Below, in pieces: positions 1 through 41,699 of a DNA stretch of 41,699 nt; within the stretch, counting starts at the first letter, position 1; each line of letters opens with the position of its first letter. The DNA is from a virus: positions 1 through 41,699 of IMG/VR virus record IMGVR_UViG_3300030107_004242; one strand, given 5' to 3'. The notes beneath the pieces are model-generated. The model saw nothing but the letters and a program-made list of their open reading frames with translations. It did not search any database and was not told where the DNA came from. The position numbers and the translations under genes are program-made.

Positions 1-213
1 TTCCTGTCTTTACTTGCCATACCAGCCGCCGCAGGGGCCGCTTATGGTGGAGTAAAGGCGGGACTAAACGGGGCTAAGCAGTCCCTCGCTCAAATTGAAC
101 GCACCGTAAACCGTATCGGAACAAAGGTAGATACGCATGGTGAGCGTCTTGCATCGGTTGAAGCAGAGACAGCAAACATTAAAGAAAGACTTGCAAGAAG
201 AACGGAGCACTGA
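1..213 (+). CDS. Small membrane/coiled-coil protein, 3' part only
   Basis: The reading frame is open from the first base of the window and stops with TGA at 211-213, so the N-terminus is missing. The visible 70 residues begin with a hydrophobic Ala/Gly-rich stretch (FLSLLAIPAAAGAAYGG), probably the end of a membrane segment. A polar helix follows with heptad-like spacing (IERTVNRIGTKVDTHGERLASVEAE) and an Arg-rich end. A membrane segment plus coiled coil is the usual shape of small phage holin-accessory or spanin-like proteins, but no family is recognised. The stop overlaps the next start (TGATG), so the two are translationally linked. Confidence 0.6.
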   Translation, partial: FLSLLAIPAAAGAAYGGVKAGLNGAKQSLAQIERTVNRIGTKVDTHGERLASVEAETANIKERLARRTEH

Positions 214-482
214 TGGCTATCACATATCGCGGCGAAAGGTTTAGCGGGTACAACAAGCCCAAGCGCACTCCTAAAGCAAGGAAGTCCCATGCCGTACTTG
301 CAAAAGAAGGCGACAAGGTAAGGCTAATTCGCTTTGGTCAACAAGGTGTAAGCGGCGCAGGCAAGAATCCGCAAACCAAAAAAGGCAAGGCCCGACGCAA
401 AAGCTTTAAGGCGCGTCATGCTAAAAACATAGCTAGAGGCAAGATGAGCGCTGCCTACTGGGCAGACAGGGTAAAGTGGTAG
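213..482 (+). CDS. Small basic phage protein, DUF6321-like
   Basis: This is an 89-residue, very Lys/Arg-rich protein. The pattern KPKRTPKARKSHAVLAKEGD, then KVRLIRFGQQG, and a C-terminal block KARHAKNIARGKMSAAYWAD resemble DUF6321, a small family found in tailed-phage genomes next to virion genes; the match is from memory of the family pattern. Its function is unknown. The charge suggests nucleic-acid or capsid-interior binding, which is inference. The ATG at 213 overlaps the preceding stop by one base, and the next gene starts one base after its stop. Confidence 0.75.
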   Translation: MAITYRGERFSGYNKPKRTPKARKSHAVLAKEGDKVRLIRFGQQGVSGAGKNPQTKKGKARRKSFKARHAKNIARGKMSAAYWADRVKW

Positions 483-483
483 T

Positions 484-2841
484 ATGCCTCTTCTGAAGAT
501 TGCGCCTCGCCCCGGAGTTTTTACTGACGGAACAAGGTATTCCGCAGAAGGAACGTGGTTCGACTCTGATAAAGTCAGGTTTCGTAAAGGCTTTGTAGAG
601 AAGATAGGCGGTTGGATTAATTATACGTCAGGAAAAATATTTGGCGTTGGGCGCAAAATCTTTAACTGGGCTACCGGAACCGGCGAGATCTATATTGGTG
701 TTGGGACCAACAACAAGCTGTACGTCAACAACACCATTGGTTACTACGACATTACGCCAACAAGATCGACGGCTTCTATAAGTAGTAACCAAATAACAAC
801 GACAGACGGAAGCGGTCTTGTTGTTGTTTCGCACACCAACCACGGGGCAAAGCGTGGCGACTTTGTAACTTTTTCTAGTATTAGTGGCGCCGTAAACGGC
901 ATACCTGCTGCAACGCTAAATACCGAACATTACATTGCGTACCTAGGCGACTTGGCGGGTACAGACGAAAACAATAAATACGTTGTCTTGGTAGACGATT
1001 TTGCTACCAGCACAGGTGCTGCGGGCTCATCGTTTACCGCTACTTATGAAATAAACTCTGGCCCGATTGACGCCGCACTACTTACGGCTTGGGGTACTGG
1101 AACATGGGGCAGCGGACCTTGGGGCTCAACGCTATCTACTCCTGAAGAAAAAATTCGCTTGTGGTCTATGGATTCCTTTGGAGACGATCTTTTAGCAAAC
1201 AACCGTGGCGACAAGGTTTACTACTGGGATGAAAGTGCAGGAACTAGCACAGCCGCTGTTCCTCTTGCTGATCTAACAAGGGCTTCAGTCACGCTTGGTA
1301 CGGACCCAATTACAACAACGTCAGGGTCTCCAACCGTTGAAATTTACGACGATGCGGGACACGGACTTGCCGCTGGCGACAGCGTGACTATTGCAGGCGC
1401 TCCCTCTGTTGGTGGGATTAGTATTGATGGGACTTATGACGTTGCTTCAATTGTAACGCTTTCTGTTTTTACAATTACGTTTGGTTCAAACGCTTCGTCA
1501 ACAGCAACCGGCGGCGGCACGGGCATTACTGCAACATACAAGGCCGGTACTTACTACCCGCCAACAAAATGCTTGCAGGTAATGACAAGCGAAATTGCCA
1601 AGCACGCTATTTGTTTTGGGTGCAACCCAGTTGGATCAAGCACGATTGACCTTAACCTTGTGCGTTGGTCTAGCGCCGAAGACGCCACAGACTGGCAACC
1701 CCTGTCTACAAACAGCGCTGGTGGTCAGGAACTATCTCTTGGTTCTACCATTATTGGTGCCTTAAAGGCGCGTGGCGAAATTTTAATTTGGACCGATGCT
1801 GGCCTTGTCAGCATGCGCTACACAGGAGATCCGTTTTACTTTTCGTTCAGCAGCGTGGGAGTGGGGATGTCTATGATTTCCCCTAACGCTGCCGCAAGCG
1901 CTAATGGTGTAACGTTCTTTATGGATCGCGGCGCCTTTTACCGCTACACGGGAACAGTGCAAAGGCTTACATGTCCGGTGCTTAGTACCGTCTTTGATGA
2001 CTTTAACTTTGCTCAAGATTACAAAGTTGTTGCAGGCACAAACGTTGACCTGTCTGAAGTCTTTTGGTTTTACCCATCGAACTCCTCGGACGGACGCAAT
2101 GATCGGTATGTAGTCTACAACTACGACGAAGATGTGTGGTATTTCGGAACCATGGCTAGGGGTGATTGGGATAATGCTTTCTTGATCAACAACCCTTTGG
2201 CGACATCAATTAACACTAAGTCTCTTGGCGCTAATCCATTTGCTACATCAAGTGGCTCTTCCTCTGTTACCGTAACAGATACTGCACACGGATTGTCCAC
2301 GGGTGATAAAGTTATTTTTAAGGCATTTTCAGAATTTGCTGGACTTAGTGAAAAAGCCATCAACAACATGCACCCCGTAACCGTTACAGGAGCCAACACC
2401 TATACCCTAGAAATGGGTTCAAATGCTACGTCAACAGAGTCTGCTGCTGGCGGATCGGGCACAGTTATTTATCCTAATGTGATATACAGACAAGAGTCAG
2501 GTTGGAACGATGTAGATACGGCGTTTACATCGTATGTTGAAACAGGCGACATAGACCTTGGCGAGGGTGATCAGTTTATGTCGCTGAACAGAATTATTCC
2601 CGATATTAAATTTTTAAATGCGTCTTCGGATGACGAGGTTACTGTGTCAATCAACGGACACAACTACCCAATGGAGTCGCAAACAGAAATTGCATCATCT
2701 GCGTTTACCCCTTCGGCAACGCAGTCAAATATTCGCGGCAGGTCTAGGCAGGCGTCAGTAAAGGTGTCGAGTTCTGGCGCTGGTTACGGCTGGCGTGTTG
2801 GTTTCATTAGGGTTGACGCAAGAACGGATGGCCGCAGATGA
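484..2841 (+). CDS. Tail/stem-type virion structural protein with three internal repeats
   Basis: This 785-residue protein probably belongs to the tail or neck. The N-terminus (RPGVFTDGTRYSAEGTWFDSDKVRFRKGFVEKIGGW) has the DxVRFRxGxxEKIGGW signature I associate with large phage stem, tail-tube or DNA-stabilisation proteins. Three copies of a beta-rich insert begin with HGAKRGDFVTF, HGLAAGDSVTI and HGLSTGDKVIF. Two of them end in the pattern GSNA(S/T)ST..GG.GT. The C-terminal part (QFMSLNRIIPDIKF...GYGWRVGFIRVDAR) looks like a beta-domain. There is no signal peptide. It overlaps the next gene by an ATGA. Assignment to a particular tail component is inference from size, position and composition. 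Confidence 0.7.
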   Translation: MPLLKIAPRPGVFTDGTRYSAEGTWFDSDKVRFRKGFVEKIGGWINYTSGKIFGVGRKIFNWATGTGEIYIGVGTNNKLYVNNTIGYYDITPTRSTASISSNQITTTDGSGLVVVSHTNHGAKRGDFVTFSSISGAVNGIPAATLNTEHYIAYLGDLAGTDENNKYVVLVDDFATSTGAAGSSFTATYEINSGPIDAALLTAWGTGTWGSGPWGSTLSTPEEKIRLWSMDSFGDDLLANNRGDKVYYWDESAGTSTAAVPLADLTRASVTLGTDPITTTSGSPTVEIYDDAGHGLAAGDSVTIAGAPSVGGISIDGTYDVASIVTLSVFTITFGSNASSTATGGGTGITATYKAGTYYPPTKCLQVMTSEIAKHAICFGCNPVGSSTIDLNLVRWSSAEDATDWQPLSTNSAGGQELSLGSTIIGALKARGEILIWTDAGLVSMRYTGDPFYFSFSSVGVGMSMISPNAAASANGVTFFMDRGAFYRYTGTVQRLTCPVLSTVFDDFNFAQDYKVVAGTNVDLSEVFWFYPSNSSDGRNDRYVVYNYDEDVWYFGTMARGDWDNAFLINNPLATSINTKSLGANPFATSSGSSSVTVTDTAHGLSTGDKVIFKAFSEFAGLSEKAINNMHPVTVTGANTYTLEMGSNATSTESAAGGSGTVIYPNVIYRQESGWNDVDTAFTSYVETGDIDLGEGDQFMSLNRIIPDIKFLNASSDDEVTVSINGHNYPMESQTEIASSAFTPSATQSNIRGRSRQASVKVSSSGAGYGWRVGFIRVDARTDGRR

Positions 2842-3047
2842 GTGATATTGGAAATAAATACCTAAACATTGAGGTTCCACCGCAGGAATATGATCCGGTC
2901 GAAGCTCAATCTTTTCGGTACACGATTCAGCAAAACTTTAGGACAGTAGGGGCAGAAACAAAACGAGCAATGGATCACACGGAATCGACTTCATCACTGT
3001 CGCTCCGTAAGTATCAGTTTATGACAATGGGTGGTGCCAGTGTCTGA
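2838..3047 (+). CDS. Small virion-region protein, unknown
   Basis: A 69-residue soluble protein (MSDIGNKYLNIEVPPQEYDPVEAQSF...). It starts in an ATGA overlap with the tail-type gene, which supports the start, and its end overlaps the following gene. It has no membrane segment, cysteine pattern or motif that I recognise. Position between structural genes suggests a minor virion or assembly role, which is only inferred. Confidence 0.65.
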   Translation: MSDIGNKYLNIEVPPQEYDPVEAQSFRYTIQQNFRTVGAETKRAMDHTESTSSLSLRKYQFMTMGGASV

Positions 3048-3381
3048 TGCGTTAAAGGTCTTGGGACAGCTAACGAACACAAACACTAGCGTTCCTGCGG
3101 ACTTGTTCACGCTTTACACGGTTCCTAGCGGGTCACAAACAACCGTTAGCTCGTTAGTAATCTGCAACACTGGTAGTGGGGCAAAGACATACGATGTTGC
3201 CATACGGATTAAGGGGGCGCCGTTGGCAACACGGCAGTATATTTGTAAGGGTCGCAGCATTGATGCAAATGCTACGGCAGCGTTGGTGATCGGTATTACG
3301 CTTAGTGATGGTGATATTGTTTCGGTAACAGCAAGTCACGATCAAGTAGCATTTAATCTTTTTGGTGTTGAAACATCATAG
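3040..3381 (+). CDS. Small beta-rich virion-region protein
   Basis: About 113 residues with alternating hydrophobic strands (LFTLYTVPSGSQTTVSSLVICNTG; TAALVIGITLSDGDIVSVTAS). The pattern is typical of single-domain beta-sandwich phage decoration or tail-accessory proteins. The start is uncertain: GTG at 3040 gives an 8-base overlap with the previous gene, and GTG at 3031 in the same frame is also possible. The protein lies between tail-type and ejection-type genes, so a virion role is likely but not shown. Confidence 0.65.
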   Translation: MSDALKVLGQLTNTNTSVPADLFTLYTVPSGSQTTVSSLVICNTGSGAKTYDVAIRIKGAPLATRQYICKGRSIDANATAALVIGITLSDGDIVSVTASHDQVAFNLFGVETS

Positions 3382-3389
3382 GTTGTTAA

Positions 3390-4766
3390 ATGGAAGAGTT
3401 AATTAGAAGACTGTTTGGCGGACTCCGTGGGCTTCCTCTGCAAGAAGGGCCTGATCAAGAATCAAGCCAACCTTCTGGGCCTACGTTTGCAGAAATCCGC
3501 GCCGAAGAGGAAATGCAAAGAAGAAGGTATGAAGCCTTACAAGAACTTTTTAGAAAAATAATTTCTGGTGAAGAAATAAGTCCTCAAGAAACTCAGGAAA
3601 TTCGAAACCAACTAGAACGACCCTTTAATCCGGGTGACCAGCGCCTGATAGGGATAGGCGATTTTGACCCCGGTTTAGCAGCATCGCCAATTCGTCAACC
3701 ATTGCCTCCGATATTACCCGAAGGAGACTTGTTTGATCGTGTTATAGACGATGTTCCTGAGCCTGACGCAAGCGTTGACCGTATATCTGGTAGAGAACTT
3801 GCAAGATACGCACCGTTTGGCGAAGAGATGACCCTAATGGCACAGGGCATTAAAGACGACGACCGCAACCCTTTGTTACAAGGACCCCCGGTTGGCCTTC
3901 CCGCAACAAGAATGAGGCCGGTTTCTGTGCCAGACAGCGTTGAAGCGGTTGACTCATTAAGAGCAATGGACCCTTCTATTTCTGAAATGAGGATAAACAA
4001 TGCTTTTGACATGTTGGCTGATGCTGACAGCATTAGGGGCGCTAGGCGCGACAGGCGCCGAAGCGAGGCTGCTGCCCAACGGCGCACAGAAGGTATTCCG
4101 TTTCTTTCAGCGGCTGATGAAGAGTCAGATGCATTTGCAAATCTTATTAGTCAGTCAATACAAGGTCTTAACAGAGAGGCAAGCCCTCTTGATGCAGTAG
4201 CGCGTCCACCGCGACGGAGTTCATACAGAGATGCTGCCGAAGCGGAGCTAGCTGAGATGCGTGCCGTCATGGACGCGCTCCCTCAGGCAAGAGAAGAAGA
4301 TTTTCAGCGCAGTGTTCGGGCTACGCAACGCGCAATCCGACCCCTAGATTCGCCTCGTCTTCGAATTGCTGACACTGTGCGAGAGGCGCTTACTGACCCA
4401 AGGCGCACAGAAGAAACGACACAGGCACCTGTTGAGGTGCAGGAACCTGTTGCAAGTCCAGTTTTTGATCAAAAACCGGAAATATTTGAAGACATTCTTT
4501 CTACCTTAAAGCTTACTAGCCCAACCTTGCCTGAACCTTCTTTTGTTTCTACAAACAAAATTAGGGTGCCAAGGGTTACGTCACAGCAGCAATCGTCTGC
4601 AATGAGAGCAGACAGGGCTAGGCCAGCACCTCGCACAACGCGACAGTTTGTCCCATCAAACAGGCCCGGCGTAATGGGATCATGGCAGGATTTACCATAT
4701 GAACTACAGCCAGCTACTACGCTTTCAGAACGTGAGATTCATCGCATGATCAGGGAGAGCAGGTAA
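3390..4766 (+). CDS. Charged virion-region protein, unknown
   Basis: 458 residues, rich in Glu, Arg and Pro, with long helical charged stretches (EIRAEEEMQRRRYEALQELFRK; SYRDAAEAELAEMRAVMDALPQAREEDFQR) alternating with proline-rich linkers. No enzyme motif is visible. An AGGTTG sequence precedes the ATG. The stop overlaps the next ATG (TAATG). This gene, the next one and the three after that form a run of low-complexity charged or Gly-rich proteins, which in podoviruses is typical of internal virion proteins ejected with the DNA. That role is inference. Confidence 0.6.
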   Translation: MEELIRRLFGGLRGLPLQEGPDQESSQPSGPTFAEIRAEEEMQRRRYEALQELFRKIISGEEISPQETQEIRNQLERPFNPGDQRLIGIGDFDPGLAASPIRQPLPPILPEGDLFDRVIDDVPEPDASVDRISGRELARYAPFGEEMTLMAQGIKDDDRNPLLQGPPVGLPATRMRPVSVPDSVEAVDSLRAMDPSISEMRINNAFDMLADADSIRGARRDRRRSEAAAQRRTEGIPFLSAADEESDAFANLISQSIQGLNREASPLDAVARPPRRSSYRDAAEAELAEMRAVMDALPQAREEDFQRSVRATQRAIRPLDSPRLRIADTVREALTDPRRTEETTQAPVEVQEPVASPVFDQKPEIFEDILSTLKLTSPTLPEPSFVSTNKIRVPRVTSQQQSSAMRADRARPAPRTTRQFVPSNRPGVMGSWQDLPYELQPATTLSEREIHRMIRESR

Positions 4767-5746
4767 TGGCTGTCCCGGTTGCCGCCGCTGTTGGCATACG
4801 AGCATTAGCCAACCCAAGGGTTGTTATTTCTATTATGCAAAAGGCGCCCAAGTTGATGCGGTGGCTTTCGCGAGGGAAGAAACTAAAGCTTGACGGCAAG
4901 CGCTGGGACGAGTTAACGGCACCTCTCGATGCTTTTGAAAAAAGAGTTCTTAGAGAAAGTTTATCTGGGCCAGAGACAGGCAGGGCATTAAGAGAGGGGA
5001 TGAGAAGGCAGTTTAGGTTGGGGGTGCCTGACAGGCTTCGTCGCAGTGGTGGCCCTAGAACAAGATTTATGACTGAAATGGCGGAAGAGCTAGGCGACAT
5101 ACCCGTACGACCTGCGACTGCTCGTGCTCAGAGCGCATTGCTTGGCGCCAGAAGTGGCGCGGCACCAAGAGGTGTTTCTGAAGCTGCTCGAAGAGGTACT
5201 GTTGGTGCAAGGCGAGTTCGGTCAACCTACCCGCCTGATGCCGCTAGACCTTTTATTCAAATGTCTGACGACACGTTTTTAGGTGGTCCGGGCACTGGTA
5301 CACGGTTCCCAACGGGAACAAACCTACCCGATGTTGTTCGGCAAACTTCAAGTGGTGCGGGCAGGGCTGGTGCAAGAGCAAGAACAGGCAAGAGTGGTGT
5401 TCCGGCAACTTTATTTGATATGCCTGCTAGGGCATATCCAAAGCCTAATCTTCCTAACAACGCAGCGCAGGCAGCAAAGAAAAGTAAGCTAGGGCGCGGA
5501 ATCCTTGCACTGCTTGGTCTTGGTACCGCAGGACTAGCGTTTCTTGGCGGGGGCGAAGATGAAGTAACGGAACCGTTAGAAATACCTTCTGCGGGCTTTG
5601 CTCCTAACCAAAGAAGGCCCCCCGGCCTTGATGAAGTTCTTGCTATTTTAAATCAGGAAAATGTGCCATACCGAGATACTAGTAGGCACAGGCCGCTCAG
5701 TGAAGAAGAAACACAACAGTTCGTAAATATGATGCTGAGTAAATAA
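4766..5746 (+). CDS. Basic virion-region protein with a hydrophobic C-terminal segment
   Basis: 326 residues, strongly basic in the first two thirds (KLMRWLSRGKKLKL, RRSGGPRTRF, ARRGTVGARRVRSTY). A hydrophobic Gly/Ala/Leu segment (GRGILALLGLGTAGLAFLGGG) lies near residue 250 and could cross a membrane. An acidic tail ends the protein. A basic protein with one membrane-active segment among the ejection-type genes fits a minor internal virion protein that interacts with DNA or the host membrane. No family is recognised. Confidence 0.55.
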   Translation: MAVPVAAAVGIRALANPRVVISIMQKAPKLMRWLSRGKKLKLDGKRWDELTAPLDAFEKRVLRESLSGPETGRALREGMRRQFRLGVPDRLRRSGGPRTRFMTEMAEELGDIPVRPATARAQSALLGARSGAAPRGVSEAARRGTVGARRVRSTYPPDAARPFIQMSDDTFLGGPGTGTRFPTGTNLPDVVRQTSSGAGRAGARARTGKSGVPATLFDMPARAYPKPNLPNNAAQAAKKSKLGRGILALLGLGTAGLAFLGGGEDEVTEPLEIPSAGFAPNQRRPPGLDEVLAILNQENVPYRDTSRHRPLSEEETQQFVNMMLSK

Positions 5747-5748
5747 AA

Positions 5749-8700
5749 ATGAATAGAACGAACCTTCCTGAACAAATGGGCTACGCTAACGGCGGCGATG
5801 TTGACCCTGAAGATTTTCTTGCTAAGGCAGACACGCTTGATGCAGCAGGGGACACGACCCGGATCTCACGGGCACCTACAAGTTTTCATGGTATGGCACA
5901 GGAAAGAGCAAAAAGAGACGCTCTACGTTACATGCACGACCGACACATACCTAATCGCCATGACGATGACTTATTGTATGCGGGTGTTGATCCAGAATTT
6001 GCGCGAATGCTCCTTCAAGCTGACCCTGAAATATCTATAACTTCAGAAATAAAACCTAACATTGGAAGAACGGGGAGATATCGCGAGTATTCAACAACTT
6101 TTCCAAAAGAAGTAGAAGGCATTGGTGTACCCAACCCGCCCTTAGTTAGGGGTTTGCCAGACAGGACTCCACAAGAAGTAGCAGCTATGTCAGAAGAAGA
6201 CATGAAATATGCAATTCGCCGCGACTTGGCAGGCGAAAATGTTATGGCTGCGCTACTGTCAACTGAACTTAGTAAGCAAAGGGCTGGAGAGCCGACAAGG
6301 TTTACTGAGATGGAAGAGGTTCGCGACCTAATGGAAAGGAATGATAGGTTGCCAGCGCATTTAAGTGCTCAAACAGATTCGATTTTAGACGAAATAAGGC
6401 GTGGCGAAGGAAGAGTTAGGCGGACGCCGGACATGGAAGCACTTCTGGAATTGATCGCAAGAAAAAGAAAAGAACTTGTAGGGTTCTCCGCTGGCGGCGG
6501 TATCTACACAGTGCCACACCTCGCGCAAATGGCCGGTGGTGGTATCTACACCATCCCTATGGCGGGCGGTGGAATGTATGTACCCGGATATGGATTAGGT
6601 GGATTTTTTCGCGGCCTAAGTAAGGTTGCTTCTGCGGCTTCCTTTATTCCGGGCCTCCAAGCTTTTTCTATTCCTATTGCAGCGGCTTCTGGTGCAATAG
6701 GTGGGGCAATGGATGGGGGTGGTATTCAGGGTGCGTTAAAAGGTGGCGCAGGAGGATTTATTGGTGCTAAAGCTGGTCAAGCTTTAGGGGGATTAGGTGG
6801 TGCGGCATCAAAAGGTGCTGACATTGCTAGTAAAGCGGGGACGCTCGCAAAGGGTGCCGATGTTGCTAGTAAAGCAGGGACGCTCGCAAAGGGTGCCGAT
6901 GTTGCTAGTAAAGCAGCCCAAGGCGCAAGCACACTTAGCAAGATTTTAGATGTTGCTCAGCACCCCGCTATGATGGCAATGGGGTACCCACTGCTTGGAG
7001 AGTTGTTAGGCTCTGTCGGCGGCGGCGGATTGGGTAAGATGGGAGCGCCTACAAGCTCTAGGGGTGGCGAGTCAATACAGCGCGTTATGCCTAGCTATGT
7101 TGCTGATCGTCAAGCTGCACCAACGAGGGCACAAGGGTACACTGGTCCTATTGCGCTTCAGAGCAGGCAAAGAGGCGGCATGATGGAAGAGGGGGGCGAG
7201 ATGGGTATACCTGACTTTGTGCCACAGCCCGTTAGACCAAGACGCCCAATACCTGAGTATACCGCTCCTGTTATACGGCGCCGACCTGACCTAAACATAG
7301 ATCGTCCTGTAAGACCAGAGCCAGCACTTCCGCCACCCCCGTCAAGGGAACGGCGCGAAGAAACATCTGAAATTGAAGATCGTTTTGAAAGAGTTGAAAG
7401 AAGAGCGGCTCCGCGTGAAGACCGCAGGGGTCGCCGCGAGCGCCCAGAAGACCAAAGAGAACGAGGCCCAAGGGAGGGCGGCGGTGACTTATCTGGGACA
7501 GAAGAGCGGACAACAAGAGATGCAGAGCCAGAAGGCAGGGGCACCTCGTACGAAGAGGGTCGTTACCGTTACGGCGACCGCATGACCGAAGAACAAAAAA
7601 GGAAAACAAAAAGGTTTAAGACTCAAGACGAGTTTGGGGACGCAGATGAATCGGCTGAAATGGAAAACATACGGGCTATTGCAAAGGGCACTCCTTCAGA
7701 CGACATAGTTAGTATCGACGGCACAATGATTGAAGGAGAAAGCCCTTATGACGATAGCCCAACCTCTATGCCGGGCTTCGAAAATCCAGAGTTATTAGCA
7801 CGAAGAGACAGAGACTTGGGGGCGGCGCCGGTCGTTGTTGGGCCACCTACAGGGCAGTTTACGCCTCAAGCGTATGAAATAGCGGATGTTCCAGACTGGT
7901 ATCGTGCCGGGTTAATGTCTGAACAAGCCCTAGAGACAGGGCAACCAGAGACCTTCTTGGGACAAGACCCATTCTCTGTGTTTGCCGGACAACAGCAAGA
8001 TCCAATCTCTATGTTCCGTGGACCTGCGGCACCACAGGCTCCGCTACAAATGCCGAACATGCCATTCTTGCAACAAGGTCAACCGCAAATGGGGCCACCT
8101 CCTCCAATGATTGCTGACCCCGGAGATAAATTTTCTAGGCCAAGGATAGAGGCACCACGGCGAGTGGTTCCTGCTGAGCAGCAAATGCAACCTCCTATGC
8201 AGATGCCGCAACCAGTTCAGCCGTTGCCTGACTTTATGCCACAGCCTATGCAACAAATGCCAGTTGGTCGCATGCAACCACCGCCACAAGTTTTAGAAGG
8301 TCGCGCTGATGGCGGCATGGCTCCACAAGATATTCCGTTTGAGGGCTTTATCGAACCCTTTGAGGACGGCACCATGGAAAGCAGCGGCGCTGTCGATGAC
8401 CGCGTAGCTGTAATGAAGCCGCGCCTTTCTGAAGTTGGTCCTGAACAGACGGAAATGCTGTCAGCTTTAAAAAACGCATTGCGTAACCCAACTAGCGAAG
8501 TGTCTCGTCAAATTATTGAACTGGCAAGAAATACATTTGGTGAAAAATTTATTACAAACTTGATGGAAGACATGTTGTCTGCCGGTAACAACCCAATGGT
8601 CGAAAGCCAAGATGACATGGATCGTCTTGTAGAGATGGAGTTTCGTCAAAACCTAGCTGAAGGTGGTTCTGTTCGAGTTGGCGCTGCGATTGCCCCAAAC

Positions 8701-8844
8701 GAATACGTCTTAACCGCTAGTCAGGTACGAAATGTTGGCGGCGGCAACACAGAAGAAGGCGCTAGGCGAATAAAAAAACTTGCAAGAAATATTGATATTG
8801 CTGGGTCCAAAACAGACGGGCCCTTGAACGTTGAGATTGTTTAA
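5749..8844 (+). CDS. Large Gly/Pro/Arg-rich ejection-type virion protein
   Basis: 1031 residues. Residues 1-240 are a charged globular region. Residues about 245-285 contain AGGGIYTVP, AGGGIYTIP and AGGGMYVPG, a repeated Gly-rich motif common in large phage virion proteins. A Gly/Ala-rich hydrophobic region follows, containing a 13-residue tandem repeat (ASKAGTLAKGADV). Next come an Arg/Glu/Pro-rich disordered region and a Met/Gln/Pro-rich stretch. The C-terminal 120 residues are globular and include APNEYVLTASQVRNVGGGN. The start has no obvious Shine-Dalgarno sequence, so an internal start such as the ATG ten codons on is possible. An internal virion (DNA-ejection) role is inferred from composition, size and neighbours. 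Confidence 0.65.
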   Translation: MNRTNLPEQMGYANGGDVDPEDFLAKADTLDAAGDTTRISRAPTSFHGMAQERAKRDALRYMHDRHIPNRHDDDLLYAGVDPEFARMLLQADPEISITSEIKPNIGRTGRYREYSTTFPKEVEGIGVPNPPLVRGLPDRTPQEVAAMSEEDMKYAIRRDLAGENVMAALLSTELSKQRAGEPTRFTEMEEVRDLMERNDRLPAHLSAQTDSILDEIRRGEGRVRRTPDMEALLELIARKRKELVGFSAGGGIYTVPHLAQMAGGGIYTIPMAGGGMYVPGYGLGGFFRGLSKVASAASFIPGLQAFSIPIAAASGAIGGAMDGGGIQGALKGGAGGFIGAKAGQALGGLGGAASKGADIASKAGTLAKGADVASKAGTLAKGADVASKAAQGASTLSKILDVAQHPAMMAMGYPLLGELLGSVGGGGLGKMGAPTSSRGGESIQRVMPSYVADRQAAPTRAQGYTGPIALQSRQRGGMMEEGGEMGIPDFVPQPVRPRRPIPEYTAPVIRRRPDLNIDRPVRPEPALPPPPSRERREETSEIEDRFERVERRAAPREDRRGRRERPEDQRERGPREGGGDLSGTEERTTRDAEPEGRGTSYEEGRYRYGDRMTEEQKRKTKRFKTQDEFGDADESAEMENIRAIAKGTPSDDIVSIDGTMIEGESPYDDSPTSMPGFENPELLARRDRDLGAAPVVVGPPTGQFTPQAYEIADVPDWYRAGLMSEQALETGQPETFLGQDPFSVFAGQQQDPISMFRGPAAPQAPLQMPNMPFLQQGQPQMGPPPPMIADPGDKFSRPRIEAPRRVVPAEQQMQPPMQMPQPVQPLPDFMPQPMQQMPVGRMQPPPQVLEGRADGGMAPQDIPFEGFIEPFEDGTMESSGAVDDRVAVMKPRLSEVGPEQTEMLSALKNALRNPTSEVSRQIIELARNTFGEKFITNLMEDMLSAGNNPMVESQDDMDRLVEMEFRQNLAEGGSVRVGAAIAPNEYVLTASQVRNVGGGNTEEGARRIKKLARNIDIAGSKTDGPLNVEIV
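6826..6916 (+). repeat. 39-base in-frame tandem repeat, about 2.3 copies
   Basis: Units start at 6826 (GCTAGTAAAGCGGGGACGCT...), 6865 and a partial one at 6904. The first two differ at a single base (GCGGGG versus GCAGGG). The period of 39 keeps the reading frame and adds the 13-residue unit ASKAGTLAKGADV. Near identity at the DNA level points to a recent duplication. Confidence 0.9.
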
Positions 8845-8845
8845 G

Positions 8846-10354
8846 ATGATGCGAGACGACGAGTTACAGGCAGAGGGTGTGGGTCGCAGCGTAATAGACG
8901 CTATTATGCAAAGTCGCCCAAGAAAGCGAACCATTTACCCTGATGTGCCTGCGCCACGGAAACAGGGCGTAAGAGCGCTTTTAGCGTACTTGAGTACGGC
9001 CATGGACCCAAGTCACATGAGTCGTGGGGCCAAAGAGGTGCTAGAAGCCGCTCAGGCTCGCAGGGCAAGAGACGAAAGCCTCCGCGAAAAAATTATACGG
9101 TTACAGTCCGCCCAAGGCAGAGGCGCAGAAGAAAACGCGGAGCTTCGCGCTTTAATGAATCTTCCTCGGTCTCCACGCTCACTGCCTCCGTTGTACACAG
9201 CAGAGACAGCGCCAATGCTTACCGAAGAACAAATACAAAAATTTGGCATTGAGCGCGGATATGCCGGTGGCGGCAAGCTCCCCGGATACCAAGAGGGTGG
9301 AGAGATTGATCAAGCCACGCAACAGGTAACAGAAAGTTTTGTGTCACCTGAGGTTGCCCCGGCGTATGCACAGCTTACGGATCGCATTGTCAATGAAAGC
9401 ATGCGGCCTTATCAAGGATATGGGGGACAGCGACTTGCAGGATTTAGCCGACCTGAGACATCGGCTATGCGAGGCATGTATCAGTATGGCATGAGCGGTG
9501 GCCCCGCAGAGATGGGTGCGGCACAACAGGCAATGATGGGCTCTATGGCAGGCTACGGCGGTGTTGGCTATCAAAGTCAGCCCGGCTCCTTACAGCCCTA
9601 TATGTCTAGTTACATGTCTGGTGTGGTTGATCCACAAGCAAGAGAGGTCAGGCGCGAAGCACAGAGGCAGATGCAACGCCTTGGTAGCCAAGCTGGAAGG
9701 GCTGGCGCTCATGGCAGCATGCGTCACGGCCTCGGTGAGCAAGCGATCCGCATGGGCACCAGTGAACAGATTGGTGACATCTATGGCATGGGCCAGCAAA
9801 GAGCGTTTGAAAACGCACAGCAGGCGTTTGCCGCAGATCAGGCCCGTCGCATGGCGGCGTCTCAAGGATTAATGAACGTTGGCGGCGGCTTGGCTTCGCT
9901 TGGTGGACAGCAACAGCAGATGCAGTTCGACCGCTTTGGTCAGATGATGGACGCAGGACAACGTGCCCGTCAAATGCAACAGCAGTCGCTTGACATTGGG
10001 TACCAAGACTTTCAGAACCGCATGAACCAAGAGCGTCAAAACATTGGCTTCCAGCTAGGCGCCATGCAACAGCTTCCGTACCAGAACACCACGGTACAGC
10101 AAAGAAACTTTGCACAAGCTGGTCCGTCAGCCGGACAGAGATTCCTTGGAACAGCCGTTAGTGGGTACGGTCTCTACAATCAAGCGAGAAACCAAGGTCA
10201 AAACCCGATGACGGGCTACGGCAACTACGGCCCTAATCCTCCGGGGTACAACGTTGGTGCGGTACACCCAAGCCAAAAAAACTTTGGCGGCACTAAACCG
10301 GGCGGCACCGTCGGAACTAAAACCGGACAGCAGTACACGAAGAGAACAGCCTGA
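8846..10354 (+). CDS. Gln/Met-rich virion protein, ejection-type
   Basis: About 502 residues. The start is placed at the ATG at 8846, two bases after the previous stop; ATG 8849 is equally possible. After a helical N-terminal region and a Gly-rich linker (YAGGGKLPGYQEGG), the protein has a glycine/tyrosine-rich section. A long Gln/Met-rich helix follows (QQQQMQFDRFGQMMDAGQ; MQQQSLDIGYQDFQNRMNQE), ending in a Gly/Asn/Tyr-rich tail. The long Gln-rich amphipathic helix is like those of internal virion or tail-needle proteins. The family is not named with certainty. Confidence 0.6.
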   Translation: MMRDDELQAEGVGRSVIDAIMQSRPRKRTIYPDVPAPRKQGVRALLAYLSTAMDPSHMSRGAKEVLEAAQARRARDESLREKIIRLQSAQGRGAEENAELRALMNLPRSPRSLPPLYTAETAPMLTEEQIQKFGIERGYAGGGKLPGYQEGGEIDQATQQVTESFVSPEVAPAYAQLTDRIVNESMRPYQGYGGQRLAGFSRPETSAMRGMYQYGMSGGPAEMGAAQQAMMGSMAGYGGVGYQSQPGSLQPYMSSYMSGVVDPQAREVRREAQRQMQRLGSQAGRAGAHGSMRHGLGEQAIRMGTSEQIGDIYGMGQQRAFENAQQAFAADQARRMAASQGLMNVGGGLASLGGQQQQMQFDRFGQMMDAGQRARQMQQQSLDIGYQDFQNRMNQERQNIGFQLGAMQQLPYQNTTVQQRNFAQAGPSAGQRFLGTAVSGYGLYNQARNQGQNPMTGYGNYGPNPPGYNVGAVHPSQKNFGGTKPGGTVGTKTGQQYTKRTA

Positions 10355-12234
10355 TGCCTAATATTTTAAAGCTGCAAAAAGAATTAGAAAGCATCCCTGA
10401 CGAAAGGTTAATCGCAGAGGTGTCTGCTCCTAATATGTATCCTGCCTATCTGAGCGCCCAAGAATTACAGCGCCGTCAGGATTTTCGTAACGCAACCATG
10501 CAGAGGATGGTCGAAGAAGGCACCATCATTGATCAACGTATCATGGAAGCGCAGGGCATGCCCGGAACTGACTTTGCCGGACAAGCTCAACAAACGGCTG
10601 ACGCAGCGTTGCAGGGCATTGGCAGCATACCAAACTTACAGCCGACGCAACCTATGCCTGCGGCTATGGTCGGAGCGCAAGACCCGTCCATGATGCAAGA
10701 TCCGTCTATGACGCAGGGTCAGCTTCCTATGGGTGCCATGGTTGAAGGTGGCCTTGTTGGTTACCAGAACGGCGGCAGTACCGACGACCCTAAGCTTCAT
10801 TGGAAAAATGAAAGCCTCCGGACCCCAGAAGGTGACTATGCTAGTGGGGAAAGGTCTTTACTAGGGGATGTGTACCGATTAGGAAAACGGGCCTATGCAA
10901 ACCTTGGTGGAGTAGGAAACGTTATAGGGGCTAATCTTGCTGAAATGTATGAAGCTGCCCTTCCGAACCGACAATTTCCTGAAGAGCGGCGAACTGAAGA
11001 TGGTCGCTTAATGCTTGGCAGAGGACCAATATGGAACCGGAAGTATTATGACCCGGAAATAGAAGGCATAAGCGGACTAAAGGAGGTTGTCGGTGAACTG
11101 CCGGGCGCCACCCCTATTGAGCCCAGTATGTCATACGAAGAACTGTTTGGGCCGTCAGACGCAAGCAGTGCCGACCAAGGCCCAGACCTTTCAACTTATG
11201 AAGATATGGTTGGTCGTACCGACGCTTCTGACCTTGTTCAAAGGATTTATGATGAGCGTGATCGCCAAAGCAGACCAAGCCCTCAGGATCTACAGTTTAT
11301 GGGCTTAAGGGAGCAAGCGGCAGACAGAGACATGGAGCGCTATGAACGGCTTGCTGCCCAAGATCGCGCAAGAATGGATTCACTCAGGGCGCGTCAGGCG
11401 CGATTTGACGAAAATGAGCAAGGGTATCAAGACGAATTAGCGGCAGAGCGTCAAGCTGCGCGAGACCGTGCTGAAGGAGATCAGATGTCAGAGTTGGCCA
11501 GAATTGTTGGTGGCTCAATATCTAGAGGCAGATTCCAAGAAGGTGGAATCGGTGGCGGTATCAGCGAAGGTATTACAGACCTAAGGGATCTACAGGAACG
11601 TCAGCGTGCAGAAGATCGACGGGTTAGAGATGAGATCCGTGACATTGGCCTGCGTAGATTTGAAGCAGAGTCAACAGCAGAAGAACGACTGTTGCAAATA
11701 GAAAGAGATATAATTTCTGGAAGAATTACAGCCGAGCAGGGTTCGGATGAAGCTCGACTCCTGAACGCACAGCTTGTTTCAGAAAGATCCAACGCACAAC
11801 TAGACACTAACGCAATCGTTCAGGCCCATCAAATAGAGTCTTCAGAAAGACAAACGATGGCAACAATTGCCGCAGAGATGCAGATGCAAGAAACAAGCAG
11901 AAGGATGGACGACGAAACAGCGGCTGCGGTCTCCCAAACAGCAGCGACAACAATTGATACAGCGATGCAGAATACTACAAACGTGTCTGATCTTGTTAAT
12001 TCTATTCGGCGTGAACTAGAATTTAAGTACCAGTATCTGCCTGAAGAAAGCAGACAGAGCGTGATAGAATCTGCAATACGGGCCGCGCTAACAAGGGTCA
12101 GGGACACGGGAAGCCGACAGCTACGAGACGATTTGCGTCGAATCATGGAACAAGGCGAAGGCGGGGCAATCCCCGGAAGTGCTGATGGCGGGTTTATGGA
12201 ACAGGGACTTGGTACACTAATTCCAAGGCCGTAA
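10354..12234 (+). CDS. Helical virion protein, ejection-type
   Basis: 626 residues, starting in a TGATG overlap. The first 50 residues (LQKELESIPDERLIAEVSAP...YLSAQELQRRQDFRN) form a charged helical start seen in several ejection-type phage proteins. A Met/Pro/Gln stretch and a GGLVGYQNGG motif follow. The C-terminal half is almost entirely helical and highly charged (RDMERYERLAAQDRARMD; LQERQRAEDRRVRDEIRDIG), consistent with a long coiled coil. No catalytic motif is visible. It probably works with its two neighbours in DNA delivery, which is inference from position. Confidence 0.6.
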   Translation: MPNILKLQKELESIPDERLIAEVSAPNMYPAYLSAQELQRRQDFRNATMQRMVEEGTIIDQRIMEAQGMPGTDFAGQAQQTADAALQGIGSIPNLQPTQPMPAAMVGAQDPSMMQDPSMTQGQLPMGAMVEGGLVGYQNGGSTDDPKLHWKNESLRTPEGDYASGERSLLGDVYRLGKRAYANLGGVGNVIGANLAEMYEAALPNRQFPEERRTEDGRLMLGRGPIWNRKYYDPEIEGISGLKEVVGELPGATPIEPSMSYEELFGPSDASSADQGPDLSTYEDMVGRTDASDLVQRIYDERDRQSRPSPQDLQFMGLREQAADRDMERYERLAAQDRARMDSLRARQARFDENEQGYQDELAAERQAARDRAEGDQMSELARIVGGSISRGRFQEGGIGGGISEGITDLRDLQERQRAEDRRVRDEIRDIGLRRFEAESTAEERLLQIERDIISGRITAEQGSDEARLLNAQLVSERSNAQLDTNAIVQAHQIESSERQTMATIAAEMQMQETSRRMDDETAAAVSQTAATTIDTAMQNTTNVSDLVNSIRRELEFKYQYLPEESRQSVIESAIRAALTRVRDTGSRQLRDDLRRIMEQGEGGAIPGSADGGFMEQGLGTLIPRP

Positions 12235-12237
12235 CAA

Positions 12238-15200
12238 ATGTCCATGGAACAACGCATAGCATTGCGCCGGGCCGGACTGTCAGAGGAACAGGCTGATCTT
12301 GTTTTAAACGAGGCCGGTCAAGGAAACAGGGAAGCCCAAGGCATCCTTGATTCTATTGGTGAGTTCGCTGAAGGCGTGGCCCTTGGTGGCGTCAGGTCTG
12401 TTACAAGCCTTGGCGAAGGTCTTGGTTCTACGCTTTTGCGTCCGGTTCCGTTTGTGGGCCGTGGTCTTAAAAGGTTGTCTAGACGGACTGAGCGTGGCGC
12501 GGAAAGACTTTTCGACCCTGAGGGTGGGGCCGGTGCCGCAGGTGAGTTTGTGGGGCGTTTAGGCGGCGAAATCGGTACTACAGTTGGTACGTTAGGTGTA
12601 GGAAAAGCTATTACAGCATCAAGGTTTCCTGCTCAGTATGCGCGATTTCAAAAGTACATGTCAGGAAGCCCCTTAAAAGGCGCTGTTGGTGCCACTGTTG
12701 CAGAGTCTCCGCTATCTGTTTTGCGTGCAACATCATACGCACAAGAACGAGGCACCGACTTTGGATATGAACTTGGAATGGAGGTCGCCGGTTCAGCCTT
12801 AGGTGGTGCTTTCGTTGGTCGCAGGACTCGCCCTGCTGATCCGGTAACAAGAGGGCGCTTCGGACGGATTCACGAATTTCCTGAACCCGGAAAAAAAGTA
12901 AAAGAACCAACGGGTCGTCGTCAGTTGTTAGAAGGGGGTCGCCTAAAGAGTATGTACCAAAAAGGCACCCAAGGTCTTATGGATAGGTACATACCGCTAC
13001 GGCTGTTAGCCAGACAGGTTGGTGGCCTAGAAGGCGAAAAGATGATTTCTGGCGCGTTGGCTCAAATGCTTGGGTCAAACAAGCGCGGACAACAGTACCT
13101 AAGCACTAACCTTGTGCCTTGGCTGGACGAACACGGAAGCAACCTAGACGATATCAACAACGCCGCAAAAATAAGGCGTGAAATGGTGCTTAGGACGTTG
13201 CCGGAAGACCGTGCAAGAGGGCCAAGGATGGCGCATGTCAACGACGCAGAATTAAAAAAACTCTACGATGAAGTTATGTCTGACGAGTATTTGGTTGACA
13301 GAACCAATGATCTGCACCGTTTCTTTAGGAACAATCTTGAGACGCGAAGAGCGGCAGGCATTGATCCTGAGGAACACTATCAAAAAATTATAGCGTCCTC
13401 AAAGTCCAGTGTAGACGACTACTACACACCAATGGTTCCGATATCTACCAGAGAATTGGATAAACCAAAGATATTAACAAGGGTAGATGCGTTTCAGCCC
13501 AGAGGGTTGAAAGGAATGAGGGACTCGCCTACCAAGGTCGATGCAGAAGGCAGGGTCATACGGTCTGAGCCGCTTGAAGATCCAATTGAAATGTTGGCCC
13601 TTGAGACGCTTCAACTGTACGACGACATCGGAAGAAAAAGAGTTGGCGACACTCTCTTTGAACTTATGGGTGAAAACGTTGAGCTTGACGGCATCGTGCG
13701 AGCGGTTACCGATGCAGACATAAAAGCACAGAACATAAACCCACAACGAATCTGGACGTACAAAGACAGGGGACAAGAGTACAAGTTTCATGTGCTTGAT
13801 GAAGACTTGTTTGACCTTCTCAAGATGATGCCCGAAGCAGAAAAGGGCAGGATGATGAAACTAGCGTCTGGGGCAGCTAACTGGAAACGTCGGTTTATTA
13901 CATGGCTTCCTGACTTTGCCGTTATGGCAACGATGAGAGATGTACCTCTCTATGCTCAACAAAGAGTTATTCAAAGAGGCTCTCGTTCATTTATGGAGTC
14001 TGGTGCAGGTGGCGCCATTGGGGCTGTTGGGGGTGCCGCTACAGGGGATACGCCCGAAGAGCGCTTGGAGCGAGCGATACAAGGTGGGCTTGCAGGTCTT
14101 GGAATTGGTTTGGTTGCAAAACCCACGGCAGAGATTGGACAGGCGCTTGGCACCATTACAAGAGCAAAGATTAACGCAAGCAACGGCGCCTTAATAAAAA
14201 GAGTTGCACCAATCGCAGAGTCACTCTTGGGAGGATTAGGCGACGAGCTAGGTATGGACCCTAAGCTGTGGGAAGAGTTTGTTAGGGAGGGCGGCGTTAC
14301 AGCAGGATTGAGTTACGGCAGAAAAGATGCGGCTAAGCTTGTTAAAAACCTAATGAACAAGGAGGAACGAGCTACAATATTCAATAGTGTAGGTCGTGGC
14401 ATAGACATTCTTGAGTCCATTGGAATGGTAGCAGAAAATGCGCCGCGCCTAGCTCAATACAGGGCGCTTCGCTCAGGTGCCGCAGGCACCCTGCCCGGAG
14501 CCTCCACCCAAGAAGCTATATGGGCGGCACAAGATGTAACCCTGCCGTTTGCTTTGCGAGGAAAGTGGAAGTCTATACAGACCATGGCTCAAGTGACTCC
14601 GTTTTTTAACGCAAGTCTACAGGCTTGGTCTAAACTGTTTCGGGTTTTCCGGGGTGACCCCAAGAAAACCATGGGTCGCGGCGTATCGGAAAGCATGCTC
14701 GCAATGGGCACTGCTATTACCGCCCCAACCCTTTCGTTGTGGATGGTAAACAAGGACAACCCTGAGTATTGGGACCGCCCACTCTGGGAAAGAAATATGT
14801 TTTGGTTGCTACCTAAGCCTGAAGGTGGGTTTTACCGGATACCAAAACCGTTTGAGCTAGGCTATGCCTTTGCATCCCTTCCAGAAAGAGCGCTAGAAGC
14901 AGCAGCTAGGGCTGGAGTTATTGAAAGCGCGGCGCCTGAGGGATCAGAGGCGGCTAAGGATATGTCAGAATCAGTTCGTGCTATGGCAACATCGCCAATC
15001 ACTGGAATGCTACCTATCCCTGCCATAGCGGCCCCGCTCTTAGAGATAGGATTAAACAAGGACTTCTTTAGGTGGAAGCCAATTGTGCCTGAGTACCTTG
15101 CACAAAGGCCCATTGAAGGACAAGTAAGACCTACTACGCCCCTTCTGGCGCGAGCAATCGGTGAGGCTTCGGGCGTGTCCCCATTAAAAGTTCAGGCTGT

Positions 15201-15684
15201 TGTGAACAGCATGGGCGGCACTATGGGAAGAAGGGTGATGCAGGCCGTTGACATAGCTGGCGCCGTAACAGACTACCCCACTCCTGCCTCACAGCTAGAT
15301 GTAGGAGAAAGATGGAATCAGGTACTTGGCCTATCTAGGTTTAACACTCAGCAATACTCACAGGGCAATATTGAGTTTGCGTCTTACCAAGTTTTACGAA
15401 ACTCAAAAAATATTTTAGATCAGTTTAACAGGATGGTCAGAGCCAACGTAGACGAGAGAGCGCTACGCCTGTTTGCTGAAGATTATGCAGACGAACTTAG
15501 GATTGCCCGAGCCACCGGGTCGAACCTCAGAGCGATGAACAAGCTGAGAGAAGAAAGGAATAAAATCATGGGAGACCATAGTGTGCCACAGCAAAGACTT
15601 AGGAATGATCTTGACGAGTTTAATCGTCGTGGGTACAGGCTGGGAATCCAAGCATTCCGTAACATTGACAGGATTATCCAATAA
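12238..15684 (+). CDS. Very large internal virion/polyvalent protein with LPD38-like region
   Basis: 1148 residues, the largest protein in the window. The N-terminus (RIALRRAGLSEEQADLVL) looks like a small helical binding module, followed by a Gly-rich hydrophobic region. Around residues 545-570 the sequence WKRRFITWLPDFAVMATMRD begins a region that continues to TPFFNASLQAWSKLFRVF (about 785) and the motif PEYWDRPLWERNMFWLLPKP. This resembles LPD38, a domain of large polyvalent proteins and of very large podovirus ejection proteins. A second Ala/Gly hydrophobic stretch (about 585-635) could insert in a membrane. It likely enters the host with the DNA. No lytic-enzyme motif was found in it. 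Confidence 0.7.
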   Translation: MSMEQRIALRRAGLSEEQADLVLNEAGQGNREAQGILDSIGEFAEGVALGGVRSVTSLGEGLGSTLLRPVPFVGRGLKRLSRRTERGAERLFDPEGGAGAAGEFVGRLGGEIGTTVGTLGVGKAITASRFPAQYARFQKYMSGSPLKGAVGATVAESPLSVLRATSYAQERGTDFGYELGMEVAGSALGGAFVGRRTRPADPVTRGRFGRIHEFPEPGKKVKEPTGRRQLLEGGRLKSMYQKGTQGLMDRYIPLRLLARQVGGLEGEKMISGALAQMLGSNKRGQQYLSTNLVPWLDEHGSNLDDINNAAKIRREMVLRTLPEDRARGPRMAHVNDAELKKLYDEVMSDEYLVDRTNDLHRFFRNNLETRRAAGIDPEEHYQKIIASSKSSVDDYYTPMVPISTRELDKPKILTRVDAFQPRGLKGMRDSPTKVDAEGRVIRSEPLEDPIEMLALETLQLYDDIGRKRVGDTLFELMGENVELDGIVRAVTDADIKAQNINPQRIWTYKDRGQEYKFHVLDEDLFDLLKMMPEAEKGRMMKLASGAANWKRRFITWLPDFAVMATMRDVPLYAQQRVIQRGSRSFMESGAGGAIGAVGGAATGDTPEERLERAIQGGLAGLGIGLVAKPTAEIGQALGTITRAKINASNGALIKRVAPIAESLLGGLGDELGMDPKLWEEFVREGGVTAGLSYGRKDAAKLVKNLMNKEERATIFNSVGRGIDILESIGMVAENAPRLAQYRALRSGAAGTLPGASTQEAIWAAQDVTLPFALRGKWKSIQTMAQVTPFFNASLQAWSKLFRVFRGDPKKTMGRGVSESMLAMGTAITAPTLSLWMVNKDNPEYWDRPLWERNMFWLLPKPEGGFYRIPKPFELGYAFASLPERALEAAARAGVIESAAPEGSEAAKDMSESVRAMATSPITGMLPIPAIAAPLLEIGLNKDFFRWKPIVPEYLAQRPIEGQVRPTTPLLARAIGEASGVSPLKVQAVVNSMGGTMGRRVMQAVDIAGAVTDYPTPASQLDVGERWNQVLGLSRFNTQQYSQGNIEFASYQVLRNSKNILDQFNRMVRANVDERALRLFAEDYADELRIARATGSNLRAMNKLREERNKIMGDHSVPQQRLRNDLDEFNRRGYRLGIQAFRNIDRIIQ

Positions 15685-16100
15685 TGGCGGTTAGCGCACC
15701 AGTATGGCATCTACGCAGAGAGTTAGAGAAAGGTGATGCCGTGTGGGGAAGGCTATACAACGACGATGACGGTGTAAGCTTTTGGAGTATTGAGAACTCA
15801 GAGACACTGATCCCTGAGGGACTGCACCCATGCGTAAAAGATTACTACCATCGTGGCGACTATCCCACGTTTGAAATTATTGTAGAGGGCCGAGACAGGT
15901 TGCTGTTTCACGCCGCCAACTACGCCAATGAGCTTGAGGGGTGCATCGCCCCCGGCAAAGACAGGGGTGAAACAGACGATGGCAGGCTTGCCGTATGGAG
16001 CAGCAAGAAAGCATTTAACGAGTTTTGGGAAATCGTAAAAGACGAAGAAGAGTTTTTACTTTTAATTGAAGACGCAACCGAGGACAACAACAATGAGTAG
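15684..16100 (+). CDS. DUF5675-like protein at the head of the lysis region
   Basis: 138 residues. The core, TFEIIVEGRDRLLFHAANYANELEGCIAPG and then RLAVWSSKKAFNEFWE, matches the DUF5675 pattern of an IHxGN-like His/Asn strand followed by a ...GCIxPG turn and a conserved ...S..AF..F helix. DUF5675 proteins occur in phages near lysis or baseplate genes. The conserved His and Cys-Ile-x-Pro-Gly have led to suggestions of peptidoglycan-related activity, which remains unproven here. It starts in a TAATG overlap and its end overlaps the next start by 8 bases. Confidence 0.7.
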   Translation: MAVSAPVWHLRRELEKGDAVWGRLYNDDDGVSFWSIENSETLIPEGLHPCVKDYYHRGDYPTFEIIVEGRDRLLFHAANYANELEGCIAPGKDRGETDDGRLAVWSSKKAFNEFWEIVKDEEEFLLLIEDATEDNNNE

Positions 16101-16326
16101 ATTCCTTAGTGTTTTTAAAGACAACAACGACTGGAATGAAAAGACTATCATTGGCGCAATCTCTTTTGCGATGATGGTTATAACTGCTGTTGTGGATGTG
16201 ACGACTGGCGTGTGGGGTATGCAGCTTGAGGTGCAAGAATTTATTTACAATTCTTTTTTAATCATTACGCTAGGCTGCTTCTCTATTAGTGGAGTTGAAA
16301 AGTGGGCGCCCAAACGAGATGACTGA
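16093..16326 (+). CDS. Holin candidate, two membrane segments
   Basis: 77 residues with two hydrophobic segments (IIGAISFAMMVITAVVDVTTGV about residues 19-40; FIYNSFLIITLGCFSISGV about 49-67), a short charged N-terminus and a charged C-terminus (EKWAPKRDD). Small size, two transmembrane helices and position directly after the DUF5675-like gene fit a class II-type holin. The ATG at 16093 overlaps the upstream stop by 8 bases, and its stop overlaps the next gene's ATG. Another small membrane protein in the block could be the real holin. Confidence 0.6.
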   Translation: MSRFLSVFKDNNDWNEKTIIGAISFAMMVITAVVDVTTGVWGMQLEVQEFIYNSFLIITLGCFSISGVEKWAPKRDD

Positions 16327-16721
16327 TGCCCGCCCGGCTGAATGACAACACTGAACTCACTATGCCCCTTCGCAACCTCCTGTCCATTGTGGCAGGGGTT
16401 GCCTTGGGCGTATGGGCATACTTCGGCATAGTTGAGCGCCTTAACACCATCGAAACCTCTTTGATGATGATGGAAAAAGAGGTTGAGCTAAACTCTGACT
16501 TTAGAGTGCGTTGGCCTAGGGGCGAGCTAGGGTCATTACCTGCGGACGCCGAACAATTTATGTTATTAGGTCACCTAGAAACTCAACTTGACAAGTTGAT
16601 TGAAGAAGTAGAGTCAGGTAGTGCTCCGTTTGATCAACAGCAAGAGCTTACGCTTCAGTGGTATGCACAACGCATCTCTGAGCTTGAGTCGCAGGTTGAA
16701 GAGATAAGGGCAAGACGTTAG
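16326..16721 (+). CDS. Membrane-anchored coiled-coil protein, lysis region
   Basis: 131 residues. One transmembrane segment lies at about residues 16-36 (NLLSIVAGVALGVWAYFGIV). A predicted coiled-coil domain follows (VERLNTIETSLMMMEKEVEL; LETQLDKLIEEVE; RISELESQVEEIRARR). This is the topology of inner-membrane spanin subunits and of holin-accessory proteins. The family is not identified. It starts on the TGATG overlap of the holin candidate. Confidence 0.55.
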   Translation: MPARLNDNTELTMPLRNLLSIVAGVALGVWAYFGIVERLNTIETSLMMMEKEVELNSDFRVRWPRGELGSLPADAEQFMLLGHLETQLDKLIEEVESGSAPFDQQQELTLQWYAQRISELESQVEEIRARR

Positions 16722-16734
16722 TCCAAATCATACA

Positions 16735-17031
16735 ATGATTGACGACACAACATTTTCTAAGTCCACAGGGGTTAAGCTTACCATTGGTGCCGTTATCGGA
16801 CTAATGGCTTTCTCTGTTTTTATTGATCGCCGCTTTGGCTCCCTTGAAGCTGACAGTGCGAGCCAAGCAAGTAGCGTAGAGACTATAAGCAGGCGCCAGA
16901 ACACTTATATCGACCGGCGCAATGAACAGCACCAAGACTTTGTTGATGATCTGCGCCAGATGAACGACAGGCTAGACCGCCTATGTGAGGCACTAGCGTC
17001 CCGAGAGTCAGAAGTAATATGCAATGACTAA
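16735..17031 (+). CDS. Second membrane-anchored coiled-coil protein, lysis region
   Basis: 98 residues with a transmembrane segment at about 13-30 (VKLTIGAVIGLMAFSVFI) and a following helical domain (DLRQMNDRLDRLCEALASRESE) with heptad character. The domain plan is similar to the gene before it, so the two may have related roles in lysis or in membrane association of virion proteins. It overlaps the next gene by 8 bases. No Shine-Dalgarno sequence is evident. Confidence 0.55.
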   Translation: MIDDTTFSKSTGVKLTIGAVIGLMAFSVFIDRRFGSLEADSASQASSVETISRRQNTYIDRRNEQHQDFVDDLRQMNDRLDRLCEALASRESEVICND

Positions 17032-17233
17032 CTGTCAGAGATGTGCTACACCGAATCCCGATCAAGAAAGATTTTGTTGGATGTGCCAGTGGGACAGCAC
17101 CAAGGAATTTGTTGAATGCCCCCACTGCGGAGACGCACTAAAAGATGACGGGCGGTGCACCACATGTGGCATAGCTCCTGTTGACCCAGAAGAGGATAGA
17201 GGCCCCAATGAACACCCGCAAACCAAACGATAG
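17024..17233 (+). CDS. Double zinc-ribbon protein
   Basis: 69 residues carrying four CxxC pairs: CQRC, CWMC, CPHC and CTTC. The spacing CxxC-x10-CxxC followed by CxxC-x9-CxxC is that of a double zinc ribbon. It most likely binds two zinc ions. Such mini-proteins often mediate protein or nucleic-acid contacts, and no specific partner can be named. The end overlaps the metallophosphoesterase start by 26 bases. Confidence 0.65.
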   Translation: MTNCQRCATPNPDQERFCWMCQWDSTKEFVECPHCGDALKDDGRCTTCGIAPVDPEEDRGPNEHPQTKR

Positions 17234-18071
17234 GCACTTAGTAGTATTTTTAGGTGATACCCATTGCGGATCTACGGTAGGACTTTGCCCAGAGGAAGGA
17301 CTTGAGCTAGATGACGGGGGTTGGTATCAACCCAACAAGGCACAACAATGGCTTTGGTCGAACTGGTTAGAAGCTTGGGATCGTGTCGCAAAAATAAAAA
17401 AAATTGTGCCGGGTACAAATTTGCACATCGTGATGAATGGAGACGCTGTTGACGGCGACCATCACAAAACATCGCAGATTGCTAGTAGACTGACAGGCAT
17501 CCATGTCAGGTGCTTTATGGAATCAATGCTAATCCCCCTCTCCCTAGGCCCAGACTCTATCCACATTATTCGTGGGACAGCGGCGCACGTTGGAGAGTCG
17601 GGCAACGTGGAAGAGGGTATCGCGAGGGCGCTGTCTGCGGCTGGGTGGCCTGTTGTTGCGGACCCTGACACTGGTCAAAAGTCTTCGTATTGGCGCAAGC
17701 TTACGATTGGTGACGTTAAGATTGATGTTAAGCACCATGGCCGCATGGGTAGAAGGGCGCACACGAAGGGTCCGTACATGAGATGGTACGCTCAAGACAT
17801 CTTCTTTAACTACGCCATGGACGATGAGACCCCGCCGGATCTAGCGGTGCGAAGCCACTTCCATCAGTTTGCTGACAGTGGGCAAATCCACAAAATTAAA
17901 ACCAGAGCAGTAGCGCTACCTGCTTGGCAGTTAGCTACAGAGTATGTCCACCGTGTTGCCGAAAGTTTGGCTGACATTGGACTAGTGTGCGCCGTCATCG
18001 AAGACGGGCACTATACCATAGAACCAATCCTGTTTCGTCCAGAAAGACCAACGGAGGTCGTAGTCAAGTGA
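17208..18071 (+). CDS. Calcineurin-like metallophosphoesterase
   Basis: 287 residues from the ATG at 17208, which follows an AGAGG sequence. The metallophosphoesterase motifs appear in order: GDTHCG (D-x-H), VMNGDAVDGDHH (GDxxD), a GTAAH segment at the GNH position, DVKHHGR, and RSHFHQF at the C-terminal GHxH position. The GNH and GHxH motifs are variant. The family hydrolyses phosphomonoesters or phosphodiesters with a two-metal centre; the substrate here is unknown, and nucleotide or nucleic-acid substrates are plausible. The next gene starts in a GTGA overlap. Confidence 0.8.
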   Translation: MNTRKPNDRHLVVFLGDTHCGSTVGLCPEEGLELDDGGWYQPNKAQQWLWSNWLEAWDRVAKIKKIVPGTNLHIVMNGDAVDGDHHKTSQIASRLTGIHVRCFMESMLIPLSLGPDSIHIIRGTAAHVGESGNVEEGIARALSAAGWPVVADPDTGQKSSYWRKLTIGDVKIDVKHHGRMGRRAHTKGPYMRWYAQDIFFNYAMDDETPPDLAVRSHFHQFADSGQIHKIKTRAVALPAWQLATEYVHRVAESLADIGLVCAVIEDGHYTIEPILFRPERPTEVVVK

Positions 18072-18325
18072 GTGAGATAATTACTGAAGCCGAAATCATT
18101 GAGCAGATCAAAGAGTCTTTTAGAGCAAGAAACTCTGAAACGTCTGACGGTGATGTTATGACCATGGCTGAGTTGTCTGAGGCGCTTGGAATGAGAGACA
18201 AGCCAGCAAGAAAGCTTGTAAGAGGTATGATTGAAGACGGGGAAGTTGAGGTGGTGTGGATCAGAAAGAAGAATATGGTCGGCGTAATCAGCAAAGTTCC
18301 TGCATACAAATACATCGGGGGCTAA
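18068..18325 (+). CDS. Small winged-helix DNA-binding-type protein
   Basis: 85 residues starting at GTG 18068, which overlaps the phosphoesterase stop as GTGA. The segment MTMAELSEALGMRDKPARKLVRGMIEDGEVEVVWIRKK reads as helix-turn-helix plus wing: helix 2 is MAELSEAL, the recognition helix is KPARKLVRGMIEDG, and the wing is EVEVVWIRKKNMVGV. It is probably a transcriptional regulator or a DNA-binding accessory protein. Target sites are unknown. Confidence 0.6.
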   Translation: MSEIITEAEIIEQIKESFRARNSETSDGDVMTMAELSEALGMRDKPARKLVRGMIEDGEVEVVWIRKKNMVGVISKVPAYKYIGG

Positions 18326-18329
18326 AAAA

Positions 18330-18953
18330 ATGAATATAAAAAATATTTTTTGGGGGCTGCTGGGGCTTCTTGTTACTTCTTTTTTTATTACAAATTATTT
18401 TTTTGGTGGCAGCGACGAAGCCGTGAAGGAAGCAATGGTTGCTGTTGCAAAAGCTGACAGCTTACTAGCGCAAGCCGAGATCAAACTAGACTCAGCTTCT
18501 GTTGAGTATGATCGTGTGGTAGACAGCTTGTCGTTGGTGCAGGATAGCATATCAGACGTAGTTGTAGTCGCGCAAAGCGATGCTAGGCGAGCATCTGCAA
18601 GACTCAACGAAGAGGCCCAAACGCTACAAGACAGCCTAGCTGTTATTGATTCGGGTTTAGCTCAAGAGCTTGATCGAATAATGGAGTCGCATGAAGAAGT
18701 CGTAACAGCCATGCAGACTGAGATTGATGCGCTCAACCACGACAGAGAGTTGCTATGGCGCCGCATCGAAGTGTCGGACTCTTTGCTTGCTGTACAGGTA
18801 GAGGTGAACGATGCGCTCAGAGGCTCTATAATCGCCCTAGAAGGCGAAAGAGACGCTTGGAGGGCGAAGGCTTCTCCCTCACTCCCCAAGCGCCTCCTAG
18901 GCCATACTACGGCTGTTCTGACAGGTGCGGTGTTGATAGCTACCCTACGATAG
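18330..18953 (+). CDS. Spanin-like membrane and coiled-coil protein
   Basis: 207 residues. The N-terminal segment IFWGLLGLLVTSFFITNYFFG is a clear membrane anchor. The next 150 residues are a long acidic coiled coil (DSLLAQAEIKLDSASVEYDRVVDSLSLVQDS...), and a second hydrophobic stretch (TTAVLTGAVLIATL) ends the protein. Two anchors linked by a periplasm-length coiled coil would suit a single-protein spanin joining the inner membrane to another layer, which is inference. The first 80 bases are AT-rich compared with neighbours. The gene ends facing the leftward block, and no clear terminator follows. Confidence 0.55.
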   Translation: MNIKNIFWGLLGLLVTSFFITNYFFGGSDEAVKEAMVAVAKADSLLAQAEIKLDSASVEYDRVVDSLSLVQDSISDVVVVAQSDARRASARLNEEAQTLQDSLAVIDSGLAQELDRIMESHEEVVTAMQTEIDALNHDRELLWRRIEVSDSLLAVQVEVNDALRGSIIALEGERDAWRAKASPSLPKRLLGHTTAVLTGAVLIATLR

Positions 18954-18984
18954 CATGTCGATTTCACTGGCCCTGTCCAAGACC

Positions 18985-19113
18985 TCACTCATCTCTTGTC
19001 TCCACGAACTTTCGGCAGAAATCGTAAGCTTTATCAAATCCAAATAAAATAATTCTTGCAATCACTGCTACCGTAAGAGAGACCACAAACAGGTTCCACA
19101 AAAGTCCCATCAT
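18985..19113 (-). CDS. Short single-span membrane protein
   Basis: 42 residues: MMGLLWNLFVVSLTVAVIAR, then IILFGFDKAYDFCRKFVETR and a two-residue end. There is one N-terminal transmembrane helix and a short charged cytoplasmic tail. The start ATG overlaps the TGA of the upstream gene as ATGA, the same coupling used elsewhere in this block, which is the main reason to accept such a short frame. It fills most of the 18954-19109 interval that otherwise looks empty. Its function is unknown. Confidence 0.55.
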   Translation of the reverse strand: MMGLLWNLFVVSLTVAVIARIILFGFDKAYDFCRKFVETRDE

Positions 19114-19367
19114 TCTAGCTCCGTTGCAAAGCTTATGAATCCGGGTGTGCCGTCACCCATCCACGCACCCAACTGATTGTACTCAAAAAACTCGTAAGCC
19201 TCTTCGTCAGTGGCGCCGTCTTTCATAAGCTTTTCAAGGACACGCTGTTTGTCGTACACGATAATTGGCTCCATGCCAAACCGCTCTAACACGCCTGCTA
19301 TACAATCGTCATAGCCGTCCATCGTTAGCGCCTTGGTGTCATCTCCAAGCATTTCATAGATAGTCAT
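19110..19367 (-). CDS. Small conserved-type phage protein, unknown
   Basis: 85 residues, acidic. The pattern MDGYDDCIAGVLERFGMEPIIVYD, then LEKLMKDGATDEEAYEFFEYN and a C-terminal LGAWMGDGTPGFI, is one I have seen in unrelated phage genomes as a small uncharacterised protein. It has no membrane segment or catalytic motif. Its stop overlaps the start of the 42-residue membrane protein, and it starts directly after the upstream stop, so it is part of the leftward recombination operon. Confidence 0.7.
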   Translation of the reverse strand: MTIYEMLGDDTKALTMDGYDDCIAGVLERFGMEPIIVYDKQRVLEKLMKDGATDEEAYEFFEYNQLGAWMGDGTPGFISFATELE

Positions 19368-19715
19368 CTAGATACGCCTCCATATCATCACGGGACGAGC
19401 ATGGCACTCAGGGCGCCTGCTCTTGATGTACTTGCCAGTAGAAGAAACCAAGCCCTCCTTCTTTGCCCTCGTCATCACAGCGCCCATGGCGCGTGGTTCA
19501 TTGGGCGTGGTTTCAACTTGCTCCCACAGGTAGTCCGTGGTAAACGTCTGATAAATTGGAATTGATAAAATTATTTTTATCACCGAATCTATCCAGCCGT
19601 CGTAGGCGAAGTCGAGATTTGCAACTGCTTCGTCCCGAGCGGACTCCCCCGCAAACAACGATGTTTGAAGGGGGTCGCTCTGGGCCTCTGCCAACCAAGC
19701 AGGGGTAAGACTCAT
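19368..19715 (-). CDS. Winged-helix-type small protein of the recombination operon
   Basis: 115 residues from the ATG at 19715 (MSLTPAWLAEAQSD), which follows an AAAGGA sequence. A longer form from 19742 is possible. The C-terminal half, IPIYQTFTTDYLWEQVETTP, then EPRAMGAVMTRAKKEGLVSS and TGKYIKSRRPECHARPVMIW, matches a winged-helix module frequently encoded by phages near replication genes. In that module the second helix is followed by 'RAxGxVxxRAxxxGxI' and a basic wing. It is likely DNA-binding. An AAAATTATTTTTATC patch interrupts the otherwise GC-richer gene at about 19567. Confidence 0.6.
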   Translation of the reverse strand: MSLTPAWLAEAQSDPLQTSLFAGESARDEAVANLDFAYDGWIDSVIKIILSIPIYQTFTTDYLWEQVETTPNEPRAMGAVMTRAKKEGLVSSTGKYIKSRRPECHARPVMIWRRI

Positions 19716-19751
19716 TTCGTCACCATCCTTTTCTGAAGTCATTCGTACTGC

Positions 19752-20624
19752 TTAGACCATTGTAGGGTAAGCAGAGCTAATGTTATTGGGCTGTAAATCA
19801 AACGTGCGGCGCCCTGTTCTCTTGGCGTTCCACGCTCTTATCACAAGCTCGCCAACAAACTCAGCGCGGATAGACCCGGAAGATCTCAACAGGTGATCTC
19901 TGAGCTTCTTTACTATAGACCGAGGCCCCAAGTTGGCGCCTGTCGCAAGAGATACGAAAAACTCTTCGGCCAACTCTGCATCAAGACCCTTGGCTATAAA
20001 GTGCATCGCGGCCACTGTACCCGGTGCTGACAACTTTTGCTTTTGACACCTCTTGTAGTGACACACTGAGTCCTGCACGGACTCTGGGCCTAGCGCCAAG
20101 TAATAGTCATAAGCCTCTGTTGGAGTCCTAAGCATGGGCGCCTTTTCTGCCGTAACCGGATGTGGCAACCCGGTCTTTTGATTGTACTTCCAAACCTTGC
20201 GAGCAATTGTTGAGGCGTTCTTTGCGTTCCTTACACCCCTAATAGAAAAAATATCACTTGGGGTGCGCTTTCTTCCGATGTCGTAAAAAGCGAAATTGTC
20301 TTCTGGCTGACCGAAGAAGCACCACGCAGGAATGGGTACGCCGCTTTCGACAACTGCATGCAATCGGTGCTGTCCGTTTTGTGTGCGCCCTTTCACATCG
20401 AATGAGATTGGATCGGGAACAAGTGGCCACGCTTTTTCCCTCATCCTGCGAGCGTACTCCTTTACTGTTCCGGGCGTGAGGGGGCGCTGAAAGTTTTCAT
20501 CGTTATGTATAAGCGCCTCGTAAGCCAACTCAGGCGTTATGAGTAAAAGCTTTGGATTCTTGGGGGCCGTCAAAAGCCACCTCTTCAACTGTCCGGTTGT
20601 CACACTCTGTGCTGTAGTGTTCAT
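19752..20624 (-). CDS. ParB-like protein
   Basis: 290 residues from the ATG at 20624. The centre reads VKEYARRMREKAWPLVPDPI, SFDVKGRTQNGQHRLHAVVE, SGVPIPAWCFFGQ and YDIGRKRTPSDIF. This W..(N/D)..I.FD..G.x.(D/N)GQHR(L)xA...SG pattern is the ParB/sulfiredoxin-like core found in many phage proteins. The rest is helical. ParB-type proteins can bind DNA and some hydrolyse nucleotides or nick DNA; the phage versions with this GQHR motif are mostly uncharacterised. A TTG start at 20663 would add 13 residues, but the ATG is more convincing. Confidence 0.7.
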   Translation of the reverse strand: MNTTAQSVTTGQLKRWLLTAPKNPKLLLITPELAYEALIHNDENFQRPLTPGTVKEYARRMREKAWPLVPDPISFDVKGRTQNGQHRLHAVVESGVPIPAWCFFGQPEDNFAFYDIGRKRTPSDIFSIRGVRNAKNASTIARKVWKYNQKTGLPHPVTAEKAPMLRTPTEAYDYYLALGPESVQDSVCHYKRCQKQKLSAPGTVAAMHFIAKGLDAELAEEFFVSLATGANLGPRSIVKKLRDHLLRSSGSIRAEFVGELVIRAWNAKRTGRRTFDLQPNNISSAYPTMV

Positions 20625-20650
20625 CTTTTTTTTACCCAGCGTTAAATAAA

Positions 20651-20857
20651 TTATTTCCACCAAATATCTTTGGCTTTCTTGCGGTCCTTTTCTGCTTCAG
20701 TCCCACGGCGATCATAGAAATCACCTTCATCCAGATATAGCTCAACCGCGTCTGCTATAAACTGGTTCCTGCTAATCCCTAAGCGCTCAGCCTGTTCATC
20801 CACCCCCCGCTTTACAGCAGGGGGCAGACGAACGAGAATGCTCTTAGTCTTTACCAC
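20651..20857 (-). CDS. Ribbon-helix-helix DNA-binding protein
   Basis: 68 residues. The N-terminal beta strand KSILVRLPPAVKRGVDEQAE followed by RLGISRNQFIADAVELYLDE is a standard CopG/Arc-type ribbon-helix-helix fold, which binds DNA operators as a dimer. A charged C-terminal tail ends in DIWWK. It starts at GTG 20857, overlapping the SSB-like gene by 7 bases. It probably autoregulates the leftward early operon or another phage promoter, which is inference. Confidence 0.8.
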   Translation of the reverse strand: MVKTKSILVRLPPAVKRGVDEQAERLGISRNQFIADAVELYLDEGDFYDRRGTEAEKDRKKAKDIWWK

Positions 20858-21159
20858 GGCATGTCGTCGCCGCTGTCATCCTCTTCGGTGTCGTCGGGGA
20901 TAACAGGACTATCCTCTTGTGGCATAGCGACCTCAAGTCGCACGAACTGATATGCAACACCCTTCTTCGATGTACGATTCCACGAAGCGGCCTTGAGTGT
21001 TGGCATGACGCCGGTCTTGGCCTGTTCGACCATAGCCTTTAGGAACTCGCGTTCGATTTCAATCGTACCAACTTCGGACGGATGCCGATCAGTCTTTGCG
21101 TACTTGTTCTTGAACAATGCAAAGTCTTGCCGTGGCCCGGTCTTGTACTCTGATGCCAT
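20851..21159 (-). CDS. Phage single-stranded DNA-binding protein candidate
   Basis: 102 residues. The N-terminal 75 residues are a compact mixed alpha/beta domain (FALFKNKYAKTDRHPSEVGT; GVAYQFVRLEVAMP). The C-terminus is a disordered acidic tail ending in DDTEEDDSGDDMPW. That tail closely resembles the acidic tip of bacterial SSB proteins (...DDDIPF), which recruits repair enzymes. The gene lies directly after the annealing-protein gene, with a one-base overlap. OB-fold strands cannot be confirmed by eye. An SSB role is inferred from tail and context. Confidence 0.55.
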   Translation of the reverse strand: MASEYKTGPRQDFALFKNKYAKTDRHPSEVGTIEIEREFLKAMVEQAKTGVMPTLKAASWNRTSKKGVAYQFVRLEVAMPQEDSPVIPDDTEEDDSGDDMPW

Positions 21160-21881
21160 TACTGGATTTCTCCTTGTAGTTGTAGTGCGGGATTGCCTAC
21201 TGCTTCCATGTCGTGCAATACTGCCTTCAATTCATCTACGTCAGCGGCTTGTACTGCGGCCTTGACGCGCTTCTTGAAGTCGGCGTCGGGTTCCCACCCC
21301 GCCTTGTTCAAGCGGTTTGCAAGAGACTTCACAGTGCGAAGCATCTCTTGAGCGTAAACCTCATCGCCGTTTTCCTTGGTCGGCTCCGTCGCCTTTGGCT
21401 TTGCCTTGGCCTTTGCCTTTGGTTTTGCCTTCGGCTTCGGGGCAGCCTTAGAATTATTTTTCTCTGCCTTTTTGTTTTCACCGGGCGGCAGATCTTCACC
21501 GGCATAGATGTAGTGCCCCAACCCAAACAGCGCGAAGCACTTAACCATGCAACGCATCTTGGCGTCACTAATCGACCTAGCATCGGGATTGGCGATTGCC
21601 TTGTGCCGGTAATCCATTACCGGAAGCCACATGTGCTGACTCACCGAACCAATGGACACGGTGCAAGACACAGCGGCTGTGCCGCCGGGGTACACGATGT
21701 GGTCAAGGTGAAGGCCGTCACCGTGCCAAGTCACCTTCATGGTGGGGTAGTTGTCCATCATAATCCCCCAAGCCCAAGCCCATGACAGATACGACAGACC
21801 ATTACGGTCCTCCGTATGCTCGTCTACGTTAAGCTTGGATAGTGTTTGCCAGATCTCTCCGGCTGTTGCTTCCTTGCTCAC
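21159..21881 (-). CDS. Single-strand annealing recombinase, DUF1071/Sak3-like
   Basis: 240 residues starting at GTG 21881. This start is chosen because AGAAGGAGG lies four bases upstream and the codon overlaps the nuclease stop as GTGA. The motif YLSWAWAWGIMMDNYPTMKV followed by GTAAVSCTVSIG and SDAKMRCMVKCFALFGLGHYIYAGED is characteristic of the DUF1071 (Sak3-type) family of phage single-strand annealing proteins. A long Lys/Ala/Pro repeat (PKPKAKPKAKAKAKPKA) forms a basic linker before a helical C-terminal region. It pairs with the upstream nuclease and downstream SSB-like protein as a recombination module. Confidence 0.75.
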   Translation of the reverse strand: MSKEATAGEIWQTLSKLNVDEHTEDRNGLSYLSWAWAWGIMMDNYPTMKVTWHGDGLHLDHIVYPGGTAAVSCTVSIGSVSQHMWLPVMDYRHKAIANPDARSISDAKMRCMVKCFALFGLGHYIYAGEDLPPGENKKAEKNNSKAAPKPKAKPKAKAKAKPKATEPTKENGDEVYAQEMLRTVKSLANRLNKAGWEPDADFKKRVKAAVQAADVDELKAVLHDMEAVGNPALQLQGEIQ

Positions 21882-22603
21882 AAAACCTCCTTCTGGTATT
21901 GAGGACAAAAATCTGATACTGAGCAATAGTTTTCACACCTGATATACCTACCGCCAGACCGTGCCCAACGCTCATCATCTGTGCAAGGCGCCGGGGTCTC
22001 CGCTGTATGAAGATCGATTCGCTGACGCACAAAGTCTTCGGCAACCCTAGGAAGCCACAACGGAATGTCCATCGGCACAATCGGTGAATCAGGGTACTTC
22101 CTGTACGACTTCTTGGGGTGGGGGTTCTTCTTCATGGCCGACCAGTCCCGACAGATTGCACAAATCGTCAGAGACTCAATCGGCATATCGTTCTCACGAA
22201 GCAACCAAGCGTAAATATTGAGTTGCTGTTCCCACTCCGGCTTGCCTACCATCGTGCTGTAGGTGCCCGTCACCTTGTAGTCGGTAACATGGCCGTCGTG
22301 ATAGAGATCAATGGCACCTGAAACTACATATCCATCCATCTCAGCAAACCAACGCTCCTCCACCAGAGCGCCTTCGGGTGCGTGCCCCTCTAAAACAGCG
22401 TGGACACCTGTGCCCAATAGCGCAAACAACCTATCCGCAACGTCATTAGACAGCCTGTCTTCGTGTATGGATTCAAGGTGGCTCATTTGAGGTGGTCGCA
22501 ACAGGCCGGTGGCGCTGAAGTCCGCTTCCCCCTTTGAGTAGCCGTCGTTTTGAATCGCACGAACAAACTGCTCCGGCGCTCCGTGTTGGTTGGTAATGTT
22601 CAC
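21878..22603 (-). CDS. PD-(D/E)XK nuclease with C-terminal cysteine cluster
   Basis: 241 residues from GTG 22603. The nuclease core is visible: a GTGVHAVLEG helix (His68), VEERW (Glu82/83), SGAIDLYHDG (Asp99), VTDYKV (Asp108-x-Lys110), and QLNIYAWLL (Gln127/Tyr131, motif IV). Near the C-terminus RCENYCSVSDFC provides three cysteines, and PC lies shortly before. This resembles the [4Fe-4S] cluster of Cas4/AddB-type nucleases, although the N-terminal cysteine of that arrangement is not present. It likely resects DNA ends for the adjacent annealing protein. GTGA overlaps join it to both neighbours. Confidence 0.8.
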   Translation of the reverse strand: MNITNQHGAPEQFVRAIQNDGYSKGEADFSATGLLRPPQMSHLESIHEDRLSNDVADRLFALLGTGVHAVLEGHAPEGALVEERWFAEMDGYVVSGAIDLYHDGHVTDYKVTGTYSTMVGKPEWEQQLNIYAWLLRENDMPIESLTICAICRDWSAMKKNPHPKKSYRKYPDSPIVPMDIPLWLPRVAEDFVRQRIDLHTAETPAPCTDDERWARSGGRYIRCENYCSVSDFCPQYQKEVL

Positions 22604-22869
22604 TCTACCCTCCAGACCCCAACGGTGTCGCTATCTCTCCTGAGAACACGAAACCTTCTGGTGTCGCCCTCGTCACGCATACGCTTGTGCATCCGTGAAA
22701 CAAGGGATCGCAAAGTGTTGAGTTCGGTCGCTCCTCTGATCGTGCCCTTGCAGGCATCCACAAAGAAGCAATCGTCCACTTCCATTTGATCGAACGGGTA
22801 CTTAGCGCCTATGCGCCTAGCCCTCTTGGGTATGTCAACACCCTTGTGAATCTCGTAACTGTCGGTCAT
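22600..22869 (-). CDS. Small 'YPF-VGD'-type protein, paralogue of its neighbour
   Basis: 89 residues. The core KYPFDQMEVDDCFFV, a helix LRSLVSRMHKRMRD and the ending RFRVLRRDSDTVGVWRVE form a small domain that is common in phages and is usually recognised by a YPF..M.VGDSF start. The next gene upstream has the same plan (HLPLDEIDVDDMIEL ... KFSVKRNNIGIGIWRVR), so the pair arose by tandem duplication or parallel acquisition. The function of the family is unknown. It has 4-base overlaps on both sides. Confidence 0.7.
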   Translation of the reverse strand: MTDSYEIHKGVDIPKRARRIGAKYPFDQMEVDDCFFVDACKGTIRGATELNTLRSLVSRMHKRMRDEGDTRRFRVLRRDSDTVGVWRVE

Positions 22870-23126
22870 CTCACTCTCCAGATGCCAATGCCAATATTAT
22901 TTCTTTTCACAGAGAACTTTTTTCCCGTCTTTTGCGAAAACCTCCAGACGTAACTGCTGAGCGCCGACACACTTCGGTCAGCGTCCTCCTTGCTCATCGG
23001 CAGTTCAATCATGTCGTCCACATCAATCTCATCCAGTGGCAGGTGCCCCCACCTACGCTTCCTCCCTGAGGTCTGTGGTGGTGCCCCGACATTTTGAAGC
23101 ACACGAAATCGTGGCTCGTTCTGCAC
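22866..23126 (-). CDS. Small 'YPF-VGD'-type protein, first gene of the leftward operon
   Basis: About 86 residues from GTG 23126, which has AGGAG six bases upstream. An ATG at 23156 would add ten residues but has no ribosome site. The domain (WGHLPLDEIDVDDMIELPMS; YVWRFSQKTGKKFSVKRNNI; GIGIWRVR) matches its downstream neighbour. It is the promoter-proximal gene of the recombination operon and diverges from the RusA gene. An AATATTATTTC patch lies near its end. Confidence 0.65.
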   Translation of the reverse strand: MQNEPRFRVLQNVGAPPQTSGRKRRWGHLPLDEIDVDDMIELPMSKEDADRSVSALSSYVWRFSQKTGKKFSVKRNNIGIGIWRVR

Positions 23127-23141
23127 GGCATTCTCCTGTTG

Positions 23142-23170
23142 TTGATGATTAAACAAATTGGCCTTATACT
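23142..23170 (+). promoter_or_regulatory. Sigma-70-type promoter for rusA and primase
   Basis: TTGATG (23142-23147), a 17-base spacer and TATACT (23165-23170) are close to the consensus at optimal spacing. Transcription would start near 23177, just ahead of the resolvase gene. The leftward operon starts on the other side, so this is a divergent control region. Confidence 0.6.
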
Positions 23171-23191
23171 GCTAAGCCAATGGGGGTGCGA

Positions 23192-23635
23192 ATGATAAAC
23201 AAAATGAAAAAGAAACGCAACACTCTTGACGAAACTCCGTGTATCGTTACCGTTAGCGGCGAGCCAGCGTCAAAAGCTAATTCACGAAGACTCGTAATGA
23301 TGGGTGGTAAACCTAGGTTTATAAAAAGTAAAAAAGCATTAGGATATTCCTCTGGTTTTAACACACAAGTTGGTAGTAGAAAAGAACTTATAGAGTATGA
23401 TGTATGTATTGCTATAAAGATTTTTTATAAAAGTAGAAGACCAGATCTAGATGCAAGTTTAATACTTGATTTACTAGAAGACAAAATCTACAAAAACGAC
23501 AGACAAGTTAAGATCAAGTATATTGAATGGGGTTTAGACAAAGAAAACCCCAGAGCGGTAATTGTCTGTGGTCCAGTAGACGATAAAGATTCGATCATTG
23601 AGACCCTGCACAGGACTTTAAAGGAGGAGTCGTGA
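23192..23635 (+). CDS. rusA: RusA-type Holliday junction resolvase
   Basis: 147 residues from the ATG at 23192, which follows GGGGG. An ATG at 23180 would lie almost on the predicted transcription start. The RusA motif is present: SRRPDLDASLILDLLEDKIYKNDRQVKIKYIEWG, with the catalytic aspartates in RPDLD and LLEDKIYKND and a Lys in between. RusA enzymes cut four-way DNA junctions symmetrically and are used by phages to resolve recombination intermediates before packaging. The first 300 bases are clearly more AT-rich than neighbouring genes, which may reflect separate acquisition. The end overlaps the primase start as GTGA. Confidence 0.85.
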   Translation: MINKMKKKRNTLDETPCIVTVSGEPASKANSRRLVMMGGKPRFIKSKKALGYSSGFNTQVGSRKELIEYDVCIAIKIFYKSRRPDLDASLILDLLEDKIYKNDRQVKIKYIEWGLDKENPRAVIVCGPVDDKDSIIETLHRTLKEES

Positions 23636-25383
23636 GCACTGTTGTTCCACAAGAGATTCTTGATGTCTGTTCGACCCTTGGGGTTGGGCAGAAAAAGATT
23701 AGGTGCCCGGTGTGCCAAGGCACCCGGAGGAAGAACAATTCCGACCGGCCACTATCTGTTAAGGTTGATAGCGTCGGGGTCCAGTACACCTGCCACCATT
23801 GTGGGGAGACTGGTGGTTGGGCGCACCAAAAGAGACAGTACACGAAACAACCAGTGAAAAGGAAGAGGATTGCGATGGCAAACAATGGCAAGAAGCAGAC
23901 GAACGAAAAGGCAAAGAAGTACATGTTGGCGCGTGGCATTTCAGAGGATGTACTCAACTCACATGCGATACTTGATGAGTATTCTTTTTCTGGTTCGCGT
24001 CTTCCGGCTGTAGGCTTTCCGTACCGGAATGGCTCCGGCGATGTAACGTCAATCAAGTGGCGTAGCGCCGACAAGACCAAGCGCTTCAGCCAGCAAAATG
24101 TTTGTGAAGATTTTTTTAATATTGAGCAGTACGCGAAGGGCAACGACTTGCTGATCTGTGAGGGTGAGGTTGATGCCTTATCATGGATGAGCGCTGGTCT
24201 GCCTTCCAACGTTACTGTTGTGTCGATCCCCAATGGTGCCCCGCCCAAGGTCAAAGATGGTCGCATTGATCCTGCGGACGACAACAAGTTCCGGTACATA
24301 TGGAGAGCGAAGCAACATCTGGATTCATCGGGGCGCATCATTATCAACACCGACAAGGATGGTCCGGGCGATGCCCTCAAAGAGGAGATCATTAGGCGCA
24401 TAGGTCGCTCCAAGGTGTGGACGATCTCATTAGGCGAGCACAAGGACGCATCGGAGGCCCTGATGAAGGAGGGCACCGACTGTCTGTTGGCCGCTTACGA
24501 GTTGGCAGACCCGCTTCCGGCTGTTGGGTTGCACACGGCAGATGTCTACGATCAATCTTACACAGATCTGTATGAGAAGGGACAAGCCCGTGGCGCTTCT
24601 ACGGGAATCGCAAGTCTTGATAAGCTGATTCAGATCCCTACAGGAATGTTGACGGTCGTGACGGGCTTTCCTAGCTCCGGCAAGTCTGACCTTGTTGATC
24701 AGATTTGTTTGAACCTCGCTAAGACGAAGAAGTGGAAGACTGTTTACTGTTCGTTTGAGAAGCCGCCAGAGTTGCACATGGCCCAGCTTGCACAAAAAAT
24801 AATTGGGAAACCGTTTTTTGATGGGCCAACGCCGAAGATGGACACCGAAGAAAGAGACTTTGCGTTTCAGTGGATCAAAGAAAACTTCCTCTTCATGGAC
24901 TACCGCAGGGAGGGACCGACCGACATCGGTGGCATCCTCGACGTAGCGAGCGCCGCAGTGATGCGGATGGGCTGTCGTGTCTTGGTCATTGATCCTTACA
25001 ACTACATTGATGTTGGCCGAAGCTTGCGCGAGACTGATGCGATCAGTCAGATGCTGACACAGGTTCAACTGTGGGCGAAAGAGCATGACGCACACGTTTT
25101 CTTCGTGGCGCACCCGACGAAGATCAGCCCTGACCGCAGATCCGAACGGAAGACAATCGTGACCGGGCACGACATAGCAGGAAGCGCGGCGTGGTTTGCT
25201 AAGGCAGACATCGGAATGTCCGCTTGGCGCCACCAGAGAGACGAAGAGCCGCCGGAGGCTCATGTCTGGAAGGTGCGATGGTCGTGGTTGGGTAAGAATG
25301 GTTCGACTCCTTTGTCGTTCGATAAGGCTACGGGGCGGTGGACGGACTACAACTACGAAGAAGATTACGATTGGGACTTCTAG
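23632..25383 (+). CDS. Bifunctional DNA primase-helicase, T7 gp4/Twinkle type
   Basis: 583 residues. Domains in order: an N-terminal zinc ribbon (Cys25, Cys28, Cys54, Cys57); a TOPRIM primase core (LLICEGEVDALSW with Glu177, IIINTDKDG with Asp241/Asp243); and a RecA-like helicase domain with Walker A GFPSSGKS (345-352), Walker B VLVIDPYN (450-457) and the C-terminal HDIAGSAAWFAKADIGMSAWR region. It should lay primers and unwind DNA as a hexamer at the phage fork. It begins at GTG 23632, coupled to rusA, and is followed by a strong terminator. The DNA polymerase it would serve is not in the window. Confidence 0.92.
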   Translation: MSTVVPQEILDVCSTLGVGQKKIRCPVCQGTRRKNNSDRPLSVKVDSVGVQYTCHHCGETGGWAHQKRQYTKQPVKRKRIAMANNGKKQTNEKAKKYMLARGISEDVLNSHAILDEYSFSGSRLPAVGFPYRNGSGDVTSIKWRSADKTKRFSQQNVCEDFFNIEQYAKGNDLLICEGEVDALSWMSAGLPSNVTVVSIPNGAPPKVKDGRIDPADDNKFRYIWRAKQHLDSSGRIIINTDKDGPGDALKEEIIRRIGRSKVWTISLGEHKDASEALMKEGTDCLLAAYELADPLPAVGLHTADVYDQSYTDLYEKGQARGASTGIASLDKLIQIPTGMLTVVTGFPSSGKSDLVDQICLNLAKTKKWKTVYCSFEKPPELHMAQLAQKIIGKPFFDGPTPKMDTEERDFAFQWIKENFLFMDYRREGPTDIGGILDVASAAVMRMGCRVLVIDPYNYIDVGRSLRETDAISQMLTQVQLWAKEHDAHVFFVAHPTKISPDRRSERKTIVTGHDIAGSAAWFAKADIGMSAWRHQRDEEPPEAHVWKVRWSWLGKNGSTPLSFDKATGRWTDYNYEEDYDWDF

Positions 25384-25496
25384 CTATTGCGTTGGACCCC
25401 CCAAGGCTTGTACTTTATGGTCCCTAGGGATTAATACTCAATGGATAGCAGGACATGCGCCGGAGGTTTTCTCCTCCTTTTCCCTTCGTCGCATTT

Positions 25497-25544
25497 GAGG
25501 GGTGTCGCTGACCGGGCGGGTCATGTGACACCCCTCTTTTCTTT
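25497..25544 (+). terminator. Rho-independent terminator after the primase-helicase gene
   Basis: GAGGGGTGTC (25497-25506) pairs perfectly with GACACCCCTC (25527-25536) and is followed by TTTTCTTT. The loop contains a smaller GACC/GGTC hairpin. It closes the rusA-primase unit. The leftward genes end a few bases beyond it, so it also separates convergent transcription. The 25384-25496 stretch shows no gene. Confidence 0.85.
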
Positions 25545-25549
25545 GCAAG

Positions 25550-26173
25550 TTATTCGGGCGAATCAAAAATAAGCTCGGAAATAATATTAAAAGCTTCCTG
25601 TTGTTCCGCCTCGGGTATATCACTCCATGCAACAGAGTCACCGGGAAGAGGCTTGAATGAGATGGTCGAAGGGTCGAACTCTGAAACAGATAATATTTTT
25701 GTCAGAGACTCAATCTCGGCAACCCCAAGTTGCACACGGTAGCCCTTGCCAACCAAGAACACCAAGAGGCCATCCTTAGCCATTCGGCTCATTAGCTTTC
25801 CGATGTACCGCGAGCTTTTCCAAGCGCCTTGATCTTCTGTGTCGGTGTACACAACAAGAGCAGAGGGATTCCCATCAAGGAAGTTTTCAATCGTAAGAAC
25901 AGCACCCACTCTGTCGGGCCTGTCGTTTACGTCTCCCTTGCCGCTCATCCACAGACAAGAGAAGATCTGGCAACCAACGGGGCGCTTGTCTACGGGGTCC
26001 TCAGGCGTCGGATAGATGCCACACCCACCCTCTACTAGGTGTTTGCACTTGACACCGGCAGGCTTGTCTAGCTCCGCAATGTGCATTGCTGTGCAACACG
26101 CGGTGCAAGTCCCACACTTCCTCCAACGGACGCGAGATAACTCGGACGGCACAACTTGCCATTTTTTTAACAC
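25550..26173 (-). CDS. CxxCxxCC-type zinc/iron-chelating domain protein (YkgJ-like)
   Basis: 207 residues from GTG 26173 (CGGAG six bases upstream). The N-terminal third holds KCGTCTACCTAMHI (the CxxCxxCC signature), then KCKHLVEGGCGIY, RPVGCQIFSCLW, matching the spacing of the YkgJ-like CxxCxxCC family (C-x2-C-x2-CC...C.HL...CxIY..RP..C..F.C.W). Family members are thought to chelate zinc or an iron centre; their reaction is unknown. The rest is an ordinary alpha/beta domain with no motif I know. It is the last gene of the long leftward run. Such a gene is unusual in a phage. Confidence 0.7.
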   Translation of the reverse strand: MLKKWQVVPSELSRVRWRKCGTCTACCTAMHIAELDKPAGVKCKHLVEGGCGIYPTPEDPVDKRPVGCQIFSCLWMSGKGDVNDRPDRVGAVLTIENFLDGNPSALVVYTDTEDQGAWKSSRYIGKLMSRMAKDGLLVFLVGKGYRVQLGVAEIESLTKILSVSEFDPSTISFKPLPGDSVAWSDIPEAEQQEAFNIISELIFDSPE

Positions 26174-26244
26174 GACTGTCTCCGTTTATTTAATTTAATT
26201 TAAATTCAAAAATTATTTTTTGTGGCTGCGGGCGGGCTGCGAAC

Positions 26245-26376
26245 TTACTTTGCCTTAGCAATTCGCAGAGCCGTAACGTGACCATGAGCTTTGCGCTCGG
26301 TCGTGTGCGTGTGCAACTTCTTCCACTTGCCACCCTTCTTGACGTATACGGTTTTGCCTTCGCGCTTATACGGCAT
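26245..26376 (-). CDS. Short basic His/Lys-rich protein
   Basis: 43 residues: MPYKREGKTVYVKKGGKWKK, LHTHTTERKAHGHVTALRIA, KAK. An AAGGAG ribosome-binding site sits eight bases before the ATG at 26376. The basic composition and the 'YVKKGGKWKKLHTH' pattern suggest a nucleic-acid or ribosome-associated mini-protein; similar tiny basic proteins are common in phages. Between it and the upstream end of the CxxCxxCC gene (26174-26244) lies only an AT-rich stretch (TTTAATTTAATTTAAATT). Confidence 0.6.
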   Translation of the reverse strand: MPYKREGKTVYVKKGGKWKKLHTHTTERKAHGHVTALRIAKAK

Positions 26377-26557
26377 TCTCTTGCTCCTTGCTTTGCTTGT
26401 ATGAAAATGATAGTCGAGCTTTATAAGGGTGTACTACTCCTAACAGTGCAGAGGGGAGCGAAAGCCGATGCCTTGAAACAGCATGGCTTCGCTTAAATAA
26501 CCACACTCCACCTACTTCTACGGTGTCCCCTCCTGACTGGTTAGCAAGATGCGCCAC
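26366..26557 (-). CDS. Doubtful 63-residue reading frame
   Basis: A GTG-initiated frame (MAHLANQSGGDTVEVGGVWL...) that bridges the interval 26377-26517. It has no good ribosome site, overlaps the gene upstream by 40 bases and the one downstream by 11, and its sequence has no recognisable features. It is listed because the interval otherwise has no gene; it may be non-coding. Confidence 0.2.
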   Translation of the reverse strand: MAHLANQSGGDTVEVGGVWLFKRSHAVSRHRLSLPSALLGVVHPYKARLSFSYKQSKEQENAV

Positions 26558-26820
26558 CTAACAACGGCGCTACGAACAAACAACCAACAACCTGTAAGGA
26601 TGCCCTGCAATCGTGTTCGTGCAGAGCCTCTGCATCGAACGCGAGGCATTGGTCCATTAACAACGGTAGGGTTGTCCCAACAGTCCATTACTACATTGCA
26701 CCGCTTGCACACCCACAACTCCATCGCTCCTGAGCAAGTAAGTCTGTGTGGTTCGTGCCCCGCGAAGGTTGCGGAGACAACGGCCCTGTCCCTTGCTTTT
26801 CTGGCGCTATGCGTTCTCAC
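26518..26820 (-). CDS. Small Cys/Arg-rich protein, unknown
   Basis: 100 residues from GTG 26820. The start has AAGGAG five bases upstream, overlapping the stop of the preceding gene, which strongly supports translation. The middle contains TCSGAMELWVCKRCNVVMDC with a CxxC pair and further cysteines, then many Arg residues. A single zinc-binding site is possible, but the pattern is incomplete. No family is recognised. Confidence 0.5.
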   Translation of the reverse strand: MRTHSARKARDRAVVSATFAGHEPHRLTCSGAMELWVCKRCNVVMDCWDNPTVVNGPMPRVRCRGSARTRLQGILTGCWLFVRSAVVRWRILLTSQEGTP

Positions 26821-26829
26821 GCTCTCTCC

Positions 26830-27051
26830 TTAGTCGAATTGATCTGGAACCGGAAGCATCAAACGTTCAATCTGATTGATGCAAAAGTCTACCATATGAA
26901 CACGGCCCTCAAGCGAAGAGTTTTTCTTTGCGTCCGCTTCACTCCAAGCTTTTACGACGACAAGAATGTCGTGAACTGAAGTTAAAATTATTTCTTCAGT
27001 TTCAATTTCTTCTGAGTCAATGCGGGAAGTGCTCATGCTGTTTGCGATCAC
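26830..27051 (-). CDS. Small acidic protein, unknown
   Basis: About 73 residues. GTG 27051 is chosen because it overlaps the previous stop as GTGA; GTG 27063 and ATG 27039 are alternatives. The protein is helical and acidic (SRIDSEEIETEEIILTSVHD; VHMVDFCINQIERLML). It carries one of the AAAATTATTTC patches (plus-strand 26984). Its function is unknown. Confidence 0.5.
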   Translation of the reverse strand: MIANSMSTSRIDSEEIETEEIILTSVHDILVVVKAWSEADAKKNSSLEGRVHMVDFCINQIERLMLPVPDQFD

Positions 27052-27386
27052 CCTTTGGTCCACGGCGCTAAGTCGGACAGATCTATTATTGCTGACCGCA
27101 CCAAGTCTCGTTCTGCGGGGTGCATTTTATACCATGCCTCCGTGTCTTGAAACTGTGTAAGAAAGTCCTGCAACGACGACATAGACCTCTCTGCCTTGGG
27201 CACCCATTCGTCTAGCAAGTTGACGACATCGACCGCTTCAGATATGTGGTCTTCAAACTTAAGCCAGTTTACTGCCGCCATGCCATCATGGAAAATAGTC
27301 GTGGCGTCTGTTTGCAACCAATCAAGTGCTTCTTGGGCACGGTTAAAAATGCTTTGCCCCCGGTGCGATGAATTATTTTTAGTCAT
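27048..27386 (-). CDS. Small helical protein, unknown
   Basis: 112 residues, predicted all-helical (FNRAQEALDWLQTDATTIFH; ISEAVDVVNLLDEWVPKAER; MHPAERDLVRSAIIDLSDLA), with several Trp residues. It has no cysteines, membrane segment or known motif. Its start overlaps an AAATAATTC patch right after the ATG. It is part of the small-gene cluster downstream of the VWA gene. Confidence 0.55.
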   Translation of the reverse strand: MTKNNSSHRGQSIFNRAQEALDWLQTDATTIFHDGMAAVNWLKFEDHISEAVDVVNLLDEWVPKAERSMSSLQDFLTQFQDTEAWYKMHPAERDLVRSAIIDLSDLAPWTKG

Positions 27387-27394
27387 GTTTTAAT

Positions 27395-27598
27395 TTACCA
27401 CTCTTTTCCGTTGATGGTTTCTGGGATCATAATGCAACCGCGCCCGTCCACAATAAACTTTTCACGAAACGCAGGCGCTTCTGAGTCTATTTTTTCAACA
27501 TCGTCTACATAGACCACTTGGGTACCGTGTTCGTCTGCCGCCTCCTCTAGGTGCCTAACCATCGTACGAAAATCTTCATCTTGATCCATGATGCTCAT
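27395..27598 (-). CDS. Small acidic protein, unknown
   Basis: 67 residues (MSIMDQDEDFRTMVRHLEEA, then ADEHGTQVVYVDDVEKIDSE...). It starts in an ATGA overlap with the preceding gene. The second half has short strands (VVYVDD; EKFIVDGRGCIMIPE), so a small alpha/beta fold is likely. No function can be given. Confidence 0.6.
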   Translation of the reverse strand: MSIMDQDEDFRTMVRHLEEAADEHGTQVVYVDDVEKIDSEAPAFREKFIVDGRGCIMIPETINGKEW

Positions 27599-27843
27599 GT
27601 GCTGTCCTCCCCATACGGCTCAGCGTGCTGATAGTCAACGTCAGCGTTTTCGTAGAATTCTTCTAATTGCATTTGCAGTTCGTGGTCACCCCTACTGCGA
27701 AGGCCCTCATCAAGCACTGCGGCATCCACCGCTCGCCTCACTGTGTGGATAGCCTTTATCGCTATCTCTGCCTCTCTATGAGTCAGGGCAATAAACGGAC
27801 CTTGAACAACGCGCTTAGCAATTTCGTAAACTGGCACAGCCAT
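27595..27843 (-). CDS. Small helical protein, unknown
   Basis: 82 residues with an AAAGGA ribosome site before the ATG. It is helical (REAEIAIKAIHTVRRAVDAA; HELQMQLEEFYENADVDYQH) with an acidic end. The ATGA overlap couples it to the next gene. It directly follows the metallopeptidase-VWA gene after a 32-base gap and may be co-transcribed with the MoxR triad. It has no recognised motif. Confidence 0.55.
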   Translation of the reverse strand: MAVPVYEIAKRVVQGPFIALTHREAEIAIKAIHTVRRAVDAAVLDEGLRSRGDHELQMQLEEFYENADVDYQHAEPYGEDST

Positions 27844-27875
27844 GATTGATTTCCTTTGTTTAAGTCAACTAATGA

Positions 27876-29435
27876 TTAGATGTAAGCTATCTCGCCCCAC
27901 TGCGCCTGATTCACAAATGTCGGCGCCCAACGAGTCGTCACCCACAGGACGGGGAAGTCCGGCGCCGGGGCGGTCACGTTTGCGAGACCATCCGTCAGGT
28001 AGATCAAACCCTTGATGCGTTCGTTGTTCTCTTCGATGTAGTTGAAGATCGGGTCAAACGTTGTCCCACCCCCACCATGAGGCTTGAAGGAAGCGTCCTT
28101 CGCTCTGCTTCCACGATTGGTCCGAATCACAAACCACGGGTCATTTGTCTCAGGGTTCATGTGAATCTTAGTGTCTACATAGCAGATCCGAATCTTGTCG
28201 ATCCGAAGCTTGGCACAGTTGGTTACAATCGTGTCCCTAAAAGCCTTCTGCTCATCCTCGCCAACCGAACCCGACGAATCCCAACACAAGATGATCTCAC
28301 CCGGCACAGCGGTGACGCCCGGCAAATAAATATTTTGCGGAACAAATCTTTTGTTCGGTCTCGCAAATGACTCATCACCAAAGGCGCTGTTGGTCAGAAA
28401 CTTTTTCAGTTGCACCTCTGGTATGGGCTTGGCCAGAAGGTCAGAGTTATCGACAACATTGCGGCTGTTACCCGCGCCAGTGCCGATCTGCTTCTCTGCC
28501 ATCCTAGCCCGAACCTCACGGTCGTGAATCTCGTTGATAAGCTCTTGGACTTGCTGTGTGTCGTCTATGTCAACATTTGGGATCGGAATGATGTCGCCAC
28601 ACCCACCTCCAGTGTCTATATCTCCGGGTCCGGGTTGGTCACCACTCTGGCCACCTTGCTGATTGCCAGACCCACTCCCATCCTGTGGCTGATCATTTTG
28701 ACCATCCTGAGCGCCACCCTGACCAACCTGTGGCTCATCACCTTGATCGCCCTGACCGCTACCCTGACCATCCTCATCCCCGTCTTCCTCTCCGTCTTCC
28801 TCAGAGATATCCTCTTCAGGGTGACCTTCATCTGACCCATTGCTTGTGTTGTCTCCACCATCCCCCTCGCCGGGATCGCCGTCGTCGCACGGCTGTCCGA
28901 TAGGCCCCTTGGGCGGGGGCGGCATCCTTGGCTCCTCTTGTTCCTTACTGAGTTGCTCGACAACGTGCTCTAACGTGTACTTGTCATCAGAAGACCAGAC
29001 ATCGTGGAAGAGCGTGTCCCCCGGCAACGTGATAAAGTCCCCGTAACCCGCAAGCCTTTTCATGCGACCGTTCACGATATAGTCGGCGGCCACGTTGATG
29101 ATCTTTGGATCAAAGCCACGGCGCATCAACTCTATCATGCGTAAGCAGTGAAGCATATCAATGTGAAACTTTTCGTGGATAATGATCCCACGAACATCAC
29201 TAGCAATTCTCAAACCCTCTGTGAAGACAGAGTTTATGTAGATCTTGTAGTGATCTGTGCACCACGTTGGTTGCTTGTTGTTCACCACGATTGGGATGTT
29301 TGCAAGTTGCAAGCCACCACCCGGCGTACCGTACAACTCTGTCTTATGAAACAGCACCCTCCTGAGTTGGGTTGCTATCTCATCCTCGCTGTGTGTCACG
29401 ATTGGCTCAGAGGGAGCCGGAGTGTAGTGTAACAT
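27876..29435 (-). CDS. Metallopeptidase-like (DUF2201) and VWA domain protein, CobT-like
   Basis: 519 residues. The N-terminal domain has a zinc-peptidase motif HEKFHIDMLH (His87, Glu88, His91, His96; HExxHx4H) followed by INVAADYIVNGRM, matching the DUF2201 metallopeptidase-like pattern. Residues about 170-290 are a very acidic Gly/Asp/Glu/Gln linker (EEDGEEDGDEDGQGSGQGDQ). The C-terminal domain is a von Willebrand A fold with MIDAS residues DSSGS (386-390), a Thr near 458 and YLTDG near 482. Such proteins act with MoxR-family ATPases as metal-dependent adaptors or remodelling partners. AGGA precedes the start. The ATPase is encoded two genes upstream. Confidence 0.85.
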   Translation of the reverse strand: MLHYTPAPSEPIVTHSEDEIATQLRRVLFHKTELYGTPGGGLQLANIPIVVNNKQPTWCTDHYKIYINSVFTEGLRIASDVRGIIIHEKFHIDMLHCLRMIELMRRGFDPKIINVAADYIVNGRMKRLAGYGDFITLPGDTLFHDVWSSDDKYTLEHVVEQLSKEQEEPRMPPPPKGPIGQPCDDGDPGEGDGGDNTSNGSDEGHPEEDISEEDGEEDGDEDGQGSGQGDQGDEPQVGQGGAQDGQNDQPQDGSGSGNQQGGQSGDQPGPGDIDTGGGCGDIIPIPNVDIDDTQQVQELINEIHDREVRARMAEKQIGTGAGNSRNVVDNSDLLAKPIPEVQLKKFLTNSAFGDESFARPNKRFVPQNIYLPGVTAVPGEIILCWDSSGSVGEDEQKAFRDTIVTNCAKLRIDKIRICYVDTKIHMNPETNDPWFVIRTNRGSRAKDASFKPHGGGGTTFDPIFNYIEENNERIKGLIYLTDGLANVTAPAPDFPVLWVTTRWAPTFVNQAQWGEIAYI

Positions 29436-29467
29436 TTTTTTCCTCGCTTTTTATTTACTAAGGGTCG

Positions 29468-30508
29468 TCAGTCGTCGAGCAGGTCGCCTAAGGCGAACGA
29501 TGCTGACTTGTTAATAGACTTGAGGCGGTCGCTCACTTCATCTCTCGCGGCGCTGTCTTCGCCGCCAAGGATGCTTCGGACCTCATCCATATTGTTGCCG
29601 GACAGCTTAACCAAGCGATCATGCAATTCGGTCAGTTGCTTAGAGACTTCGTGCATGGGGCCACTGGATCCGTACAAGCTTTTCTCCCACTCAACGAGAT
29701 CGCTTGCCATCTGAGGCAACTTTTCCCAAGTGTTCTTGTACGGAAGCGGGTTGCCGTTGCGCTTGTTCTCGGACTCAGGATCATACTGAGCGATGTTGGC
29801 AACCTGATCAGACGCCATCTCGACAACGCTACCCACAAGCCCGTTGATGAGGTTCTTCACGCCATTCCTGTTCTGGTCATGCGCGGCCTTGTGCATACGA
29901 TCTAGTAAGTCACCCCAACGGCCACGCAAAACACTATCCACGTTATTAATTTGTTCAGCCGGATTGACAATAAACAACGATGTAACTTTCCACTTGAATG
30001 ATTCCTCCACCTCGGAAACATCGGGGTAGTGCCTAGCCATCTGCTCCTCAGTCATGTCGTGTCCGGTAAGCCCCTTGTACACGCGCAACCCGTCCTTAAC
30101 GTGCATATCGTACAAGTCGATGATGTTGCGCTTGACGGCCTTCTCGAAAGCCTCTTCGTGCATCTGAAGCTTTTTGTCTAGCTTGTGAAACTCCTCCAGT
30201 CTCACTAGCCATCCACCGTTACTCAGAGATGTGCGGCCTTCGCCGGGCTCCGTAGTTGTCCACGGTAACCCGACCTTCTCAATCTCTTCCTTGGCGCTTC
30301 GCACAGCCTTGTTAATCTCTGTGTAGTAACCAGTGGGGATTCTCTGGAATCCTGTATTCATGCGCTTGACCACGCTACCTGCGGTGGCCAATTGCTCACG
30401 CATGAGCTTGTCACTTTTTATTGGCTGATGAATTTTTGTTGAGAACACGAACGTGCCGAACCGCTTGAATACGGTTCCTGCGGCATCGTCAAGACTAAAA
30501 TTATCCAT
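29468..30508 (-). CDS. DUF3150-like helical protein of the MoxR-VWA cluster
   Basis: 346 residues, mainly helical and charged. The start FGTFVFSTKIHQPIKSDKLM, the internal helix VRLEEFHKLDKKLQMHEEAF and the region FIVNPAEQINNVDSVLRGRW look like DUF3150, a family I know from loci that also encode a CobS/MoxR-like ATPase and a CobT-like VWA protein. The resemblance is by eye. The gene lies between those two partners here, with only 29-32 base gaps, so the three are probably one functional unit. AAGGA precedes the ATG. The biochemical role is unknown. Confidence 0.6.
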   Translation of the reverse strand: MDNFSLDDAAGTVFKRFGTFVFSTKIHQPIKSDKLMREQLATAGSVVKRMNTGFQRIPTGYYTEINKAVRSAKEEIEKVGLPWTTTEPGEGRTSLSNGGWLVRLEEFHKLDKKLQMHEEAFEKAVKRNIIDLYDMHVKDGLRVYKGLTGHDMTEEQMARHYPDVSEVEESFKWKVTSLFIVNPAEQINNVDSVLRGRWGDLLDRMHKAAHDQNRNGVKNLINGLVGSVVEMASDQVANIAQYDPESENKRNGNPLPYKNTWEKLPQMASDLVEWEKSLYGSSGPMHEVSKQLTELHDRLVKLSGNNMDEVRSILGGEDSAARDEVSDRLKSINKSASFALGDLLDD

Positions 30509-30537
30509 TGTCTTTTCCTTTTTTTTAGGACTGATGG

Positions 30538-31803
30538 TTACCCGTGGCGGGACTTAAGGCGATGGGCGCCACCCACATCTGTGTTTTGTAGCTCGGGATG
30601 ACTGATGTAAGCCAGAGCGTGGAGGTTGTTGGCCATCTCGCCGTCACCAATGATCGAAACAAACAAGGCGGCGGTCTCGAATGCAGACTCAATCGCTTGC
30701 TTAATTTCCTCTAACGACAAGCTGTCATCCCCTCTGGCTATACGAGCCGCAGAGTTGACCCTGCTCACCAGTGTTGCGAGCACCGTAAACTTGAAGTCAT
30801 TGATGTTGTCGAAGCCAAGAGAGTTTTCCACGAAGATAGATGTAATCCGCTCGCGGTGCGCCTCAGGGTCATCCATGTACTCCAACACATTATTCAACTC
30901 CCCATTGAGGTCCGTAGATGCGGCGAGAGTAGAGAACGCCGCTACCCCGATGACTCCGGCACCCGCACACCTGAGGTGGGGCTCCTGCCAATCCCAACCC
31001 TTAATAAACTCACCATTGGCGCCCTCCCATCCCTTCAACCGAATGATGTCGTTGAAGGTCTTCATGCTACGGAAGGTGCACTCTGCATCTACGGGCGTGG
31101 GATCGTCGCCGTAGTCGAACAAAGTGTTGGTCGCCGGACGCTCCTCAGTGCCCCCACCAAAAAATAAACTTGCAGTTGAAATTAACTCTTCGAGGTTGTC
31201 ACCTTCGTGCTCCACAAAACTCTGTGCTGTACCCACAACGTTGAGGCCCATGGATCGGTTGTTCACATCCGTGGTGAGTGCGTAGGCGTCGGCGCCATCT
31301 CCCTCGCGGTTACCCGTCAAGAAGAAGCAAGTCTCATCTGACACCTTGTGTGTCCACCCTAGCGTGCGCTCCCTGCCAAGCTGTGCAAAGATTGCATTAA
31401 GCTCTGGGGACTTCATTGCCTCATCCCACACAACAAAAGCGTGGACGCCTTCGGTTAGGCGCTTAAGCTGACTGAGGACGTACATATCAAAGGTCGCATC
31501 CTCATGATTCATGAAGGGCATCTGGAAGTCCCACCGTTGCATACCCGTGGTGTTCACCTCTAGGTATGCGAAGTGCTCACCCGCAACAAGCTGACGGTCG
31601 TCCTGCCTCATATCCACAAACTCTAAACCAAGCAGGGACGAAAGCTCTTGTCCTGCCAATCTGAGGAATGTGGTTTTGCCCTGCCCCACATAACCCTGAC
31701 AGTAGGTCATCATGTGCTTACGCATCGGCCAACTGATACGAAGTGCTATGTCGATGCCCTGATCAGGGGTAATGCTGAGCGGAATACTGGTCCGGTTATT
31801 CAT
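30538..31803 (-). CDS. MoxR/CobS-type AAA+ ATPase
   Basis: 421 residues. Walker A GYVGQGKT (37-44), Walker B FVVWDE (123-128), sensor 1 FLTGNREG (Asn165) and a helical C-terminal lid are visible. The second Walker-region segment MRQDDRQLVAGE is typical of the MoxR/CobS branch. MoxR ATPases form hexamers that remodel or activate target complexes together with VWA partners, and this locus has such a partner. AAGGA lies ten bases before the ATG, and a candidate promoter is at 31881-31909. CobS-like phage ATPases have been described as cobalamin genes in marine phages; there is nothing else for cobalamin synthesis here. Confidence 0.85.
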   Translation of the reverse strand: MNNRTSIPLSITPDQGIDIALRISWPMRKHMMTYCQGYVGQGKTTFLRLAGQELSSLLGLEFVDMRQDDRQLVAGEHFAYLEVNTTGMQRWDFQMPFMNHEDATFDMYVLSQLKRLTEGVHAFVVWDEAMKSPELNAIFAQLGRERTLGWTHKVSDETCFFLTGNREGDGADAYALTTDVNNRSMGLNVVGTAQSFVEHEGDNLEELISTASLFFGGGTEERPATNTLFDYGDDPTPVDAECTFRSMKTFNDIIRLKGWEGANGEFIKGWDWQEPHLRCAGAGVIGVAAFSTLAASTDLNGELNNVLEYMDDPEAHRERITSIFVENSLGFDNINDFKFTVLATLVSRVNSAARIARGDDSLSLEEIKQAIESAFETAALFVSIIGDGEMANNLHALAYISHPELQNTDVGGAHRLKSRHG

Positions 31804-31880
31804 AAGGTTTGTTCCTTTTCTTTTTGTTTGGCGATTGTTCGCCGTGGCGGTTAGTTAAGAGATAATTCTTAACGTGAGTA

Positions 31881-31909
31881 AAACTAATTACAGCAATGAA
31901 TGTCGTCAA
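31881..31909 (-). promoter_or_regulatory. Candidate promoter for the MoxR operon
   Basis: On the minus strand TTGACG (31909-31904), a 17-base spacer and TAGTTT (31886-31881). The same TTGACG-N17-TAG(C/T)TT arrangement, preceded by GGGAGGG, occurs at 36451-36479. The 31804-31905 gap contains no gene. Transcription would begin about 70 bases ahead of the ATPase gene. Confidence 0.4.
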
Positions 31910-32199
31910 CCCTCCCTTCCACAAATGGAATCTCTGTCAGCAATCTCTATGCTTATCTCTGCATAGTCGTCCTCCATGCGGCCCAACAAGTTACCAACTT
32001 TGTCTATCATAGCAGAGACTGAACGCTTCATCGAACCCTCTGCGGGATCGTTCCACACATCTATCCCGCAACACTTGCACGGGTCTCTGCTCCCATCCAG
32101 ATCCTTGAGGATAGTAAAAAGATCTTTGCGGAATCTTTTTATTTTTCCGATGTGGCGCCTGCGTTCAGCACGCTTCTGCTCAAGATCGCTAGTCGTCAT
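31906..32199 (-). CDS. Small basic/helical protein with a CKCC motif
   Basis: 97 residues from the ATG at 32199, preceded by GGAGG; an upstream GTG would add 13 residues. The N-terminal helix is strongly basic (KRAERRRHIGKIKRFRKDLF). DPCKCCGIDVW could bind a metal with another cysteine near the C-terminus. A helix follows (VSAMIDKVGNLLGRMEDDYA). Its function is unknown. It overlaps the preceding gene by 11 bases. Confidence 0.55.
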   Translation of the reverse strand: MTTSDLEQKRAERRRHIGKIKRFRKDLFTILKDLDGSRDPCKCCGIDVWNDPAEGSMKRSVSAMIDKVGNLLGRMEDDYAEISIEIADRDSICGREG

Positions 32200-32521
32200 C
32201 GCTTGACGCCTCCGCAGGAAGGAGGTATGAGTCCGCAAGTGAAAAGTCTATGCTCTGGGGACGCAGACGTAGAATCCTTAGCATATCAGTGTGCGCCTTA
32301 ATATGTCCCTTCAAGTGTGCTTGGGTTCTCTCCGGTAGCATTGCCCACATTACCTCATCTACCCGTGGATCGCCTAAGTCGTGAAGACTGTTTAAAAACT
32401 GTTCTAAGGCGTCGAGGTCAATGTAGTCGCTGTAGTTTCCCGAAATATCTTTGACAATCCGTTGCGCTACTATTGTAGTGATTCGGAGGTCTTGGTCCTT
32501 CAAGCTTTTTCCTGATACCAT
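32189..32521 (-). CDS. Small helical protein, unknown
   Basis: 110 residues from the ATG at 32521 (MVSGKSLKDQDLRITTIVAQ...), which follows AAGGGGG and starts one base after the transglycosylase stop. A longer frame reaching back to 32638 would run inside the transglycosylase gene and is not favoured. The protein is helical with an acidic end (ASSDDD). It has no known motif. Confidence 0.6.
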   Translation of the reverse strand: MVSGKSLKDQDLRITTIVAQRIVKDISGNYSDYIDLDALEQFLNSLHDLGDPRVDEVMWAMLPERTQAHLKGHIKAHTDMLRILRLRPQSIDFSLADSYLLPAEASSDDD

Positions 32522-32522
32522 C

Positions 32523-33056
32523 TTACTGTCCCCCTTCTGAGAATTGTTCTGATTGTGCAATGACCCTACTGTGATAGCTCTGGCATCCGGCGCTCTGGCA
32601 TCCATTGTACCCAAGCAAGGCATCACGCTCGTTTCCATACCTCTGCATCATGTCCGATAGTACAGCGGCACCCCTGCATACAGAACCGGACACACTCTGC
32701 ATGGTGCCTTCGCAATCCCACTCGTCTTCGTGGAGTGGCATTACTTGGTACAGACCGATGGCTCCGGCGGGGCTAACCGCCGTTGTATCAAGCCAAGGAT
32801 TCTCCACCATTAGGACCCCGACAAGCAATGGGACAGACAGCCCATACCTCTCGCTTGCAGACCATACGCCGTCTGCTATTCGGTCGATGACCCCGCTGTC
32901 CGCACATCCGCCACCTGAGCACGGCCAACGGGCTTGGCTCAGAAACAGCGCGATAGGATCAGGCTCTGCATAGACGGGCGCCATCTCCACAACAGGAGTG
33001 TCGAGATCAGTGCAACCCGCCAGAAAAAACAGAGCGTAGAAAATTATTTTGTTCAT
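32523..33056 (-). CDS. Lipoprotein lytic transglycosylase (SLT-like)
   Basis: 177 residues. Residues 1-15 form a lipoprotein signal with lipobox LAGC (Cys15). The catalytic domain follows: VLMVENPWLDTTAVSPAGAI, where Glu85 is the predicted catalytic acid and SPAGAIGLYQVMP matches the GAxGLMQxMP signature of the SLT family. The C-terminal YNGCQS matches the family's YN(A/G)G region. Extra cysteines (50, 51 and others) suggest disulfides in the periplasm. It should cleave peptidoglycan from a membrane-anchored position. The gene lies in the leftward run rather than in the rightward lysis block, which is odd. The start overlaps the previous stop as ATGA. Confidence 0.82.
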   Translation of the reverse strand: MNKIIFYALFFLAGCTDLDTPVVEMAPVYAEPDPIALFLSQARWPCSGGGCADSGVIDRIADGVWSASERYGLSVPLLVGVLMVENPWLDTTAVSPAGAIGLYQVMPLHEDEWDCEGTMQSVSGSVCRGAAVLSDMMQRYGNERDALLGYNGCQSAGCQSYHSRVIAQSEQFSEGGQ

Positions 33057-33409
33057 CGAGTTACCCTGACGGTAAACCCATCACGCCTTACACCTGTTGT
33101 CACTACGTCCATGTTCCACACCCCCACCTGACGCAAGGCCCACTCAATCTCCCTGTCTGTTGGAAGCTTCAGTATTCCCTTTATCGCCTCTTCCTTGATG
33201 CACTCGCCACGCCAATCTACGAAGTAGTCGCCGCACGCATCGCAGAATTCAACAGGAATGTACGCTGTGACCTCCACGGTTTCGTCAAGTTTTCCGGCGC
33301 CGTTGCCTCCATCTATGACCCTGAATGGAAAGATGTGGTCCGTCCATGTCGGCTTCAAGTCAGGGCTGTCGCAACTAGGGCACTCATCCATCGGTTTACG
33401 ATTAGCCAT
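33053..33409 (-). CDS. Zinc-finger protein, YgiT/MqsA-like N-terminal type
   Basis: 118 residues. ECPSCDS near the N-terminus and EFCDACGDYFVDW in the middle give two CxxC pairs about 43 residues apart, with the strand VTAYIPVEFC just before the second, the arrangement of YgiT-type zinc fingers. The C-terminal part (DREIEWALRQVGVWNMDVVT) is short, and a helix-turn-helix like that of MqsA is not evident. It may bind DNA or protein. No toxin gene of the MqsR type is adjacent. Its ribosome site and first codons lie inside a 30-base repeat shared with the next gene upstream. Confidence 0.6.
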   Translation of the reverse strand: MANRKPMDECPSCDSPDLKPTWTDHIFPFRVIDGGNGAGKLDETVEVTAYIPVEFCDACGDYFVDWRGECIKEEAIKGILKLPTDREIEWALRQVGVWNMDVVTTGVRRDGFTVRVTR

Positions 33410-33426
33410 TGTTATTGCCCCTCATT
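33397..33426. repeat. Duplicated translation-start cassette, copy 1
   Basis: The 30 bases here match those at 33689-33718 at 29 positions (TACGATTAGCCATTGTTA, then one T/G difference, then TGCCCCTCATT). On the coding strand they contain GAGGGG, ATG and the first three codons (Met-Ala-Asn-Arg) of the zinc-finger gene. Confidence 0.9.
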
Positions 33427-33701
33427 CAAAAGTTTGGATCGGTCAGAGGTGCGATACACACCCGATACGCACGTTGGCGCATCTTTTCACGATATGCGGG
33501 ATGGTACTCACCTCTGGCTTTTAATTCCTCAAACGCATACACCGCCCATCGCCCAACAGCGGAATAGTTTTGATGCCGTTCTAGGTCATCAATGCTCCCG
33601 TCATTTACCGTGGCCTGATCGGCCATGTTTTCCAAGCTCTCCCGACCCAGTGACGCAAAGCCATCTATAATCGGTTCTGGCCTAATGGTACGATTAGCCA
33701 T
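33426..33701 (-). CDS. Small protein, unknown
   Basis: 91 residues (MANRTIRPEPIIDGFASLGR...). It has no cysteine pairs or membrane segments. Two helices (NYSAVGRWAVYAFEELKARG; YHPAYREKMRQRAYRV) dominate. Its first codons and ribosome site are shared with the downstream zinc-finger gene through a 30-base repeat, but the rest of the proteins are unrelated. It overlaps the upstream gene by 8 bases. Confidence 0.6.
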   Translation of the reverse strand: MANRTIRPEPIIDGFASLGRESLENMADQATVNDGSIDDLERHQNYSAVGRWAVYAFEELKARGEYHPAYREKMRQRAYRVCIAPLTDPNF

Positions 33702-33718
33702 TGTTAGTGCCCCTCATT
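33689..33718. repeat. Duplicated translation-start cassette, copy 2
   Basis: Second copy of the 30-base segment described at 33397-33426. It covers the ribosome site (GAGGGG) and first codons of the 33426-33701 gene, and the last codons of the gene before it. Confidence 0.9.
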
Positions 33719-34083
33719 TGGGCAAGTTTTGAGTTTACGTCTGCATCTATAACAAGATTGCGGTAGAAGTTCTTCAACTTCATTGTGTCAAAGTTCACAC
33801 AACGCTCAAGAAACCACGGGCAAAAGCCAGTATCCCAAGACTTGTCATCATGCCAGTGCTTCCAAAGAGGGTAGACCTTTCTCGCGTCCACAGTTAAATG
33901 AACCACCAACTCTTGTAATTCTCTTGGGTCCTCCTTAAGCCTTTTGCTTAAGCGGTGGTTGAACCGTTGGTTACAAAAATTAATGATGGCTTCCCACAAG
34001 GCCATGCAATCCATGGCAAAGTGAACAGTCAGGGGTCCCGCCCCATTGATATCGCCGTCGCTTCCTCTATCTATTGTTGGCAT
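33694..34083 (-). CDS. Small protein, unknown
   Basis: 129 residues from the ATG at 34083, preceded by AAAGGA. A longer frame to 34167 lies inside the upstream gene and is rejected. The protein has helices around MDCMALWEAIINFCNQRFNH and LQELVVHLTVDARKVYPLWK and many Trp/His residues. No family is recognised. It overlaps the upstream gene by 17 bases. Confidence 0.55.
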   Translation of the reverse strand: MPTIDRGSDGDINGAGPLTVHFAMDCMALWEAIINFCNQRFNHRLSKRLKEDPRELQELVVHLTVDARKVYPLWKHWHDDKSWDTGFCPWFLERCVNFDTMKLKNFYRNLVIDADVNSKLAQMRGTNNG

Positions 34084-34468
34084 AATGATTCCTTTTCCAA
34101 TGATCAAATGAATTGTTCCTGAGATACATCCCGTTCTCAAACCGCGCATCCGCTCCCTCTGGCGCACTTATCGCCCAAATGGGTGGACCCCCTTTGTACT
34201 CCAAGCCTTCACTCCACACGCGAACGTCAGGGATAATGTTCGAGAGGCGCTGTTTCGTGGTATCGGTACGCCACCTACCTACGTCAAACTCTATGTCCCC
34301 GTCTCTGTCAAAAATGACAATATCAGTGTCCATGTACCTGACTGCGATGCTGTCTCTCAGTTCGAGGCGATGGACCACCGTTCGGTAGCCTAGCTCACGC
34401 TCAGGCTCGCCGCCCAGAAAAGCACTAGCCTCCTGATAATTACTTATCTGCGTTTTCATTTTTGCCAT
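34067..34468 (-). CDS. Small mixed alpha/beta protein, unknown
   Basis: 133 residues with AAGGA upstream of the ATG. The sequence has regular strands (YRTVVHRLELRDSIAVRYMD; DIVIFDRDGDIEFDVGRW), suggesting a beta-rich single domain. It has no catalytic motif. It belongs to the leftward small-gene run. Confidence 0.6.
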   Translation of the reverse strand: MAKMKTQISNYQEASAFLGGEPERELGYRTVVHRLELRDSIAVRYMDTDIVIFDRDGDIEFDVGRWRTDTTKQRLSNIIPDVRVWSEGLEYKGGPPIWAISAPEGADARFENGMYLRNNSFDHWKRNHYANNR

Positions 34469-34470
34469 TG

Positions 34471-35028
34471 TTAGAATTCCTTACGGAACAAGTGATAGTC
34501 GTACGAAGTGTTGACGATGTTTTCCCTTTCCATTCCCATAGCTTCGTCTGCTATAATCTTCGCAGTCTCTAAAAGCTGTTCTTGAAACAGCGTGTCGGGC
34601 TCATCGAACATTTTGATTAGAGCTTTTTCAACTGTCTCGAATTTCGTGATAAACTCTGAAAGCTCATCTCCTACATGGTCATCTCGGATCAGCACATTGA
34701 AGTGCGCTAGAGTCTGATCGAACCGACTTCCATTCGGATAGAACGAATCGAAGTAACTGTCGCGACTTTCCTCCCAATATTCATCTCGAATGTTTTCGAT
34801 AATGAACAACCCTGACGGGTCAGTCTCACGAAGATTGTCGAGAATGTATTGCGCGTTTCCCTCTTCAAAATCTTGTGTGAGAATGTCAATCCAGTGTTCG
34901 TCTGGATGATCAGTCAGAAACAGAGAGCTTTTTCGATGCCTCTGCTCAATCTCAAGATCCCAGACACTGAAGGGCAAGCTTCCCGCCAATGTGCCTAGTT
35001 GGTCCTTGTTCATAGTTGCTAACATCAT
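34471..35028 (-). CDS. Acidic protein, unknown
   Basis: 185 residues, strongly acidic (pattern FLTDHPDEHWIDILTQDFEE; IRDEYWEESRDSYFDSFYPN). Aromatic and acidic residues recur through the protein. Highly acidic early phage proteins of this size are sometimes DNA mimics that inhibit host enzymes; that is a possibility, not a finding. It starts in an ATGA overlap with the upstream gene. Confidence 0.6.
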   Translation of the reverse strand: MMLATMNKDQLGTLAGSLPFSVWDLEIEQRHRKSSLFLTDHPDEHWIDILTQDFEEGNAQYILDNLRETDPSGLFIIENIRDEYWEESRDSYFDSFYPNGSRFDQTLAHFNVLIRDDHVGDELSEFITKFETVEKALIKMFDEPDTLFQEQLLETAKIIADEAMGMERENIVNTSYDYHLFRKEF

Positions 35029-35393
35029 GAGTCATCCTCTAGTGAGAGTGAGTCTACGGAAGCGCCAACGCGCACCACGTTCACGCTAGTCTTGTCCAGA
35101 TCCACGGTGCACATGAAGTGGGCACGATCCTGAGGCCGTCCCTTCATCCAATCAAAGAAGGCTGACATAGCCTCTTCCCTCGATTCCCATACTTCCAGTG
35201 CGGGGTTGTCGTCCTCTAATTGACTGCAAAGCCTTACCGTTGATGGTGCCTTCACCAAGATGTAAGGCGAGCTTATGTGCTTCCCCAGATCCGCAGGGAA
35301 CCTGTCTATGCGCATCAACTGGAAGTTCCTAGTTTCGCCGTGATTCTCTTCAATCAATTCTACCGTGTAAAGAGCCTTGAAATTCAGTGACAT
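35025..35393 (-). CDS. Small protein, unknown
   Basis: 122 residues with a strong AGGAGG ribosome site eight bases before the ATG. Predicted strands (LYTVELIEENHG; SPYILVKAPSTVRLCSQLED) flank a helix (SREEAMSAFFDWMKG). No known motif is present. It is coupled to the next gene by an ATGA overlap. Confidence 0.6.
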   Translation of the reverse strand: MSLNFKALYTVELIEENHGETRNFQLMRIDRFPADLGKHISSPYILVKAPSTVRLCSQLEDDNPALEVWESREEAMSAFFDWMKGRPQDRAHFMCTVDLDKTSVNVVRVGASVDSLSLEDDS

Positions 35394-35405
35394 TGTTATG
35401 TCCTC

Positions 35406-35621
35406 CTAACCGTGAAGGCTGTTGAGGTCTACAGGATAGATCATGTTCATCGCTACTTCTAACGCTTGCATCCGATCATTGGCATACACGGCGCTAGATG
35501 ATGGGCCTCTGCGTGGACTCACACGGTACACACCGTGCGAACGCTCGCCTCTGCTTGCTCTGCGAATGGTGATGCCAGAGGCGTTTGCGATTTCCCGTAC
35601 TTGTTGCATTGATAACGACAT
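35406..35621 (-). CDS. Small basic protein, unknown
   Basis: 71 residues with CGGAG before the ATG. The N-terminal helix MQQVREIANASGITIRRASR and the following strand-like YRVSPRR resemble a small DNA-binding domain, but the helix-turn-helix is not clear. The 104-base gap upstream holds a GC-rich hairpin (35695-35711). Confidence 0.55.
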   Translation of the reverse strand: MSLSMQQVREIANASGITIRRASRGERSHGVYRVSPRRGPSSSAVYANDRMQALEVAMNMIYPVDLNSLHG

Positions 35622-35694
35622 TTTGTTTCTCCGTTTTAGGAGTGTGAATAGTTGGCCTGAATCATCAGTGGGCTAGTGGCCAATCAAACCCATA

Positions 35695-35711
35695 GCCCCC
35701 CGTGAGGGGGC
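35695..35711. terminator. GC-rich hairpin, possible weak terminator
   Basis: GCCCCC (35695-35700), loop CGTGA, GGGGGC (35706-35711). It lies 15 bases after the stop of the small leftward gene at 35726-35872. On the leftward strand it is followed by TATGGGTTTG, not a full T-run, so termination would be partial. Confidence 0.35.
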
Positions 35712-35725
35712 CTTTCATCTATTGG

Positions 35726-35872
35726 TTATTGGTCTTGGTTAGGTAGCTTGGTGCGGTGTTGGTTGACCTTGACCATTACGCGAGGAAACTTCACGGTTGG
35801 CCTGTCAGTGAAACGCACCGTGTTAGACTTCTGAGTAACACCTGCGCCATTAGCCCGAAATATCGTAGTCAT
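35726..35872 (-). CDS. Short basic protein
   Basis: 48 residues: MTTIFRANGAGVTQKSNTVR, FTDRPTVKFPRVMVKVNQHR, TKLPNQDQ. It is basic and Thr/Val-rich with no cysteine. AAGGA lies ten bases before the ATG. Just upstream is a perfect GAGAGC/GCTCTC palindrome, and just downstream a GC-rich hairpin, so it may be an independent transcription unit. It occupies most of a 320-base interval that would otherwise appear empty. Its function is unknown. Confidence 0.55.
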   Translation of the reverse strand: MTTIFRANGAGVTQKSNTVRFTDRPTVKFPRVMVKVNQHRTKLPNQDQ

Positions 35873-35886
35873 GCTAGTGTATCCTT

Positions 35887-35901
35887 GAGAGCATTGCTCT
35901 C
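35887..35901. promoter_or_regulatory. Perfect palindrome ahead of a short gene
   Basis: GAGAGC-ATT-GCTCTC, 6-base arms with a 3-base centre, directly before the ribosome site of the 35726-35872 gene. It could be an operator or an RNA hairpin controlling that gene. TACAAT, a possible -10 element, lies about 20 bases upstream on the same strand. Confidence 0.4.
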
Positions 35902-35943
35902 CGTAGAAGAAATAAATTGTACAGCTTTTTATTTTTGTTTTGC

Positions 35944-36357
35944 CTAGCCCTCCAGTTCTTGAGTTGGGGTAGCGTTGAGCGGTAGCCCGACATAATCCTT
36001 GGTCGGTAGCGCAATCGTGTGCTCAAGGCGTGGTCTGCGTCGAGTCTTGGGCCGTTGTGCATCTGGCGAGAACTTGCGTACAGCGCCTGTAGGCACCTGC
36101 GCCCGTCGCCCGTAGAAGGCGGGGTTGGTGCTGTTCAACGTGTAAGCGCCAGATGTTGCTAGGAACTTGTGCTTGCTGTTGTCGCTAACAGAAGGCTCCA
36201 CAACCACGCTCGCCATGTCTGGGAACGCCGTGCGGATAAGCCTCCTCATTTTTTTGGTGCTGTTGGCCGACCGTGCCTTCACCCAAACACCAAAGTCGCG
36301 CTCCTTAACCCAAGGATAGAAGCGTAACTCACGTTCTACATCTGCTCTCCAAGCCAT
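35944..36357 (-). CDS. Basic protein, unknown
   Basis: 137 residues from the ATG at 36357, preceded by GGAGGGAGGG; a TTG at 36378 would add seven residues. The N-terminal half (WRADVERELRFYPWVKERDF; TKKMRRLIRTAFPDM) is helical and basic. The C-terminal half is Arg/Pro-rich (DAQRPKTRRRPRLEHTIALP). It may bind nucleic acid. No family is recognised. Its leader contains a copy of the AT palindrome and a GC hairpin. Confidence 0.55.
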   Translation of the reverse strand: MAWRADVERELRFYPWVKERDFGVWVKARSANSTKKMRRLIRTAFPDMASVVVEPSVSDNSKHKFLATSGAYTLNSTNPAFYGRRAQVPTGAVRKFSPDAQRPKTRRRPRLEHTIALPTKDYVGLPLNATPTQELEG

Positions 36358-36366
36358 CTTCTGAAA

Positions 36367-36405
36367 CCCTCCCTCCAAAAAATTCTGTATTTCTTAGCCC
36401 CTCCC
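36367..36405. repeat. AT palindrome element, copy A (degenerate)
   Basis: CCCTCCCTCC, then AAAAAATTCTGTATTTCTT, then AGCCCCTCCC. It shares the C-rich flanks and layout of the copies at 37636, 37668, 37932 and 39028, but the right arm of the palindrome is altered. It sits in the leader of the 35944-36357 gene and provides that gene's ribosome site on the opposite strand. Confidence 0.7.
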
Positions 36406-36450
36406 TTGGGGGCTTGAATCAGTCTTGAGCCGAATTTCGGCCACATATTA

Positions 36451-36479
36451 AAGCTACAACAAATGTCAATATTCGTCAA
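36451..36479 (-). promoter_or_regulatory. Candidate promoter for the 36357-35944 gene
   Basis: On the minus strand TTGACG (36479-36474), a 17-base spacer and TAGCTT (36456-36451). It is preceded by GGGAGGG, as at 31881-31909. A second TTGACA lies eight bases downstream of the first box. Its leader of about 87 bases holds the AT palindrome and the AGCCCC/GGGGCT hairpin. Confidence 0.4.
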
Positions 36480-36505
36480 CCCTCCCCCCCTCCCTACGAG
36501 TCAAC

Positions 36506-36538
36506 AAACCCCCCACCCACCGTAAGGTGAGCAGGGGG
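36506..36538 (-). terminator. Leftward terminator after the 36563-36976 gene
   Basis: On the minus strand CCCCCTGCTCACC, loop TTAC, GGTGGGTGGGGGG, then TTTG. The outer C/G run and inner CACC/GGTG arms form a long hairpin. It sits just beyond the gene's stop. Confidence 0.5.
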
Positions 36539-36562
36539 AAGTGTTTAGGGGTTAGAGTGCTA

Positions 36563-36976
36563 CTAGCTGCGTACCACCTCCTCCTCTGGAACCTCACCAC
36601 CGTGAGCTTCCCAGAGAGCCTTGGCTACCTTGTAGGCTTCGATGCGGCGGTAGCTGATCTCAGCCGTAGACAGACCGTACGCGTAGCACTTGATGGCTAA
36701 CTCAGTGGCTGCGACCACTGCGAAGCACCAGTGGTTGGTGTCGAAGTTGGAGCCAGTGTTGACCGCGAAGCCAACCGCTGTCTTCTCATCGTGAAGGAGC
36801 TTGGTCACCCGGTGAGCCTGATCGACTAACTCAGAAGGTCCATACTCATCAAAGGCGGCCTGCCACCAGTTGCCGCAGGAGGTGATGATCGTCACTAGGT
36901 CGGTCGCGTCCTCGTCGCTAAGGTCGATGTCGAAGAGAGACTTGGTGACGGTGGTGGTTTTGATTGGGTTGAACAT
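36563..36976 (-). CDS. Small helical protein, unknown
   Basis: 137 residues with AAGGA before the ATG. It is helical, with a central pattern WWQAAFDEYGPSELVDQAHR and a C-terminal helix ISYRRIEAYKVAKALWEAHG, and contains no paired cysteines. As the first leftward gene after the divergent region at 37 kb, and with its own terminator, it may be expressed early and separately. Its function is unknown. Confidence 0.6.
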   Translation of the reverse strand: MFNPIKTTTVTKSLFDIDLSDEDATDLVTIITSCGNWWQAAFDEYGPSELVDQAHRVTKLLHDEKTAVGFAVNTGSNFDTNHWCFAVVAATELAIKCYAYGLSTAEISYRRIEAYKVAKALWEAHGGEVPEEEVVRS

Positions 36977-37059
36977 TTTGTTTTCCTTTTTTGGGGCGCT
37001 TTGGCCCGTTGTTGAAACGTGCCTGAATCTATATGAACGGACAGCCTGTCAATAGGGGT

Positions 37060-37092
37060 ACATTGTAACAACATTGTAACAATATGCGTCAA
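37060..37092. promoter_or_regulatory. Divergent control region with an 11-base direct repeat
   Basis: Two adjacent copies of ACATTGTAACA (37060-37070 and 37071-37081), followed by ATATG and CGTCAAC. On the minus strand this reads GTTGACGCATATTGTTACAA, giving a third TTGACG box; TACAAT within the repeat could be the -10 at a long 19-base spacing. The repeat looks like a two-site operator between the leftward gene and terS. Confidence 0.4.
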
Positions 37093-37142
37093 CAGAAAAG
37101 CTCAAGTAATTGACGGTTAAGCCTTAGCGTTTAAGTTGGTGT

Positions 37143-37574
37143 ATGACTATACCCAAGGGGCTAAGCCCAAAGCAGAGCGCATTCGCAGGATTCGTGGCGT
37201 CTGGCCTGACCCAGACGGAAGCGTACCGAAAGGCGTACGATACGAAGGGCAAGGACTCGACCGTCCACGTTCTCGCGTCTCGCCTAATGAAGAAGGATCA
37301 TGTGCGCCAAGCTGTCGAAGATCTCAAGGCCGACAAGAAGCAAGCCAAGCGCACCCACGAAAAGCTCAACGCCAAATGGGTTCTTGAGCGCCTCAAGTCT
37401 GAGGCCATGGACGATAGCAATCCACCATCCACACGGGTACGGGCACTTGAGCTACTAGGAAAGAGCGAAGGAGTATTCGATGAGTCTTCTACTGTGGTAG
37501 TAGAACACAGGAACCCAGAGGACATTCAGAAGGAGCTACAGGACAAGCTGTCAGGGTTTTTCTCAGAGGCGTGA
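37143..37574 (+). CDS. terS: Terminase small subunit
   Basis: 143 residues. The N-terminal helix-turn-helix (LSPKQSAFAGFVASGLTQTE, AYRKAYDTKGKDSTVHVLAS, RLMKKDHVRQAVEDL) has the 'xxxKQxxFxxxYxxGxxxTEAYRxAY' start of the Terminase_2 family. A Lys-rich linker and an acidic helical C-terminus (NPEDIQKELQDKLSGFFSEA) follow. The small subunit recognises the packaging site and recruits the large subunit. It is unusual that about 3.2 kb and a leftward gene separate it from the large-subunit gene. The iteron array starts 156 bases after its stop. Confidence 0.85.
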   Translation: MTIPKGLSPKQSAFAGFVASGLTQTEAYRKAYDTKGKDSTVHVLASRLMKKDHVRQAVEDLKADKKQAKRTHEKLNAKWVLERLKSEAMDDSNPPSTRVRALELLGKSEGVFDESSTVVVEHRNPEDIQKELQDKLSGFFSEA

Positions 37575-37635
37575 TATAGGCTTAGAAAAGGTAGCCCAGA
37601 GGCCCACCCTAAGGGCTTGCCACCAGATCCTATAC

Positions 37636-37703
37636 CCTCCCTCCAAAAGATTCCGAATTTTTTGGCCCCTCCCTCCAAGAAATTCCGAATTTTTTGCGTA
37701 CGG
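37636..37703. repeat. AT palindrome element, copies B and C in tandem
   Basis: Copy B: CCCTCCCTCC (37636) then AAAAGATTCCGAATTTTTT. Copy C: CCCTCCCTCC (37668) then AAGAAATTCCGAATTTTTT and GCGTACGG. The core GAATTTTTT arm is identical in both. Together they border the iteron array on its left side. Confidence 0.8.
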
Positions 37704-37729
37704 GTTCTGTTCGGGTCCGCACTACCCTG

Positions 37730-37911
37730 TCGATTCCACCTTGTGACTACCTACACTCTATCGATTCCACCGTGTGACTACCTGCTTTCTTTCGATTCCA
37801 CCGTGCGACTACTTGGGTTCTGTCGATTCCTCCATGCGAATACTTGGGGAGGGTGAGGCGCGTCTCGATTCCGCCATGCGACTACTTGAATACAATCGAT
37901 TCCTCCATGCG
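37730..37911. repeat. Six iteron-like repeats, helically phased
   Basis: Units begin TCGATTCC at 37730, 37761, 37792, 37823, 37865 and 37896. Most continue NCC(G/A)TG(C/T)GACTACTTG; the last keeps only the first 16 bases. Start-to-start distances are 31, 31, 31, 42 and 31, close to three or four turns of B-DNA, so all units face the same side. The tail of each unit is not conserved. This is the arrangement of a multi-site protein-binding region such as replication iterons or terminase-binding sites, not of CRISPR. Confidence 0.85.
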
Positions 37912-37931
37912 TTCGCGCGAGGGGCTCCCAA

Positions 37932-37971
37932 GGGGAAGGGCTAAAAAATTCCGAATTTTTTGGGGGGAGGG
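37932..37971. repeat. AT palindrome element, copy D (inverted)
   Basis: GGGGAAGGGCT, then AAAAAATTCCGAATTTTTT, then GGGGGGAGGG. This copy has perfect 9-base arms around a central C and lies in the opposite orientation to copies B and C, so the iteron array is bracketed by inverted copies. Confidence 0.8.
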
Positions 37972-38013
37972 TTTGGCGCATATTTATGCATCTGGCGCTC
38001 GCGTATGGGCACG

Positions 38014-38045
38014 AAAAAACCCCCGCCTCAGTTTCGAGACGGGGG
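38014..38045 (-). terminator. Strong leftward terminator
   Basis: On the minus strand CCCCCGTCTC, loop GAAACT, GAGGCGGGGG, then TTTTTT. The 10-base stem has a single G-T pair. It ends the leftward gene 38073-38888 and shields the iteron array from its transcription. Confidence 0.9.
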
Positions 38046-38047
38046 CC

Positions 38048-38063
38048 GGTTGAGTGAAGGTCC
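38048..38063. repeat. 16-base inverted repeat, left arm
   Basis: GGTTGAGTGAAGGTCC, the exact reverse complement of 38933-38948. It lies between the terminator and the stop codon of the leftward gene. Confidence 0.9.
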
Positions 38064-38072
38064 TAGGTTATG

Positions 38073-38888
38073 CTATTTGGTTTCCTTTGTCTTCGCTTTC
38101 TTGACGTAGACAGAGAGAGTTTGATCCTTAGAGGCCCCGTTTTTTGGGACCATTCTTAGGGATCTTGGCTCCCATACTGGCCGGTCGGCGTTCTGATGAA
38201 CCTCTAAGGCTCTTGTCGCCTGTCCGACTGAATTTAGCTTGGCAACTCGCGTTGAGACATTCTCGCCTAACGCTCTTGCCGCGCTAATTGTCACTCCTTT
38301 CCCCTTTATGGGGTTAGTGAGTGTGAAAGGCGCTTTGGCGGCTTCTAGTGCCGTCTCTAGCGCCTTAATCGCTGCCGGGTCACTCACCTTAGAACTTGTC
38401 GTTCTCTCTTCTCGCTCTAAGAGGGCAACCATATTGAGAAACTCATCTCTCGTAGGCAGCGCCGACTGACCCGCTGCGGGTGTGACTACGCCTTTAGTAG
38501 TCTCGACCCCTTTGCTATCGACAGTCGTTACTAGTTCCCAAGAGACCTTGGCTAGGATCGACTTGACCCCTGCTTGAAAGTCTTGGTGATCATGCCACCT
38601 ATGATAGGCGGCGGGGATCGCTTGCATCTTGGACCGGCAGTACGTCAGGTTCGACGCTCTGGGCTTTCTTGCCGTTGGTCCAGAGTAAACAATCTCCTGC
38701 GAGAACTTTTCGAACAGCCGACCGAAGTCGGCATCTTTTCCGGCGTTCTCACTGAAGTAGATTAGCGCCCACATGAACCGGGCACCCTTTGCACTCTCAG
38801 CCTTGGTTATCAGCTGAGTAGCCTTTTGAATAAGGCTAGCGGCTACGCTCAGGAGCGAGCCGCTCTCGTTGTGGGAATCTTTTCCCAT
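38073..38888 (-). CDS. Leftward gene between the terminase genes, unknown product
   Basis: 271 residues from the ATG at 38888 (MGKDSHNESGSLLSVAASLI...), chosen because AAGGG lies upstream; ATG 38897 and GTG 38942 are alternatives. The first 200 residues are helical with basic patches (ARKPRASNLTYCRSKMQAIP). The rest includes ALEREERTTSS-like charged helices and a Lys-rich end (YVKKAKTKETK). It is compatible with DNA binding, but no replication-initiator or transposase motif is visible. It has its own candidate promoter and terminator and is bracketed by inverted repeats, so it looks like an inserted unit (moron) or an origin-linked regulator. Confidence 0.65.
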   Translation of the reverse strand: MGKDSHNESGSLLSVAASLIQKATQLITKAESAKGARFMWALIYFSENAGKDADFGRLFEKFSQEIVYSGPTARKPRASNLTYCRSKMQAIPAAYHRWHDHQDFQAGVKSILAKVSWELVTTVDSKGVETTKGVVTPAAGQSALPTRDEFLNMVALLEREERTTSSKVSDPAAIKALETALEAAKAPFTLTNPIKGKGVTISAARALGENVSTRVAKLNSVGQATRALEVHQNADRPVWEPRSLRMVPKNGASKDQTLSVYVKKAKTKETK

Positions 38889-38906
38889 TGTGTCCATCCC
38901 TTGTTG

Positions 38907-38926
38907 GACATGGCTTGCGCCATGTC
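38907..38926. promoter_or_regulatory. Perfect 8-base hairpin in the leader of the leftward gene
   Basis: GACATGGC-TTGC-GCCATGTC. It lies between the right arm of the 16-base inverted repeat and the chosen start codon, and could form an RNA hairpin or serve as an operator. Confidence 0.6.
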
Positions 38927-38932
38927 GATGAT

Positions 38933-38948
38933 GGACCTTCACTCAACC
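38933..38948. repeat. 16-base inverted repeat, right arm
   Basis: GGACCTTCACTCAACC, the exact reverse complement of 38048-38063. On the leftward transcript this arm is at the 5' end and the other at the 3' end just before the terminator. Confidence 0.9.
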
Positions 38949-38970
38949 CTAGTTTTCAAATAGCCCCTAA

Positions 38971-38999
38971 TGAATACAGCCCATAGCAATAAGCCGCAA
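38971..38999 (-). promoter_or_regulatory. Possible promoter of the leftward gene
   Basis: On the minus strand TTGCGG (38999-38994), a 17-base spacer and TATTCA (38976-38971). Transcription would start near 38964, so the message would include both arms of the 16-base inverted repeat. The match to consensus is moderate. Confidence 0.3.
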
Positions 39000-39027
39000 T
39001 AGCTAAGCGCAACAAACTTCAACCCTA

Positions 39028-39064
39028 GGGAGGGGCTAAAAAATTCCGAATTTTTTGCGTACGG
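39028..39064. repeat. AT palindrome element, copy E
   Basis: GGGAGGGGCT, then AAAAAATTCCGAATTTTTT, then GCGTACGG. It shares the GCGTACGG flank and the following TTCT.TTCGG with copy C at 37678-37703. The interval 39065-39251 shows no gene, only short C/G hairpins such as CCCC-AGTATA-GGGG. Confidence 0.8.
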
Positions 39065-39251
39065 TTTCTCTTCGGTTATCATTATTCACTCTCCCTGCAT
39101 AATTATGCTTGCCGCCCAACCCCAGTATAGGGGGGTCACCCAGTTTCGGGGCCTGTCGCTGCAATATCTAAGGTAAACTTCTGCACGTTTTATCGTATTC
39201 CTTTACCAGCCTTAACTACCCTTTTCGTTTTCGACAAACACTAATCTGATC

Positions 39252-39359
39252 GTGAAAAAAATTACAACAAAAAAAATAAAAGTCTTAGCCTTGTTTGGCG
39301 CTATTGGAATTTTTGCAGCTAGTTATTATCTAACTAGTAATTATCTAGATAGAAAATAA
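39252..39359 (+). CDS. Possible short membrane protein
   Basis: 35 residues from GTG 39252: MKKITTKKIKVLALFGAIGI, then FAASYYLTSNYLDRK. A basic N-terminus and one hydrophobic helix make a plausible signal-anchor peptide. However, there is no ribosome site, and its second half is made from the TATCTA-rich repeat region, so it could be accidental. Confidence 0.3.
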   Translation: MKKITTKKIKVLALFGAIGIFAASYYLTSNYLDRK

Positions 39360-39452
39360 CTAGCTAGGTAATATCTAGGGTATTATCTATTTTCTTTTTT
39401 AGATAATATCTAGTTAATACTAGACATTATCTATTAACTATATATTATCTAT
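39321..39452. repeat. AT-rich TATCTA array
   Basis: Seven direct TATCTA motifs at 39327, 39342, 39372, 39384, 39407, 39428 and 39446, plus inverted TAGATA at about 39345 and 39400. TATTATCTA and TAGATAATA (39381-39408) form a 9-base inverted repeat. CTAGTTA/TAACTAG motifs are interspersed. The stretch has almost no G or C and ends at a run of eight G. It resembles a DNA-unwinding or multi-operator region upstream of the 39470 gene. Confidence 0.75.
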
Positions 39453-39469
39453 AGGGGGGGGTTGCCAAA

Positions 39470-39691
39470 GTGAAGGCGAAGATTCATATCAACCAGCACA
39501 AGATTCGCCAAAACGCGAAGAAACAGGAGTGTGAGCCGGTGATTACAGTGAAGACGTACAAGAGTAATGAGTATGCTTCGTCTGTTTCAATCAATGGTCC
39601 GTCTGTTGTGGTTTACTCACCGGACAACCCGCTGTCTTGTGGCGCTAAGGTTTGGATAGAGGCTGAGTATGAAAGCTTGGTTTTGGGGTAA
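39470..39691 (+). CDS. Small conserved-type phage protein ('KIHINQH')
   Basis: 73 residues from GTG 39470, preceded by a G-run. The sequence KIHINQHKIRQNAKKQECEP, VITVKTYKSNEYASSVSING, PSVVVYSPDNPLSCGAKVWI is a pattern I recognise from many environmental phage genomes as a small uncharacterised protein near the terminase. It is a beta-rich single domain. The ATG of the next gene lies inside its last codons. Confidence 0.75.
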   Translation: MKAKIHINQHKIRQNAKKQECEPVITVKTYKSNEYASSVSINGPSVVVYSPDNPLSCGAKVWIEAEYESLVLG

Positions 39692-39941
39692 TTACCGTCA
39701 TGTAGTCCTGTTTGCAGTGCTTTTTGTGATGTCTAGCTGTGCTGTTGTGAACTCGGGGTGTTGGTCTGGGCTGAACAACGTATATTGCCAAGACTCAGAA
39801 AACCTGAATGAGGAACGGCGGTGGAATATCCCCCCAGCACCCCCCTCTGGATTGAATGCGACATGTGTGAAGAGTGGTGGTGCAGCTTCCACGACAGCCA
39901 TGTCTTTGACTGCGCCTGCCCTGAAATTGAAGACTTTATAG
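39669..39941 (+). CDS. Probable small lipoprotein overlapping the next gene
   Basis: 90 residues, with AGAGG six bases before the ATG. A hydrophobic signal sequence (HVVLFAVLFVMSSC) ends in a lipobox-like MSSC (Cys24). The mature part would be short and contains CWSGLNNVYCQDS and a proline-rich segment (WNIPPAPPSGLN). Short proline-rich lipoproteins encoded in an overlapping frame recall outer-membrane spanin subunits (Rz1), but the usual Rz partner is not the overlapping gene here. The last 121 bases overlap the next gene in another frame. Confidence 0.5.
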   Translation: MKAWFWGNYRHVVLFAVLFVMSSCAVVNSGCWSGLNNVYCQDSENLNEERRWNIPPAPPSGLNATCVKSGGAASTTAMSLTAPALKLKTL

Positions 39942-40024
39942 AACTTGGCGTAGAGCCATACTCTACTCCCAAGTCTGACCCTAAGGTTTTGTTGGCGATA
40001 GCAAAAAAATCGGGGACGAGATAG
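39821..40024 (+). CDS. Small Cys/Trp/His-rich protein
   Basis: 67 residues from GTG 39821 (AGGA six bases upstream). The core WIECDMCEEWWCSFHDSHVF and then DCACPEIEDF has five Cys and two His, suggesting one or two bound zinc ions. I recognise the 'ECDMCEEW.CS.HD.HV..C.CP' pattern from many environmental phages; its role is unknown. The last 13 bases overlap the tmRNA-like RNA. Confidence 0.7.
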   Translation: MEYPPSTPLWIECDMCEEWWCSFHDSHVFDCACPEIEDFIELGVEPYSTPKSDPKVLLAIAKKSGTR

Positions 40025-40086
40025 GTTTCGACACCTCATAAACGTTGAGCTTGGGGTGGACGCCAGTTCGAGTCTGGCCGTCTCCA
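40012..40086 (+). ncRNA. tmRNA-like tRNA domain without an mRNA-like region
   Basis: 75 nt that fold as the tRNA-like domain of tmRNA. The acceptor stem is GGGGACG (40012-40018) with CGTCTCC (40079-40085), with a G-U at the third pair, and discriminator A at 40086. AGGTTTCGACA (40023-40033) matches the tmRNA D-loop signature. A T-arm GCCAG-TTCGAGT-CTGGC (40062-40078) is canonical. CACCTC (40032-40037) with GGGGTG (40053-40058) could form helix P2. In bacterial tmRNA, P2 leads to pseudoknots and the tag reading frame of some 300 nt; here only 15 nt remain. There is no anticodon arm and no encoded CCA. It is either a minimal functional RNA or a relic of an ssrA attachment site. Confidence 0.72.
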
Positions 40087-40109
40087 TAACTACACACCCT
40101 CAGGCACCA

Positions 40110-40430
40110 ATGACGTTATCAAAAAAAGAGGAGCGGAGAGAACGGCAGTTCGGTCCCAAGGCTGACTGGATACGAACTTTGCCGTGTGCGGCCTGTGGGC
40201 GTGACGGGCCTAGCGACCCTGCACATATGAGATCGCGTGGCGCCGGGGGTACCAGTGACCATCTAGTGCCGCTTTGCAGGATGTGTCATACCGAACAACA
40301 CACGAAAGGAATTAAGACATTCTTTTCAAAACACGGTATAATTGACACATTAGATCTTGCAGAGCGGTATCATCAAAGGTGGCTCCATGCAGACTATTGG
40401 AAAAACAGAGGCAACGACCTCCTCTACTAA
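40110..40430 (+). CDS. HNH-type nuclease-like protein
   Basis: 106 residues from the ATG at 40110; an upstream GTG-type start would place the N-terminus inside the tmRNA-like RNA. Metal-binding and catalytic motifs are visible: LPCAACGRDGPSDPAHMRSR (CxxC, then DPAH), SDHLVPLCRMCHTEQHTKG (H..PLC..CH...H). This is the Cys/His layout of small phage HNH-type endonucleases. HNH enzymes next to terminase genes often assist cos cleavage. A role in packaging or recombination is possible; the substrate is unknown. Confidence 0.75.
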   Translation: MTLSKKEERRERQFGPKADWIRTLPCAACGRDGPSDPAHMRSRGAGGTSDHLVPLCRMCHTEQHTKGIKTFFSKHGIIDTLDLAERYHQRWLHADYWKNRGNDLLY

Positions 40431-40764
40431 GCCACTGCCAATAAAACTAGACGAAGTTACGTTAGTAATTGAAAAAGCAGTCGAAGCGTATCGCTCTGCC
40501 ACTGCTACCATGAGGGGCACGCGGTCAAAGGCGGCGCTTCACATGGATGACTACGCATCTTGGTCAGATGGCAAGGTTCGATATACAGGAAAGTCTGCAT
40601 CTGATATTTTAGAAGACTACTTGACGGGCTTGGGCTTTGAAAGAGAAAGCCAAATGTTCTACGACTTGAGTAGAATTGTCATGGATTACTCAGAACTTGG
40701 TGAGTTTTCTATATCAGAAGTTGTCTATTGGTGCGCTTTGAGCAATGTTGACTATGAATTATGA
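40387..40764 (+). CDS. Small protein before the terminase, unknown
   Basis: 125 residues from the ATG at 40387, preceded by AAAGGTGG; a longer form from 40357 is less likely. It overlaps the HNH gene by 44 bases. It is helical (EVTLVIEKAVEAYRSATATM; DILEDYLTGLGFERESQMFY) with an acidic C-terminal end. The gene lies ten bases from the terminase large subunit and may be an accessory packaging gene. No family is recognised. Confidence 0.6.
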   Translation: MQTIGKTEATTSSTKPLPIKLDEVTLVIEKAVEAYRSATATMRGTRSKAALHMDDYASWSDGKVRYTGKSASDILEDYLTGLGFERESQMFYDLSRIVMDYSELGEFSISEVVYWCALSNVDYEL

Positions 40765-40773
40765 GCACAAGCT

Positions 40774-41699
40774 ATGCAAATTGACATTAATTCTATAAAG
40801 TCTAAGCTAGATCAATTGCCAGATGTTGAAAAAATGGAGATTTTGCAACTCTTAGATGAGCTTGAGTCTGCAAAAACCAAGGAAACTGCCCACGAAGACT
40901 TTTTAGGATTTGTAAAACATGTGTGGCCAGCCTTTATTGAAGGTGATCACCACCGTGTAATGGCCGATGCGTTCAACAGGATTGCAAAAGGCGAGCTAAA
41001 GCGCCTGATTGTCAACATGCCACCCCGTCACACCAAGTCCGAGTTTGCTTCTCACCTCTTTCCTGCGTGGTATTTGGGCAAATACCCTGATCGTAAGGTG
41101 ATTCAGACGGCACACACTGCCGAATTGGCGGTAGGGTTTGGTAGAAAAGTTAGAAACTTGGTTGGATCGGACGATTACCAGCACATTTTTAACAATGTGT
41201 CACTAGCATCCGACTCCAAGGCCGCAGGTCGCTGGAGTACAAACAAGAATGGGGAGTATTTTGCTATTGGTGTCGGCGGTGCGGTAACAGGTAAGGGTGC
41301 CGACATCCTGATTATTGACGATCCGCACTCCGAACAGGAAGCGGCGCTTAATGATCCGTCCATTTACGACAAAACCTACGAGTGGTACACCTCTGGACCA
41401 CGGCAGAGGCTGCAACCGGGCGGTAGTATCTGCGTTGTAATGACAAGATGGTCCAAAAAAGACCTGACTGGCCAGATTTTGAAGTCATCAATCCAGCGTG
41501 GCGGCTCTGATGAGTGGGAAGTCATAGAACTTCCTGCAATTTTGCCCAGTGGAAGCCCTTTATGGCCCGGATTTTGGCCGCTAGAGCAGTTGGAGGCACT
41601 AAAATCAGAACTTCCGGTGCCGAAGTGGTCTGCACAGTACCAACAAGACCCCACATCAGAGGAAGGAGCGCTAATTAAGCGCGAATGGTGGAAAGAATG
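40774..41699 (+). CDS. terL: Terminase large subunit, N-terminal part
   Basis: The frame is open from the ATG at 40774 to the window end, giving 308 residues. The ATPase motor is recognisable: adenine/Walker A region LKRLIVNMPPRHTKSEFASH (Walker A-like MPPRHTKSE, residues 82-90), Walker B ILIIDDPH (178-185), and the coupling motif MTRW (223-226). VTGKGADILIIDDPHS is typical of this terminase family. The C-terminal RNase H-like nuclease domain must lie beyond the window. It translocates DNA into the procapsid with energy from ATP. Confidence 0.93.
   Translation, partial: MQIDINSIKSKLDQLPDVEKMEILQLLDELESAKTKETAHEDFLGFVKHVWPAFIEGDHHRVMADAFNRIAKGELKRLIVNMPPRHTKSEFASHLFPAWYLGKYPDRKVIQTAHTAELAVGFGRKVRNLVGSDDYQHIFNNVSLASDSKAAGRWSTNKNGEYFAIGVGGAVTGKGADILIIDDPHSEQEAALNDPSIYDKTYEWYTSGPRQRLQPGGSICVVMTRWSKKDLTGQILKSSIQRGGSDEWEVIELPAILPSGSPLWPGFWPLEQLEALKSELPVPKWSAQYQQDPTSEEGALIKREWWKE

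Follow-up and report, generated by a model that had tools for sequence, protein, structure and literature searches.

TmRNAs consisting of the tRNA-like domain (TLD) only are already known from the mycobacteriophage DS6A, from mitochondria and from plastids. The DS6A molecule (Mao et al. 2009, cited here through PMC4131195 and PMC11915505) is the sole phage example named in those two articles. PMC4131195 reports that a DS6A-like TLD molecule strongly inhibits E. coli tmRNA whether or not it can be charged, perhaps by titrating SmpB. Mitochondrial tmRNAs without an mRNA part (RF02544; jakobids and oomycetes) have, like the phage RNAs described here, lost the tag frame and kept the TLD and the P2 helix, but their genes are usually permuted into two pieces and have a nuclear SmpB partner, whereas the phage RNAs are one-piece, in standard order and carried by phages without SmpB. 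These tagless mitochondrial tmRNAs have been retained together with SmpB (PMC11915505, PMC4131195). Closer in shape are the CDS-less plastid tmRNAs of Mallomonadaceae (PMC11915505), which like the phage RNAs are one-piece and of TLD size, at about 65 bp, although they are non-viral and only two sequences are known; the 2025 tmRNA database holds 9 entries classed as 'standard, no CDS' among 97,179 sequences (PMC11915505). Man-made TLDs (2CZJ, 4ABR), which bind SmpB, resemble the natural phage versions in having a short capped P2-like stem. As described in PMC3929946, crystal 2CZJ contains SmpB bound to a TLD engineered to end in a UUCG-capped stem, the stalled ribosome in 4ABR is occupied by SmpB, EF-Tu and part of a tmRNA, and a TLD fragment plus SmpB gives mRNA-free polyalanine synthesis in vitro. 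Finally, phages such as mycobacteriophages and Melnitz (PMC9004378) have tmRNAs, full-length or in two pieces, which show that ssrA with its TLD can be phage-borne, but in these the tag frames are present.

Here we describe a TLD-only tmRNA gene in the window, the 41,699-nt IMG/VR virus contig that was analysed, and the class to which it belongs. Like the DS6A molecule as published, the window RNA is phage-encoded, in standard order and limited to the TLD; it comes, however, from an unrelated marine phage. What is new is the breadth of the class, its virus-specificity, its conserved chargeability and the availability of isolate models. We found no paper on this class in metagenomic phages, a search of open-licence literature that is weak evidence of absence.

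The RNA gene and its neighbourhood

The gene lies on the plus strand at 40012-40086 and is 75 nt long. In order, it reads GGGGACG, AGATAGG and TTTCGAC, then, after P2, GGAC, GCCAG, TTCGAGT, CTGGC, CGTCTCC and A. The 5′ acceptor strand GGGGACG (40012-40018) pairs at all seven positions with CGTCTCC, which together with the discriminator A73 occupies 40079-40086; pair 3 is G3-U70, a G-U pair found in 70/70 distinct aligned sequences. Because the gene ends in CTCCA followed by TAA, the CCA is not encoded. The D-loop region (40019-40032) has no D-stem and carries the tmRNA signature TTTCGAC, the D-loop being GAGATAGGTTTCGACA, which aligns to the RF00023 consensus. P2 (40032-40058) is a predicted 7-bp helix, CACCTCA/TGGGGTG, whose 13-nt loop replaces the tag frame and the pseudoknots: in the alignment to RF00023, 308 of the 374 model positions are deleted and 11 nt inserted. 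The remainder of the conserved GGAC (40059-40061), placed by the A4 alignment, links P2 to the T-arm GCCAG-TTCGAGT-CTGGC (40062-40078). The predicted fold is the expected cloverleaf without a D-arm, resembling the top half of a tRNA-Ala. Its energy is only mildly unusual (MFE z -1.86) and is weak evidence on its own; this RNA is proved instead by its covariation and conservation.

A preliminary description had placed a 75-nt TLD lacking an mRNA part at these coordinates, with a 7-bp acceptor stem containing a third-pair G-U, a tmRNA-type D-loop, a perfect T-arm and a normal, unpermuted 5′-3′ order, all of which the sequence and the RF00023 alignment bear out. Its possible P2 helix also stands, being predicted and covarying in relatives, but the loop has 13 nt and not the 15 nt that it gave.

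Searching the whole 41.7-kb window with cmscan returned RF00023 (tmRNA) as the best and sole gathering-level match, at this RNA, with 60.6 bits against a gathering score of 47 (E=2e-21; model positions 1 to 374); searched alone, the RNA still scores 52.1 bits. With CM R1, a covariance model derived from 17 viral copies that did not include the window, it scores 63.6 bits (E about 1e-10). Under CM R1 every complete copy scores 54-95 bits, chance matches and loci with only the 3′ half of a tmRNA reach at most 31 bits, and the 3′ end of a Streptomyces genome's own normal tmRNA reaches 38 bits. The covariance search with which the preliminary description proposed to check its reading thus came out well above background with both models. 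ARAGORN called no tRNA or tmRNA in the window and no tmRNA at 25 loci, and a blastn search of phages with just the 75-nt sequence as query returned fragments only. A tRNA identity was rejected on the lack of an ARAGORN call, of a D-stem and of an anticodon loop; among the copies, the P2 loop differs widely in length and the anticodon loop is absent. A permuted two-piece or mitochondrial-type tmRNA was likewise rejected, since the 5′ acceptor strand comes first and the alignment runs from 1 to 374 of the standard model. Judging from sequence, the window RNA is almost certainly a functional phage TLD-only tmRNA gene, both in its identity and in the purifying selection acting on it.

Upstream, a 67-aa ORF with Cys pairs CDMC..CACP (39821-40024, plus strand) has its TAG stop in the TLD D-loop and overlaps the RNA by 13 nt, an overlap that is identical in four other viral loci (L006, L007, L010 and L015). 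Downstream, also on the plus strand, are an HNH-like endonuclease gene (40113-40430; DUF968/HNHc_6 just below cut-offs) and a terminase large subunit gene (40775-41699) that is cut by the contig end and whose blastn matches are terminase genes, including that of Pelagibacter phage HTVC027P. The terminase and a structural protein of the record resemble those of the marine podovirus-like HTVC027P, HTVC023P, CRP-901/902 and DSL-LC04. The RNA is absent from the closest isolates with known hosts (HTVC027P, HTVC023P, CRP-902, DSL-LC04 and others), so it is dispensable in the lineage of the window phage. Two further observations concern this region. Upstream of the rightward genes, 39330-39460 is AT-rich with repeated tatctaga/ctagatat-like words, possibly a regulatory or origin region. 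A Terminase_2 small-subunit match lies at 37143-37574 and another small ORF at 40357-40764, directly before the large terminase gene; a second small subunit or a replaced gene are possible explanations.

A virus-specific class and its carriers

A short-gap TLD pattern found 33 loci in IMG/VR viral contigs, a wider pattern more than 119 and a CGGAC variant more than 120 further ones. Matches were bimodal: some were complete, with 5/5 pairs in the T-stem and 7/7 (rarely 6/7) in the acceptor stem, and the rest were chance and 3′-half sequences. The complete ones amount to at least 142 distinct sequences in 229 counted loci (about 220 once some re-fetched copies are discounted) and form at least 89 clusters at 85% identity; because the patterns require exact conserved words and miss divergent copies, this prevalence is a lower bound. 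Two loci were left out as coding sequence (L019, L028) and two as tmRNA 3′ halves only (L012, L075), L012 and similar matches having an unpaired 5′ half. In most copies the P2 loop holds a second small hairpin with the motif (G/T)AAAGCC-GCAC-GCGGAA (A4 alignment; e.g. L018, L151, L153), which is common to Streptomyces and aquatic phages; L194, L212 and L237 have a bare capped P2 without it.

A stricter pattern, which requires TGGACG and thus covers only part of the class, found no TLD-only RNA among 84,980 genomes of bacteria and archaea: each of its 27 matches was read and proved to be a chance coding match or the 3′ end of a full tmRNA. The broad pattern found none in 795 actinobacterial genomes (400 Microbacteriaceae and 395 Streptomycetaceae), where three matches were again chance coding sequence or full-tmRNA 3′ ends. 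SmpB (PF01668) was found in none of 50 + 38 carrier records, some of them fragments, with a control that was positive in 10 bacteria; we infer that the phage RNAs would rely on the SmpB of the host.

Several carriers are finished genomes. The Streptomyces phages LuckySocke, GiJojo, pSt2308, Alone3, BRock, Shaeky and Riptide have unannotated copies among their tRNA genes; in GiJojo, a predicted ORF annotated as hypothetical overlaps the copy. In the Pontimonas phage phiPsal1, described as lytic and free of signs of integration (PMC6106888), an unannotated copy is flanked by gene 8 and the major capsid gene. One group of phiPsal1-like contigs has the RNA upstream of the capsid gene; another has it downstream of an exonuclease gene whose TAG stop shares G1 of the RNA. 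Other copies are found near DnaB-like helicase, terminase/portal and tail/integrase genes. These scattered contexts, together with the absence from the closest isolates of the window phage, point to repeated gain, loss or movement. At L037, L041, L059, L066, L074, L101, L013, L027, L030 and L090 the RNA starts on the G of the upstream gene's TAG stop, which suggests tight packing and co-transcription.

Riptide (PV654398.1) is the only one of 50 carriers with a full-length tmRNA alongside. The two features, at 83298-83374 and 94862-95130, are a TLD-only copy that is degenerate, TTCGAC having become TTAGAT and GGAC being lost while G3-U70 is kept, and a full-length tmRNA scoring 92.9 bits; a Ro-like RNA-binding protein is encoded just upstream of the cluster of tRNAs and TLD-only RNA.

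Selection on structure and alanine identity

Between the window phage and two sister phages, the TLD is 71/75 (L006) and 70/75 (L015) identical, with nearby flanks at about 20-72%. L006 shows a double change at T-stem pair 3 (GCCAG/CTGGC to GCGAG/CTCGC) and L015 one at acceptor pair 5 (A5-U68 to G5-C68). Across the class, a MAFFT alignment of 67 copies displaced the acceptor strand because the D-loop varies in length, and the alignment was rebuilt through the covariance model from 17 copies. In this model alignment pairing holds in 96.3% of cells, compared with 65.2% in shuffles, and 422 cells are altered on both sides, compared with 133. The covariation score is 0.782 versus 0.178 in shuffled alignments (0/500 shuffles reach it) and about 0.1 for slid helices, with heavy compensatory change in the acceptor stem, T-stem and P2 of viral copies. 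Since a model alignment is fitted to the structure, pairs were also counted on unaligned anchors. By this count, among the matches listed, P2 pairs 2-5 form in 72-86 of the 89 clusters, whereas shuffling gives means of 35-45. The stems are therefore kept by compensatory changes in related as well as unrelated phages, as the preliminary description had proposed to verify.

The acceptor stem is conserved unevenly. Among the matches listed for the 89 clusters, pair 3 is G-U in 89/89 and A73 is present in 89/89, while pairs 4, 5 and 6 show 5, 6 and 5 pair types. In the first set of loci the G-U at pair 3 was part of the filter applied to the matches, and the only exceptions without the filter are one mis-registered duplicate and L042, which has a small deletion. 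In the second, CGGAC set, where G-U was not a filter, G3-U70 is found in 74/74 of the matches listed. G3-U70 is the mark recognised by AlaRS. Since a G-U pair is a single transition away from G-C or A-U, its constancy here strongly indicates that recognition by AlaRS is under selection. It says that charging with alanine would matter to these RNAs, which a simple SmpB sponge would not require. The window RNA itself retains the predicted sequence determinants of alanylation and SmpB binding. As read from these comparisons, TLD-only tmRNA is a widespread, selected and virus-specific class that is kept chargeable, a result new in the present work; relative to DS6A, the class-wide conservation of G3-U70 is what is new.

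Possible functions in ribosome rescue

What might such an RNA do for a phage? It is probably a selected tool that interferes with, or borrows, the host's rescue of stalled ribosomes. Taken as a whole, the explanation that we find best, and somewhat better than even, is a TLD-only tmRNA acting as a charged competitor of host tmRNA; the mechanism by itself we put at about an even chance. The RNA would be transcribed with neighbouring genes and cut from the phage transcript by host tRNA-processing enzymes, an expression context for which the copies inside tRNA gene arrays of Streptomyces phages are an example. CCA would then be added, host AlaRS would charge the TLD through G3-U70 and A73, and host SmpB and EF-Tu would deliver the Ala-TLD to the empty A site of stalled ribosomes, where it may accept the nascent chain or block the site. 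Having no resume codon and no degron, it would compete with and dampen tagging by host tmRNA rather than perform it. The phage might gain by sparing truncated proteins from proteolysis or by dulling the host quality-control response during infection. By analogy, the literature precedents make the later steps (SmpB and EF-Tu binding, ribosome entry and competition) plausible.

Two other readings share most of this evidence, and each seems to us rather unlikely. The RNA might be purely a sponge for SmpB and EF-Tu, titrating host SmpB so that host tmRNA is destabilised and undelivered, with charging and ribosome entry irrelevant. The lack of a phage SmpB fits this, as does the report in PMC4131195 that a TLD molecule inhibits tmRNA chargeable or not, perhaps through SmpB titration; inhibition being independent of charging there, charging need not be the point at which these RNAs inhibit. 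A sponge does not predict, however, that G3-U70 and A73 are invariant across the 89 clusters listed while neighbouring acceptor pairs vary freely, and since class-wide G3-U70 goes beyond a sponge, we prefer the charged competitor. The invariant pair also agrees with tagless rescue or alanine tailing, by which Ala-TLD and host SmpB would accept nascent chains and add one or more alanines without a degron, ribosomes being freed by repeated rounds or by an ArfA/ArfB-like factor; the RNA would then be a rescue tool and not an inhibitor. The mRNA-free polyalanine made by TLD and SmpB in vitro (PMC3929946) and the retention of tagless mitochondrial tmRNAs with SmpB (PMC11915505, PMC4131195) speak for it, but a release step for peptidyl-TLD is not known and what is reported of the DS6A-type molecule is inhibition (PMC4131195).

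That the RNA is mere punctuation, a tRNA-like cleavage signal separating phage mRNAs, for instance just upstream of the capsid gene, we regard as improbable. Copies often begin right where a gene ends, many loci have G1 in common with the upstream TAG, and the capsid gene follows in the phiPsal1-like group, but cleavage by RNase P/Z needs neither the tmRNA D-loop TTCGAC nor P2 nor G3-U70.

The alternative raised in the preliminary description was a relic of integration, with part of a host ssrA taken over as attachment site; in that case it expected a match to the 3′ end of ssrA only. ssrA is a frequent integrase target, L012 and similar matches are indeed tmRNA 3′ halves only, and L030 (IMGVR_UViG_3300032282_004636, 1588-1668) lies between a tail gene and a tyrosine integrase gene about 300 nt away, so that this particular copy could also serve as an attachment site. 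For the class, this origin is refuted: both halves are present, co-conserved and compensated, the window record has no tyrosine integrase, only 10/37 tested carriers have one (27/37 do not), phiPsal1 is judged lytic (PMC6106888), and copies adjoin capsid, exonuclease, helicase, terminase and tRNA genes in many unrelated contexts. Chance resemblance and artefacts of assembly or deletion, for which one might invoke the MFE z-score of only -1.86, are refuted by at least about 220 loci in many metagenomes and finished isolate genomes.

These results take TLD-only tmRNA from one phage case in the literature consulted, DS6A, to a widespread virus-specific class under strong structural selection that ARAGORN misses and that is unannotated in finished phage genomes. 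A bolder view, which we hold only as a speculation against the odds, is that in many phage lineages chargeable TLD-only RNAs seize host SmpB and EF-Tu for tagless rescue of ribosomes or for adding alanine tails, without a template, to stalled nascent chains. If true, this would be a natural and minimal trans-translation without mRNA that shields viral proteins from degradation. The isolates Shaeky, LuckySocke and BRock, with their tractable Streptomyces hosts, make the function of a message-less tmRNA testable, and with it the long-standing question of why phages carry tmRNA genes. The existence of the class also suggests that the conflict between phage and host has ribosome rescue among its targets.
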